Assembly (NCBI GenBank): GCA_002708475.1 | Contig: PAOL01000009.1 | Location: forward strand, 49,350 to 94,324 | DNA: 44,975 nucleotides | Origin: Oleispira sp. | GTDB lineage: Bacteria; Pseudomonadota; Gammaproteobacteria; Pseudomonadales; Oceanobacteraceae | Direction of reading: 5' to 3' | Shown: positions 1-44,975 of the stretch, piece by piece | Layout: each line of letters opens with the position of its first letter | How positions within the stretch are numbered: the first letter of the stretch is position 1 | Program-made: the position numbers and the translations under genes | The notes under the pieces: model-generated | What the model was told of the DNA's origin: nothing | The model's input: the letters and a program-made list of their open reading frames with translations, nothing else | Databases searched by the model: none

Positions 1-291
1 CATTACAGTGATGTGATATTTCAACCCGATCCTTTACCAACGGATTTAACCCATGCAAGGTTGAACCCTCAAGAGAAAGAAAGACTCTTATATTATTCTG
101 AAAATGAGAAACCCCTCTTTTTTGGTCACTACTGGATGTCTGGTGTTCCTGCAATTATACGTTCGAATATAGCGTGCTTAGATTACAGTGCCGTTAAATA
201 TGGACGCCTTGTTGCTTATAGAATGGACAGCGAAGACAAGCTAAATAATGGAAAATTTACTTGGGTTCGTGTTGAGAAAACGGAGCGATAA
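1..291 (+). CDS. Metallophosphoesterase family protein, C-terminal part (5' truncated by window)
   Basis: The reading frame is open from base 1, so the gene begins upstream of the window; the in-frame GTG at 13 is not needed as a start. The visible tail contains FFGHYWMSG, which matches the late metal-binding Gly-His motif of calcineurin-like phosphoesterases, followed by NIACLDYSAVKYGRLVAYR, a pattern seen at the end of bacterial serine/threonine phosphatase-like or diadenosine-tetraphosphatase-like proteins, where the closing strand carries a conserved CxDYS. The N-terminal catalytic motifs (DxH, GDxxDR, GNHE) lie outside the window, so activity cannot be judged. It ends 6 bp before glpG and is probably co-transcribed with it. 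The family assignment is fairly secure; the substrate is unknown. Confidence 0.6.
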   Translation, partial: HYSDVIFQPDPLPTDLTHARLNPQEKERLLYYSENEKPLFFGHYWMSGVPAIIRSNIACLDYSAVKYGRLVAYRMDSEDKLNNGKFTWVRVEKTER

Positions 292-297
292 TTAAAG

Positions 298-1200
298 ATG
301 AGTTCCATTTTGGTTTTTCAGGCAAGCCCTGAAATTAATTTGACTCCGATTACTGATCGTTTGTGGCAGGCAAAAATACCGCATAGAGTTGTCATGAATA
401 ATGGTACCCAAGATCTATGGGTTGCCCGTATTGAAGATGCTGAACAAGTAAAGATTTGGGTTCAGCAATGGCAAGCAGGTGAATTATCCGCTAAGCCCGA
501 TGCCGCAGAAAAAACACCTTGGCAAGTGGGTATGCACCAAAATGCGATTGCTTTTAGTCGTATCCCTGTGACCGTGATGCTCATGGTGATTTTGTGGAGT
601 ATTTTTGCGGCGCAACAAGTTGGTCTGGTTTTACAAATTGACTGGTTATTAGACCCATTGCTTTGGTCTGGTGAAAAGTTAGATTTCAACAGTTTTTGGC
701 ATAATGATTTTTATCGCTGGTGGTCTCCCGCTCTGATTCATCTCTCTCTTATGCACATTGTTATGAATAGTTTCTGGTGGTGGGTGTTAGCAAAAGAGGT
801 CGAATTACATGACGGCCATGGTGGATTAATCTTATTAACTTTGGTGTTGTCCTTAGGAGCGGGTTTTGCTCAGTACCTTGCCGTAGGACCTTATTTTGCC
901 GGCCTAAGCGGTGTTACCTATGGCTTGATGGGATGGGTTTGGGGTCGTCAGCATCGTTATCGTGATGCTGCTACCCCTCGCTATAATCTGCCGAGTTGGT
1001 TATTCCCATTTATGATGGTATTTATGGTCATTATGATTATGTTTGATAGCGTCTTTGGCGACTCGAATGTTGGTCATGAATCGCATGTCGCAGGTGCTTT
1101 ACTGGGAGTATTAATGGCTATGATGTGGCCAATTTCTAATATACATAATGACCCAGAAAAAATTGAAAAAGAATTAGAAGGTAAAAGTGATGACAGTTGA
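298..1200 (+). CDS. glpG: Rhomboid intramembrane serine protease GlpG
   Basis: A 300-residue inner-membrane rhomboid protease that cleaves transmembrane substrates within the bilayer. Residues 1-60 form the small cytoplasmic N-terminal domain typical of GlpG; about six membrane segments follow from residue 90. The catalytic serine is S204 in GLSGVTYG and the catalytic histidine is H263 in ESHVAGALLG. The oxyanion-hole region HLSLMHIVMNSFWWW (H153, N157) matches E. coli GlpG H150/N154. Length is close to the E. coli protein (276 residues). The ATG at 298 follows the preceding stop by 6 bp, and the end overlaps the start of the YeaC-like gene, suggesting translational coupling. It is the first of two rhomboid-fold proteases in the window; the second (28561) is a rhombosortase. 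Confidence 0.93.
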   Translation: MSSILVFQASPEINLTPITDRLWQAKIPHRVVMNNGTQDLWVARIEDAEQVKIWVQQWQAGELSAKPDAAEKTPWQVGMHQNAIAFSRIPVTVMLMVILWSIFAAQQVGLVLQIDWLLDPLLWSGEKLDFNSFWHNDFYRWWSPALIHLSLMHIVMNSFWWWVLAKEVELHDGHGGLILLTLVLSLGAGFAQYLAVGPYFAGLSGVTYGLMGWVWGRQHRYRDAATPRYNLPSWLFPFMMVFMVIMIMFDSVFGDSNVGHESHVAGALLGVLMAMMWPISNIHNDPEKIEKELEGKSDDS

Positions 1201-1435
1201 TGATTTGATTAAGACGATGACCCCTGAAGTATTCCAGACTATGAAAAGTGCTTTAGAATTAAGTCGCTGGCCTGATGGTCGAAAAATGGATAGCGACCAA
1301 AAAGTATTGTGTATGGAAGCCCTTATTCGTTACGAACAAATGACCAATATGCCTGCTGATCAGCGCATTGGCTATATGGAAGGATCATGTAAGTCGAGCA
1401 AAGATGACGATGTTCAGCCGCTAACTATAAAATAA
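1190..1435 (+). CDS. YeaC-like DUF1315 family protein
   Basis: A small soluble protein of 81 residues starting MTVDDLIKTMTPEVFQTMK. The opening and the WPDGRKMDSDQKVLCMEALIRYE segment match the YeaC/DUF1315 family, which has no known function. The coding region overlaps the end of glpG by 11 bp; GTG 1187 could also serve as the start, but ATG 1190 gives the usual family N terminus. The last 20 residues are charged and probably disordered. Overlap with glpG suggests a shared mRNA. The family call is good; the role is unknown. Confidence 0.8.
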   Translation: MTVDDLIKTMTPEVFQTMKSALELSRWPDGRKMDSDQKVLCMEALIRYEQMTNMPADQRIGYMEGSCKSSKDDDVQPLTIK

Positions 1436-1443
1436 AAAAATTT

Positions 1444-1489
1444 AAAGTTAGAAACTCTAAAATAAGAAACCATTAAAGTAAGAAGCTGT
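1444..1489 (+). repeat. Three imperfect 15-16 bp tandem repeats abutting the DUF2797 start
   Basis: Three successive AT-rich units at 1444-1458, 1459-1474 and 1475-1489 share the pattern AAA(G/A)T-AAGAA(A/G)C. The last ends directly at the ATG of the next gene and supplies its AAGAAG ribosome-binding-like sequence. They could be a duplicated translation-initiation leader or chance AT-rich similarity. Confidence 0.35.
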
Positions 1490-2326
1490 ATGCCGACAAT
1501 ATCTGGCCATTTGAATAAAATGGTAACTCAGCTTAATGCTGAAACGGGCGCGAAAGTTCAATATCAAATGAGTCTAGATGATCATCTTATCGATCTTAAT
1601 TCATTAGTGGGTAAGACGATTAAAATGAATTATGTAGGTGAGATTCATTGTAGTCACTGTGGTCGCAAAACCAATAAAAGTTTCAGTCAGGGCTATTGCT
1701 ACCCTTGTTTTAAAAAGCTGCCTCAGTGTGATTTGTGCATTATGAGCCCAGAAAAATGCCATTATCATCTAGGTACGTGTCGAGATTCGGCTTGGGGTGA
1801 TAGTTTTTGTATGCAGGATCATTTTGTTTATTTAGCGAACTCTTCAGCGTTAAAGGTAGGTATTACTCGTGGAACCCAACTACCAACGCGTTGGTGTGAT
1901 CAAGGCGCAACTCAAGGCCTACCGATATTCCGTGTAAAAGATCGATTATTGTCGGGGCTTGTCGAAACTCTGTTTAAGCAAACCCTTGCTGATAAAACAA
2001 ATTGGCGCGCAATGCTAAAAGGCGATGCTGAACGTATTGATCTTACGACTATTCGAGATGAACTGTATGAACAATATGCTGAAGGCATACAACAGTTAGA
2101 GCTTGAGCATGGGCCGGGCGCTATTGTTCCATTACCAGAAGCTGAAGTGGTTGAACTTGAATATCCCGTATTGGAATACCCAACAAAAGTCAGTAGTTTT
2201 AACTTTGATAAAACACCTGAAGTTGAAGGTAAGTTGATGGGTATTAAGGGTCAGTATCTTTTATTGGATGGTGGCGTTATTAATTTGAGAAAGTTTTCTT
2301 CTTATCACATCGAATTTACTTATTAA
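1490..2326 (+). CDS. DUF2797 domain-containing protein (zinc-finger plus GIY-YIG-like)
   Basis: A 278-residue protein of the DUF2797 family. After an N-terminal beta-rich region (residues 1-50), residues about 53-105 hold clustered cysteines and histidines (CSHCGRKT, CYPCF, CDLC, CHYHLGTC), which look like structural zinc sites. The next segment, VYLANSSALKVGITR followed by TRWCDQGA, resembles the beginning of a GIY-YIG-type nuclease fold, with VYLA and KVGITR in the positions of the two GIY/YIG strands; this is an inference from pattern only. It sits between the YeaC-like gene and pepN, 4-7 bp before pepN, so it is probably in the same operon. The function is unknown; a nucleic-acid role is suggested by the zinc and GIY-YIG-like features. 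Confidence 0.75.
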   Translation: MPTISGHLNKMVTQLNAETGAKVQYQMSLDDHLIDLNSLVGKTIKMNYVGEIHCSHCGRKTNKSFSQGYCYPCFKKLPQCDLCIMSPEKCHYHLGTCRDSAWGDSFCMQDHFVYLANSSALKVGITRGTQLPTRWCDQGATQGLPIFRVKDRLLSGLVETLFKQTLADKTNWRAMLKGDAERIDLTTIRDELYEQYAEGIQQLELEHGPGAIVPLPEAEVVELEYPVLEYPTKVSSFNFDKTPEVEGKLMGIKGQYLLLDGGVINLRKFSSYHIEFTY

Positions 2327-2333
2327 AGGCTTG

Positions 2334-4970
2334 ATGATGCAAGACACGCAACCGAAAAATATTTATTTGAAAGATTATCAGCCTCCGCATTTTGTTATTG
2401 AGGAGACTCACTTACGCTTCGATCTTTTTGAGGATTATAGCCAAGTGGATAGTCGCCTAGTTATGCGCCGAAATAATGAGCAGCATGCAAATTATGCTGG
2501 ACCTCTTGTGCTGGTTGGTCAGCAGCTAGAATTGTTGAGCATTAAAGTTGATGGGCAGTCATTAACAGCCGATGACTATCAGCTAGAAGGTGATAACTTA
2601 ACGATTTATAAGGTCACTGACGAATTTGTATTAGAAATATCGACGCGAATTGAACCGCAAAATAACACGGCGTTAGAAGGTTTATATAAGTCGGGTGGTA
2701 TGTTTTGTACTCAATGTGAAGCTGAAGGCTTTCGTCGTATTACGTACTTTTTAGATCGACCTGATGTGATGAGTATATTCACGACTGAAGTTATTGCAGA
2801 TAGTACAAAATATCCGATTTTATTATCGAACGGTAATGCAGTTGAAAGAAAAGAATTAGATTCTGGCCGTCATAGTGTTACTTGGCACGATCCACATAAG
2901 AAACCCTGCTATTTGTTTGCGCTAGTGGCAGGTTCATTGTTGGTTAAAGAAGATACCTTTGTGACGATGTCTGGTCGTACCGTCGACTTACAAATATTTG
3001 TTGAGCCACAAAATATTGATAAAACCGACTATGCAATGGACGCGCTTAAGCGTTCGATGAAGTGGGATGAAGATAAGTACGGCCGCGAGTATGATTTAGA
3101 TATTTTTATGATCGTTGCGGTTGATGATTTCAATATGGGGGCAATGGAAAATAAGGGACTCAATATCTTTAATTCCTCGTGCGTATTGGCCAACCCCCAA
3201 ACTGCAACAGATATTGCTTATCAGCGAATTGAAGCCATTGTTGCTCATGAATACTTTCATAACTGGTCGGGTAATCGAGTCACTTGTCGAGATTGGTTTC
3301 AGTTAAGTTTGAAAGAAGGTTTTACCGTTTATCGTGATGCACAGTTCACGGCTGATATGAATTCAGCGACGGTTAAGCGAATTGAGGATGCTAGCTTAAT
3401 GCGCACAGTTCAGTTTGCAGAGGATGCAGGTCCAATGGCTCATCCTGTGCAGCCTGATTCGTTTATTGAAATCTCAAACTTCTATACCGTCACTATCTAT
3501 GAAAAAGGTTGTGAAGTTGTAGGCATGATTAATAAATTATTGGGTAATGAAGGCTTCCGTAAAGGATCTGACCTGTATTTTGAACGCCATGACGGCCAAG
3601 CTGTAACCATCAATGAATTTATATCGGCGATGGAGGATGCTAATAGCATCTCATTAACGCAATTCAAACGTTGGTATAAATCAGCGGGTACTCCCGTTGT
3701 CGATGTTGAAAGTCATTTTGATGAAGTCGCTAAAACCTATACATTAAATTTCAAGCAATCCTGTGCTGAACCTTTCTTAATACCTATTGAATTAGGTCTG
3801 TTAGGAAAAAATGGTAATGATCTTGAAATAGTCGTTGATGAAAATTTATCATCTAAGGCTGAAAGCTTCAGTGGTGGTATCTTCCAACTAACTGAAAAAG
3901 AACAGACTCTGGTCTTTAAGGGTATTGAATCAGAACCTGTGCCATCGTTGCTACGAGATTTTTCTGCTCCTATAAAATTAAATTACGACTACAGTCGTGA
4001 TCAATTATTGTTTTTACTACAGTATGATAGTGATGGCTTCAACTGTTGGGATGCAGGCCAGAGCTTGGCGCTTGATGTTATCTATGAGGTTATGTCACAA
4101 CAAAAAGAAGGCTTACCATTAGAGGTTGATTCGCGTTTAGTGAATGCGTATCAAGGTTTGTTGCAGCGTGAAGATTTGGATCATGCAATGTTGGCAAAAA
4201 TGCTGATTTTGCCAAGTATTTCTTATATTGCTGAAACTCAGGCAGAAATAGATATTCATGCAATTGATCAAGCTCGTATGTATGTGCAAACGGTTCTGGC
4301 AGATGCCTTAGCTGAGAATTTAGCCAGCCTATATAACCGCCTAAATGTTGAGCAAGGGTATTTACCTGAGCCGACTCAAATGGCGCAGCGTGGATTGAAA
4401 AATGCAGCGTTAAATTACTTATTAAAATCAACAAACAGTGACTACAAAGCCTTAGCTGTTAAGCAGTTTGAGAATAACGACAATATGACCGATAGTATGG
4501 CTGCACTAGCCAGTTTAGTGAATTCGGCTCATAAGCTTGAGGCTGAATCTGCATTAACTGCTTTCTATAAAAAATGGCAAGCAGAGCCTTTAGTAGTTAA
4601 TCAATGGTTGGCTGTGCAAGCAGGATCTGCTGAATATGGCTCTATTGAAAATATTCGTCAGTTGTTAAGTCATGAAGCTTTTGATATAAAAAATCCAAAC
4701 AAAGTGCGCTCTGTTATCGGCACATTTGCGGGTCAATCTTTAGTGAATTTCCATGCGAAAGATGGATCTGGCTATCAATTGTTGGCGGATAATATTATTT
4801 TATTGAATACGCTGAATCCACAAATTGCTTCACGTTTAGTTGCCCCTTTAAGTAAGTGGAGACGTTATGTTGACCATCAAGGTCAACAAATGAAGGCGCA
4901 ATTACAGAGAATTATGGCTCAGGAGTCTCTTTCAAAGGACGTTTACGAGGTAGTAAGTAAGAGTTTATAG
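2334..4970 (+). CDS. pepN: Aminopeptidase N (M1 zinc metallopeptidase)
   Basis: An 878-residue cytosolic M1 aminopeptidase that removes N-terminal amino acids from peptides during protein turnover. The substrate-binding exopeptidase motif GAMENKGLNIFNS is present, followed by the zinc motif HEYFH (H305, E306, H309) and the third ligand E328 in LKEGFTVYRD. The NRVTCRDWFQLSLKEG block is the PepN hallmark, and the length matches E. coli PepN (870). TTG 2331, ATG 2334 and ATG 2337 are adjacent in frame; ATG 2334 is chosen because an AAAGG lies about 5 bp upstream. The C-terminal half is the helical M1 domain. It ends before a 158-bp gap that carries a weak hairpin. Confidence 0.95.
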   Translation: MMQDTQPKNIYLKDYQPPHFVIEETHLRFDLFEDYSQVDSRLVMRRNNEQHANYAGPLVLVGQQLELLSIKVDGQSLTADDYQLEGDNLTIYKVTDEFVLEISTRIEPQNNTALEGLYKSGGMFCTQCEAEGFRRITYFLDRPDVMSIFTTEVIADSTKYPILLSNGNAVERKELDSGRHSVTWHDPHKKPCYLFALVAGSLLVKEDTFVTMSGRTVDLQIFVEPQNIDKTDYAMDALKRSMKWDEDKYGREYDLDIFMIVAVDDFNMGAMENKGLNIFNSSCVLANPQTATDIAYQRIEAIVAHEYFHNWSGNRVTCRDWFQLSLKEGFTVYRDAQFTADMNSATVKRIEDASLMRTVQFAEDAGPMAHPVQPDSFIEISNFYTVTIYEKGCEVVGMINKLLGNEGFRKGSDLYFERHDGQAVTINEFISAMEDANSISLTQFKRWYKSAGTPVVDVESHFDEVAKTYTLNFKQSCAEPFLIPIELGLLGKNGNDLEIVVDENLSSKAESFSGGIFQLTEKEQTLVFKGIESEPVPSLLRDFSAPIKLNYDYSRDQLLFLLQYDSDGFNCWDAGQSLALDVIYEVMSQQKEGLPLEVDSRLVNAYQGLLQREDLDHAMLAKMLILPSISYIAETQAEIDIHAIDQARMYVQTVLADALAENLASLYNRLNVEQGYLPEPTQMAQRGLKNAALNYLLKSTNSDYKALAVKQFENNDNMTDSMAALASLVNSAHKLEAESALTAFYKKWQAEPLVVNQWLAVQAGSAEYGSIENIRQLLSHEAFDIKNPNKVRSVIGTFAGQSLVNFHAKDGSGYQLLADNIILLNTLNPQIASRLVAPLSKWRRYVDHQGQQMKAQLQRIMAQESLSKDVYEVVSKSL

Positions 4971-5029
4971 CTATAGCTGAGTGTTTTTTGCACAAAATAG
5001 ATTAATTTGTGCTTTAGAATAAATTAACT

Positions 5030-5054
5030 GCCCTAGGCGCATTGAGACTAGGGC
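5030..5054. terminator. Weak hairpin after pepN
   Basis: GCCCTAG at 5030-5036 pairs with CTAGGGC at 5048-5054 around an 11-nt loop. The following sequence (TAACTTTCTTTA) is only partly T-rich, so termination is plausible but not strong. A second 7-bp inverted repeat (GCACAAA/TTTGTGC, 4990-5012) lies just upstream. Confidence 0.4.
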
Positions 5055-5076
5055 TAACTTTCTTTATGCTAAGGCC

Positions 5077-5116
5077 ATAATATTTTATCTAGATAAAAAT
5101 AATATAAGAATAATAT
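5077..5116. promoter_or_regulatory. Palindrome and ATAATAT repeats upstream of the DUF1329 gene
   Basis: A perfect 16-bp palindrome, TTTTATCTAGATAAAA (5083-5098), sits about 30 bp before the start at 5129. ATAATAT occurs three times, at 5077-5083, 5099-5105 and 5110-5116. The AT-rich block probably contains the promoter -10 region, and the palindrome may be an operator for a dimeric regulator. No regulator is identified. Confidence 0.4.
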
Positions 5117-5128
5117 TGAGGTCGCAGA

Positions 5129-6496
5129 ATGAAAAAGCACAATTGGGTCGCGGCTGGCGTTTTGGTATTGGCAGCATTTAGCCAATTAACCACAGCAGCA
5201 GTTTCCGTTCAGCAGGCTGAACGCCTTAAGGGTGAATTAACACCTTTGGGTGCAGAGCGTGCAGGTAATGGTAAAGATATTCCTGTATGGCGAGGCGGTG
5301 TTTCGGTACCGGCCTTGGATTATAAAAAGTCAGGTCAACATCATCCAAACCCTTATCCGCAAGATAAACCATTATTCGTCATTACAGCGGATAATGTAGA
5401 AACCCACAAAGAATTTTTGACCGATGGTCAATTAGCATTATTTAAAACGTATCCTGATACATTTAAAATGCCAATTTACCAAACGCGCCGAAGTGCAGCC
5501 GCACCAGAATGGATATATGAGAATACCTATAAAAATGCCATTCGAGCAGAGTTAAATCAAAATGGTGCAGGGCTTCGTTATGCCTATGGTGGAATACCAT
5601 TTCCTATTGCAAAAAATGGTTTAGAAGCAATCTGGAATCACATCACGCGCTGGCGTGGGGTTTTCTTTAGCCGACGTTCTTCAGAAGTAGCCGTACAAAA
5701 AGATGGTGGCTTTTCTCTAGTAACTGTTCAGCAAGATATCCTGTTTAATTACTATAACCCAACAGCAACGATTGATGAGTTGAATAATATTCTGTTCTAT
5801 TACTTATCTTTTACAAAAGCGCCTGCGCGATTAGCGGGTGGTGCGGTATTGGTTCATGAAACTATCGATCAGGTTGAAGAATCTCGTCAAGCATGGGGCT
5901 ATAACGCGGGTCAGCGTCGTGTTCGTCGTGCGCCTAACCTAGCTTATGACACGCCTATTGCGGCTGCTGATGGTCTTCGTTATGCCGATGATACGGATAT
6001 GTATAACGGTGCCCCTGATCGTTACGACTGGAAGTTAGTAGAAAAGAAAGAAATATATATTCCTTACAATAACTATGACTTGTCTAGCAAACAGTTAACG
6101 TATAAAGAAATTCTAAAGCCTGGACACATTAATCCTGATCATACGCGTTACGAAAAACACCGCGTTTGGGTTGTAGAAGCAACTTTAAAAGAAGGTGCGC
6201 GTCACGTTTATAATAAGCGCCGTTTCTTCCTTGATGAAGACACTTGGGGCATTGCGGTTGCAGATCAATATGACAGTGCAGGCGATTTATGGCGTGTCAG
6301 TATGGCTTACTTGAAAAATTATTATGAATTGCCAGTAACTTGGACAACGCTAGATGTTTTCCATGATGTTAAAGCAAGACGTTATCACGTACAGGGTTTA
6401 GATAACGAAGAGCGCAGCACGGTTGACTTTAGTTTGGATCTTCCAAACGACCAATATTTTACGCCTTCGGCATTACGTCGTCGTGGTAAACGTTAA
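5129..6496 (+). CDS. DUF1329 domain-containing periplasmic/outer-membrane-associated protein
   Basis: A 455-residue exported protein. Residues 1-23 form a Sec signal peptide (MKKHNWVAAGVLVLAAFSQL, ending TTAA). The mature part has the DUF1329 pattern: an early LTPLGAERAGN, DKPLFVITADN, a central YYNPTATIDELNN, tyrosine-rich RYDWKLVEKKEIYIPYN, and RFFLDEDTWGIAVADQYD with WRVSMAYLKNYYELP near the C terminus. Relatives are sometimes annotated as outer-membrane lipoprotein-sorting-like (LolA/LolB-type fold), which would suit binding of a lipid or hydrophobic ligand; this is family knowledge, not something shown here. It leads a module with a YCF48 protein and an RND transporter. In other genomes this set often includes a DUF1302 gene just upstream; here the upstream gene is pepN. 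Confidence 0.85.
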   Translation: MKKHNWVAAGVLVLAAFSQLTTAAVSVQQAERLKGELTPLGAERAGNGKDIPVWRGGVSVPALDYKKSGQHHPNPYPQDKPLFVITADNVETHKEFLTDGQLALFKTYPDTFKMPIYQTRRSAAAPEWIYENTYKNAIRAELNQNGAGLRYAYGGIPFPIAKNGLEAIWNHITRWRGVFFSRRSSEVAVQKDGGFSLVTVQQDILFNYYNPTATIDELNNILFYYLSFTKAPARLAGGAVLVHETIDQVEESRQAWGYNAGQRRVRRAPNLAYDTPIAAADGLRYADDTDMYNGAPDRYDWKLVEKKEIYIPYNNYDLSSKQLTYKEILKPGHINPDHTRYEKHRVWVVEATLKEGARHVYNKRRFFLDEDTWGIAVADQYDSAGDLWRVSMAYLKNYYELPVTWTTLDVFHDVKARRYHVQGLDNEERSTVDFSLDLPNDQYFTPSALRRRGKR

Positions 6497-6593
6497 TAAA
6501 TAACATTATTTAACACATGTAAATTAGATAAATTGTTCAAGGTCGGCTATGCTAGCGGCCTTCAAAAAAATTATAAAAAATCTGGAGCGTTAT

Positions 6594-7808
6594 ATGAGAT
6601 TCCCATCGATTCGAATGAGAATCGTTACGGTAGCCCCGCCAAAAATATTTGTTAAATCTGCATTACTTGTGATCAGTTTAATGTTTACGACATTGGCGCA
6701 GTCAGCATGGCAAGATCCATTGGTAACACCAGCGTTATCGACTGATCGAGCTCATGAAAGCTTATTATTAGATATTACCCGTGTTGGCAGCCGTTTAATC
6801 GCTGTCGGTGCTCATGGGCACATTGTTTATTCTGATGACAGTGGTAAAAGTTGGTCTCAGTCTCGCACACCTTCTTCAGTTACATTAACGGCAGTTTACT
6901 TTGCTAGTGCAACTAAAGGTTGGGCAGTAGGTCATGATGGTTTGATCCTGCATTCAGAAGATGCCGGTGAAACTTGGGTTAAGCAGTTTGATGGTTACTT
7001 AGCAAACACGGCGATTGTAAAAGGTGCCAGTGAAAATAAAGACAAGGCGATTGCTGCTTTGACTGAAGCTGAGAAATCCGGTGATGCTACAGAAATTGAT
7101 AATGCTGAAATGTTTTTAGAAAACATCACTTATGCATTAGAAGATGCTCAATATGATCAAGAAAGTGGTTCTACTAAGCCTTTCTTAGATGTTTGGTTTT
7201 ATGATGCAAATATAGGTTTTGCTGTAGGCGCATACGGTATGGCTTTCCATACGACAGATGGTGGAAAAAACTGGATCGATTGGTCTTCTCATTTAGATAA
7301 TAATGATCGCTTGCATATCAATGGTATCGCGATGGTTGGTGCTCGTTCTTTAATGGTAGTTGGAGAGCAGGGCTTAATCTTACGTTCTGATGATATGGGT
7401 GAAAATTGGCGTGCAATACCATCTCCTTATGAAGGTTCATTTTTTGGTTTAAGCGCACAAAGAGATAATGTCTTAGTATTTGGCTTACGTGGAAATCTTT
7501 ATCACTCTGTCGATGGTGGTATTCAGTGGCAAAAAGTTTACACCAACTCTGAACAAACATTGATGGCGGGTGTTACGAAAACAAATAAATCGCATGTTCT
7601 TGTTGGCAATGGGGGTTCAGTTGTTTTGTTAAACCGTCGCTCAGAAGATGCAAAATCCATTATATTACCAGGTCGAACTACTTCAGCTTCTGTAGCTCAA
7701 GCGCCTGACGGTACTATTGTTATCGTTGGTGAAGCAGGTATTGAGCGTATTAATACCAAAGGGTTAGTGATTGATGAAACAATTACTATGGCTGAAGGGA
7801 ACTTCTAA
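6594..7808 (+). CDS. YCF48-related beta-propeller protein, exported
   Basis: A 404-residue protein with a signal peptide (hydrophobic KSALLVISLMFTTLAQSA) and repeated YCF48/BNR-like blades: SDDSGKSWSQS, GWAVGHDGLILHSEDAGETW, GFAVGAYGMAFHTTDGGKNW, GEQGLILRSDDMGENW and VDGGIQWQKV. Each repeat pairs a VG.xG strand with a downstream G-x-x-W turn. A helical insertion of roughly 60 residues (about 145-205, DKAIAALTEAEKSG...) interrupts the propeller, as in homologues encoded beside RND transporters. ATG 6594 is chosen over 6549 because GGAG lies 6 bp upstream. It ends 2 bp before the transporter, so it is very likely a partner or assembly subunit of that transporter. YCF48 proteins of plastids and cyanobacteria assist photosystem assembly; that role does not apply here. 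Confidence 0.85.
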   Translation: MRFPSIRMRIVTVAPPKIFVKSALLVISLMFTTLAQSAWQDPLVTPALSTDRAHESLLLDITRVGSRLIAVGAHGHIVYSDDSGKSWSQSRTPSSVTLTAVYFASATKGWAVGHDGLILHSEDAGETWVKQFDGYLANTAIVKGASENKDKAIAALTEAEKSGDATEIDNAEMFLENITYALEDAQYDQESGSTKPFLDVWFYDANIGFAVGAYGMAFHTTDGGKNWIDWSSHLDNNDRLHINGIAMVGARSLMVVGEQGLILRSDDMGENWRAIPSPYEGSFFGLSAQRDNVLVFGLRGNLYHSVDGGIQWQKVYTNSEQTLMAGVTKTNKSHVLVGNGGSVVLLNRRSEDAKSIILPGRTTSASVAQAPDGTIVIVGEAGIERINTKGLVIDETITMAEGNF

Positions 7809-7810
7809 TC

Positions 7811-10300
7811 ATGTCTAATAAAAATAATGTAAACCATAAAACATCAGAACCAGAACATTTTATAATATCGCCAGTTACTGAACCGTTCTTAGAAAGAATG
7901 CTGTTCAGTGCTCGACCTGTTGTGTTGGCAATTCTTGCGATTTTAACGATAGTATTTTCTTATGGTCTAACTCAAATTAAGTTAGATTCAAGCATCGAAA
8001 AATACATCCCTCTGCAGCACCAATTTATTAAAAACTACCTTGTTCATAAAGATGAATTAGGCAGTGGGTTATCAAATATCAAGTTGTCCGTTGAAACTAA
8101 GGGCGGTGATATTTTTACTAAAGAATACATGGCTACGTTACAGCGTATTAATGATGAGATTTTCTTCATTAAAGGCGTTGATCGTTCAGCATTAAAATCT
8201 TTATGGACTCCGAATGTTCGTTGGATGGAAGTAACAGAAGAAGGTTTCCAAGGTGGACCGGTTATTCCTGCAACGTATGATGGCTCTGAAGAAAGCTTAA
8301 ATGAATTACGTCAGAATGTATTAAAATCGGGTCAGTTAGGTCGCTTAGTTGCGAATAACTTTAGTTCGACCATTATTGATATTCCTCTTGTTGAAATCGA
8401 TCCTGATACTGGTGAGAAAGTAGATTACCAAGCATTCTCACGTGCGCTAGAAGAAAAAGTTCGTGATGCTTTTAGCAGTGATGACATCGCTGTATATATG
8501 ACAGGAACGCCAAAGAAACTGGCTGATTTGTTAGATGGTGTTGCTTCTATTGGTTTGTTTTTCATTGCCGCTATTATCTTCACTGCTATTTTATTATTCC
8601 TTTATTCTCGTTGTATTCGAGGCACCTTGATTCCTATTGTTGCATCATTAATTGCAGTTGTTTGGCAGTTAGGGGCACTTGCATTAATGGGCTTTACCAT
8701 TGATCTATATTCTGTATTGGTACCTTTCTTGGTATTTGCTATTGGTATTAGTCATGGTGTTCAGATTATTAGTGGGATTGCGATTGAGTCGGGTAAGGGC
8801 GCTAACAAATTAATGGCATCCCGTTTAGCTTTCCGTGGCTTGTATGTTCCAGGTATGTTGGCTTTATTGAGTGACGGTTTAGGTTTTGCGACGTTACTCT
8901 TTATTGAAATCGGAGTAATTCAAGAACTAGCCATTGCTGCAAGTGTGGGTGTTGCAATGATTATTGTTACTAACCTAGTACTTATGCCATTAGTTATGTC
9001 TTATGTTGGTATCAGTAAATCAGGCGTTAATCATGCTGTGAATAATGAAAAGGCTGAGCCTAAACTTTGGAGAGCATTGTCAAAAATCGCAAGTCCAAAA
9101 ATAGCTCCTTTCCCAATTATTATTGCCATTGTTTTAGCGGTAGGTGGTGTTTATAAGAGCCAATCATTAAAGATAGGTGATTTGGACGCAGGTGCTCCTG
9201 AACTTCGTCAAGATTCTCGCTATAACCTTGATAATGCTTACATGGTAGAAAATTACTCGACCAGCTCAGATGTTTTCTTAGTGATGGTTGAAACAGCGAA
9301 AGAACATTGTAATAGTTATAAAGTGATGGACTCGATTGATCGCTTTATGTGGTATATGGAAAATGTTCCTGGCGTTCAATCGACTGTTTCTATGGTAACG
9401 GTTTCTAAGCTGGTAACAAAAGGCATGAACGAAGGTAACTTAAAGTGGTCTGCGCTATCTCGTAACCAGACAATCTTAAATACCTCAATTCAACGTGCTC
9501 CAGCAGCGCTATTAAACTCTGATTGTTCAATGGCTCCTGTGCTTGTATATCTAAATGATCACAAAGCAGAAACACTAGAGAATGCTGTTATTGCTGTTGA
9601 AGCCTTTAAAGAGAAGTATGACGATACCGTTGATGAAAAATACTTCGCTATGGGTATTGATGGCATTCAGCAGGCAATTGCTGATGGTGAGATTGATACT
9701 GCTCCAGTTCGTTTTCAATTAGCATCAGGTAATGCGGGTATTGAAGCTGCAACCAACGAAGTGATTGGTGACGCGCAAAATACCATGTTGATTTTCGTAT
9801 ACGTTGTTGTATTCGTTCTATGTTTCTCAACGTTCCGTTCTATCCGTGCTATCGCTTGTATCTTAATTCCATTGGCTTTGACTTCCATCCTTTGCCAAGC
9901 ATTAATGGCTTACTTAGGTATAGGCGTTAAAGTAGCAACTTTACCTGTAATTGCATTAGGTGTAGGTATTGGTGTCGATTATGGTATATACATTTATAAC
10001 CGCTTAGAAGTTATGTTGATTGCTGGTAAAACATTGCAAGAAGCTTTCTTTGAAACGCTTAGATCAACAGGTAAAGCAGTAAGCTTCACGGGTATTACCC
10101 TTGCGATTGGTGTTGGTACGTGGATGTTCTCTCCAATTAAGTTCCAAGCAGATATGGGTATTCTATTAACCTTTATGTTCTTGTTGAATATGTTGGGTGC
10201 ATTGATTTTGCTACCTGCGCTAGCGACATTTATCTTAAAGCCTAAGCAGATTATTGCTCGCCATCAGAAACAACATGGTGAGTTAGATCCTGCTGGTTAG
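7811..10300 (+). CDS. RND superfamily transporter, MMPL/HAE3-like
   Basis: An 829-residue inner-membrane transporter with the duplicated RND layout. TM1 is at about residues 38-56, followed by a periplasmic loop, a five-TM bundle (about 245-400), TM7 near residue 430, a second periplasmic loop, and a final five-TM bundle (655-815). The second bundle carries GVGIGVDYGIYIYNR with the expected TM4-type proton-relay Asp (D723). In the first bundle the equivalent is AIGISHGVQI, where Ser314 occupies the Asp position. At 829 residues it is far shorter than tripartite AcrB-type pumps (about 1,050), and no membrane-fusion protein or TolC gene is adjacent, so it belongs with MMPL/HpnN-like lipid or hydrophobe transporters. 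It is co-transcribed with the YCF48 and DUF1329 genes. Confidence 0.88.
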   Translation: MSNKNNVNHKTSEPEHFIISPVTEPFLERMLFSARPVVLAILAILTIVFSYGLTQIKLDSSIEKYIPLQHQFIKNYLVHKDELGSGLSNIKLSVETKGGDIFTKEYMATLQRINDEIFFIKGVDRSALKSLWTPNVRWMEVTEEGFQGGPVIPATYDGSEESLNELRQNVLKSGQLGRLVANNFSSTIIDIPLVEIDPDTGEKVDYQAFSRALEEKVRDAFSSDDIAVYMTGTPKKLADLLDGVASIGLFFIAAIIFTAILLFLYSRCIRGTLIPIVASLIAVVWQLGALALMGFTIDLYSVLVPFLVFAIGISHGVQIISGIAIESGKGANKLMASRLAFRGLYVPGMLALLSDGLGFATLLFIEIGVIQELAIAASVGVAMIIVTNLVLMPLVMSYVGISKSGVNHAVNNEKAEPKLWRALSKIASPKIAPFPIIIAIVLAVGGVYKSQSLKIGDLDAGAPELRQDSRYNLDNAYMVENYSTSSDVFLVMVETAKEHCNSYKVMDSIDRFMWYMENVPGVQSTVSMVTVSKLVTKGMNEGNLKWSALSRNQTILNTSIQRAPAALLNSDCSMAPVLVYLNDHKAETLENAVIAVEAFKEKYDDTVDEKYFAMGIDGIQQAIADGEIDTAPVRFQLASGNAGIEAATNEVIGDAQNTMLIFVYVVVFVLCFSTFRSIRAIACILIPLALTSILCQALMAYLGIGVKVATLPVIALGVGIGVDYGIYIYNRLEVMLIAGKTLQEAFFETLRSTGKAVSFTGITLAIGVGTWMFSPIKFQADMGILLTFMFLLNMLGALILLPALATFILKPKQIIARHQKQHGELDPAG

Positions 10301-10323
10301 TTAATAAAAGTAGACTAAAATAT

Positions 10324-10351
10324 AAGGCAGCCTCAGGGCTGCCTTTTTTTT
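10324..10351 (+). terminator. Strong rho-independent terminator after the RND gene
   Basis: GGCAGCC (10326-10332) pairs with GGCTGCC (10337-10343) around a TCAG loop. Upstream A residues pair with the start of an eight-T tract at 10344-10351. It closes the DUF1329-YCF48-RND transcript. Confidence 0.93.
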
Positions 10352-10435
10352 GCTCGGAATTTTCTTCTATTTAACAACCTCGTCTTAACCGCAGCATTAC
10401 GATAAACTCGTGTAATATTAAGACAGATGTTAATT

Positions 10436-11698
10436 ATGCGAATTTTACATACCTCCGATTGGCATCTAGGCCAATTTTTTATTAACAAAAGCCGTGCAGC
10501 TGAACATCAGCAATTTATCCATTGGTTATTTGAACAAATAGAACAGCAGCAGATAGATGCCGTGATTATTGCGGGTGATATTTTCGATACTGGTGCTCCA
10601 CCGAGTTATGCACGAGAGTTGTATAATCAATTCGTTATTGGAGTTCATAAACTTGGATGCCAGTTGGTTATTTTGGCTGGTAATCACGATTCTGTATCAA
10701 CCTTAAACGAATCCAAAAATATTTTGGCTCAGCTTAATACTCATGTTATTTCTAGTGCCAATCCAAACAGCGATGAGCAAATATTAACCCTGAATAAGCG
10801 TAACGGTGAGATCGGCGCAATTTTGTGTGCGATTCCCTATATACGCCCTAGAGACGTTGTTAAAAGCCAAGCCGATGAATCGGGTAATGAAAAACAACAA
10901 GCACTAGGGCAAGCCATTCAAGAGCACTATCAGCAGTTATTTGATTTAGCGAAAGAAAAGCAGAAGCTCATCGATCATCCAGTGCCGATTGTGGCAACTG
11001 GGCATTTAACTGCAATGGGTGTTAAAAGCTCGGACTCGGTCAGAGATATCTATATTGGTAATTTAGAAGCGTTTCCAGCCAATGCGTTTCCTGAAGCCGA
11101 CTATATTGCATTGGGTCATATACACCGTCCTCAAATCGTTGCTAAAAGTGAACATATTCGCTATTGCGGTTCTCCCATTCCTCTAAGTTTTGACGAGCTA
11201 GGAAGTACTAAACAAGTGCTGGTTGTGGATTTTGAAGGAGGGAAATTATCTAAAATTACGCCCTTATTAGTTCCACTTTTTCAGCCAATGAAAGTCATCA
11301 AGGGTGATCTGGAAAGTATTGAGCAGCAGTTGTCAGAACTTGGTAAAGAGTTGGGTAAAGAATTAGATAAAGAACCAATAAAAAAACAATCTGAGTTGCC
11401 TAGTTGGTTATCTATTGAAGTAGAAACCCAAGATTATCTTAATGATCTGCAATCTCGAATTCATCAATTAACGGCATCTATGAATGTTGAAGTACTGCAG
11501 TTACGTCGAGCGCGCAAGCAGCAACAAGAACAAATCCAACGGGTGCAAAATGAAGTCTTAGCAGAGCTAACACCAGAAGATGTTTTTAAGCGCCGCTTGG
11601 ATCAAGAAGAATTTAACACGCCAGCAGAGCAGCAGCGCAAAGAACGGCTAATGACATTATTTAATCAAACTGTATTGCAGGTGACTAATGAAGATTAA
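10436..11698 (+). CDS. sbcD: Exonuclease subunit SbcD (Mre11-type nuclease)
   Basis: The nuclease half of the SbcCD complex, which opens DNA hairpins and processes double-strand breaks. It shows the full metallophosphoesterase signature: HTSDWHLGQ near the N terminus, AGDIFDTG, GNHDS, a central ATGHLTAMG and GHIHRP. ATG 10436 gives the usual family start MRILHTSDWHLG; an in-frame ATG at 10427 would add three residues. The capping region after about residue 270 contains a charged Gln/Glu-rich stretch with a short repeat (ELGKELGKELDKE). The gene overlaps sbcC by 11 bp, so translation is probably coupled. Confidence 0.94.
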   Translation: MRILHTSDWHLGQFFINKSRAAEHQQFIHWLFEQIEQQQIDAVIIAGDIFDTGAPPSYARELYNQFVIGVHKLGCQLVILAGNHDSVSTLNESKNILAQLNTHVISSANPNSDEQILTLNKRNGEIGAILCAIPYIRPRDVVKSQADESGNEKQQALGQAIQEHYQQLFDLAKEKQKLIDHPVPIVATGHLTAMGVKSSDSVRDIYIGNLEAFPANAFPEADYIALGHIHRPQIVAKSEHIRYCGSPIPLSFDELGSTKQVLVVDFEGGKLSKITPLLVPLFQPMKVIKGDLESIEQQLSELGKELGKELDKEPIKKQSELPSWLSIEVETQDYLNDLQSRIHQLTASMNVEVLQLRRARKQQQEQIQRVQNEVLAELTPEDVFKRRLDQEEFNTPAEQQRKERLMTLFNQTVLQVTNED

Positions 11699-14600
11699 TA
11701 GCCTGAGGTTTAAAAATTTAAATTCGTTAAAAGGTGAGTGGAAAATAGACTTTACTCAGCAACCTTTTTCCGACAATGGTTTATTTGCCATTATTGGCCC
11801 AACAGGCGCTGGTAAAACAACCTTACTTGATGCTATTTGCTTAGCGCTCTATCAGCAAACCCCACGCTTAGGGGGAATTAACAAGTCTAATAATGGCTTG
11901 ATGACCAAAGGCACTGCAGATTGCTTAGCGGAAGTTGAATTTGAAGTTAAAGGTCAGCAATATCGCGCTTTCTGGAGCCAAAGGCGCTCGCGTAATAAAG
12001 TCGATGGTAACTTACAAGATGCCATTGTCGAATTGGTACGTGTTCATGACGGTAAAATATTAGCGTCTCAAGTTAAGAAAATGAGTGCGCTCATTGAAAA
12101 TATTACGGGTTTAGATTTCGCACGATTTACCAAATCGATGATGTTGTCACAAGGTCAGTTCGCTGCATTTTTAAATGCGGCCGCTAATGAACGAGCGGAA
12201 TTGTTAGAAGAGCTAACGGGGACAGAAGTATACGGATTAATATCAGAAAAGGTTCATCAGCAGTTTGTTGAAAGTAAACAGTACCTCGAACAACTTAATG
12301 CTCGAGCTGAGGGATTAGACATACTCACTCCCGAGAAAGTTGAAGAGTTGAGTCAGCAGAATAGAGAACTTGATCAGCAGCTTTCCCAACAAGAGCATAG
12401 GTATAAAATCCTCCAGCAGAAGGTATCCTGGTTAGACAAAAAAGCTCAAGCGCAAACATCATTAAAACAATCTCAGCTTGAATTAGAAAAGGTGCTTCAG
12501 CAGCAGATAAACGAAAAATCACAACTGGATAAAATTGAGCGTAGTAAACCTGCTGAGTTAATTGAACCAATTTTTCAACAGAATAAAATAATTTCTGAAC
12601 AATTATCGAAGCAAAATTCTCAATTATCTTTAGTCAAAAAGCAGCAAGAAGAAGTTGATTTTGTAGTTAAGCAGCAAGAAGAAGCCGTAACTTTAGACAA
12701 AAAAAATCTAGATAGAATAAGGCATGAAAATGAAACAACGCAACAGCTGATTAATGAAAAAATCATCCCGCTGGATGCAGAGATTCATCAGCTAAGTAAT
12801 CAAATAAACAGTCTTCAGTTGAGTACTCAGCCGTTAATTGAAACACAAAAAAACAGTCTCGAGCAACAGCAGCTTGTTAATGATCAGCTAATACGAAATC
12901 AGCAAGCATTAAACCGTAGTGAAGAGTATTTGGCTGCGAATAAACATCATGCTCAGTTACAAAACCAGTTACCACTTATAAGTGCTCAGCTAGAGCGGTT
13001 AAAACCGCTTCAAGAAGCAATTGATAAGGCCAATGCAAGTTATCAAGTACAGAAAGAAGAATGGCTGATATCAGACAAACAGTTACAGCAACAAGATGTA
13101 GTGATCGCTTCAGCAATACTAAAGCAGCAACAGCAAACAGAGCAATTAATTCAACTAGAAAAGGAAATCGTTAATAATTTATTAATAGATTCAGCTTTTA
13201 GTCATACAGACATAAAAGATTTCAAGAATACCTATATTGAATTATCAGAGGGTATTATTGGAGACGCCGTGCAGTCATTAAGAGCTCAGTATCAGTCATA
13301 TCAGCAACAAATTAAAGATGTTGAATTACTATTGATCCAAGAGCGTCGAATCGAAGATTTGAGTGCTGAGCGCAACAGGCTTCAGGCGAATGAAGAGTGC
13401 CCTTTGTGTGGTTCATTGCAGCACCCACGAATTGAATCGTATAAAGCGTTGGATATTTCTCATACTGAAAAGAGAAAGAATCTATTAACCCAGAAACTCA
13501 TCGAAACGGAGCAGTTAGGTAATACTCTTAACGGATTGAATTCTCGCTGGCAGCAGGCAAAAGTTTCGGTAGAGGCAGCTCAACAATTACTGAATAATGA
13601 GCAGCAAAAGAAAGCTTTACTAGAGAAACATCAAATAGGTTTGAAAGAGCAACTCGATAGAAATAGCCTTGTAATGCAGCAGCAATCTCAAGACTACCAA
13701 CAATTAAAAGAATCAATCGCACAGCAATTAAAGGCTCTTGAACTATCGATGCCCACTACTGAAAATATGGACTCGTGGTTGGATGATCAACAAAAAAATA
13801 GTCAGCAGTGGCTTGAAGTTACTGAAGCCAGAGCAGGTTATCAGCAAGAATTTCAAAATTTAGAGCAGAAAAAACAGCATGTTGCGCAGCAGCTTAACGG
13901 AATAAATGAACAACTAAATGCGTTGCTTGAAGAAATCCAGTTAAAAGAAAATGCGTTAACAGAAAAGCAAAAGAATCGTTATCAGCTATTGCCCGAAGCG
14001 GATATTGCTCTTGTACGAAAAAATATTGATCAAGTGTTTTCTCAAGCAGAAAATACTTTGCTTTTAAATCAAGAAAAACTGACGGCTTTAACTCAGCAGT
14101 TACAGAGCATTCATGGTCAATCCATTACGATAGAAGCAAATATTAAACAGCTGCAGCAAGAACAGAAGGAAAAGCAAGAGCAATGGTTGGTGGCATTATT
14201 AGATAGGCCGTTTGATAATCAGCAAGAATATTTAAATGCCTTAATGCCTGTAGAGGAAAAGGAATCCTTGCTAGCACTTCGGGAAACTATTCAACATGGG
14301 ATTGTGAAACATCAAGGTTTGGTTGATCAAGCTAAGGTAGCGCTCCAGGAGCTGACTTCTGATCCCGTGTTAGAAGGCGCTGAGAATTTAAAAGGCAGTG
14401 AAAATTGGTACCAAGAAGACATTAAGCTGAATATCGAGGAGGCTAGTAATCTAATCAAAAGTATTTCACAGCAGCAGGGAGAAATACTAAACAGCTTGCA
14501 AAGTGACCAAGACAAACGAAAAAGGCAAGAAGGGCTATTGTTAGAGATACAAGAAGCCAGCGTCAGTTATGATGATATTGCATATTTACACAGTTTAATT

Positions 14601-15095
14601 GGTTCGCAAAAAGGTGATAAATTTCGTCGATTTGCGCAAGGACTAACGTTAGATCATTTAGTGTATTTGGCTAATATTCAACTTAATCGATTGCACGGTC
14701 GCTATTTATTACAGCGTAAACAGTCAGAAGCATTAGAGCTAGAGGTATTGGATACTTGGCAAGGTGATGATGTTCGCGATACTAAAACCTTATCGGGTGG
14801 AGAGGGCTTTTTAGTCAGCTTAGCGCTGGCGTTAGCACTGTCTGATCTTGTCAGTCATAAAACCCAAATTGAATCATTATTTTTAGATGAAGGTTTTGGA
14901 ACACTGGATAGTGCTACTTTAGATATGGCTCTAGATGCATTAGATAGCTTAAACGCATCGGGTAAAATGATTGGTGTGATTAGTCATGTTGAAGCAATGA
15001 AAGAACGGATTCCAGTCCAAATACGTGTAACCAAAATCAATGGTTTAGGGAATAGTAAATTAGAATCTCAATATGCGTTTACAGCGACTAAATAA
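11688..15095 (+). CDS. sbcC: Exonuclease subunit SbcC (Rad50-type SMC ATPase)
   Basis: An 1135-residue SMC-like ATPase that partners SbcD. Walker A GPTGAGKT lies at residues 37-44, a Q-loop motif MLSQGQFAAFL near residue 155, and two very long Gln/Glu/Lys-rich coiled-coil arms flank the zinc hook CPLC at about 571-574. The C-terminal ATPase lobe carries the ABC signature LSGGEGF (about 1035) and Walker B SLFLDEGFGTLD (about 1063). It is somewhat longer than E. coli SbcC (1048). The hook lies almost at the centre, as expected for symmetric arms. The arms are unusually rich in CAG/CAA glutamine codons. It is translationally coupled to sbcD and followed 27 bp later by a recQ-like gene. Confidence 0.95.
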   Translation: MKINSLRFKNLNSLKGEWKIDFTQQPFSDNGLFAIIGPTGAGKTTLLDAICLALYQQTPRLGGINKSNNGLMTKGTADCLAEVEFEVKGQQYRAFWSQRRSRNKVDGNLQDAIVELVRVHDGKILASQVKKMSALIENITGLDFARFTKSMMLSQGQFAAFLNAAANERAELLEELTGTEVYGLISEKVHQQFVESKQYLEQLNARAEGLDILTPEKVEELSQQNRELDQQLSQQEHRYKILQQKVSWLDKKAQAQTSLKQSQLELEKVLQQQINEKSQLDKIERSKPAELIEPIFQQNKIISEQLSKQNSQLSLVKKQQEEVDFVVKQQEEAVTLDKKNLDRIRHENETTQQLINEKIIPLDAEIHQLSNQINSLQLSTQPLIETQKNSLEQQQLVNDQLIRNQQALNRSEEYLAANKHHAQLQNQLPLISAQLERLKPLQEAIDKANASYQVQKEEWLISDKQLQQQDVVIASAILKQQQQTEQLIQLEKEIVNNLLIDSAFSHTDIKDFKNTYIELSEGIIGDAVQSLRAQYQSYQQQIKDVELLLIQERRIEDLSAERNRLQANEECPLCGSLQHPRIESYKALDISHTEKRKNLLTQKLIETEQLGNTLNGLNSRWQQAKVSVEAAQQLLNNEQQKKALLEKHQIGLKEQLDRNSLVMQQQSQDYQQLKESIAQQLKALELSMPTTENMDSWLDDQQKNSQQWLEVTEARAGYQQEFQNLEQKKQHVAQQLNGINEQLNALLEEIQLKENALTEKQKNRYQLLPEADIALVRKNIDQVFSQAENTLLLNQEKLTALTQQLQSIHGQSITIEANIKQLQQEQKEKQEQWLVALLDRPFDNQQEYLNALMPVEEKESLLALRETIQHGIVKHQGLVDQAKVALQELTSDPVLEGAENLKGSENWYQEDIKLNIEEASNLIKSISQQQGEILNSLQSDQDKRKRQEGLLLEIQEASVSYDDIAYLHSLIGSQKGDKFRRFAQGLTLDHLVYLANIQLNRLHGRYLLQRKQSEALELEVLDTWQGDDVRDTKTLSGGEGFLVSLALALALSDLVSHKTQIESLFLDEGFGTLDSATLDMALDALDSLNASGKMIGVISHVEAMKERIPVQIRVTKINGLGNSKLESQYAFTATK

Positions 15096-15122
15096 TAAAG
15101 ATTACTGTCGAAGGATACTAAA

Positions 15123-17126
15123 ATGGCATTAGAAGTGACATCAGAATTGCCCCCTGCGCTATTAGATTCTCTAAAGCAAACTTTTGGTTTTGACCAATTT
15201 AGACAAGGTCAGGGACAAACGATTGCTCAGTTGATTGCAGGGCAATCATCATTGGCCATCTTTCCCACAGGGTCGGGCAAGTCGTTATGCTATCAATTTA
15301 CCGCTTTGCATCTTCCGCATGTGACATTGGTTGTATCTCCTTTATTAGCCCTAATAAAAGATCAACTAGAATTTCTCGCCAGTAAAGGAATACCTGCAGC
15401 CAGTATCGATTCGACCTTAAGTGGAGATCAAAGCCAGCAAGTGATGGCCGATGTACGTTCAGGGAAAATTAAGATATTAATGGTTTCCGTTGAGCGATTT
15501 AAAAACGAACGTTTCCGTCAGTTTATTAATGCGGTGCCCATATCTATGCTCGTGGTTGATGAAGCCCACTGTATCTCTGAATGGGGACATAATTTTCGCC
15601 CTGATTATTTAAAGCTTCCAACGTATTGCCAAGAACTCAATATTCCTTTGGTTTTGTTATTAACGGCAACGGCGACAAAAAAAGTTAAAAACGATATGGC
15701 TTCCAAGTTTGCCATTGCGCCAAAGCATATTGTGCAAACAGGATTCTATCGTTCTAATTTAGACTTAACGGTAATACCTGTTAAAGAATCTGAAAAAATA
15801 CAAAATCTACTTCAACAGATCAAATATCAGCAACAGGTTTTCAACTTACCTTCAACATCAGGGATAGTCTATGTGACATTGCAGCATACGGCTGAAAAAG
15901 TTGCTGCTTATTTACATGCGGCAGGAGTTAAGGCAGTTGCTTATCACGCAGGCTTTGACTCTGAGAAACGCCAGCAAATTCAAAACGATTTTATGCAAGG
16001 ACGAGTGGATGTGGTTGTTGCAACCATTGCATTTGGTATGGGCATTGATAAATCTGATATCCGCTTTGTAATGCATTATGACTTACCGAAATCCATTGAA
16101 AATTACAGTCAGGAGATTGGCCGAGCAGGGCGTGATGGACACCCTTCAAATTGTGTTACTTTTGCTAATTTGGATGGTTTAAACACCGTAGAAAACTTTG
16201 TCTATGGTGATACTCCAGAGTATTCAGCGATAGAGTTTCTATTAGAAAATATTCGTCACGAAAGTAAACCCTCTGAGCGAGAAAATAATGTCTCAGAATG
16301 GGAGCTGCAAGTTGTTGGGTTGTCGAATGCCAGTAATATTCGTCAATTGCCTTTAAAGACCTTGTTAGTGCAGCTTGAAATGATGGGCGTTATCAAGCCT
16401 ATGTACGCTTATTTTGCGGAATTTAAATATAAGTTTCTACAAGATAAGGACAGTATTCTTTCGATGTTTGAGGGAGAGCGACGTGAGTTTTTGCGAGCTG
16501 TATTTAGTACCAGCCAATTTAAAAAAGTCTGGGGTGCTCCAAATTTTGATGAACTTTTTAAGCAATATAATACCGAAAGAAGCCGGGTTATTACTGCATT
16601 AGATTATTTGGCCGAGAAGCAGCTCATTGAACTTGAAAGTAAAAAAATGACCGAAGTTTTCCGGGTTAATCAGGAAGCATTACACAGCCCTGAGCTCGCT
16701 AAATCATTACATTATTACTTTGTTGACAAAGAAGAAAAAGAAATAAAACGTATTGCATCTTTGGTAAGATTCTTCGAATTAGATCAATGTTTAAGCGCTA
16801 ATCTAGCGCGTTATTTTGATGATCAGCAAGCGCCGCAACGCTGTGGCCATTGCAGTGTGTGTCGTGGACAAGTTGCCAAGCTGGAATACAGCGAACACGT
16901 TCAATGGCCAAGTGATGAGTATTTGAAATCGTGTCTTGAAGGACTTAGTCAGCAATTATCAGGTAAGGCTGATGTATCAATTGATATTCAATGCAGATTT
17001 TTAGCCGGTATAAGCGTTCCTGTATTTGCTCGCAATAAGGTGAGGCAGTTGGCTGGTTTTGCGTGTTGCGAACAGCTACGATATGGTGATATTCGTCAGA
17101 AGCTTATAGGTTTCCGTAGTGTTTAA
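15123..17126 (+). CDS. RecQ family ATP-dependent DNA helicase
   Basis: A 667-residue superfamily 2 helicase. Motif 0 FGFDQFRQGQ, Walker A FPTGSGKSLCYQ (about 47-58), motif II DEAHCISEWGHNFRPDY (about 146), LLTATAT, and motif VI QEIGRAGRDG are all present. The RecQ zinc-binding site appears near residues 555-580 (RYF...CGHCSVC). The about 90 residues after the zinc site are not an obvious HRDC domain, so this is a RecQ-like subfamily protein rather than a clear orthologue of E. coli RecQ (609 residues). Motif II reads GHNFRPDY instead of the common GHDFRP. It follows sbcC at 27 bp with an AAGGA-type ribosome site, which implies a joint role in processing DNA ends or secondary structures. Confidence 0.9.
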   Translation: MALEVTSELPPALLDSLKQTFGFDQFRQGQGQTIAQLIAGQSSLAIFPTGSGKSLCYQFTALHLPHVTLVVSPLLALIKDQLEFLASKGIPAASIDSTLSGDQSQQVMADVRSGKIKILMVSVERFKNERFRQFINAVPISMLVVDEAHCISEWGHNFRPDYLKLPTYCQELNIPLVLLLTATATKKVKNDMASKFAIAPKHIVQTGFYRSNLDLTVIPVKESEKIQNLLQQIKYQQQVFNLPSTSGIVYVTLQHTAEKVAAYLHAAGVKAVAYHAGFDSEKRQQIQNDFMQGRVDVVVATIAFGMGIDKSDIRFVMHYDLPKSIENYSQEIGRAGRDGHPSNCVTFANLDGLNTVENFVYGDTPEYSAIEFLLENIRHESKPSERENNVSEWELQVVGLSNASNIRQLPLKTLLVQLEMMGVIKPMYAYFAEFKYKFLQDKDSILSMFEGERREFLRAVFSTSQFKKVWGAPNFDELFKQYNTERSRVITALDYLAEKQLIELESKKMTEVFRVNQEALHSPELAKSLHYYFVDKEEKEIKRIASLVRFFELDQCLSANLARYFDDQQAPQRCGHCSVCRGQVAKLEYSEHVQWPSDEYLKSCLEGLSQQLSGKADVSIDIQCRFLAGISVPVFARNKVRQLAGFACCEQLRYGDIRQKLIGFRSV

Positions 17127-17128
17127 TT

Positions 17129-17173
17129 AAAAGTATTGTTTAGAATTTAATAAAAAGTCTAGACAATACTTTT
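17129..17173. terminator. Bidirectional hairpin terminator between recQ-like gene and RIO kinase
   Basis: AAAAGTATTGT (17129-17139) pairs exactly with ACAATACTTTT (17163-17173). The stem extends inward by about four more pairs with one G-T wobble. It lies between convergent genes and ends in A/T runs on both sides. Confidence 0.8.
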
Positions 17174-17197
17174 AGTAATGAAACCCAATTATGAGGA

Positions 17198-18070
17198 TTA
17201 GAGTTGTTCGTAGGTGTAGTCGTCGTCAGCGTTTTCTTCACGCTCTTTACGCTTACGTTCTTCTGCGAGAACGGCTCGAATCTCATCCATCACAGAGTCC
17301 ACATCAGCACTCTCTGTCGATTCTTCAAATAGACCTGTTAAGACAGTGTCAGGGGTTAGATCGCCATCTTCGTATAATGCCCACATCTCTTTCGCGTAGT
17401 CAGTACGCAATAATTCAGGAGCATATTGGCCATAATACTCACGCATATTATTCACATCACGCTCAAGCATCGATTTAGCATGATTATTGGCAGCGGCATC
17501 AACAGCTTGCGGCAGATCGATAATTACCGGACCGTAATCGTCTACCAGCACGTTAAATTCAGATAAATCTCCATGAACCAAGCCCGCACATAGCATGCGC
17601 TTAACATCGTTCATCATGGTTAAGTGATCTTCACGCGCCTGTTCAGCGGTCATAGAAACGTCATTTAATCTTGGGGCAACGTCGCCATCATCATAGGTAA
17701 CCAACTCCATTAGCAAAACCCCATCAAAGCAACCATATGGGGTTGGTACACGAACACCGGCTTCGGCTAAACGGTATAGAGCGTCAACCTCAGCATTATG
17801 CCAAGATTCCTCTTGTTGCTTACGTCCGAACTTAGAGCCTTTCTCCATCGCACGTTGGCGACGGCTATTTTTGCTCTTGCGGCCTTCTTGATATTGAACG
17901 GCTTGTTTAAAGCTGCGTTTTGCCGCCTCTTTATAAACTTTAGCGCAGCGAATCTCACCGCCACAGCGCACAACGTAAACAGTAGCTTCTTTGCCACTCA
18001 TTAATTGGCTGAGGACTTCGTCCACTACACCATCATCAACTAAAGGTTGGATTCTTTTTGGGATTTTCAT
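17198..18070 (-). CDS. RIO1-type serine protein kinase
   Basis: A 290-residue atypical protein kinase of the bacterial RIO family. The nucleotide loop is LMSGKEATVYVV (24-34), the catalytic lysine is K44 in RCAKVYKEA, the hinge region is LMELVTYDDG (120-129), the catalytic loop is VHGDLSEFNVL (H166, D168, N173), and the metal-binding Asp is D185 in IIDLPQAVD, all as in RIO kinases. An N-terminal stretch rich in Arg/Lys (residues 60-85) and a C-terminal acidic tail are present. Eukaryotic RIO kinases act in ribosome maturation; the role of bacterial relatives is not settled. The start MKIPKRIQPLVDDG is the usual family N terminus. The promoter reading suggests a very short or absent 5' leader. 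Confidence 0.9.
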   Translation of the reverse strand: MKIPKRIQPLVDDGVVDEVLSQLMSGKEATVYVVRCGGEIRCAKVYKEAAKRSFKQAVQYQEGRKSKNSRRQRAMEKGSKFGRKQQEESWHNAEVDALYRLAEAGVRVPTPYGCFDGVLLMELVTYDDGDVAPRLNDVSMTAEQAREDHLTMMNDVKRMLCAGLVHGDLSEFNVLVDDYGPVIIDLPQAVDAAANNHAKSMLERDVNNMREYYGQYAPELLRTDYAKEMWALYEDGDLTPDTVLTGLFEESTESADVDSVMDEIRAVLAEERKRKEREENADDDYTYEQL

Positions 18071-18076
18071 AGGCGT

Positions 18077-18105
18077 TTTATACCCTAGACAGGTAACACA
18101 GGCAA
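18077..18105 (-). promoter_or_regulatory. Probable sigma70 promoter of the RIO kinase gene
   Basis: On the reverse strand TTGCCT (18105-18100) and TATAAA (18082-18077) are separated by 17 bp. The predicted transcription start falls about 7 bp downstream, almost on the ATG at 18070, so the message may be leaderless. The -35 box lies in the left arm of an inverted repeat. Confidence 0.5.
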
Positions 18106-18121
18106 GCGTATTGACCTGTGT
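18096..18121. promoter_or_regulatory. Operator-like inverted repeat between RIO kinase and glutaredoxin genes
   Basis: ACACAGG (18096-18102) and CCTGTGT (18115-18121) form a perfect 7-bp inverted repeat with a 12-nt spacer, in the divergent promoter region. The left arm covers the proposed -35 box of the kinase gene, so a bound dimer could regulate it. The regulator is unknown. Confidence 0.35.
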
Positions 18122-18145
18122 GCTAGCTACTAATCGCTAGATACG

Positions 18146-18151
18146 TATAAT
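18146..18151 (+). promoter_or_regulatory. Consensus -10 box for the glutaredoxin gene
   Basis: An exact TATAAT lies 55 bp before the ATG at 18207. No good -35 sits at 16-18 bp spacing (the best is CTAGCT), so the full promoter is uncertain. Confidence 0.45.
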
Positions 18152-18206
18152 GCGCGCCTATCATACTAAATAATGAACGCGGTCAATTTGGACGCAGGAG
18201 AGCATC

Positions 18207-18596
18207 ATGGTTGTAGTTCGAGCGATATTAGGCGCTTTAATCTTATTTTTTAATTGGGTATTTACTCCGAAAAGCATTAAACGTGAAGCCAGTGAGCAAG
18301 CGTTAATTGATGCGCAAACAAAGAAAATAGAGTTATACCAATACCCAGCTTGCCCATTTTGCGTAAAGGTTCGTCGTGCAATCAAACGTAATGGCTTAAA
18401 CATTGAAACTCGTGATGTTAAGCGCAACGATAAATTCAAAGAAGAGCTTGTTAAAGGTGCGGGTCAGTTAAAAGTACCTTGCTTACGAATAGAAGAAGAG
18501 AATGGCGACGTTCGTTGGATGTTTGAATCAAACGATATTATTAGCTATCTAGAGCAGCGTTTTAGTCCAGCTGACACTGAAGCGAGCACCGTTTAA
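18207..18596 (+). CDS. Membrane-anchored glutaredoxin (CPFC active site)
   Basis: A 129-residue protein with an N-terminal hydrophobic anchor (VVVRAILGALILFFNWVF) and a glutaredoxin domain from residue 40. IELYQYPACPFC places the dithiol active site at C49 and C52; KVPCLRIEEENGDVRWMFESNDIISYL supplies the cis-proline and the C-terminal glutathione-binding region. It is expected to reduce disulfides or glutathione adducts at the inner face of the membrane. The start ATG is backed by CAGGAG 6 bp upstream. It is a full-length paralogue of the protein at 24673-25041, which has CPTS in place of CPFC. It converges on the mltC-like gene. Confidence 0.88.
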   Translation: MVVVRAILGALILFFNWVFTPKSIKREASEQALIDAQTKKIELYQYPACPFCVKVRRAIKRNGLNIETRDVKRNDKFKEELVKGAGQLKVPCLRIEEENGDVRWMFESNDIISYLEQRFSPADTEASTV

Positions 18597-18609
18597 TCAA
18601 AATTTAACT

Positions 18610-18631
18610 GTAGGTCGGTCTTCAGGCCGAC
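18610..18631 (+). repeat. REP-like hairpin repeat, copy 1
   Basis: A 22-nt unit beginning GTAGGTCGG and ending GGCCGAC. It forms a 7-bp stem (18614-18620 with 18625-18631, one G-T pair) and a TTCA loop. Near-identical units occur at 43918-43938 (reverse) and 43948-43969 (forward). It lies between convergent genes, a typical REP location. Confidence 0.6.
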
Positions 18632-18658
18632 TCTGTTAGGTCAACAAGCCATTCAATA

Positions 18659-18674
18659 TGCGAAAATTTTCGCA
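18659..18674. other. Perfect 16-bp palindrome between convergent genes
   Basis: TGCGAAAATTTTCGCA is self-complementary with no loop, so it is a poor terminator but could be a protein-binding site. The rest of the 121-bp gap holds a REP-like repeat and a small GTAC-GAC-GTAC hairpin followed by a T-rich stretch. Confidence 0.35.
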
Positions 18675-18717
18675 CTGAAGTACGACGTACATTTTCGTTT
18701 TATACCTTATTGATGAG

Positions 18718-19869
18718 CTAAATTATCTCTTGGTATGTCTTTCTGTGTGCAATCACTTTTACGATATAGCGTCGTGTTTCTGCATAGGGCAGGTCTTTTT
18801 TTAGTGTTGCGTAGACTTGTTCTGGCGTGAGTTGGTTAATTACTTTAAATGCGGCTTCGGTGGATGATCTGCCAACAAAGGCTTTGGCTACATTGCCTGA
18901 TCCTGTGTTGTAGGCGGCTATAACACAATACATGCGAGACGTCGGGTTGGTGATGCCTTTTAAATACCGTGTCTGTAATAAATTAAGGTAAGCGCTTCCT
19001 GTTTCTAGATTGAAGTCTGCATCATATAGTTCAGTGCTAGTAAGCAGTCGAGATTCTCCTGTCATTAATTTACTGGCATCTTTGCCGGCGCTACCAGGTA
19101 CTATTTGCATTAATCCAAAAGCAGGAATATGGCTTCGTGCAAGTGGATTAAAGTGACTTTCAGTATGAGCGATTGCCATAACCAATGCGGGTTCTATGCC
19201 CCATTTATTTGCGGATTTTATAGCACTAGCGAAATACTTTTCTGCACGTTTCAGTGGTAGCTGCTCAGGAAGAGGGATGGTTACTGTTGTAATTTCACCG
19301 CTGGGTGTGGTTTCTTGATTTATTGTCGCTATTTTCTTTAACTGTACTTTTGCGTTTTCTGCACCACCATAAAACGCACTCAGTTCGCCTAATAATAAAC
19401 GTTTATGGTTGTTGAATTCTATGTCTGAAGCCGAATTTTTGATTTGAGTTACTGGGTCGCTGATGATGGCTTGTTGTTCTGTGATATTTAAAAGTGATGT
19501 TAAATCACCGCTGAAAGCTGTTGGCGTTATGCTTGATTGGCTATTGGTCGTGGTTGGTGTTTTGTAGCTAATGCGAATTTCGTTGTTTAGATAATCGACA
19601 ACGGTTTTTGTTTTTAGGTCTTCGCTGTAAGAAACCCAAATATCTTGGTTGCTAATTTCTAACGTTTTCCATTCTTTAGAAAGTGTGCGCTTGTATTGCT
19701 GAAAACCATCAAGGTAATTTTCTTGGTATACCTGAAAATCATCTTTAATTTCTGAGGCTTCTACACGCTGTGATTTTAAAAAATCATCAAAGCTATCAGA
19801 AAAAGTTTGGGCAGCAGAGGTGCTCAGAAAAATAAGGATTAGGTATGATAAAAATCGTTTACGTTCCAT
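18718..19869 (-). CDS. MltC-like membrane-bound lytic transglycosylase
   Basis: A 383-residue lytic murein transglycosylase that cleaves peptidoglycan between MurNAc and GlcNAc. An N-terminal signal sequence (FLSYLILIFLSTSAAQTFS) is followed by an MltC-type N-terminal region, then the SLT domain: ALVMAIAHTESHFNPLA with the catalytic Glu in HTESHF, AFGLMQIVPGSAGKD, GSAYLNLLQTRYLKGITNPTSRMYCVIAAYN and YAETRRYIVKV. These blocks line up with E. coli MltC. No lipobox cysteine follows the signal sequence, so unlike E. coli MltC it may be periplasmic or anchored by an uncleaved signal. ATG 19869 is preferred over TTG 19875 because GAG lies about 7 bp upstream. It is downstream of the gene at 19912 with a 42-bp gap. 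Confidence 0.87.
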   Translation of the reverse strand: MERKRFLSYLILIFLSTSAAQTFSDSFDDFLKSQRVEASEIKDDFQVYQENYLDGFQQYKRTLSKEWKTLEISNQDIWVSYSEDLKTKTVVDYLNNEIRISYKTPTTTNSQSSITPTAFSGDLTSLLNITEQQAIISDPVTQIKNSASDIEFNNHKRLLLGELSAFYGGAENAKVQLKKIATINQETTPSGEITTVTIPLPEQLPLKRAEKYFASAIKSANKWGIEPALVMAIAHTESHFNPLARSHIPAFGLMQIVPGSAGKDASKLMTGESRLLTSTELYDADFNLETGSAYLNLLQTRYLKGITNPTSRMYCVIAAYNTGSGNVAKAFVGRSSTEAAFKVINQLTPEQVYATLKKDLPYAETRRYIVKVIAHRKTYQEII

Positions 19870-19911
19870 GCACAATCTCTGGCAAATTTATTGTTAAATT
19901 ATTATTACCCG

Positions 19912-21108
19912 TTATTTTGTTATTTGTAAGGCTATTTTTGTAAGGGCCTGTTGCTTAGTGTGTAGTGATCTTTTCATAGCTTTCTCTGGGCCGCTTGTAA
20001 CGGCATCTCCGATTTTTAATTCGCCAAATGTTAATGTGGCTGATAGTGCGAATGGCTGCCAGCGAGGGCTTAGTTCAGCAACGGGGATGATGTTTTTGAA
20101 GCGTGAATCGATAGGGTGTGAGTCAGCGATTGTTTTTTCTAGTTGCATGGATATGTATTGATCCAGGCTTAATTCTGGTTTTTCACCGTTAGGAATGACG
20201 CTCATGCCAGTATCAACACTGTATTCTGCTATACCATAAATGGTGGAGTATTGAGGGCTATAGTTGTCAACAGCGATTCCATTGTGAGTCAGCGCACTGA
20301 TGCCGTGATCGGTATTGGCAATTAGTGTTTGGTTTCCTTGGGTTTTTCCTGGTGTTTGGATTAGAGCAAGGCTATCTCCAAGCATAATGCTGCTATGTAG
20401 CGGAATTATTTTATCGGGATGTATGCCGTCAAGACCGTCTGTTGGGTAGTTCTGGCCTTGGATTGGCAGCATGTCTTTTGCGGCTTCCCATTCTTCGTGC
20501 ATTACCAAGAGTTTTGCATTTGGAAAATAAGCGTCTTTTTCGTAGCTGCCTAACCACTTTCTTAAATCTTGACCCTGTAAGTTGCTGTAGCAGATGAAGT
20601 CAATGCTCTCTGGTGAGATTCCGGTATTTTTCAACGCGCTTTCAACGTTATTGTGTCTAGGAGTTAGCCAAGGCTTTAATATTCGCTTAGTTTTTGCCAT
20701 GAATTTTTTTATGGGCTCGCGCTGTGCTTTATTATCTTTGGCATGATTCTCTTTAATATCTAAGTCAGACGGTGAAAATAGCAGAGTTTTGTTACCTGCA
20801 TGGGTTGAAAATTGAATAACGACAAACCGATGAGTGATGTACAGATACGGATTTATTAGCGTTGTGGCATCGCCAAAAGCTGATTGCACTGAATAGGGGG
20901 TTGATACCAGATCGAATGTTTGTAGGTAGTGAACTTGTTGGTTGATCAGTTTGAGGTCATCTACAAAGGTTCTTGCTTGGTGCTCGACTTGTTTCAATCG
21001 TTCATTCGGAGATAAGCTTTCGCGGCTATTGCTAAAATGACCTATCGGTCGAATACCAAGCTTTTCGAGGACTTGTTCGTAACTTAAATTCAAGGGCGCA
21101 CTTCTCAT
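19912..21108 (-). CDS. Metallo-beta-lactamase-fold-like protein lacking metal ligands (putative pseudoenzyme)
   Basis: A 398-residue soluble protein that I would otherwise call hypothetical. Several segments follow the order of a metallo-beta-lactamase fold: FVVIQFSTHAGNKTLLFSPSDL (early strands), ISPESIDFICYSNLQGQDLRKWLG (residues 164-187, where THLHxDHxGG is expected), FPNAKLLVMHEEWEAA (typical of lactonase-like members), and LALIQTPGKTQGNQTLI (where HTPGHTPG is expected). The first motif is SNLQGQD instead of T-H-L-H-x-D-H, and TPGKTQG replaces TPGHTPG, so all recognisable zinc ligands are missing. No signal peptide is visible. The ATG lacks a clear ribosome site. It lies just upstream of the lytic transglycosylase gene, probably in one operon. 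Confidence 0.6.
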   Translation of the reverse strand: MRSAPLNLSYEQVLEKLGIRPIGHFSNSRESLSPNERLKQVEHQARTFVDDLKLINQQVHYLQTFDLVSTPYSVQSAFGDATTLINPYLYITHRFVVIQFSTHAGNKTLLFSPSDLDIKENHAKDNKAQREPIKKFMAKTKRILKPWLTPRHNNVESALKNTGISPESIDFICYSNLQGQDLRKWLGSYEKDAYFPNAKLLVMHEEWEAAKDMLPIQGQNYPTDGLDGIHPDKIIPLHSSIMLGDSLALIQTPGKTQGNQTLIANTDHGISALTHNGIAVDNYSPQYSTIYGIAEYSVDTGMSVIPNGEKPELSLDQYISMQLEKTIADSHPIDSRFKNIIPVAELSPRWQPFALSATLTFGELKIGDAVTSGPEKAMKRSLHTKQQALTKIALQITK

Positions 21109-21249
21109 TTTTTATTATTTTTATTATTTATTGGTGCTTTTTATGAAAAATAACGCATTTGCTGTGGAATATCAACAATACTATTAGACCTCGGTTTGCA
21201 GTGGAGTACACTGGGTCTTTGAATATTGAAGTATTAAGGGAAATTCATC

Positions 21250-22125
21250 GTGTCAGACCAACTTAATCCAACCGTACCATCGATTGTTGCATATCAGGGG
21301 GTTGAAGGGGCTTACTCGCACTTGTCTTGTAAGAAGGTTTTTCCTCAGTATGAGGCCTGTGCATGTGATGATTTTCAATCAGCCATTTTAATGGTTGAAG
21401 AGGGCAGTGCTGAGTACGCAATGATCCCTCTGGAGAACTCGACAGCAGGGCGGGTAGAGGAGATCTATCGTTTATTACCTAAAACCCATCTGCAAATCGT
21501 AGCTGAACACTTTGAGCCAGTAAATCATTGTTTACTGGCTTTACCTGGTGTGAAGCTTGAGCAGATAAAAACAGTCTCTTCTCACCCTCAAGCTTTGGCT
21601 CAGTGCTTTCATCATTTAGAAACGCTCAATATAAAAGCCATTGCCGCGGCTGATACGGCGTTGTCGGCAAAAGATTTATCTCTTGATATTAATGCCAGTC
21701 ATGGGGCAATAGCGTCTAGTTTAGCCGCCGAGCTATATGGACTTAATATTGTTGCCGAAAATTTTCAAGATGTGAGTGGCAATACGACTCGCTTTATTGT
21801 TCTTGCGAAAAATGCATCCGCGGATGCTTATGACGATAAGCTGAAATATATAACCAGCATACTGTTTACTGTACGCAATATTCCAGCGGCTCTCTATAAG
21901 GCGCTAGGAGGATTTGCAACCAATGGTGTGAATGTTATTAAACTTGAAAGTTATATGGATGGCGGCACGATGGAAGCGAGTCATTTTCATATCGATTTGG
22001 CAGGGCACCCTAATGAAGCTGCTATGGTAAATGCATTGGATGAATTAAATTACTTTGCTAAAGATGTTCGTTTATTGGGCAGTTACCCTGCTCATAATTA
22101 TCGTGTTAAGCATGATTTTGTGTAG
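21250..22125 (+). CDS. pheA: Prephenate dehydratase, monofunctional, with ACT domain
   Basis: A 291-residue enzyme converting prephenate to phenylpyruvate in phenylalanine synthesis. The catalytic PDT domain shows GVEGAYSHLSCKKVFP, MIPLENSTAGRVEEIY, TVSSHPQALAQC, GAIASSLAAELYGL and the catalytic GNTTRFIVL motif. The C-terminal ACT domain (from about residue 200, LFTVRNIPAALYKAL and NVIKLESYMDGG) is where phenylalanine would bind for feedback control; the common ESRP motif reads ESYM here. No chorismate mutase domain is attached, so it is not the fused enteric type. The start is GTG 21250, with AAGGGAAA upstream at a good distance. The next gene, dgt, starts 61 bp on. Confidence 0.92.
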   Translation: MSDQLNPTVPSIVAYQGVEGAYSHLSCKKVFPQYEACACDDFQSAILMVEEGSAEYAMIPLENSTAGRVEEIYRLLPKTHLQIVAEHFEPVNHCLLALPGVKLEQIKTVSSHPQALAQCFHHLETLNIKAIAAADTALSAKDLSLDINASHGAIASSLAAELYGLNIVAENFQDVSGNTTRFIVLAKNASADAYDDKLKYITSILFTVRNIPAALYKALGGFATNGVNVIKLESYMDGGTMEASHFHIDLAGHPNEAAMVNALDELNYFAKDVRLLGSYPAHNYRVKHDFV

Positions 22126-22186
22126 TCCTTTAAATAAATAGTTAGCTTAAGATTTGCTTTCGTGTGAAAGCTAGGAATATTGAATA

Positions 22187-23533
22187 ATGATGGATTGGAC
22201 GAGGTTGTTACAACCTTTGCGTATTGGTGAAACTCAGGTGGATTATGAAGATGGACGGACACCATTTCATAAAGACCAAGATCGAATTGTTTTTTCCAGC
22301 TCGTTTCGCCGTTTAGATCGTAAAACTCAGGTGCATCCTTTATCCGAAAACGATCATGTTCATAGCCGCTTAACTCATAGCTTGGAAGTGAGCTGTGTTG
22401 GTCGTAGTTTGGGCTTTAGGGTAGCAGAGGGCTTAAAGTCAGCAGAACATTCAACCTTTCCTGAATCCATTAGTACGGGCGATATCGGTGCTATTTTGCA
22501 AGCAGCCTGTTTGGCTCATGATATTGGTAATCCTCCTTATGGTCATACTGGTGAAGATGCTATTCGTCACTGGTTTTTAGAATCTCAAAATGCGTATTTG
22601 TTGGAAGGATTAAGTGAGTTAGAAAAGGCGGATCTGCAAACCTTTGAAGGGAATGCGCAAGGGTTTCGAATTGTGACTCAAGTTGAGTACCACAGATTTA
22701 GTGGTGGTATGCGTTTAACTCAAGCAACTTTAGGGACATTTTTAAAATACCCTTGGACGGTTGAACACGCATCAGAAAATGGAGCGAAAGCTCATAAGTT
22801 TGGCTGCTTTCAAAGCGAATTACCCATACTAACGTCTATTGCAGATTGCTTAGGGCTAATTCCTCAGGGGAAAAACAAATGGTGTCGTCATCCTTTGGTT
22901 TATCTAATGGAGATCGCAGATGACATTTGTTATGGCTTGATTGATTTAGAAGACGGCATTGAGATGGGAATTTTAAATTACAATGAAGTTGAACAAATTC
23001 TAAAGCCGTTATTTGCAGATGAGTGGGCTATTTATCAGAAGGAATTTGATCTTGCTGATAATCAACGCAGACGATTGTCCATGTTGCGAGGCAAGGCGAT
23101 GGAAAAGCTAGTCGCTGCTGCTAGTAAGGCATTTTTGGATAATGAAGCTGAGCTTCTATCAGGAACACTCAAAGGTGAGTTAACGGATCATTGCCCTGAG
23201 GTTGTTCAAGAAGCAATTCGTGGTGCAAAGCGCTTGGCTAAAGAACGAATATTTAAAGACCCGCGTAAAACGGCCATTGAAGTGGGTGCGTATTCTACAT
23301 TGGCAAATCTGTTAACCGCATTTTTGCAGGCGGCAAAAGAGCTAGTAGATACTGGGCATTCTACTTTTCGTAATAGTCGAGTTTTAGAGATGATGGGGCC
23401 AAGTGCCCCGCAAGCGGATTGGACGCTATATCAGGCGTATATGCGGGTTTTAGATTATGTGGCCGGTATGACTGATAATTATGCCGCCGACATAGCACAG
23501 CAATTCTCGGGCTATAGCCCTCCAGGGCGCTAG
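22187..23533 (+). CDS. dgt: Deoxyguanosinetriphosphate triphosphohydrolase-like protein
   Basis: A 448-residue HD-domain enzyme that hydrolyses dGTP or other dNTPs to the nucleoside and triphosphate. The N-terminal signature DRIVFSSSFRRLDRKTQVHPLSENDHVHSRLTHSLEVS is diagnostic. The HD metal ligands are H64 (RLTHS), H111-D112 (AHDIGNPPYGHTGE) and a late Asp in the IADDICYGLIDLEDG segment. It is close in length to other gammaproteobacterial dGTPase-like proteins. AGGA lies about 10 bp before ATG 22187; ATG 22190 is equally possible. The upstream gap holds a GCTTTC-GTGT-GAAAGC hairpin (22156-22171) without a T-tract. Confidence 0.92.
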   Translation: MMDWTRLLQPLRIGETQVDYEDGRTPFHKDQDRIVFSSSFRRLDRKTQVHPLSENDHVHSRLTHSLEVSCVGRSLGFRVAEGLKSAEHSTFPESISTGDIGAILQAACLAHDIGNPPYGHTGEDAIRHWFLESQNAYLLEGLSELEKADLQTFEGNAQGFRIVTQVEYHRFSGGMRLTQATLGTFLKYPWTVEHASENGAKAHKFGCFQSELPILTSIADCLGLIPQGKNKWCRHPLVYLMEIADDICYGLIDLEDGIEMGILNYNEVEQILKPLFADEWAIYQKEFDLADNQRRRLSMLRGKAMEKLVAAASKAFLDNEAELLSGTLKGELTDHCPEVVQEAIRGAKRLAKERIFKDPRKTAIEVGAYSTLANLLTAFLQAAKELVDTGHSTFRNSRVLEMMGPSAPQADWTLYQAYMRVLDYVAGMTDNYAADIAQQFSGYSPPGR

Positions 23534-23597
23534 CCTTGCTGGTAAGGTGTGGTTACAATGTGGCACTTAATTACAAATTGGTTTGAATAGTTGAATT

Positions 23598-24428
23598 ATG
23601 GATATTGATTTTCCTCTGATCTTGATGGTATTGACCGTCGGAACTGGCCTTGTTGCTTTGGCTGATAAGTTTGTTTTTATGCCGAAGCGTTTGGCTAATA
23701 TTGATTTGTTGGATGGCCAGGGTGCAGATAAAGTTGCGTTAGTGAGTGCAGCAAAAGAACCAGCCTGGATAGAGCAATCGAAATCATTCTTTCCCGTTTT
23801 GTTGGTGGTTTTTGTATTGCGTTCGTTTGTAGTAGAGCCTTTTCAAATTCCTTCAGCATCTATGGAGTCTACGTTAGTCGAAGGCGATTTTATTTTAGTA
23901 AGTAAATTCCACTATGGTTTGAGGATGCCAGTTTTTCGTAATCTATTAGTCGCCAATAACGAACCTGAACGTGGTGATGTTATGGTATTTTTCCCGCCGC
24001 ATGATAAGCGCTACTTTATTAAGCGTGTGATTGGTTTGCCTGGGGATCATGTTGTTTATAAAGATGGGCAATTAATCATAAATGGTGAAGCAAAAACCAT
24101 CGAAATAGTGACTGCTGAACCAAAGCACAGACCTGTAAAATATTTATTAGAAGAAACGTTGGATACTGGTACTCATGAAGTGCAGTGGACACCCGGTGCG
24201 AATATTGGCCCGCAGGGTGAGTGGACTGTGCCAGAAGGTCACTATTTTATGATGGGTGATAACCGAGGCCGAAGCTCTGATAGTCGTTTATGGCGTAATC
24301 CGGCAACGGGTGAGGCCATGTCCTTTGTACCTGCAGAGAATATTGTAGGTAAGGCAGAGATGATATGGATGCACTGGAATGATTTCTTTAGTTTGCCGTC
24401 CTTCTCTCGCAATGAAGTTATTCAATAG
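23598..24428 (+). CDS. lepB: Signal peptidase I
   Basis: A 276-residue inner-membrane protease that removes signal peptides from exported proteins. Two N-terminal membrane segments (residues 5-25 and about 63-78) flank a cytoplasmic loop. The catalytic serine is S88 in IPSASMEST, and the lysine is K142 in YFIKRVIGLPGDHV. Box E, FMMGDNRGRSSDSR, is complete. The arrangement matches E. coli LepB. It is followed 12 bp later by a 38-residue CPFC microprotein and then a glutaredoxin paralogue. No lepA is next to it in this window. Confidence 0.94.
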   Translation: MDIDFPLILMVLTVGTGLVALADKFVFMPKRLANIDLLDGQGADKVALVSAAKEPAWIEQSKSFFPVLLVVFVLRSFVVEPFQIPSASMESTLVEGDFILVSKFHYGLRMPVFRNLLVANNEPERGDVMVFFPPHDKRYFIKRVIGLPGDHVVYKDGQLIINGEAKTIEIVTAEPKHRPVKYLLEETLDTGTHEVQWTPGANIGPQGEWTVPEGHYFMMGDNRGRSSDSRLWRNPATGEAMSFVPAENIVGKAEMIWMHWNDFFSLPSFSRNEVIQ

Positions 24429-24440
24429 ATCAGGTTTAAT

Positions 24441-24557
24441 ATGATTAAAAAACGGGCTAAAGACTGCCCATTTTGCCGCCGAATGAGAGTATTGTTGTTT
24501 TTTACTTTGATGATGGCGGCTGGATTAATTTTTATGATTCAGCAACAAGCAAGCTAG
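24441..24557 (+). CDS. CPFC-containing single-pass membrane microprotein
   Basis: A 38-residue open reading frame starting ATG 24441 and ending TAG 24557. It begins MIKKRAKDCPFCRRMRV, with a CPFC motif at residues 9-12 surrounded by Lys/Arg, followed by a single hydrophobic helix (VLLFFTLMMAAGLIFMI) and a polar end QQQAS. The positive-inside rule puts the CPFC end in the cytoplasm. An AGGT about 5 bp upstream could be the ribosome site. CPFC is the same active-site sequence as in the glutaredoxin at 18207, and the next gene is a glutaredoxin paralogue. Coding status is not proven: it is short, but its sharply two-part composition argues against a random frame. Confidence 0.55.
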   Translation: MIKKRAKDCPFCRRMRVLLFFTLMMAAGLIFMIQQQAS

Positions 24558-24672
24558 GGCTAAAATTAGCAACAAAATGTCTACATAAAGTACTAGATTT
24601 TTTAAATTTAGTTTGTAGAATAGCCCGCCTGAGTTTTTAAGCATTTTTAAATTGATACGTTGGATCGTTTGT

Positions 24673-25041
24673 ATGTCTGTTAAGCGCCGTATGCAGGGTA
24701 TCTGTTTAATGTTTGCCGATACCTGGTTTAAAGTTAAGCCGGTTATGCGAAGCAATGAGGAGCAATGCTCTCTCGATCGTGAGTCTCGCCGTATACAATT
24801 GTATTTCTGTAAGACCTGTCCTACTTCTATTAAAATCAAGCGCCGTTGTGAGAAGCTGGGTCTTAGAGTGGTAGAGAAGGATGTTCAGCGTGTCGATGCT
24901 TATCGTAATGAACTTGTCCATGGTGGCGGTGAGGTGCGGGTTCCGTGTCTGCGAGTCGAAGGACGAAATGGCCAAGATCCACGCTGGCTATACGAAGGCG
25001 AGAATATTTTAAAGTATCTAGACCGCCGCTTCGCTCGTTAA
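24673..25041 (+). CDS. Glutaredoxin-like protein with CPTS (monothiol-type) site
   Basis: A 122-residue paralogue of the glutaredoxin at 18207. With ATG 24673 as start, the motifs fall at identical positions: IQLYFCKTCPTS has C49 followed by S52 in place of the resolving Cys, and REVRVPCLRV-type cis-Pro and DPRWLYEGENILKYLDRRF blocks follow. An extra cysteine, C46, lies three residues before C49. The N terminus (QGICLMFADTWF) corresponds to the membrane anchor of the paralogue but is less hydrophobic. Loss of the second active-site Cys suggests a monothiol mechanism, Fe-S or glutathione binding, or a scaffold role. TTG 24652 could add seven residues. It lies downstream of lepB and the CPFC microprotein. 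Confidence 0.78.
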   Translation: MSVKRRMQGICLMFADTWFKVKPVMRSNEEQCSLDRESRRIQLYFCKTCPTSIKIKRRCEKLGLRVVEKDVQRVDAYRNELVHGGGEVRVPCLRVEGRNGQDPRWLYEGENILKYLDRRFAR

Positions 25042-25144
25042 ATCTGTAAAAATTCCATTTTCTCTTCTCTGTATTTCTTTTTTTCATCTAGCTAATGTAT
25101 TTCTACCTCTGTTAATCTGTAGGCTTAACTTCGAGAGCCTTTTT

Positions 25145-26149
25145 ATGCCTGTAATTGCTAGTCATTATCGACCTCCCTTTTTATTAGCCAATGGTTATGT
25201 TCAAAGTATTTTACCGACACTGATACGCCGCATTGATACGAGTCATTTCGAGCGTGAGAGAATAACGACCAGTGACGATGATTTTCTAGATCTTGATTGG
25301 AGTCGAACGGACTCTGCTGGTGGAAATAATTTGGCTCCAGGATACAGTGGTAAAACATTGCTGATTATTTCTCATGGTCTAGAAGGGCACTCTCGTAGAC
25401 CCTATGTCGCAGGGATTGTAAGGGATGCCAATGCTAAAGGGTGGGATGCTTTGGCTTGGAATTTCCGATCTTGCTCAGGTGAGATGAATAAAACCCTACG
25501 TTTCTATCACAGTGGTGCTACTGACGATCTTGAGCGTGTTATTGAGCATGCTCATCAGTTGGGTTATCAGTCGATTCACCTAGTTGGATTCAGTATGGGG
25601 GGGAATTTGAGCCTTCTTTATGCAGGTAGAAAAGGTCGAGACATTCCTGTGCACGTTAAATCTGTCTGTGTGTTCTCGGTTCCATGTGATCTAGCTGCTA
25701 GTTCTAAGCGCTTGGCTGAACGTAAAAATAAAATATTCATGTGGCGCTTTCTTAAAGATTTAAGAGTGAAGATTGAAGTTAAGGCGTTGGATTTTCCTCA
25801 GCAGGTGAGCGCAGAGGATTATCATAAAATTAAGAATTTCCAACAGTTTGATGATCGTTACACGGCGCCAATACATGGCTTTGATGATGCGGCAGATTAT
25901 TGGGAGCAAAGCAGCTGTAAGCCAGTGCTTAAAGATATCCGTATTCCTGCTTTATTGGTAAATGCTGAAAATGACCCCTTTTTAGCGCCAGAGTGCTTTC
26001 CTTATGAAGAAGCCAAGGTCAGTGAGTGGTTGACGCTGGAGGTACCGAAGTCGGGTGGGCACGTTGGTTTTATTGATATTAATTGCGATAATTCGTATTG
26101 GATGGAAAGACGAGTTGTCGACTTTGTAACAGCTATTACTAAAGGCTAA
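25145..26149 (+). CDS. YheT-family alpha/beta hydrolase
   Basis: A 334-residue hydrolase of the YheT/UPF0017 (AB-hydrolase, EMB8-like) group. The family opening RPPFLLANGYVQSILPTLIRR is present. Then come LLIISHGLEGHSRRPY (oxyanion region), a nucleophile elbow GFSMGGN with the catalytic Ser, ALLVNAENDPFLAPE with the acid residue, and a late SGGHVGFID with the catalytic His. The natural substrate is unknown; family members are predicted esterases or lipases. The start ATG follows a GAGAG at about 9 bp. It ends 173 bp before the M6 protease gene. Confidence 0.88.
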   Translation: MPVIASHYRPPFLLANGYVQSILPTLIRRIDTSHFERERITTSDDDFLDLDWSRTDSAGGNNLAPGYSGKTLLIISHGLEGHSRRPYVAGIVRDANAKGWDALAWNFRSCSGEMNKTLRFYHSGATDDLERVIEHAHQLGYQSIHLVGFSMGGNLSLLYAGRKGRDIPVHVKSVCVFSVPCDLAASSKRLAERKNKIFMWRFLKDLRVKIEVKALDFPQQVSAEDYHKIKNFQQFDDRYTAPIHGFDDAADYWEQSSCKPVLKDIRIPALLVNAENDPFLAPECFPYEEAKVSEWLTLEVPKSGGHVGFIDINCDNSYWMERRVVDFVTAITKG

Positions 26150-26195
26150 TTCATTTACAAGCGGTAGCCTCGATAACTGCGTTTTTGTCGTCTAC

Positions 26196-26222
26196 TTTGA
26201 CGTGAAAAATGGTTGTTTGACG
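26196..26222. repeat. Pair of TTTGACG direct repeats upstream of the M6 protease gene
   Basis: TTTGACG occurs at 26196-26202 and 26216-26222, 20 bp apart (about two helical turns). Either contains a TTGACG close to a -35 consensus; alternatively they are half-sites for a regulator. The rest of the 173-bp gap holds a GCCAT-GTTT-ATGGC mini hairpin and AT-rich sequence. Confidence 0.3.
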
Positions 26223-26322
26223 CCATGTTTATGGCACATGGTGTTCAATTGTAATTCCTAATGCGAATAAAGTAACTGTTATCTAGAATAGATATATAGC
26301 AACTTTGGCGTCTAGGTTTTGC

Positions 26323-28491
26323 ATGTTCTCATATCTCCGAACTCTACTTTTATTTACAGGTTTATTTGCTTCATCATTCGCTATTGCTACTACTATGATG
26401 GCGATTACTGAGTTTGAACTTGAGATTTCAGAAGGCGAGTTTATAACAGTGCGCTCAGCAGGGAATGCGCAGTCACAGTGGCTAGAAACCGCTAACGGTG
26501 ACATTATCGTGAAACGCTCAGGTACTTGGTATCTGGCTGAAATTAATTCGCAGAATCAGGCGTTATCTACGGGAATTCCCTATCGTGAAGGTGAGGTGGT
26601 TCCAGCAGAAATAGTATTCATCCCTGATTTGAGCTTAAGTGCTGCATTGGATGCTTTAGAGAGCACTTCTGTCGTTTCTCAAAGCGTTGCCATTTCGTCC
26701 TCTGATGGAGTCACTCAGCAACCTATCTTGGTTTTGAGAGTGTCATTTCTAGATCAAGATTCTCGTTATTCTAGTGAAGAAATTCATGAGTTAATATTCG
26801 CAGATGAATCCAGTTCATCGTTAAGTGTGGCTCAGTATTATCGTGATAACTCTTATCAGAAATTCGATATTCAACCCGTTTCAGAAACCTCAGGTACTGT
26901 AAGTGACGGAGTCGTTGATGTGGCACTTTCTTATAATCATCCAAACTTTGGGTCTAGTTACGGTTCTTCGACCTCTCAGCTAGTCAGTGACGCTTTAGTA
27001 TCTGCAAATTCATATATTAACTTTAGTGCATATGATACGAATTCAGACGGCTCTTTATCTTCAAGAGAGCTAGGTGTTGTATTGATTATTGCGGGTTATG
27101 AGAATGCTTATGGCGGGGCCGGTGCTTCGGAGCCAAGAATATGGGCTCATAAATCGAGTATTTCTCCAATAACTCTCGATGGGGTTTCATTATCAGCTTA
27201 CGCGATGTTTGGTGAGCAGCATCAAAGCCACTTGGCTACGATTGGAATTATCAGTCATGAAATGGCTCACTTACTTTTTTCTCTTCCAGATCTATATGAC
27301 CGCCAAGGTGACTCAAATGGCATAGGACGTTGGGGTTTGATGGGGCTTGGCAGTTGGAACTCTACCAATGGGGTTTCTGGGAGTTCTCCGGCACATTTAT
27401 TAGCTTGGTCTAAGGTAGAGGCTGGTTTTATCAATCCTAGGGATGTTGAAGGGGATGCTATCGATTTTTCTTTAAAATCAGCAACAAGTGATAATGATGC
27501 TTTGAGGGTGTGGCTTGATCCTTTTCGTCATGGAGAGCACTTTCTTTTGGAATATCGAGCTTTAGAGGGTTCAGATAAAGCTTTACCTGGCGAAGGTCTT
27601 CTTATTTCACATGTCGATGACTGGGTTGGCTATGGTACAGCAGGGCTTCAGAATGATGTGGTTGAGCATAAGCTGGTTGATATTGAAGAGGCCGATGGTC
27701 AAGACGATATGGATTTGTTAGAAAATCGTGGGGATCGCGAAGATGTTTACAATGATGCCTATGGTCAAGATTATTTTGGCTCCTCATCATTACCGGCCAG
27801 TGTTGATTACCAAGGAAATTCAAGTGGTGTCGAAGTTGCTCAGATTAGAGTTGGTGATGAAGTCACGGGTAATTTGTCTTTGCCTTACGAGCAGCTAGGG
27901 GATAATTTAGGTTATGACGATGGCGGTGTTCGTGCCGCTTGGGGTAGTGGTGGCAGTGTCAGTTTGGTTGAATATTCAGTTCCTTCTGATAGTCGTTTTG
28001 CACACGGTATTGATTTTTATAGCTACAGAAATGCTGTTATATCAACAAGCCTTTATGCTTCATTTACCGGTGGTTCTGTTAGTAATGCATTGCACGTGTC
28101 TTCATCAACGATTACTCCAGGCTGGAATAGAATCGAGTTTTCGTCTTCGTTGGATCTTTCAAGCTATAGCAAGGTGTATTTAGAGATTACGGCTAGCGCC
28201 GATAGTTTGCGTGCTTTTGGTATTGATAATATGGGTGATGTAAGTGGAAATTCTTATATTAAACTCAATGGTTCTTTCCAGTCAGCGGGTTTTGATTTTA
28301 ATCAAAGACTTTTAGTTGCTAATCAAGAAGATGGATTTAACTATCAGATTCCTGATAAGTTATCTTTTCAAGAAATTGAAGTTTCAGAATCCGGCTCGTC
28401 AGGTGGCGGAGGTGGCAGTTTTGGTTTGTTCTTAATACTGGCAGCGATGCTGGCATCTTGTCGCATAAAACTTCGGGTTTACGCAGTTTAA
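26323..28491 (+). CDS. M6 family zinc metalloprotease with GlyGly-CTERM sorting tail
   Basis: A 722-residue secreted protease. A signal peptide (YLRTLLLFTGLFASSFAIA) precedes a pro-region. The M6 (immune inhibitor A-like) catalytic site is HEMAH (H312, E313, H316) within ISHEMAHLLFSLPDLYD, with the third ligand Asp in LPDLYD and a Met-turn in RWGLMGLGSW. An EF-hand-like DTNSDGSLSSRE lies before it. After a C-terminal beta domain the protein ends SGSSGGGGGSFG, a hydrophobic stretch LFLILAAMLA, and a basic end CRIKLR: the GlyGly-CTERM architecture processed by rhombosortase, which is encoded next (28561). ATG 26323 is preferred over TTG 26305 as it directly precedes the signal peptide. Expected to be exported by type II secretion and surface-retained or released. 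Confidence 0.9.
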   Translation: MFSYLRTLLLFTGLFASSFAIATTMMAITEFELEISEGEFITVRSAGNAQSQWLETANGDIIVKRSGTWYLAEINSQNQALSTGIPYREGEVVPAEIVFIPDLSLSAALDALESTSVVSQSVAISSSDGVTQQPILVLRVSFLDQDSRYSSEEIHELIFADESSSSLSVAQYYRDNSYQKFDIQPVSETSGTVSDGVVDVALSYNHPNFGSSYGSSTSQLVSDALVSANSYINFSAYDTNSDGSLSSRELGVVLIIAGYENAYGGAGASEPRIWAHKSSISPITLDGVSLSAYAMFGEQHQSHLATIGIISHEMAHLLFSLPDLYDRQGDSNGIGRWGLMGLGSWNSTNGVSGSSPAHLLAWSKVEAGFINPRDVEGDAIDFSLKSATSDNDALRVWLDPFRHGEHFLLEYRALEGSDKALPGEGLLISHVDDWVGYGTAGLQNDVVEHKLVDIEEADGQDDMDLLENRGDREDVYNDAYGQDYFGSSSLPASVDYQGNSSGVEVAQIRVGDEVTGNLSLPYEQLGDNLGYDDGGVRAAWGSGGSVSLVEYSVPSDSRFAHGIDFYSYRNAVISTSLYASFTGGSVSNALHVSSSTITPGWNRIEFSSSLDLSSYSKVYLEITASADSLRAFGIDNMGDVSGNSYIKLNGSFQSAGFDFNQRLLVANQEDGFNYQIPDKLSFQEIEVSESGSSGGGGGSFGLFLILAAMLASCRIKLRVYAV

Positions 28492-28498
28492 TATCTTG

Positions 28499-28516
28499 TT
28501 AGAGTGTAGGCTCTAA
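28499..28516 (+). terminator. Weak hairpin between M6 protease and rhombosortase genes
   Basis: TTAGAG and CTCTAA flank a TGTAGG loop, with no T-tract after it. It may attenuate or stabilise the 3' end of the protease part of the message rather than fully terminate. Confidence 0.3.
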
Positions 28517-28560
28517 ATCATTGTTACCTTATAATGTTAAGTATTTTTTAGGAGCGCGGG

Positions 28561-29142
28561 ATGCGCAAATACGGAATTTACCTAGTCATTATTCTTGTGG
28601 TTGTTCTATTAAATCTATTTGATCCACTAAGTTCTGAGCACTTGAGGTTTGATCGTGAACTGATTGATGCAGGTGAAGTGTGGCGCCTATTTGGAGCACA
28701 CTTTGTGCACCTTTCAACTATTCATATGCTTGGTAACCTCTTGGCTGTTTGTTTAGTCGCTTACATTGCAGGGGAGTCGTTAAATAACCTTACGGGGGTT
28801 TTATTGCTCTTATGGTGTGTTGGCGCTGTTGGTATTGGTTTGTACTTATTTGCCAGTGACTTGTCATACTACGTTGGCTTGTCAGGTGTTTTGCACGGAC
28901 TGCTTGTTGTATCGCCCTTTGTTTCAAAATTTTATAGTCGTAAAGTGGCTTTGGTCTTTTTGTCCGCAATAATATTAAAAGTTATTTGGGAGCAAAGTGG
29001 TTTTTATGACGATATGGCGTTGGCGAGCACTATAGGAGGGCGTGTTGAGACACGTGCGCACTTATTGGGTGTATTGTCGGGGTTAATCTTTATGGTTTTG
29101 CACTTACTATGGCGACACTTTTTAGTGAAAATAAAGAATTAG
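28561..29142 (+). CDS. rrtA: Rhombosortase (rhomboid-family GlyGly-CTERM processing protease)
   Basis: A 193-residue rhomboid-fold membrane protease without extra domains, shorter than GlpG. About six hydrophobic segments are visible. The catalytic serine is S108 in YVGLSGVLHGLL, with the His-Gly right after it that typifies rhombosortases, and the catalytic histidine is H167 in RAHLLGVLSGL. HLSTIHMLGN (residues 50-59) forms the oxyanion region. It lies 69 bp after a protease carrying a GlyGly-CTERM tail, its predicted substrate. Rhombosortases cleave such tails before type II secretion and cell-surface attachment. GGAG sits 6 bp before the ATG. Identification rests on motifs and context together. 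Confidence 0.88.
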   Translation: MRKYGIYLVIILVVVLLNLFDPLSSEHLRFDRELIDAGEVWRLFGAHFVHLSTIHMLGNLLAVCLVAYIAGESLNNLTGVLLLLWCVGAVGIGLYLFASDLSYYVGLSGVLHGLLVVSPFVSKFYSRKVALVFLSAIILKVIWEQSGFYDDMALASTIGGRVETRAHLLGVLSGLIFMVLHLLWRHFLVKIKN

Positions 29143-29164
29143 TAAAAGACAATGAGTAAGTAAA

Positions 29165-29710
29165 ATGAGTTTTAAAAGCCCATGGCAGACGTTATCAGTT
29201 GAAGTAAAATACGATAATCCGTGGATACGCGTCGAAGAGCATCAAGTAATTAATCCCGCTGGAAATTCAGGAATTTATGGAACGGTGAGCTTTAAAAATC
29301 GCGCTGTTGCGATTGTACCTATATTTGATAATGGAGATACCTTGCTGGTAGGGCAGTTTCGTTACCCTTTGCAGGAATATCATTGGGAATTACCTATGGG
29401 AGGTGCTCCCGGTGGAGAATCCGATTTACTTTGTGCGCAGCGTGAACTTAAAGAAGAAACAGGGTTTAGTGCTGGAAATTGGCAGCAAATTATGACAATG
29501 CATTTAAGTAACTCTATTACTCAAGAGCAAGGCTTTGTATTTGTTGCAACAGATTTGATGGCAGGTGAAATGGAATTAGAAGAAACAGAAGATATTACTG
29601 TTAAACGATTGCCTTTTGAGGAGGTCTTTCAGCAAGTGATGTCAGGGGAAATTACGGATGCAATGACAGTTGCAGCCGTTATGAAAGTTAGGCTTTTAGA
29701 CCTAGCTTAA
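29165..29710 (+). CDS. Nudix hydrolase, ADP-ribose pyrophosphatase-like
   Basis: A 181-residue Nudix enzyme. The Nudix box GGAPGGESDLLCAQRELKEETGF (residues 79-101, pattern G-x5-E-x7-REUxEExGU) is complete. VGQFRYPLQEYHWELPMGG before it matches the ADP-ribose or sugar-nucleotide hydrolase branch (NudF/NudE-like), where the substrate would be ADP-ribose or a related compound. The C-terminal EVFQQVMSGEITDAMTVAAVM also fits that branch. It starts 22 bp after rrtA and is probably read through from it, although no functional link is evident. It converges on an AraC-type gene with only 4 bp between stops. Confidence 0.86.
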   Translation: MSFKSPWQTLSVEVKYDNPWIRVEEHQVINPAGNSGIYGTVSFKNRAVAIVPIFDNGDTLLVGQFRYPLQEYHWELPMGGAPGGESDLLCAQRELKEETGFSAGNWQQIMTMHLSNSITQEQGFVFVATDLMAGEMELEETEDITVKRLPFEEVFQQVMSGEITDAMTVAAVMKVRLLDLA

Positions 29711-29714
29711 TCTT

Positions 29715-30773
29715 TTAACTGCCTACCGCCTGTAGTTGGTTGTGTTCTATTGTCGATGTATTTCTTTGTTTGTTTCTAAATTGAGCTGGGCTGTCTTTTG
29801 TTTGCTTGATGAAAATTCTATCAAGAGTGCGTCTACCAGAAAGTCCTAGCTGAAGAGCAATTTGTTCAATGCTTAAGTCAGAGTCCTTCAATAGCTGTTT
29901 CGCTTTATGAACACGACACTCAGTGATAACTTGTTTTAGTGAAGTGTGTTCTTTTTGAAGGTGACGATTTAATGTACGTGCGCTGATGTGGAAGTGCTCT
30001 GCAACCACTTGCTGATTGGCTTTAAGGCTTAGTTTGTCTTGATCTAGAGCGCGACGAATGCGATCAGCTAGAGAGCCTGATCTAGTTAGCTTTTTTAATT
30101 GATCCTCAACATCGCGTTTTATCATGTTCAGAATATGCGGATTTGTGTTGTGTAATCCCTGGTCTAGGAATCGCGCCTGGAACTGGATTGAAAATTCACC
30201 TGTATTGAAATAAACCTGAGATTTCCAATTCTGAGAGTATTCACTGGCATAGCTTGGTTGTGGGAACGGAAGATGTATGCCGGTTATTTCCATGTCGTTG
30301 CCGCATAGCTGTTTTAACCAACCCAATATTAAGCCGACGAGTAGTTCGCTGCGGTAACGTTCTTGAGATAAAAAGTGCTGATCGTGGATAGGCAGCTTTA
30401 TCTTAATAATATTGTCACGGGTTCGAGTAATGTTAACTTCTAATCCATCACACAGTAGAGTCGAGAATTTTTCTAGATAATATAGCGCTTCTCTTAATGT
30501 ATTTGAGCATAAAAAGAGATGCTGTAATTGGCAGCTACTATGAGATATAGCTTTTTGGCTGGATAGTACGCATAAGCCACTTTGGTTGCTATTGCGAATT
30601 AGTTTGTTTACTAAGGCATCAGCGTCATTTAAGCTGATCCGTGCATCAGGATCTTTTAGTATTTTTATTAACCGAGTGTCCAGAGCTTCTGGGTTTTCAT
30701 TGCTTAGACCGTGCTTACCCGCGGTTTCGATAAGGGGTCGAATAAGGGCAGCGGATATTGAGCTTTGAATCAT
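29715..30773 (-). CDS. AraC family transcriptional regulator
   Basis: A 352-residue regulator. The N-terminal half (residues 10-240) has the arabinose-binding-like or OruR/ArgR-like effector domain pattern (ARISLNDADALVNKLIRN, LREALYYLEKFSTLL). The C-terminal AraC DNA-binding domain holds two helix-turn-helix units, VVAEHFHISARTLNRHLQKEHTSL and IEQIALQLGLSGRRTLDRIFIKQTKDSPAQFR. It is transcribed divergently from the hybrid sensor kinase gene at 30983, with a 209-bp shared region containing a 15-bp palindrome; it may regulate itself and the kinase. The effector is unknown. The protein resembles in layout the AraC regulator at 35417. Confidence 0.88.
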   Translation of the reverse strand: MIQSSISAALIRPLIETAGKHGLSNENPEALDTRLIKILKDPDARISLNDADALVNKLIRNSNQSGLCVLSSQKAISHSSCQLQHLFLCSNTLREALYYLEKFSTLLCDGLEVNITRTRDNIIKIKLPIHDQHFLSQERYRSELLVGLILGWLKQLCGNDMEITGIHLPFPQPSYASEYSQNWKSQVYFNTGEFSIQFQARFLDQGLHNTNPHILNMIKRDVEDQLKKLTRSGSLADRIRRALDQDKLSLKANQQVVAEHFHISARTLNRHLQKEHTSLKQVITECRVHKAKQLLKDSDLSIEQIALQLGLSGRRTLDRIFIKQTKDSPAQFRNKQRNTSTIEHNQLQAVGS

Positions 30774-30826
30774 AAGTCATGGCCGATTGAATATTATTAT
30801 TTTTAGTAACTATATTATCAAGCAAT

Positions 30827-30841
30827 ATCAATGCCATTGAT
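30827..30841. promoter_or_regulatory. 15-bp palindrome in the AraC/sensor-kinase divergent region
   Basis: ATCAATG-C-CATTGAT is a perfect inverted repeat of 7-bp arms around one base. It lies 50-70 bp upstream of the AraC start and about 140 bp upstream of the kinase. Dimeric-regulator operators look like this; AraC proteins usually prefer direct repeats, so another factor may bind. A TTGACA (30892-30897) closer to the kinase has no good -10 partner. Confidence 0.35.
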
Positions 30842-30982
30842 GTGACTTAGTTCAAAGCCTTGTTTTACAACAAATAGTTATAAATTGTGTTTTGACAGTA
30901 TGCACGTTTGTGTAACCCTTTATTTTAACTTTGTTACTTGTGGTAACGCATTGCGGGCGCAGTACCCAGAAAAGGAATTATT

Positions 30983-33361
30983 TTGTTTTTATATCGTAGT
31001 ATTGTGTTTTTAAGCTTGTTGTTACTAGCGGGGTATACTTATGCGTCGCCTGATAGATTAAATAACGAGATTTCTAAACAAGCATCAATTGACATTAAAA
31101 ACGTAGAATATGTATTAGAGAATGGTGTGCGCTATGATTATGAACGCGTTCTAGGATTAGATGATTCTCGCTGGCAAGTGCCCAGTGAATATCCTCTTAA
31201 CCTTGGTGTTATTATGAGTGGTGCTTGGGTTCGCTTTAATTTAAAAAACGTTGAGCTTTCAGATTCTGAATATCTATTAGAAGTTTCTAATCCTGGTCTT
31301 CACAATTTACATGTTTTCATTAGGTACCCTGGTGGGGTCATTAAAAAATGGCAGCTAGGTAATTCACTTCCTTTTCTTGAACGACCTGTCATTACCAGAA
31401 ATTTTGCAATGCCGATTACTCTTGAAAAAAAACAAGAAGTTCAGGTGTATTTGCGTACCGAATCTAATGTTGGGGTTCTGGTGCCTTTAAGGCTTTATAC
31501 AGTCAATAAATTCTGGGGGTCGGTAATTACTCAAAATATGCAGTACGGTTTATATTTTGGCGTTTTATTAATGTTCGTTGCCTTTAATTTAGGTTGGTAT
31601 TTGTTTCGTAATGATTCTTTGTATTTGATATTAGCAGCTGATCTTGCGGTTTTTGCTTTAATGTATGCGAATCATTTAGGTCTTAATTTCGAATATTTAT
31701 GGCCTGTTGACCCTCAGTTTAACTATGTTGCAAGTTTATTTTTTAGTTATTTGGTTGCTATTACTGCAAATGTGTTTACTTGGAGATTTCTAGCTTTAGA
31801 AGATAAAGGGAATTCTGAGATTAAGGGTATGTATTATGTGTTCAATGTTTTAGCTGTATTGGGAATTATTTTACTTTGGTTTATACCTGTAAACTGGTCT
31901 AGCTATCTTTGTTCCTCTTTAGGATTAGTTGTTGCGTTTTATTTAGTATATTTAACTTATCTGAGCTATAGAGAAAGAGCCGCATATGCTCTGCTTTATT
32001 TGTTTGGTTATAGCATTGCTGCATTATCCGCTTGTGTTTATGTACTGCACAAGCTTGCGTTGCTGCCGACGACCACGTTTATCGTTGAGATGCTGGGTTA
32101 TAGTATTTTATTCCAGTCTCTTATTTTAACGAGTGTCATGATTTTAAGGACTAAAGAACGTCCGCATATATTGGGCTTCCAGTCGCAAGCGAGCTTGGTG
32201 CCTGATTCAGTAAGAAATTGGATAGCTCAGTTTAGTCACGAAATTCGAACCCCGCTAAATGGCATTGTTGGGATGACAGACCTGTTAAAAGAAACCCCTT
32301 TAAACCCCACTCAATATAATTATGTACGCAATCTTTCTTCGTCGGGCGAACACTTGGTGGAATTGGTTACGGATATTTTAGATTATGAAAGCTTGGCTAG
32401 CGGGCATGTTGAACTTGTAAATAAAGAGTTTAATTTGGTCGAAATTTGTGAGCAGTCTGCTGGTTTATTTACGCATTTAGCTAATGAAGGAAAGGTTGAT
32501 GTTTCCTTTCAATATCAAAATGGCATGCCTAAGACATTCTGTGGAGATAGCAGGCGTTTTCGCCAGATACTTTTGAACTTATTGAATAATTCAATAAAGT
32601 TTTCTCAGGGTGGGCGTGTGGTTGTGAGTTTAGCTTATACCCTTAATGAAGAGCTTGAGCTTAAAGTTTGGGATGATGGCATTGGGATGACTAAGCAGCA
32701 GCAAAAAGAGATTTTTTTGAACTTTCGTCAGGCCGATCCTTCAGTATTTCAGCGTTTTGGTGGAAATGGTTTGGGGCTCGCCATTTGTGAGCAGCTTACG
32801 ACATTAATGTCGGGACAGGTATCTGTAGAAAGTGAATTTAATGAATTTTGCTGCTTCACAGTATTGCTACCGATGCCTGCTCCAGAGGAAAATAAAAGGG
32901 TATCACTTGATAAAAAAACATCTCCCTTATTTTCTCCTGTCGAGAAAAAATCCGTCAATCATGCGTCGCAATTCAATGCATTACCAAAACATCTAGTTGT
33001 TCTAGGTGTTGATGATAATGAGATTAATCGCCGAGTGCTTAGTGCAATGTTGAATAAATTAGGGCATACCATTATTGAAGCGGCGAGTGGAAAAGAAGCA
33101 ATTGATATCGTTCGATCAGGTGTGGATATTGATCTTATTTTGATGGATTGTGATATGCCTAGAATGAATGGTTTTGAGGCAACTAATGAAATTCGTCAAT
33201 GGCAGTACGGGCAGGCTGATAAAATGTGCAGAATTATTGCGTTAACCGCGCATACATTAGATGAGCATAAGGAAAAATGTTTGGAGTCTGGAATGGACGG
33301 GCATTTGGGTAAGCCCTTGCACTTACAAGAACTGCGTGAGTTGATTGATCAATTCACGTAG
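30983..33361 (+). CDS. Hybrid sensor histidine kinase with 7TMR-DISM input and receiver domain
   Basis: A 792-residue signalling protein. A signal peptide (residues 1-22) precedes an extracytoplasmic 7TMR-DISMED2-type domain (about 35-185), seven membrane helices (about 187-390), a HisKA domain with phospho-acceptor H419 in FSHEIRTPLNGIVGMTDLL, and an HATPase domain (LLNLLNNSIKFSQGG, VWDDGIGM, FGGNGLGLAI). It ends with a receiver domain with D722 in ILMDCDMPRMNGFEA and the DD pair in GVDDNEINRR. The start is TTG 30983: AAAGGAA at 30971-30977 fits, and no ATG precedes the signal peptide; the next internal Met would delete the sensor. No response-regulator gene is adjacent, so it is a stand-alone phosphorelay component. 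The ligand is unknown; DISMED2 domains are predicted carbohydrate binders. Confidence 0.9.
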   Translation: MFLYRSIVFLSLLLLAGYTYASPDRLNNEISKQASIDIKNVEYVLENGVRYDYERVLGLDDSRWQVPSEYPLNLGVIMSGAWVRFNLKNVELSDSEYLLEVSNPGLHNLHVFIRYPGGVIKKWQLGNSLPFLERPVITRNFAMPITLEKKQEVQVYLRTESNVGVLVPLRLYTVNKFWGSVITQNMQYGLYFGVLLMFVAFNLGWYLFRNDSLYLILAADLAVFALMYANHLGLNFEYLWPVDPQFNYVASLFFSYLVAITANVFTWRFLALEDKGNSEIKGMYYVFNVLAVLGIILLWFIPVNWSSYLCSSLGLVVAFYLVYLTYLSYRERAAYALLYLFGYSIAALSACVYVLHKLALLPTTTFIVEMLGYSILFQSLILTSVMILRTKERPHILGFQSQASLVPDSVRNWIAQFSHEIRTPLNGIVGMTDLLKETPLNPTQYNYVRNLSSSGEHLVELVTDILDYESLASGHVELVNKEFNLVEICEQSAGLFTHLANEGKVDVSFQYQNGMPKTFCGDSRRFRQILLNLLNNSIKFSQGGRVVVSLAYTLNEELELKVWDDGIGMTKQQQKEIFLNFRQADPSVFQRFGGNGLGLAICEQLTTLMSGQVSVESEFNEFCCFTVLLPMPAPEENKRVSLDKKTSPLFSPVEKKSVNHASQFNALPKHLVVLGVDDNEINRRVLSAMLNKLGHTIIEAASGKEAIDIVRSGVDIDLILMDCDMPRMNGFEATNEIRQWQYGQADKMCRIIALTAHTLDEHKEKCLESGMDGHLGKPLHLQELRELIDQFT

Positions 33362-33404
33362 CTCTATGTGGGGTTTTTAAAGGAACCATTTGAGGGTAAG
33401 CGGT

Positions 33405-34175
33405 TTAAAATTCCCAGTTAGCACCAAGAGAAATATTTTGCATGCGAACTCTCGGCATAACACCGCTGCTGATTGCTGTACTTTCAATTTCTGCTCTAAA
33501 TGATAGCTGAGGTATTGGATAATAAATAAAGCCAGCTCCAGAAATTGTATTCACTGCGGATGTTTTTTTCTCTTTATTAGTGATCTTAGTGACGCTTGTT
33601 TGGCTGGCAGTTATTTCTACGCTTGTGTATTTTGCTTCCCAAGCGAAGAAGCCAGTTTTAACAAAAAAATCTAAGCTGTTATCAATCAAAGGGAATTTAT
33701 AGCTTAGATTAAATAGAGCGCCTTCTGGAGTAAAATCACTGATGCCAGTGAAGGTCGAAGAAGATTTAGCATCGTAAGTATCTGGGCCAGGATCTACAAT
33801 AGTTGCATCCCCTAGTTGACCATAAGCAATGCTGCCGTGGCCTGCATCACTGAATGAAATATTATCTGAACTGGTGGCTTCCTGATTAATCGCTGTGGGG
33901 TCGTTAAAACTTGCCTCCCCCATATTAACGTATCCAAACTCAAGGGATAAATCTGAGGTTATATGAGCCCCTGCTAAAATCTTAAATGAACTGCCTGTTT
34001 TATCCGCAGTATGAGAAAGCGCTGTTCCACCGTACAAGCCAACAAAGCCGCCTTCGTTTTCAGCGTGGCTCGAACTGCAGATAGCCATCAACAAAAATAT
34101 ACTGGGTAACAAGGTAGACCGATTACGATTTACGGAGCTTGTTTTTAGACTGGGTGTAAACATGCTTTTAAACAT
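33405..34175 (-). CDS. Outer-membrane beta-barrel protein, OmpW/OmpA-barrel-like
   Basis: A 256-residue exported protein. A signal peptide (LLPSIFLLMAICSSSHA, cleaved before ENEGG) follows a rather long positive N-region. The mature chain shows alternating strands (GGFVGLYGGTALSHTADK, SSFKILAGAHITSDLSLEFGYVNMG, ALFNLSYKFPLIDNSLDFFVKTGFFAW) and ends in ...LGANWEF, with the C-terminal aromatic residue used for BAM insertion. It resembles the small barrel porin-like family (OmpA N-terminal or AcfA-like), with a loop rich in Ser/Thr/Asp around residues 90-140. The start is uncertain: ATG 34175, ATG 34163 or TTG 34190; no strong ribosome site favours any. Function is unknown. Confidence 0.7.
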   Translation of the reverse strand: MFKSMFTPSLKTSSVNRNRSTLLPSIFLLMAICSSSHAENEGGFVGLYGGTALSHTADKTGSSFKILAGAHITSDLSLEFGYVNMGEASFNDPTAINQEATSSDNISFSDAGHGSIAYGQLGDATIVDPGPDTYDAKSSSTFTGISDFTPEGALFNLSYKFPLIDNSLDFFVKTGFFAWEAKYTSVEITASQTSVTKITNKEKKTSAVNTISGAGFIYYPIPQLSFRAEIESTAISSGVMPRVRMQNISLGANWEF

Positions 34176-34320
34176 AGGTGAGTTGTCCAATTTTTATATA
34201 TTATTATTTTTGTTGTATTTAACCAGAAATGCCTGCTCTGTCCTAGTCCTTAAAAGAATTGGTTAATAAAAATCAAAACCTAACAGTCTATGTTTACATA
34301 ATCTTTAGTTACTCAGTTTG

Positions 34321-35241
34321 TTATAGGGCATATATGTAGCCCTGCATGTGAGGTTTTGTTCCTGTTTCATCTTTAACTTCGAACTGAATGTTCGCTTCCA
34401 TAACCAGTTTTTTGTCTACATGGTGTTTTATTTGCTCGTTTATTTGAAAGTTCAATTGAATATTGGAAGGCAAAAATATAGGCATTTTAAAGTGCACTAC
34501 AACTCTGCAAGATTCACTGTTCAATTTAGGAAACAGTGCTGCAATGACGCGGGCTTTAGTCCACATTCCATGAGCAATATGTCCCTTGAAACCGAATAGC
34601 TTTGCACTTAGTGGAAACAGATGAATAGGGTTGGAGTCACCAGAAACAAGAGCGTAACGTCGGCCAAGATCAGAGGGTAAACTCCAGAACTCTTTGTATG
34701 GAAGTTCTTTTGGAATTTGATTCTTTTCTGGATTGGATTTTGTTATCTCTACTTTTAGAGCATCTTTCTTTTTACGCACGAGGTTAGTACTTATACTTTC
34801 CCACACAACTTCACCAGTAATGTGTATAGCTGTTTTAATGTCCACCTCATATCCTTTTTGAGTTTTACGAATGCTATCAAAGGAGCATGTTACATCCATA
34901 GTTTCAAATAAATTAATGGCTCTATGCTGGCTGATATCATTTTTAATATGGATCATTCCCATTAATGGAAAGGGAAAGTCTTTAAGCAGCATCAATTCTA
35001 GGTGTAATGGAAAAGCCAGTAGATGAGGGTATGTCACGGGTAACTGATTGTTGTCGTGATTAAAACCACATACGCTCCTATATTGTTCTACTTCTTTGGC
35101 ACCGGCTTTAATATTCGCAAGTGTAATACTCGTTGTGGGGAGTTTAGGTGTGCCCTTTAGGCCTTTAGCGAATAATGCTCGGGTATATAAACTCAGCGTA
35201 CTCGGTTTTTCATTCAGTTGAAGGCGTATTGATTGGCTCAT
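34321..35241 (-). CDS. MaoC-like (R)-specific hydratase domain protein
   Basis: A 306-residue protein with a C-terminal hot-dog hydratase domain. The hydratase-2 motif YALVSGDSNPIHLFPLSA carries the catalytic Asp and His, followed by KLFGFKGHIAHGMWTKARVIA. The N-terminal half (residues about 60-165) looks like a second, degenerate hot-dog repeat, as in double-hot-dog MaoC proteins. It would hydrate trans-2-enoyl-CoA or acyl-ACP in fatty acid or polyhydroxyalkanoate metabolism; substrate not shown. ATG 35241 is preferred over the longer frame to 35322 because GGA lies 6 bp upstream and the extra 27 residues have no family likeness. It is divergent from the AraC gene at 35417, a likely regulator. 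Confidence 0.8.
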   Translation of the reverse strand: MSQSIRLQLNEKPSTLSLYTRALFAKGLKGTPKLPTTSITLANIKAGAKEVEQYRSVCGFNHDNNQLPVTYPHLLAFPLHLELMLLKDFPFPLMGMIHIKNDISQHRAINLFETMDVTCSFDSIRKTQKGYEVDIKTAIHITGEVVWESISTNLVRKKKDALKVEITKSNPEKNQIPKELPYKEFWSLPSDLGRRYALVSGDSNPIHLFPLSAKLFGFKGHIAHGMWTKARVIAALFPKLNSESCRVVVHFKMPIFLPSNIQLNFQINEQIKHHVDKKLVMEANIQFEVKDETGTKPHMQGYIYAL

Positions 35242-35305
35242 CGTATGTCCATGAATGCAGTGATTATTATAATTGATTCCGACTAGTGTAGAGAGCTTGA
35301 ACAGA

Positions 35306-35318
35306 AGGCCATTGGCCT
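35306..35318. promoter_or_regulatory. Short palindrome in the MaoC/AraC divergent region
   Basis: AGGCC-ATT-GGCCT is a perfect inverted repeat midway in the 175-bp gap between the divergent hydratase and AraC genes. It could be a regulator half-site pair. No clear -35/-10 set was recognised on either strand. Confidence 0.25.
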
Positions 35319-35416
35319 GCACTGCTATTGAATCGCGTCAGTTTGGTCAATCAAAGCTTGCAGTCCCTTTTTGTTCTGGCAGAATTCATGGCCTATTCAA
35401 ATAATAATTAGAGTGT

Positions 35417-36439
35417 ATGTCAGGCGGAATTACGGAACTTAAAGACTCGGGAATCTTGTTGCAGTTAGCTCATCGAGCCATGCTTGAGCTTGGGCTTGAT
35501 ATCCCTTTGATTTTTGAACGATGCGGAGTTAAAGACGAGCTGTTAGAAGATCGCAATGCTCGTACACCCCATGATGCTCAGAATTTATTTTGGCAAGTTT
35601 TAGAAGATGTGAGTGGCGATCCTGATATTGGTTTGCATATAGCTGAGAAAATGCCCGTTTATAAAGGGCAGGTCCTCCAGTATTTATTTTTAAGTAGCCA
35701 AACATTTGGGGATGGCTTAACTAGGGCACTAAATTATCAGCGCCTATTGAGCGATGCCACGCTAGCGACATTCGAAATGATTGATGGCGAAGCTTCTATT
35801 CAGATATCTTCATCCAGTATGACGGTTATCGACCTGCGCCATCTATCTGAAGCAGTAGCTTATGGGCTTGTTAAGTTTTTTAGTTATGTGACTGATGGAG
35901 AATTTACGCTTAATAGAATTCATTTTTCCCATTCTCAGCGTGGCGATGACAGTGAGCATAAACGTCTTTATGGTTGTGACGTTGTTTTTGGCCAGCCTGA
36001 TAATCGTTTATTTTTTAATGCTGAAATTCTAGAAATTCCCTCTCTACATGCAGAGCCTGAGCTGCTACAGCTTCATGAAAAGCTTGCCAGTGAGCACGTT
36101 GCAAAACTTGAACGTCAAGATGTAGTTGCTCGTGTGAATCGTATTATTGGTGAAATTTTAGAAACAGGTCAGATTAATCTTGAACAAGTGGCTGCTAAGC
36201 TGGAGATTAAACCTCGTACCTTAAGAACGCGTTTGGCTGAGGCAAATACTAATTTTAATCAGTTATTGGCTGATTTTCGTTGTAATTTGGCGAAGCGGTT
36301 GTTGGCAAATACCTCTGAAAGCATTGATGAGATCGTATATTTAACAGGTTTTTCTGAACCTAGTACTTTTTATCGTGCCTTTAAGCGCTGGACGGATGTT
36401 ACGCCAATTGAGTATCGAAACCAAAAAAAACGCCTTTGA
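35417..36439 (+). CDS. AraC family transcriptional regulator
   Basis: A 340-residue regulator with an N-terminal arabinose-binding-like effector domain of the OruR/ArgR type (LELGLDIPLIFERCGVKDELLEDRNARTPHDAQNLFWQVLEDVSGDPDIGLHIAEK) and a C-terminal AraC HTH domain, including INLEQVAAKLEIKPRTLRTRLAEANTNFNQLL and IDEIVYLTGFSEPSTFYRAFKRWTDVTPIEYR. The second helix-turn-helix matches the AraC signature very well. It is divergent from the MaoC-like hydratase gene, which suggests regulation by a fatty-acid-related ligand; that is inference only. It starts at ATG 35417 with a weak ribosome site (AGAG). Confidence 0.9.
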   Translation: MSGGITELKDSGILLQLAHRAMLELGLDIPLIFERCGVKDELLEDRNARTPHDAQNLFWQVLEDVSGDPDIGLHIAEKMPVYKGQVLQYLFLSSQTFGDGLTRALNYQRLLSDATLATFEMIDGEASIQISSSSMTVIDLRHLSEAVAYGLVKFFSYVTDGEFTLNRIHFSHSQRGDDSEHKRLYGCDVVFGQPDNRLFFNAEILEIPSLHAEPELLQLHEKLASEHVAKLERQDVVARVNRIIGEILETGQINLEQVAAKLEIKPRTLRTRLAEANTNFNQLLADFRCNLAKRLLANTSESIDEIVYLTGFSEPSTFYRAFKRWTDVTPIEYRNQKKRL

Positions 36440-36613
36440 AATCAATGAATTGAATTTGGCTTTGCACTATTTTATTACCAGTACGGCATTAATATTTGAA
36501 AAAACAGTATATTAAATACTTTATGGCAATAGTGTATTCCTAGTTTGGGGTAGCTCTCTGGTTAAAAAAAGTACAATCTAAAGTTACTTAAACAGTAAGT
36601 TTGGAGATAAGCT

Positions 36614-36904
36614 ATGGGTCAGCTCGATAAAACAAGTTTAATTCAACCGTTAGTAGATCATATGGTTACTAATGAAAAGGATGTGAAGGTTTGGCGTAAG
36701 GAGTTAGTCGAATCGGGTGCATTCTCTAATGAACAGGTGATGGGGCTGGACGATGCTAGCCTGACATTGTCTTATCGCACAATGCTGGCGGTTCAGTTTC
36801 AGGGGTTGCGAACTGAGCGCATATTAACAGAAATCGAAAAGCATCAGGTAGCTTGGGCTGTAGATATTGATGATAACTTCCAGCAGGGTGCTATCTGCTA
36901 TTGA
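36614..36904 (+). CDS. Hypothetical protein, mainly helical
   Basis: A 96-residue protein that I do not recognise. It starts at ATG 36614 with GGAG 9 bp upstream and has no signal peptide or membrane segment. The sequence looks helical, with DKTSLIQPLVDHMVTNEKDVKVWRKELVESG and LRTERILTEIEKHQVAWAVDIDDNF, and an aromatic/acidic C terminus ending QQGAICY. The start context and the terminator right after it (36941) support a real, independently transcribed gene. Confidence 0.65.
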   Translation: MGQLDKTSLIQPLVDHMVTNEKDVKVWRKELVESGAFSNEQVMGLDDASLTLSYRTMLAVQFQGLRTERILTEIEKHQVAWAVDIDDNFQQGAICY

Positions 36905-36940
36905 TATCCAATTATAAATTATTATTTTTTTAGTATTTTC

Positions 36941-36975
36941 ACAAGCAGCTTTCAGCTGCTTGTTCTGATTTTCTT
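36941..36975 (+). terminator. Rho-independent terminator after the 96-residue hypothetical gene
   Basis: ACAAGCAGCT (36941-36950) pairs perfectly with AGCTGCTTGT (36954-36963) around a TTC loop, followed by TCTGATTTTCTT. The T-tract is interrupted, but the 10-bp stem is strong. Confidence 0.75.
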
Positions 36976-37036
36976 GCTTTCATTCTTTCTTTGCTTATTA
37001 TAAAACAACAAAAATAACATCCTTATGGGGAAGTTT

Positions 37037-38272
37037 GTGGCGCGTATTCTATTATGCTGGGAGCTGGGAACAGATTATCAGCACTTATTATCTTTACAGT
37101 CTGTTGCTCGTTATTATCAGAGTAAAGAATGTGATATTTGGATTGCTGGGCGAGACGTAACTAAATTAAAACGTCTTTTCTCTGATTTAAAGTTAAATGT
37201 GGTGCAAGCCCCTTACGCTGATTCAGCTGCGGAACTAGGTCTGGAAAAACAGGCTCCTAGAAGTTATGCCGATTTTTTACGTCGTTGTGGTTACCATCAT
37301 GCTGATGCTTTGTCTGGCTTGGTGAGTGCTTGGCGAACGCTTTTTGATTTTATTAAGCCGGATTTGATCTTGTGTGATCATGCGCCGACGGCGTTGTTAG
37401 CATCAAGAGGGTTATCTTTCTCGGGGCGCTCTGTTCCCAAAGTAGCAGTAGGAATGCCATTTTCTGTGCCGGATGATAATCGTCCAGCTGGGGTTTTCTT
37501 TGCAGGTGATTTAGCCAAAAATGATATCATTCTTTATGAAGATGATTTGGTTAAGGTGATAAATAAGGTTTGCATTGAGTTTTCTATTACGAGAATTAAT
37601 AATCTGGCTGATTTATTTTCAGATTTGGAAAAGTGCATTTTTCAAACGTATTCTGAATTAGATCATTATGGATATCGTAGCGCTGAACAGCGATTCAAGA
37701 CATCTTATGTTGGGGCCGCTGTCCCTGATTTTTCAGAACCTCCTGTTTTTCCTCATTTTAAAGGGCCTAAGATTTACTGTCATGTTAAAGGCTCAGCAGA
37801 AACGCCAATACTATTAAAGACACTGCAGGCTATTGAGTGTAGTGCGATTGTTCTGGTTGATGGTATACCGGATGCGATTGTTAATGCCCATCGTTCTAGA
37901 CATATATTATACGTTGATAAGCCCGTGAATATGCAGGAGGTATTGGATAAGTCGACGTTTGCCATTTTAAACGGCGGTATTAATTCGGTATCTTTATTTA
38001 TGAAGGCAGGAATTCCGGTTGCATTATTTCCATTGAATATTGAGCAGTTTTTAATGGCTAAGCGTGTAGAAGCTTTAAATGCAGGCTTTCAAATAAATCT
38101 TTCAGATGTTGATTCAGCCTTGGCCGGTTTGCAAAAAGTGAACAGTCGCCAGAAAAAAGTTGCTGCTGGTTTATTTGAGGAAAAATACGAGCAAGAAAGT
38201 GCTCATAATGAATTATTGCTGCAGCTTGCTTTGGTAGAGCAGAGCTTTCTTTTTGAAAAAGCAAAAAAATAG
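37037..38272 (+). CDS. GT-B fold glycosyltransferase (UDP-glycosyltransferase/MGT-like)
   Basis: A 411-residue putative glycosyltransferase. The N terminus MARILLCWELGTDYQHLLSLQSVARYY matches the acceptor-domain opening of macrolide/MurG-like GT-B enzymes. The donor domain ends with FAILNGGINSVSLFMKAGIPVALFPLNIEQFLMAKRVEALNAG, equivalent to the HGG...P-x-x-x-DQ nucleotide-sugar motif, with N and E in place of the usual His and Asp. GTG 37037 is preferred because GGGGAAG lies just upstream and it gives the family-like start; ATG 37025 has no ribosome site and would place that sequence inside the gene. It stands alone between terminators, with no polysaccharide genes nearby. The acceptor is unknown. 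Confidence 0.75.
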   Translation: MARILLCWELGTDYQHLLSLQSVARYYQSKECDIWIAGRDVTKLKRLFSDLKLNVVQAPYADSAAELGLEKQAPRSYADFLRRCGYHHADALSGLVSAWRTLFDFIKPDLILCDHAPTALLASRGLSFSGRSVPKVAVGMPFSVPDDNRPAGVFFAGDLAKNDIILYEDDLVKVINKVCIEFSITRINNLADLFSDLEKCIFQTYSELDHYGYRSAEQRFKTSYVGAAVPDFSEPPVFPHFKGPKIYCHVKGSAETPILLKTLQAIECSAIVLVDGIPDAIVNAHRSRHILYVDKPVNMQEVLDKSTFAILNGGINSVSLFMKAGIPVALFPLNIEQFLMAKRVEALNAGFQINLSDVDSALAGLQKVNSRQKKVAAGLFEEKYEQESAHNELLLQLALVEQSFLFEKAKK

Positions 38273-38304
38273 CGCTTACTTAATAAAACTAAGTAGCGCT
38301 ATTT
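38267..38304. terminator. Bidirectional terminator between glycosyltransferase and ybiT
   Basis: AAATAGCGCTTACTTA (38267-38282) pairs with CTAAGTAGCGCTATTT (38289-38304) with one bulged T. The left arm includes the glycosyltransferase stop codon. A/T ends on both sides serve both convergent genes. Confidence 0.85.
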
Positions 38305-38340
38305 CTCGAATACTAAAACTGAATCTAGGCGATCAAAAAA

Positions 38341-39933
38341 TTAGATGCCTTGAGAGCGTAGGTATTCGTCATAAGTACCGTGGAAATCAACGATCTCATG
38401 ATCTTTGATTTCAATGATACGAGTAGCCAATGAACTAACGAACTCACGGTCGTGAGATACGAAAATCAAAGTACCTTCGAACATTTCAAGTGCCATGTTG
38501 ATGGATTCGATCGATTCCATATCCATGTGGTTGGTAGGTTCATCTAATAATAGTACGTTATGATTTTGCATCATCAACTTACCAAACAATAAGCGACCTT
38601 TTTCACCACCTGAGCAGACCTTAACGTTTTTCTTAATATCGTCTTGGTTGAATAATAAGCGACCTAATGTACCGCGCACTGCCTGATCATCATGCTCTGG
38701 TGTGCGGAATTGTGACATCCACTCAAACATTGGCATGTCAGAAGGGAATTCGTATTCGTGATCCTGAGCGTAATAGCCTAGAGATGCATTTTCAGACCAC
38801 TTAATCATGCCTTCTTTTGGCTCTACTTCACCAACTAAGCACTTCATTAAGGTTGTCTTACCAGCACCGTTCGCACCAATGATGGCAATTTTCTCGCCAG
38901 CAGGGATCATAAGGTTTGAGTTTTTGAATAATAGCTCGTCACCTTCGTAGGCATGGCCTAGGTTTTCAATCTCAACCGCTGTACGGTGAAGTTTCTTCTC
39001 GAATTCAAAACGCATGAAAGGGTTTTGACGGCTAGAAGGTTGAATTTTTTCGATCTGGATTTTATCAAGTTGCTTCTGGCGAGAAGTTGCTTGTTTTGCT
39101 TTGGAAGCGTTTGCTGAGAAGCGGCTAACAAACTGCTGTAATTCAGCAATTTGTGATTTCTTCTTAGCGTTATCGGCTTGTTGACGTTCACGAGCTTGCG
39201 TAGAAGCAATCATGTAGTCATCGTAATTGCCAGGGAAGATTTTGATATCACCATAATCGATATCGGCCATGTGTGTACAAACAGAGTTCAAGAAGTGGCG
39301 ATCGTGCGAGATGATAACCATTGTACACTTCATTTCGTCCAGCAGGCTTTCTAACCAGCGAATGGTGTTGATGTCCAAGTTGTTGGTTGGTTCATCAAGA
39401 AGCAAAATGTCTGGGTTAGAGAAAAGTGCTTGAGCCAAAAGTACACGTACTTTAAGACCAGGAGCAACGTTAGACATTAAACCTGTGTGCAGTTCTAGAT
39501 CGATGCCTGCGCCTAGCAATAATTCACCAGCACGGGATTCAGCTGTGTAGCCATCCATATCGGCGAATTCGCTTTCAAGTTCAGCTGCACGCATGTATTC
39601 GTCTTCAGTTGCTTCAAGGTTTGCGTAAATTGCATCACGCTCTTCCTTAATAGCCCAAAGCTCTTTGTTGCCCATCATTACTGTATCAATAACAACTTGC
39701 TCTTCGAAAGCAAACTGATCTTGATGCAATTTCCCCAAACGTTCGTTTGGAGAGATCGATACGTTACCTGCAGAAGGTTCAAGGCTACCATCAAGAATTT
39801 TCATGAAAGTAGATTTACCGCAACCGTTGGCTCCGATTAGACCATAACGGTTGCCATCACCGAATTTTACGGAGATGTTTTCAAACAATGGCTTAGCGCC
39901 AAATTGCATGGTGATATTAGCGGTTGAAATCAA
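38341..39933 (-). CDS. ybiT: ABC-F family ATPase YbiT
   Basis: A 530-residue soluble protein with two ABC domains and no membrane part, of the ABC-F class that acts on ribosomes. Domain 1 has Walker [10 protein letters not shown], a degenerate signature [15 protein letters not shown] and Walker [13 protein letters not shown]; domain 2 has [24 protein letters not shown] and [12 protein letters not shown]. The inter-domain linker ([28 protein letters not shown]) is the ABC-F tether. Long stretches match E. coli YbiT nearly residue for residue ([30 protein letters not shown]). The start is TTG 39933, giving [12 protein letters not shown] like E. coli MLVSSNVTMQFG, with AAGG 8 bp upstream. The exact cellular role is unsettled; translation-factor type. 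Confidence 0.93.
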
Positions 39934-40038
39934 TTGAGATACCTTGAACTAAAACTTACGTGGCTTAAGCGCTGGCTCTAATAGCCCGCGACCTATAAAA
40001 TTGAGGCCAAATTATACAGCCTTTGCAAGAGTACTTAA

Positions 40039-40305
40039 ATGGTCGACTCCAAAAAAGACACAGTTAAAGAACACAAAGGCACATTAAAGGTCTCAGCAAT
40101 TAGCTGTCCACGCTGTTTTTCAGATTTTATTTGTAATGCGGCCGACATAAAACACTGTCAATGCTACGGTGTTAGCCTTCAACCGGCTGATTTCGCTTAT
40201 CTGCGACAAAAAGGTTTTACCGCTGAGGAAACTGGTTGTTTATGCCGTAATTGCCTATTGGAGATACAGAGAGAGGTTGCTGAAGCTAAGCTTTCTTTCA
40301 AATAG
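40039..40305 (+). CDS. Cysteine-rich CWC family protein
   Basis: An 88-residue protein with cysteines arranged as in the CWC family: SCPRCFSDFICNAADIKHCQCYGVSLQP, then a helical spacer, and CLCRNCLLEI. The first pair CPxC, the CQC segment (in the place of CWC) and the final CxCxxC probably bind a metal, likely zinc. The function is unknown. It is divergent from ybiT with a 105-bp shared promoter region. The start ATG has only a weak AAGAG ribosome site. Confidence 0.7.
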   Translation: MVDSKKDTVKEHKGTLKVSAISCPRCFSDFICNAADIKHCQCYGVSLQPADFAYLRQKGFTAEETGCLCRNCLLEIQREVAEAKLSFK

Positions 40306-40476
40306 TGGTGAAATATTCATTTTCAGCATGAATAAAGTGAAAGTAATTTTGCTCATTGCACCGATTTTTGCGAAAATGCACCTATAGATAATACCCGATC
40401 AAATTACTCAGATTTACCCTGCTTAAATATATGTATCAAATCCATTATTTAAGCCCGCACTTTTAGTGAGCTCCCA

Positions 40477-42852
40477 ATGTTAACTGTAACTCAAGCCCCT
40501 GAACTTTTCTCGTACCCAAGATATTGGGCCGAGTGCTATGGAACAGCGCCATTTTTACCTATGTCTCGCGCTGAAATGGACGAGTTAGGCTGGGATTCAT
40601 GCGACATTATTATTGTGTGTGGCGATGCTTACGTTGACCATCCAAGTTTCGGTATGGCGATCATGGGTCGTTTATTAGAATCCCAAGGATTTCGAGTGGG
40701 CCTTATTTGCCAGCCTGACTGGAATGATTTGGAAGCGTTTAAAGCATTGGGCAAGCCAAATCTGTATTTTGCTGTTAGTGCAGGGAACATGGATTCCCTG
40801 ATTAATAAATACACCGCCGATTTAAAAGTACGTAACGATGATGCGTATACGCCACATGGTGTGTCGGGTAAACGTCCTGATCGTGCAGTTATTGTATACA
40901 GTCAAAAATGTAAGCAAGCGTATAAAGATGTTCCGCTTATGATTGGCGGAATTGAAGCTAGCTTGCGTCGTATTGCGCAATACGATTACTGGAGCGATGA
41001 AATACGTCGCTCGGTATTAATCGATTCCGGTGCTGATATCTTATTATACGGAAACGCTGAACGTGCAATTGTTGAAGTGAGTCATGAACTTGCTTCTGGC
41101 AAAACCATGAAAGAACTACAGCATATTCGTGGTACAGCCGTTATTCGAAATGCTACCCCTGAAGGCTGGACGGAAATTGATTCTACTCGAATCGATTGGC
41201 CAGGGCGTTTAGACGAGATCCCAAATCCTTATGAAATGAAGGATACCAAAAATCAAACTTGCGCTACCAATAATGATTGTGACGCTCAAGAAGGCATGGA
41301 CGAGCACGAGAGTGTGGTTAAAATCGTTCCTATGCCTTTGCATCGTAAACTGGATATTGATCATTCAAAAGCTGTTATTCGACTTCCTTCATTCGAAAAA
41401 GTACGCGCTGATTCTGCGTTATATGCTCATGCATCGCGCATTTTACATCTTGAAAGTAATCCGCAAAATGCTCACCCTTTGATCCAGCGTCATGGCGACA
41501 AAGAAATTTGGGTTAACCAGCCACCGATTCCATTAGAAACCGAAGAAATGGATGCGGTTTTTGCTTTGCCTTATCAGCGTATTGCACATCCCTCGTATGG
41601 CGATGCCAAAATTCCTGCTTACGATATGATCCGTTTCTCGGTGAATATTATGCGCGGTTGCTTCGGTGGCTGTAGTTTCTGTTCGATTACCGAACACGAA
41701 GGGCGAGTGATTCAAAGTCGTAGCCAAGAATCTGTTCTAAAAGAAATTGAAGATATTCGCGATCATGCTCCTGGTTTTACCGGTGCAATTTCAGATTTGG
41801 GTGGGCCAACGGCTAACATGTATCACCTAAATTGTAAGGACCCGAAAATTCATGCGAGTTGTCGTCGACTGTCTTGTGTGTTCCCAAGTATTTGTACCAA
41901 CCTAGTAACCGATCATTCGCAGACAACATCTCTGTATCGTCGTGCTCGTGCCTTACCGGGTATTAAACGCGTAGCGATTGCATCAGGCCTTCGCTATGAC
42001 TTGGCGGTAGAAGATCCAGAATACGTTCGCGAGCTAGTAACTCATCACGTGGGTGGCTATTTAAAAATTGCACCTGAGCATACCGAGAAAGATACCTTGG
42101 ATATGATGATGAAACCGGGCATGGGAACGTACGATAAGTTTAAACGTATGTTTGAAAAATACTCAAAAGAAGCAGGGAAAAAGCAGTATCTTATTCCTTA
42201 CTTTATTGCGGCACACCCAGGCTGTGAAGATAAAGATATGTTGGGCTTGGCTTTATGGCTTAAGCGTAATAAATACCGCGTAGATCAAGTTCAAACCTTC
42301 TATCCATCTCCGATGTCGTTGGCGACGGCGATGTATCACTCAGGCCGTAATCCATTGCAGCGTGTGAGTTACAAATCTAAAAAGATGGTAGTGCATACCG
42401 AACTTAAATCTCGCCGCATACAAAAAGCTTTCTTACGTTATCATGACCCTAAAAGCTGGCCAATGCTGCGTGAAGCTCTAAAAGATATGGGCCGTGAAGA
42501 TATGATCGGTTCTGGTAAGGGCGCGTTAATTCCTAAGGAAGAGCCAGAAGCACATCGTTATGCGCGTATGAAGCAAAAAGGCTTAAGTGACCGTGGTCGT
42601 CCCGGTGCAAAATCTGGTATCAAGAAAGCAGGCTCCAAAACAACTGGTGCTGAAGCGAAATCTGGGCAAGGTAAGCCTGCAAGCACAAGGCCATCGGGTA
42701 AATCATTTGGTAAGCCAGGGTCTAAACCTGCTAATAAGCTGAGTGGTAAAAAGCCAGGTAAAAAGTTGCAGAAGTCTGTAGCTGAAAAAGCGGGTGTAAA
42801 ACAAGAAGGGGCTAAGAAATCCGGTAAGCCAAGCTTTAAAAAGCGTAAGTAG
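40477..42852 (+). CDS. YgiQ family radical SAM protein
   Basis: A 791-residue radical S-adenosylmethionine protein. The N-terminal YgiQ domain ([53 protein letters not shown]) precedes the radical SAM core with the 4Fe-4S motif [11 protein letters not shown] (C395, C399, C402). [13 protein letters not shown] and [19 protein letters not shown] follow, all standard for the family. The last 75 or so residues are a Lys/Gly/Ser-rich low-complexity tail ([20 protein letters not shown]..., ending FKKRK), probably disordered and nucleic-acid-binding in character. The reaction catalysed by YgiQ is not known. The gene stands alone and ends in a terminator. Confidence 0.94.
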
Positions 42853-42894
42853 AAAGTTGTTATTGATCCTGAAAGGGGGTCAGTATTTTTAAAT

Positions 42895-42935
42895 AAAAGG
42901 GCCTTGTTAAGTTTTCAGAACCAAGGCCTTTTCTT
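42895..42935. terminator. Bidirectional terminator after ygiQ
   Basis: GGCCTTG (42900-42906) and CAAGGCC (42922-42928) form the stem, flanked by AAAA on the left and TTTTCTT on the right. It can end both ygiQ and the reverse-strand small gene that stops at 42937. Confidence 0.8.
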
Positions 42936-42936
42936 A

Positions 42937-43164
42937 TTACTCCACAGGAAACTCGTTAATTTTTCGTAAAAACTCTAAGTCCTTCTTGAGTTGTTCAGAC
43001 CGTTCCTTTGGTGATACATCTTCAGACCACTGATCATGATCTTCTTTAGTTTCCATTACGCGTTCCATTAGGCTAGAAAAAGACTCCGTTTTATGCTCTT
43101 TTTTTACAACTGCCTTAGCATTAAAGTCAATTTTAATGACGTTTGAGTCAGACTGCTTACTCAT
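42937..43164 (-). CDS. Small charged hypothetical protein
   Basis: A 75-residue protein that I do not recognise. It begins MSKQSDSNVIKIDFNAKAVVKKE and continues with SFSSLMERVMETKEDHDQWSEDVSPKERSEQLKKDLEFLRKINEFPVE, a strongly charged and probably helical sequence without cysteines or membrane segments. An AAGG lies about 8 bp before the ATG on the reverse strand, and it shares the terminator of ygiQ at its 3' end, both of which support a real gene. It may be a regulator-like or adaptor protein, but nothing specific can be claimed. Confidence 0.65.
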   Translation of the reverse strand: MSKQSDSNVIKIDFNAKAVVKKEHKTESFSSLMERVMETKEDHDQWSEDVSPKERSEQLKKDLEFLRKINEFPVE

Positions 43165-43297
43165 TGCCCTACCTTAGTATTATTCTTGTATATTCATTTC
43201 TAATGTTAATATGTCAACAATCGTGCCAATTCTATAAGTGCTGGAAATGCCCATTTAATAGGCCTTGTAGCTGTTCTGTATTAGAAATTGTAAGAAA

Positions 43298-43306
43298 TAA
43301 GGAGGT
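43298..43306 (+). other. Isolated consensus Shine-Dalgarno sequence
   Basis: TAAGGAGGT is complementary to the 16S 3' end but is not followed by a convincing start codon: GTG 43308 is too close and TTG 43318 is 12 bp away with an 8-codon frame. It sits in the 231-bp gap between two reverse-strand genes, where I see no other feature beyond a doubtful forward frame (43143-43340). Confidence 0.3.
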
Positions 43307-43395
43307 TGTGCGTTTATTTGTTAAGGGAATTTGGCTCTAAGTGACAATATTTGTCAGTTTGAAAGCTTCTGTAAATATAGAGTGTGTCGCTTTAC

Positions 43396-43866
43396 CTAAA
43401 TGATGCCAGCATCCAAGCTTGCTGACATTGCTAAGCCTAGATGCTCACACTGAGTAAGAAAGTCTTCATCAAATTTCCCTTTGCAAGTTAATGGCTCTTG
43501 AACCAACTTCCAACGCAGACCTGTAGTAATTGTTTCAATGGCTCTTCTAGTTCCTGTGCCGTCATGCCCAGCTCGGACATAAAAGGTAAATGGAAGCCCT
43601 TGTGTATTGTCTAGGCAATCATTGTAACAGCGATCGAAAACATCTTTTATTAGGCCTGCCATATAACCTAGGTTTTCTGTTGTGCCAATGATGATGGCTT
43701 GGGCTGACAATATATCGCTTGCTTGGGTGTTTAAAGGCGCTAGGTATGTTGTCTCGACGTTGGTAAGGTCTGAATTGTTTGCTCCTTTAATGACCGCTTG
43801 TAACATTCGATCGGTATTGTCTGAAGGCGCGTGAGCTATGATGAGAAGTTTTTTCTTGCTGGGCAT
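43396..43866 (-). CDS. Flavodoxin/NAD(P)H-dependent FMN reductase-like protein
   Basis: A 156-residue flavodoxin-fold protein. MPSKKKLLIIAHAPSDNTDRMLQAVIKG is the first beta strand and phosphate-binding loop for FMN, AIIIGTTENLGYMAGLIKDVFDRCYND gives the second FMN loop and the helix typical of NADPH-dependent FMN reductases, and FTFYVRAGHDGTGTRRAIETITTGLRWKLV the third strand and loop. It is expected to bind FMN and take part in an oxidoreductase or electron-transfer step; the partner is unknown. ATG 43866 is preferred over GTG 43914 because it gives the family N terminus directly. It lies in front of two REP-like repeats. Confidence 0.8.
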   Translation of the reverse strand: MPSKKKLLIIAHAPSDNTDRMLQAVIKGANNSDLTNVETTYLAPLNTQASDILSAQAIIIGTTENLGYMAGLIKDVFDRCYNDCLDNTQGLPFTFYVRAGHDGTGTRRAIETITTGLRWKLVQEPLTCKGKFDEDFLTQCEHLGLAMSASLDAGII

Positions 43867-43917
43867 AGCGATTTTGCTCTCGATAGATTGTGGGTTTCTT
43901 ACATCATAACGCACTTA

Positions 43918-43938
43918 TCGGCCTAAAGACCGACCTGC
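43918..43938 (-). repeat. REP-like hairpin repeat, copy 2 (reverse)
   Basis: Read on the reverse strand this unit starts GCAGGTCGGTC and ends GGCCGA, differing from copy 1 at only a few positions. With copy 3, nine bases away in opposite orientation, it forms a BIME-like inverted pair. Confidence 0.6.
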
Positions 43939-43947
43939 AGCAGCATA

Positions 43948-43969
43948 GTAGGTCGAGCTTTAGTCCGAC
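43948..43969 (+). repeat. REP-like hairpin repeat, copy 3
   Basis: A 22-nt unit starting GTAGGTCG and ending GTCCGAC, a variant of copies 1 and 2 with compensating changes in the stem (G-A-C for G-T-C type). It lies between the flavodoxin-like gene and the DUF4375 gene. Confidence 0.58.
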
Positions 43970-44102
43970 AAAGTAGACGTTTTGTATACAGAACAGCCAT
44001 TCTATTCTGTAAAAGTTTTGTCAAATTAATTTAGGTGCGCTACATTACAACTTGGTAAGAAAAGTACCATTAGATTAACCCAAATAACGAAGAAGGCCAG
44101 TG

Positions 44103-44567
44103 ATGAACATGGAGATTCAGGCAGCTTTAGAAGTTGCTGATGAGACCGATGCATTCCTACAAATTACAGACGTAATTTATGATAGAGAAGCAGAGATTGG
44201 GTACCCAAGCCTAAGCCAGGGTGAAAAAACAGTTTATTGTATAGACTGCTTATCTCGAGAGATGGAAAACGGTGGCTTTGCCCAGCTTTTTCATCATGAT
44301 ACAGGCGCTCTGTCTGCTGATATGTTGGAGGCACTTGAACAAATTCGTGCTAAAAACACTTATGAAGTCGTTTTGCAGATGATCAATTTCTTCCCTAATG
44401 GAGAAGTTCCCGCTGAGGAAGATGAGCGTATTGAAACCTTCGATCGCATTTCTAGTGAACTCTTCGATGAGATTGTTGAGTGTGATGATCGTTTCCATGA
44501 TGCTGGCGAAAATTTAGTTGAGCTGACGCTCAAATACGTTGCAAAAAATCGTAATCAATTCCGCTGA
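44103..44567 (+). CDS. DMP19/DUF4375 family acidic protein
   Basis: A 154-residue protein with 34 acidic and 12 basic residues by my count, giving a strong negative charge. The central LSREMENGGFAQLFHHDTGAL, followed by ALEQIRAKNTYEVVLQMINFFPNG and FDEIVECDDRFHDAGENLVELTLKYVAKNRNQF, matches the DUF4375/DMP19 family, whose Neisseria member DMP19 is a DNA-mimic that binds a transcription factor. Whether this protein mimics DNA is not known. ATG 44103 is preferred over GTG 44100; AAGG lies about 7 bp before it. It has its own promoter region downstream of REP-like repeats. Confidence 0.78.
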   Translation: MNMEIQAALEVADETDAFLQITDVIYDREAEIGYPSLSQGEKTVYCIDCLSREMENGGFAQLFHHDTGALSADMLEALEQIRAKNTYEVVLQMINFFPNGEVPAEEDERIETFDRISSELFDEIVECDDRFHDAGENLVELTLKYVAKNRNQFR

Positions 44568-44625
44568 TTAATAAAGTATGAGAATAGGCCTGCATAGGCC
44601 TAAATCACTTGCAATTATCGCAGAG

Positions 44626-44645
44626 GAGCCCTATAAATGGGGCTC
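44626..44645 (+). terminator. Weak hairpin after the DUF4375 gene
   Basis: GAGCCC (44626-44631) and GGGCTC (44640-44645) flank an eight-nt loop; only a short T-poor tail follows. An AGGCCT-GCAT-AGGCCT hairpin (44586-44601) lies just upstream. Confidence 0.4.
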
Positions 44646-44682
44646 ATTCTCACACAATAAAAATTAGAAAAAGGTATTTATT

Positions 44683-44975
44683 ATGTTACGTATTGCAATG
44701 AGTTTATTAGCTTGTTTAGCTATAGCTCCTTTGGCGCAGTCTAAGATGATTGATGATGTTAATGTTGCCGATACTATTCAGGTTGCTGAGCAGTCTTTAA
44801 ACCTTAACGGAGCAGGCGTTCGATCTAAGTTTTTTCTAGATTTATACATTGGCGCCTTGTATTTAAACACGCCAAGTTCAGATGCTGAGGCAACGATAGC
44901 TGCAGATGAACCGATGACCATTCGTTTATATATCACCTCTTCAATTATTGATGGTGAAAAAATGAGTGAAGCGAC
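44683..44975 (+). CDS. Chalcone isomerase-like periplasmic protein, N-terminal part (3' truncated by window)
   Basis: The open frame runs off the window end. Residues 1-20 form a signal peptide (MLRIAMSLLACLAIAPLAQS). The mature start, ...LNLNGAGVRSKFFLDLYIGALYL, is the chalcone isomerase-like (Chalcone_3) family signature, with GxGxR and the YxxALY strand. Bacterial members are periplasmic proteins of unknown function, sometimes linked to fatty-acid or hydrophobic ligand binding, not to flavonoids. AAGG (44670-44673) is about 9 bp before ATG 44683. The remaining half of the domain is outside the window. Confidence 0.85.
   Translation, partial: MLRIAMSLLACLAIAPLAQSKMIDDVNVADTIQVAEQSLNLNGAGVRSKFFLDLYIGALYLNTPSSDAEATIAADEPMTIRLYITSSIIDGEKMSEA

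Follow-up and report, generated by a model that had tools for sequence, protein, structure and literature searches.

The three genes considered here encode a DUF1329 protein, a YCF48-type propeller and an RND transporter (B, C and D, respectively) and lie on a contig of Oleispira sp. within a window of 44,975 nucleotides, the whole stretch of DNA that was analysed. The presence of this cluster, first noticed from the sequence alone, was confirmed. The features of the locus are as follows.

2331-4970, + strand: pepN, a conserved neighbour that marks the locus and lies outside the module (TIGR02414, 1239 bits; synteny)
5129-6496, + strand: B, exported DUF1329 protein of 455 amino acids, an AmeB-type predicted periplasmic carrier (PF07044, 532 bits, full length)
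5609-6487, + strand: LolA-fold domain of B, residues 161-453 (VIA-align structure matches)
6549-7808, + strand: open reading frame of C, likelier start at 6594; exported YCF48/BNR propeller, AmeC-type (PF14870, 75.4 bits, above cut-off)
6990-7178, + strand: lineage-specific, probably helical insertion in C, residues about 133-195 (12-sequence alignment)
7811-10300, + strand: D, RND/MMPL transporter of 829 amino acids, AmeD-type (PF03176, 92.5 bits, above cut-off)
8750-8755, + strand: Ser314-His315 in TM4 of D, at the position of the second half's Asp-Tyr (half-to-half alignment)
9977-9982, + strand: Asp723-Tyr724 in TM10 of D (D protein comparison)
10324-10345, + strand: intrinsic-terminator-like hairpin closing the B-C-D cluster (hairpin and T-run; folding against shuffles)

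B and C are separated by 52 nucleotides (97 to the likelier ATG of C), and C and D by 2 nucleotides. The ATG at 6594 is preceded by GGAG and is the likelier start of C, giving a protein of 404 amino acids; the open reading frame from 6549 would encode 419. The 51-base stretch containing the hairpin downstream of D folded with a z-score of -3.25, a value equalled by none of 200 shuffled sequences; a weaker hairpin 3' of pepN (5030-5054) lay in a stretch with a z-score of -0.67, equalled by 43 of 200 shuffles. Reading frames, gaps and hairpin thus agree with the initial annotation of a compact cluster under one terminator. The N-termini of B and C, judged by eye, resemble signal peptides, in keeping with the proposed export of both proteins. 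As originally noted, no fusion protein or TolC adjoins the cluster, whose neighbours are PepN upstream and, downstream, an open reading frame named SbcD from its sequence alone. B, C and D are under strong constraint, with dN of 0.08-0.22 and dS of 1.4-3.6 (dS near saturation) in nine comparisons with three relatives.

An AF2 model of B (pLDDT 88.6) was compared with known structures using VIA-align. The best matches were four chains of the LolA superfamily (Z 22.4 for 9tp6, 19.6 for 4z48, 19.5 for 3bk5 and 15.8 for 3buu), followed by LolB at Z 11.2 and others at 8.2 or less; residues 23-160 form an additional N-terminal region outside the LolA-fold domain. The modelled fold assigns B to the LolA superfamily, which bears out, at the level of fold, the suggestion that DUF1329 is a LolA-like carrier. 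One DUF1329 paralogue adjoins the gene for the cell-wall enzyme MltC, both in this genome and in 10 of 11 regions from relatives.

Searches of C against Ycf48-like structures using phmmer gave a best match of 1.1e-13. The insertion noted earlier in the propeller is present, its helicity being judged from sequence, and is a lineage-specific rather than a general feature: it was found in 8 of 12 aligned proteins and was missing from the other four (three from Pseudomonas and one from a MAG), which rules out that C needs it.

In D, 12 hydropathy peaks were counted, and the first and the seventh are each followed by a gap of about 200 residues, the AmeD-type arrangement of 12 transmembrane segments and two large periplasmic loops. 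Its best NCBIfam match was TIGR00921 (HAE3) at 169.9 bits, below the curated cut-off of 351.9, and its weak PDB sequence matches include HpnN and MmpL chains as well as AcrB. The TM4 Ser-His pair was found in all 76 distinct D proteins compared (46/46 in a first set and 30/30 in a further set), counts that exclude two short L034 pieces (< 770 amino acids) and D proteins cut by contig ends, such as that of G109; G193 lay outside the set.

The fourth family expected with this set, DUF1302 (A), had been noted as missing from its place upstream of B, and analysis of reading frames, Pfam matches and synteny revealed no such gene in the interval from pepN to B or anywhere else within the cluster. 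A search of the rest of the genome located a DUF1302 gene on another contig (C7), behind a VolA/Pla-1-type lipase, which rules out loss of A from the genome. In this genome A reaches the contig end and the lipase is rich in N, so the A-B pair is not seen whole; in 19 relatives A precedes its own DUF1329 gene. Of 20 A-B regions of the family, 17 have the lipase directly upstream of A and three have no lipase there; a divergent thiolase is present in 17 of 20. Against TIGR03502 the lipase scored 157-375 bits in seven relatives, and 92 and 137 bits in the two N-rich reading frames here, with every protein tested below the cut-off of 383.9; PF12262 exceeded its cut-off in all four relatives scanned. 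The same lipase family also lies upstream of three A-B-C-D cassettes in the class (L236, L237 and L224; 278-375 bits), that of L224 being split over two reading frames. The lipase beside A hints at a role in feeding on lipids. A model of A, built from a Hahella homologue, had its best alignments with porins of the Occ/OprD type (Z about 22); a FadL-like barrel gained no support, as FadL was not among the listed matches. For these reasons, and given its modest confidence (pLDDT 72), the model does not argue for uptake.

The distribution of the genes was surveyed in 39 genomes of the taxonomic family and 206 genomes of the class (threshold E <= 1e-40). B-C-D was contiguous in 37 of the 39 family genomes, consistent with the conserved module first proposed, and A lay inside the cluster in none of these 37. 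In contrast, A, B, C and D were contiguous in 22 of 23 other C-bearing genomes of the class. Across the 206 genomes, A was found in 32, B in 35, C in 24 and D in 33, while 171 had none; every genome with A, C or D was among those bearing B (co-occurrence Fisher P from 8e-25 to 3e-36, uncorrected for kinship). The exceptions in the class were G161 and G182, with A and B but no D, and G200, G224 and G236, with B and D but no A. Within the family, A, full-length B, C and the D orthologue were all missing together from G025; G028 had A-B and a B but neither C nor a D orthologue, and G009 had B-C-D with no A found. The genus of G172, which did not resemble Pseudomonas, had C in 5 of 19 genomes. Among 79 proteins scanned of 126 collected around the class cassettes, thiolase, Lipase_bact_N and AMP-binding matches numbered three, three and two, too few to support enrichment of any of them.

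Twenty genomes behind named loci were searched in place of a Pseudomonas-wide survey. In 15 further genomes, the pepN locus carried A-B-C-D in 11, B-C-D in one (Hahella) and C-D in two, the last having A-B-C-D with no pepN in view; another C-D adjoins pepN in L244. In P. protegens, A-B and C-D are encoded apart. C-D was thus kept in every form of the locus seen, and B or A-B was variable. Exactly three full-length B genes were present in 21 of the 39 family genomes, in most cases together with a single A and a single C-D. In genus g4, two genomes carry about seven A and at least nine B, yet just one C and a single D orthologue; in genus g6 (G012-G018) the ratios of A to C were 5:5, 7:7, 2:2, 3:3, 3:2, 2:1 and 1:1.

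The same families occur in AmeABCD of Castellaniella defragrans, described as one cassette of DUF1302, DUF1329, YCF48-type and RND genes in a monoterpene island (PMC6394551). Deletion of AmeABCD, assayed in 2018, lowered monoterpene tolerance and slightly raised Nile Red accumulation, acetate relieved the limonene sensitivity of the mutant, and the system was interpreted as an exporter (PMC6394551). The likeness extends, in the published description, to a DUF1329 protein predicted to be periplasmic and LolA-like, a COG4447/YCF48-related protein and an HAE3-type RND protein of about 800 amino acids. C is longer here (404 amino acids with the insertion, versus 316 for AmeC), and AmeD is likened by description, not by sequence. 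AmeABCD-type kinship of the B-C-D cluster is very probable, but AmeABCD is contiguous as described; because DUF1302 lies outside the cassette here, encoded elsewhere behind a lipase, the cluster is a variant rather than a plain member.

In Pseudomonas putida, PP_0765/PP_0766 (DUF1302/DUF1329) and PP_2018/PP_2019 are reported to lie at different loci and to share a phenotype, being needed on Tween 20; AlphaFold contacts were strong between PP_2018 and PP_2019 (RND and periplasmic partner) and weak for DUF1329 with both DUF1302 and RND (PMC10866462). On this account A-B lies apart from the RND protein and its partner, as here, except that here B also stays beside C-D. Of the published evidence, these split loci with a single phenotype offer the best hint that the parts act in trans. 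We infer that PP_2018 is a YCF48-type protein; PP_2017 is presumably pepN, for which a literature search gave no confirming paper. The AmeABCD deletion assays and the P. putida phenotype and contacts overturn the initial description of the system as uncharacterised. Several of its other elements stood, namely the conserved module, the LolA-like carrier, the DUF1302 gene missing upstream and hydrophobe trafficking.

A 'nanopod' cluster of a benzene-degrading member of the Desulfobacterota, encoding porin-like, DUF1329, YCF48-related and MMPL proteins, is highly expressed on a hydrophobic substrate, and its authors leave direction open (PMC13101534); it differs in being a single cluster with extra proteins in an anaerobe. 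A-B without C-D has been described within a phenol-hydroxylase cluster (PMC7012976). VolA of Vibrio cholerae, of the same broad family as the lipase upstream of A, frees fatty acids for the outer-membrane uptake protein FadL, which belongs to another barrel family than A; the account of VolA-FadL names no DUF1329 or RND protein (PMC12208996).

We suggest that B-C-D belongs to a tetrapartite envelope transporter of the AmeABCD type with A supplied in trans, moving lipid products inward during growth on lipids, a reading we consider reasonably likely. D would be a proton-driven RND protein seated in the inner membrane. We infer that propeller C would dock onto its periplasmic face, that LolA-fold B would ferry ligand across the periplasm, and that the trans-encoded DUF1302 protein A would serve as outer-membrane barrel. 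A probably acts in trans with C-D. The cargo would be small hydrophobic or amphiphilic compounds, likeliest lipid products such as fatty acids and other amphiphiles, moving from the cell surface to the inner membrane. A lipid substrate is plausible; published substrates of relatives include monoterpenes and Tween 20. Inward transport of lipid products is the likeliest job because in this lineage a VolA/Pla-1-type lipase precedes A, which in 19 relatives is followed by its own DUF1329 gene. The likeness to the AmeABCD cassette with its deletion phenotype, the co-occurrence and contiguity of the genes and the LolA fold of B speak for the overall reading. Counting against it are the published export interpretation of AmeABCD, the genomes with incomplete sets, the A-B pair not seen whole in this genome, the three A-B regions without a lipase and the sub-threshold TIGR03502 scores; RND relatives of known function, moreover, are mostly exporters. 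Inward transport has about an even chance, an outward direction or tolerance role is a weaker candidate, and something else is weaker again; between lipid uptake and export, uptake is slightly likelier.

Export is the main alternative, though a doubtful one: a four-part machine would expel toxic hydrophobes (hydrocarbons, fatty acids or solvents) from the inner membrane via B and C and the trans-encoded A. The HAE3 efflux subfamily, as D's best if sub-threshold match, is consistent with this, and the closest named relatives bear the names of genera that degrade oil. The system's pairing with a nutrient-type lipase and a thiolase, on the other hand, would make export of lipase products odd. The AmeABCD deletion phenotype also favours export, but the published Nile Red difference is slight (PMC6394551).

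Less probable is a role in envelope homeostasis, with B-C-D delivering endogenous lipids, or some hydrophobic precursor, to the outer membrane in the manner of HpnN and hopanoids, and A no partner. The HpnN and MmpL matches of D and the DUF1329 paralogue beside MltC are compatible with such a role; however, A, B and D are nearly always found together in the class, usually in one cassette, and absence of the whole set from G025 argues against an essential housekeeping function. That the system instead serves to carry or fold a protein, either the VolA-type lipase or some other lipoprotein of the cell surface, and no small molecule, is very improbable: B is LolA-like, the gene order is lipase-A-B and PP_0765/PP_0766 were once suspected of a role in hydrolase activity (PMC10866462), but the cluster descriptions from Castellaniella and the benzene consortium name no lipase, and lipases were as few around the class cassettes as noted above.

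Beyond inward lipid transport by this one system, C-D may tentatively be seen as a shared inner-membrane engine, with A-B pairs as exchangeable substrate-specific receptor-carriers, in the way that a single TonB complex works with a range of receptors. The constancy of C-D at the pepN locus and the surplus of A and B over C-D in the family genomes and genus g4 point this way. The engine would be driven by a relay between Ser-His (TM4) and Asp-Tyr (TM10), a proposed and unusual combination read from sequence, and might work inward. The general claim is weakened because the extra A of genus g6 comes with extra C.

The passage of hydrophobic nutrients through the periplasm to the inner membrane is, as far as we are aware, poorly understood in bacteria that degrade oil and lipids, and an inward direction, if true, would make this an RND-powered uptake system. 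If C-D is a common engine for many A-B pairs, the exporter reading of AmeABCD would have to be tested directly for the direction of transport, and the catabolic genes next to each pair could reveal what the proteins of two large, so far uncharacterised families do.

The three-gene cluster on the + strand of the Oleispira sp. window, proposed in the initial annotation from sequence alone, was confirmed by open reading frames (ORFs) and family matches, and the terminator assigned to all three genes corresponds to a strong terminator-like hairpin.

5129-6496, + strand: B, full-length DUF1329 protein (Pfam-type family match)
6594-7808 (likelier start; alternative 6549), + strand: C, YCF48/BNR propeller (family match)
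7811-10300, + strand: D, RND/MMPL protein (family match)
10324-10345: terminator-like hairpin, strong, 3' of D

B and C carry signal-like N-termini, as judged by eye from the sequence, in agreement with the export proposed for both, and the hydropathy profile of D shows 12 peaks. Against three close relatives, B, C and D all show strong purifying selection (dN 0.08-0.22, dS near saturation). The nearest relatives of B are encoded in three uncultured Oleispira assemblies and one uncultured Thalassolituus assembly (88, 88, 86 and 83% identity).

The module had been called uncharacterised, a description that does not hold: published counterparts from three sources identify the system in the window as one of a known kind. 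AmeABCD of Castellaniella defragrans is reported as one cassette of DUF1302, DUF1329, COG4447 and HAE3-type RND genes, whose deletion lowered monoterpene growth and tolerance and slightly raised Nile Red accumulation (PMC6394551). The Pseudomonas putida report describes a Tween 20 growth phenotype that DUF1302 and DUF1329 genes have in common with a separate periplasmic-protein/efflux-transporter pair; AlphaFold contacts were strong inside that pair and weak between DUF1329 and either DUF1302 or the transporter (PMC10866462). A similar cluster is described as strongly expressed in a benzene-degrading consortium, in a report that also cites impaired phenanthrene growth of a Delftia DUF1329 deletion (PMC13101534). 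A phenol-hydroxylase cluster contains A (the DUF1302 outer-membrane protein) and B without C-D (PMC7012976).

The neighbourhood survey and DUF1302 search suggested in the initial annotation showed the cluster to be conserved and located A elsewhere. B-C-D are contiguous in 37 of 39 genomes of the taxonomic family, own included, when the places of matches are compared by eye (D is interrupted by a contig end in G036, and in genus g6 the query B matched in pieces or in part only). None of these 37 clusters contains A, which is present somewhere in 37/39 genomes (the G020 copy is partial and the G000 copy abuts a contig end). The sole DUF1302 gene of the source assembly (81.6% complete, 75 contigs) lies on another contig, C7, and runs to its end; G019, of the same genus, is a one-contig genome of 4,406,383 bases. 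At E<=1e-40, the search of 206 genomes of the wider class gave 32 with A, 35 with B, 24 with C and 33 with D; B occurs in every genome that has A, C or D, and the other 171 lack all four. BLAST of fetched loci detected C in six further genomes under this threshold (G147, G148, G217, G124, G108 and G233). Since 22 of the 23 other C-bearing class genomes hold all four genes contiguously, the cassette without A looks like a derived state in the Oleispira sp. lineage. The order is A-B-C-D in 20 of the 22, the exceptions being G158 (two B) and G209 (B-A-D-C); the remaining genome, G058, has A-C-D with no B between (G058:C2:394845-400688). G158 carries a tandem array, A-B-B-C-D-A-B-C-D-B (G158:C2:149823-166331).

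DUF2797-pepN precedes the cluster over a wide range of genomes. pepN and B flank A in 22/29 Pseudomonas pepN regions (11/17 in one set, 11/12 in another), an arrangement absent from the Oleispira-Thalassolituus-Bermanella group and Hahella (L215). Six P. syringae-group loci (L034-L039) gave no BLAST match to A, and some 6 kb separate pepN from B, with the intervening ORFs inspected in L034; these are further A-less clusters, possibly by independent loss. Neither A nor B was found in P. protegens (L205), L217 or L244, where C-D still adjoin pepN. An opposite-strand ORF in P. protegens (L205:11030-13520), SulP-like as named from sequence, occupies the spot that is held by A-B in most other Pseudomonas regions examined. 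C was present in 20/20 tested genomes behind named loci, including 15 whose first locus had an A-B pair without C-D.

On C7, A is preceded by a divergent thiolase and by N-rich ORFs that match the VolA/Pla-1 lipase family below its cut-off (92 and 137 bits). Among 20 A-B regions from 19 relatives, DUF1329 follows A in all 20, the lipase precedes A in 17 and the thiolase is present in 17. Lipases of the same family precede A in three class cassettes (the L224 lipase is split over two ORFs), and a VolA-type lipase occurs among the A-B neighbours of G010, a genome with many such pairs. Ten G010 neighbour proteins were scanned. They comprise a fumarylacetoacetate hydrolase adjoining a GST, an AMP-binding ligase, a sulfatase, a flavin monooxygenase and a beta-lactamase-family protein, but also an alanine-racemase-like protein, a LuxR-type regulator, a weak Cache-domain match and one protein with no family match. 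A third DUF1329 adjoins the lytic transglycosylase gene MltC in the Oleispira sp. genome and in 10/11 relatives' regions, a neighbourhood conserved in the family.

L005:10520-11875, contig C1: full-length DUF1329 (455.6 bits), adjoining genes for MltC and, by sequence-based naming, a TatD-like protein

In the predicted structure of B (pLDDT 88.6), residues 161-453 form a LolA-fold domain (Z 22.4, 19.6, 19.5 and 15.8 to four LolA-superfamily chains) behind an extra N-terminal region, residues 23-160; the model thus supports the earlier likening of DUF1329 to lipoprotein-sorting proteins. The barrel modelled for a Hahella A homologue (pLDDT 72) is nearest Occ/OprD porins. A Ser-His pair in TM4 and an Asp-Tyr pair in TM10 were present in all 76 distinct D proteins: 46/46 of at least 770 aa from the loci, the window's included, and 30/30 others with 28-78% identity to the queries. 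Half-to-half alignment of D matched Ser314-His315 with Asp723-Tyr724, scoring 79 against a maximum of 75 in 500 shuffles. A second, shorter set occurs in the same genome (L007:6754-11222, contig C69, - strand).

C69 set: LolA_like protein (PF17131, 222 bits)
C69 set: MMPL protein, 776 aa (sterol-sensing match)
C69 set: barrel-like ORF, 425 aa (no Pfam match)
C69 set neighbour: TetR-like ORF (named from sequence)

In the RND protein of this set the TM4 pair is Ala-Asp and the TM10 pair Asp-Asp, the TM4 Asp aligning with His315 of D.

C-D may form a common inner-membrane engine serving exchangeable, substrate-specific A-B pairs. Exactly three B in 21/39 family genomes (E<=1e-100, seven g6 genomes left out) and exactly one C match in 32/39 speak for such sharing, although the B surplus could stem from B proteins with other jobs. 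Other B counts were two in five genomes, four in two, nine in G007 and eleven in G010; the Oleispira sp. genome has two and G025 none. Against sharing, two draft genomes, G007 and G010, account for most of the excess of A over C, more A is mostly accompanied by more C in g6, and G028 retains A-B though without C and D.

The growth phenotypes described for monoterpenes (PMC6394551), Tween 20 (PMC10866462) and phenanthrene (via PMC13101534) all amount to impaired growth when the substrate is hydrophobic or amphiphilic, an outcome that transport in either direction could produce. Export, to which the reported Castellaniella data (PMC6394551) and the habit of RND proteins point, seems possible but rather doubtful. 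We favour nutrient uptake, at about even chances, because of the lipase and thiolase near A. The parts of the system, their folds and co-occurrence, and the place of A on another contig are observed; in the mechanism envisaged, D together with C would power transfer, B would carry the ligand and A would be the outer gate.
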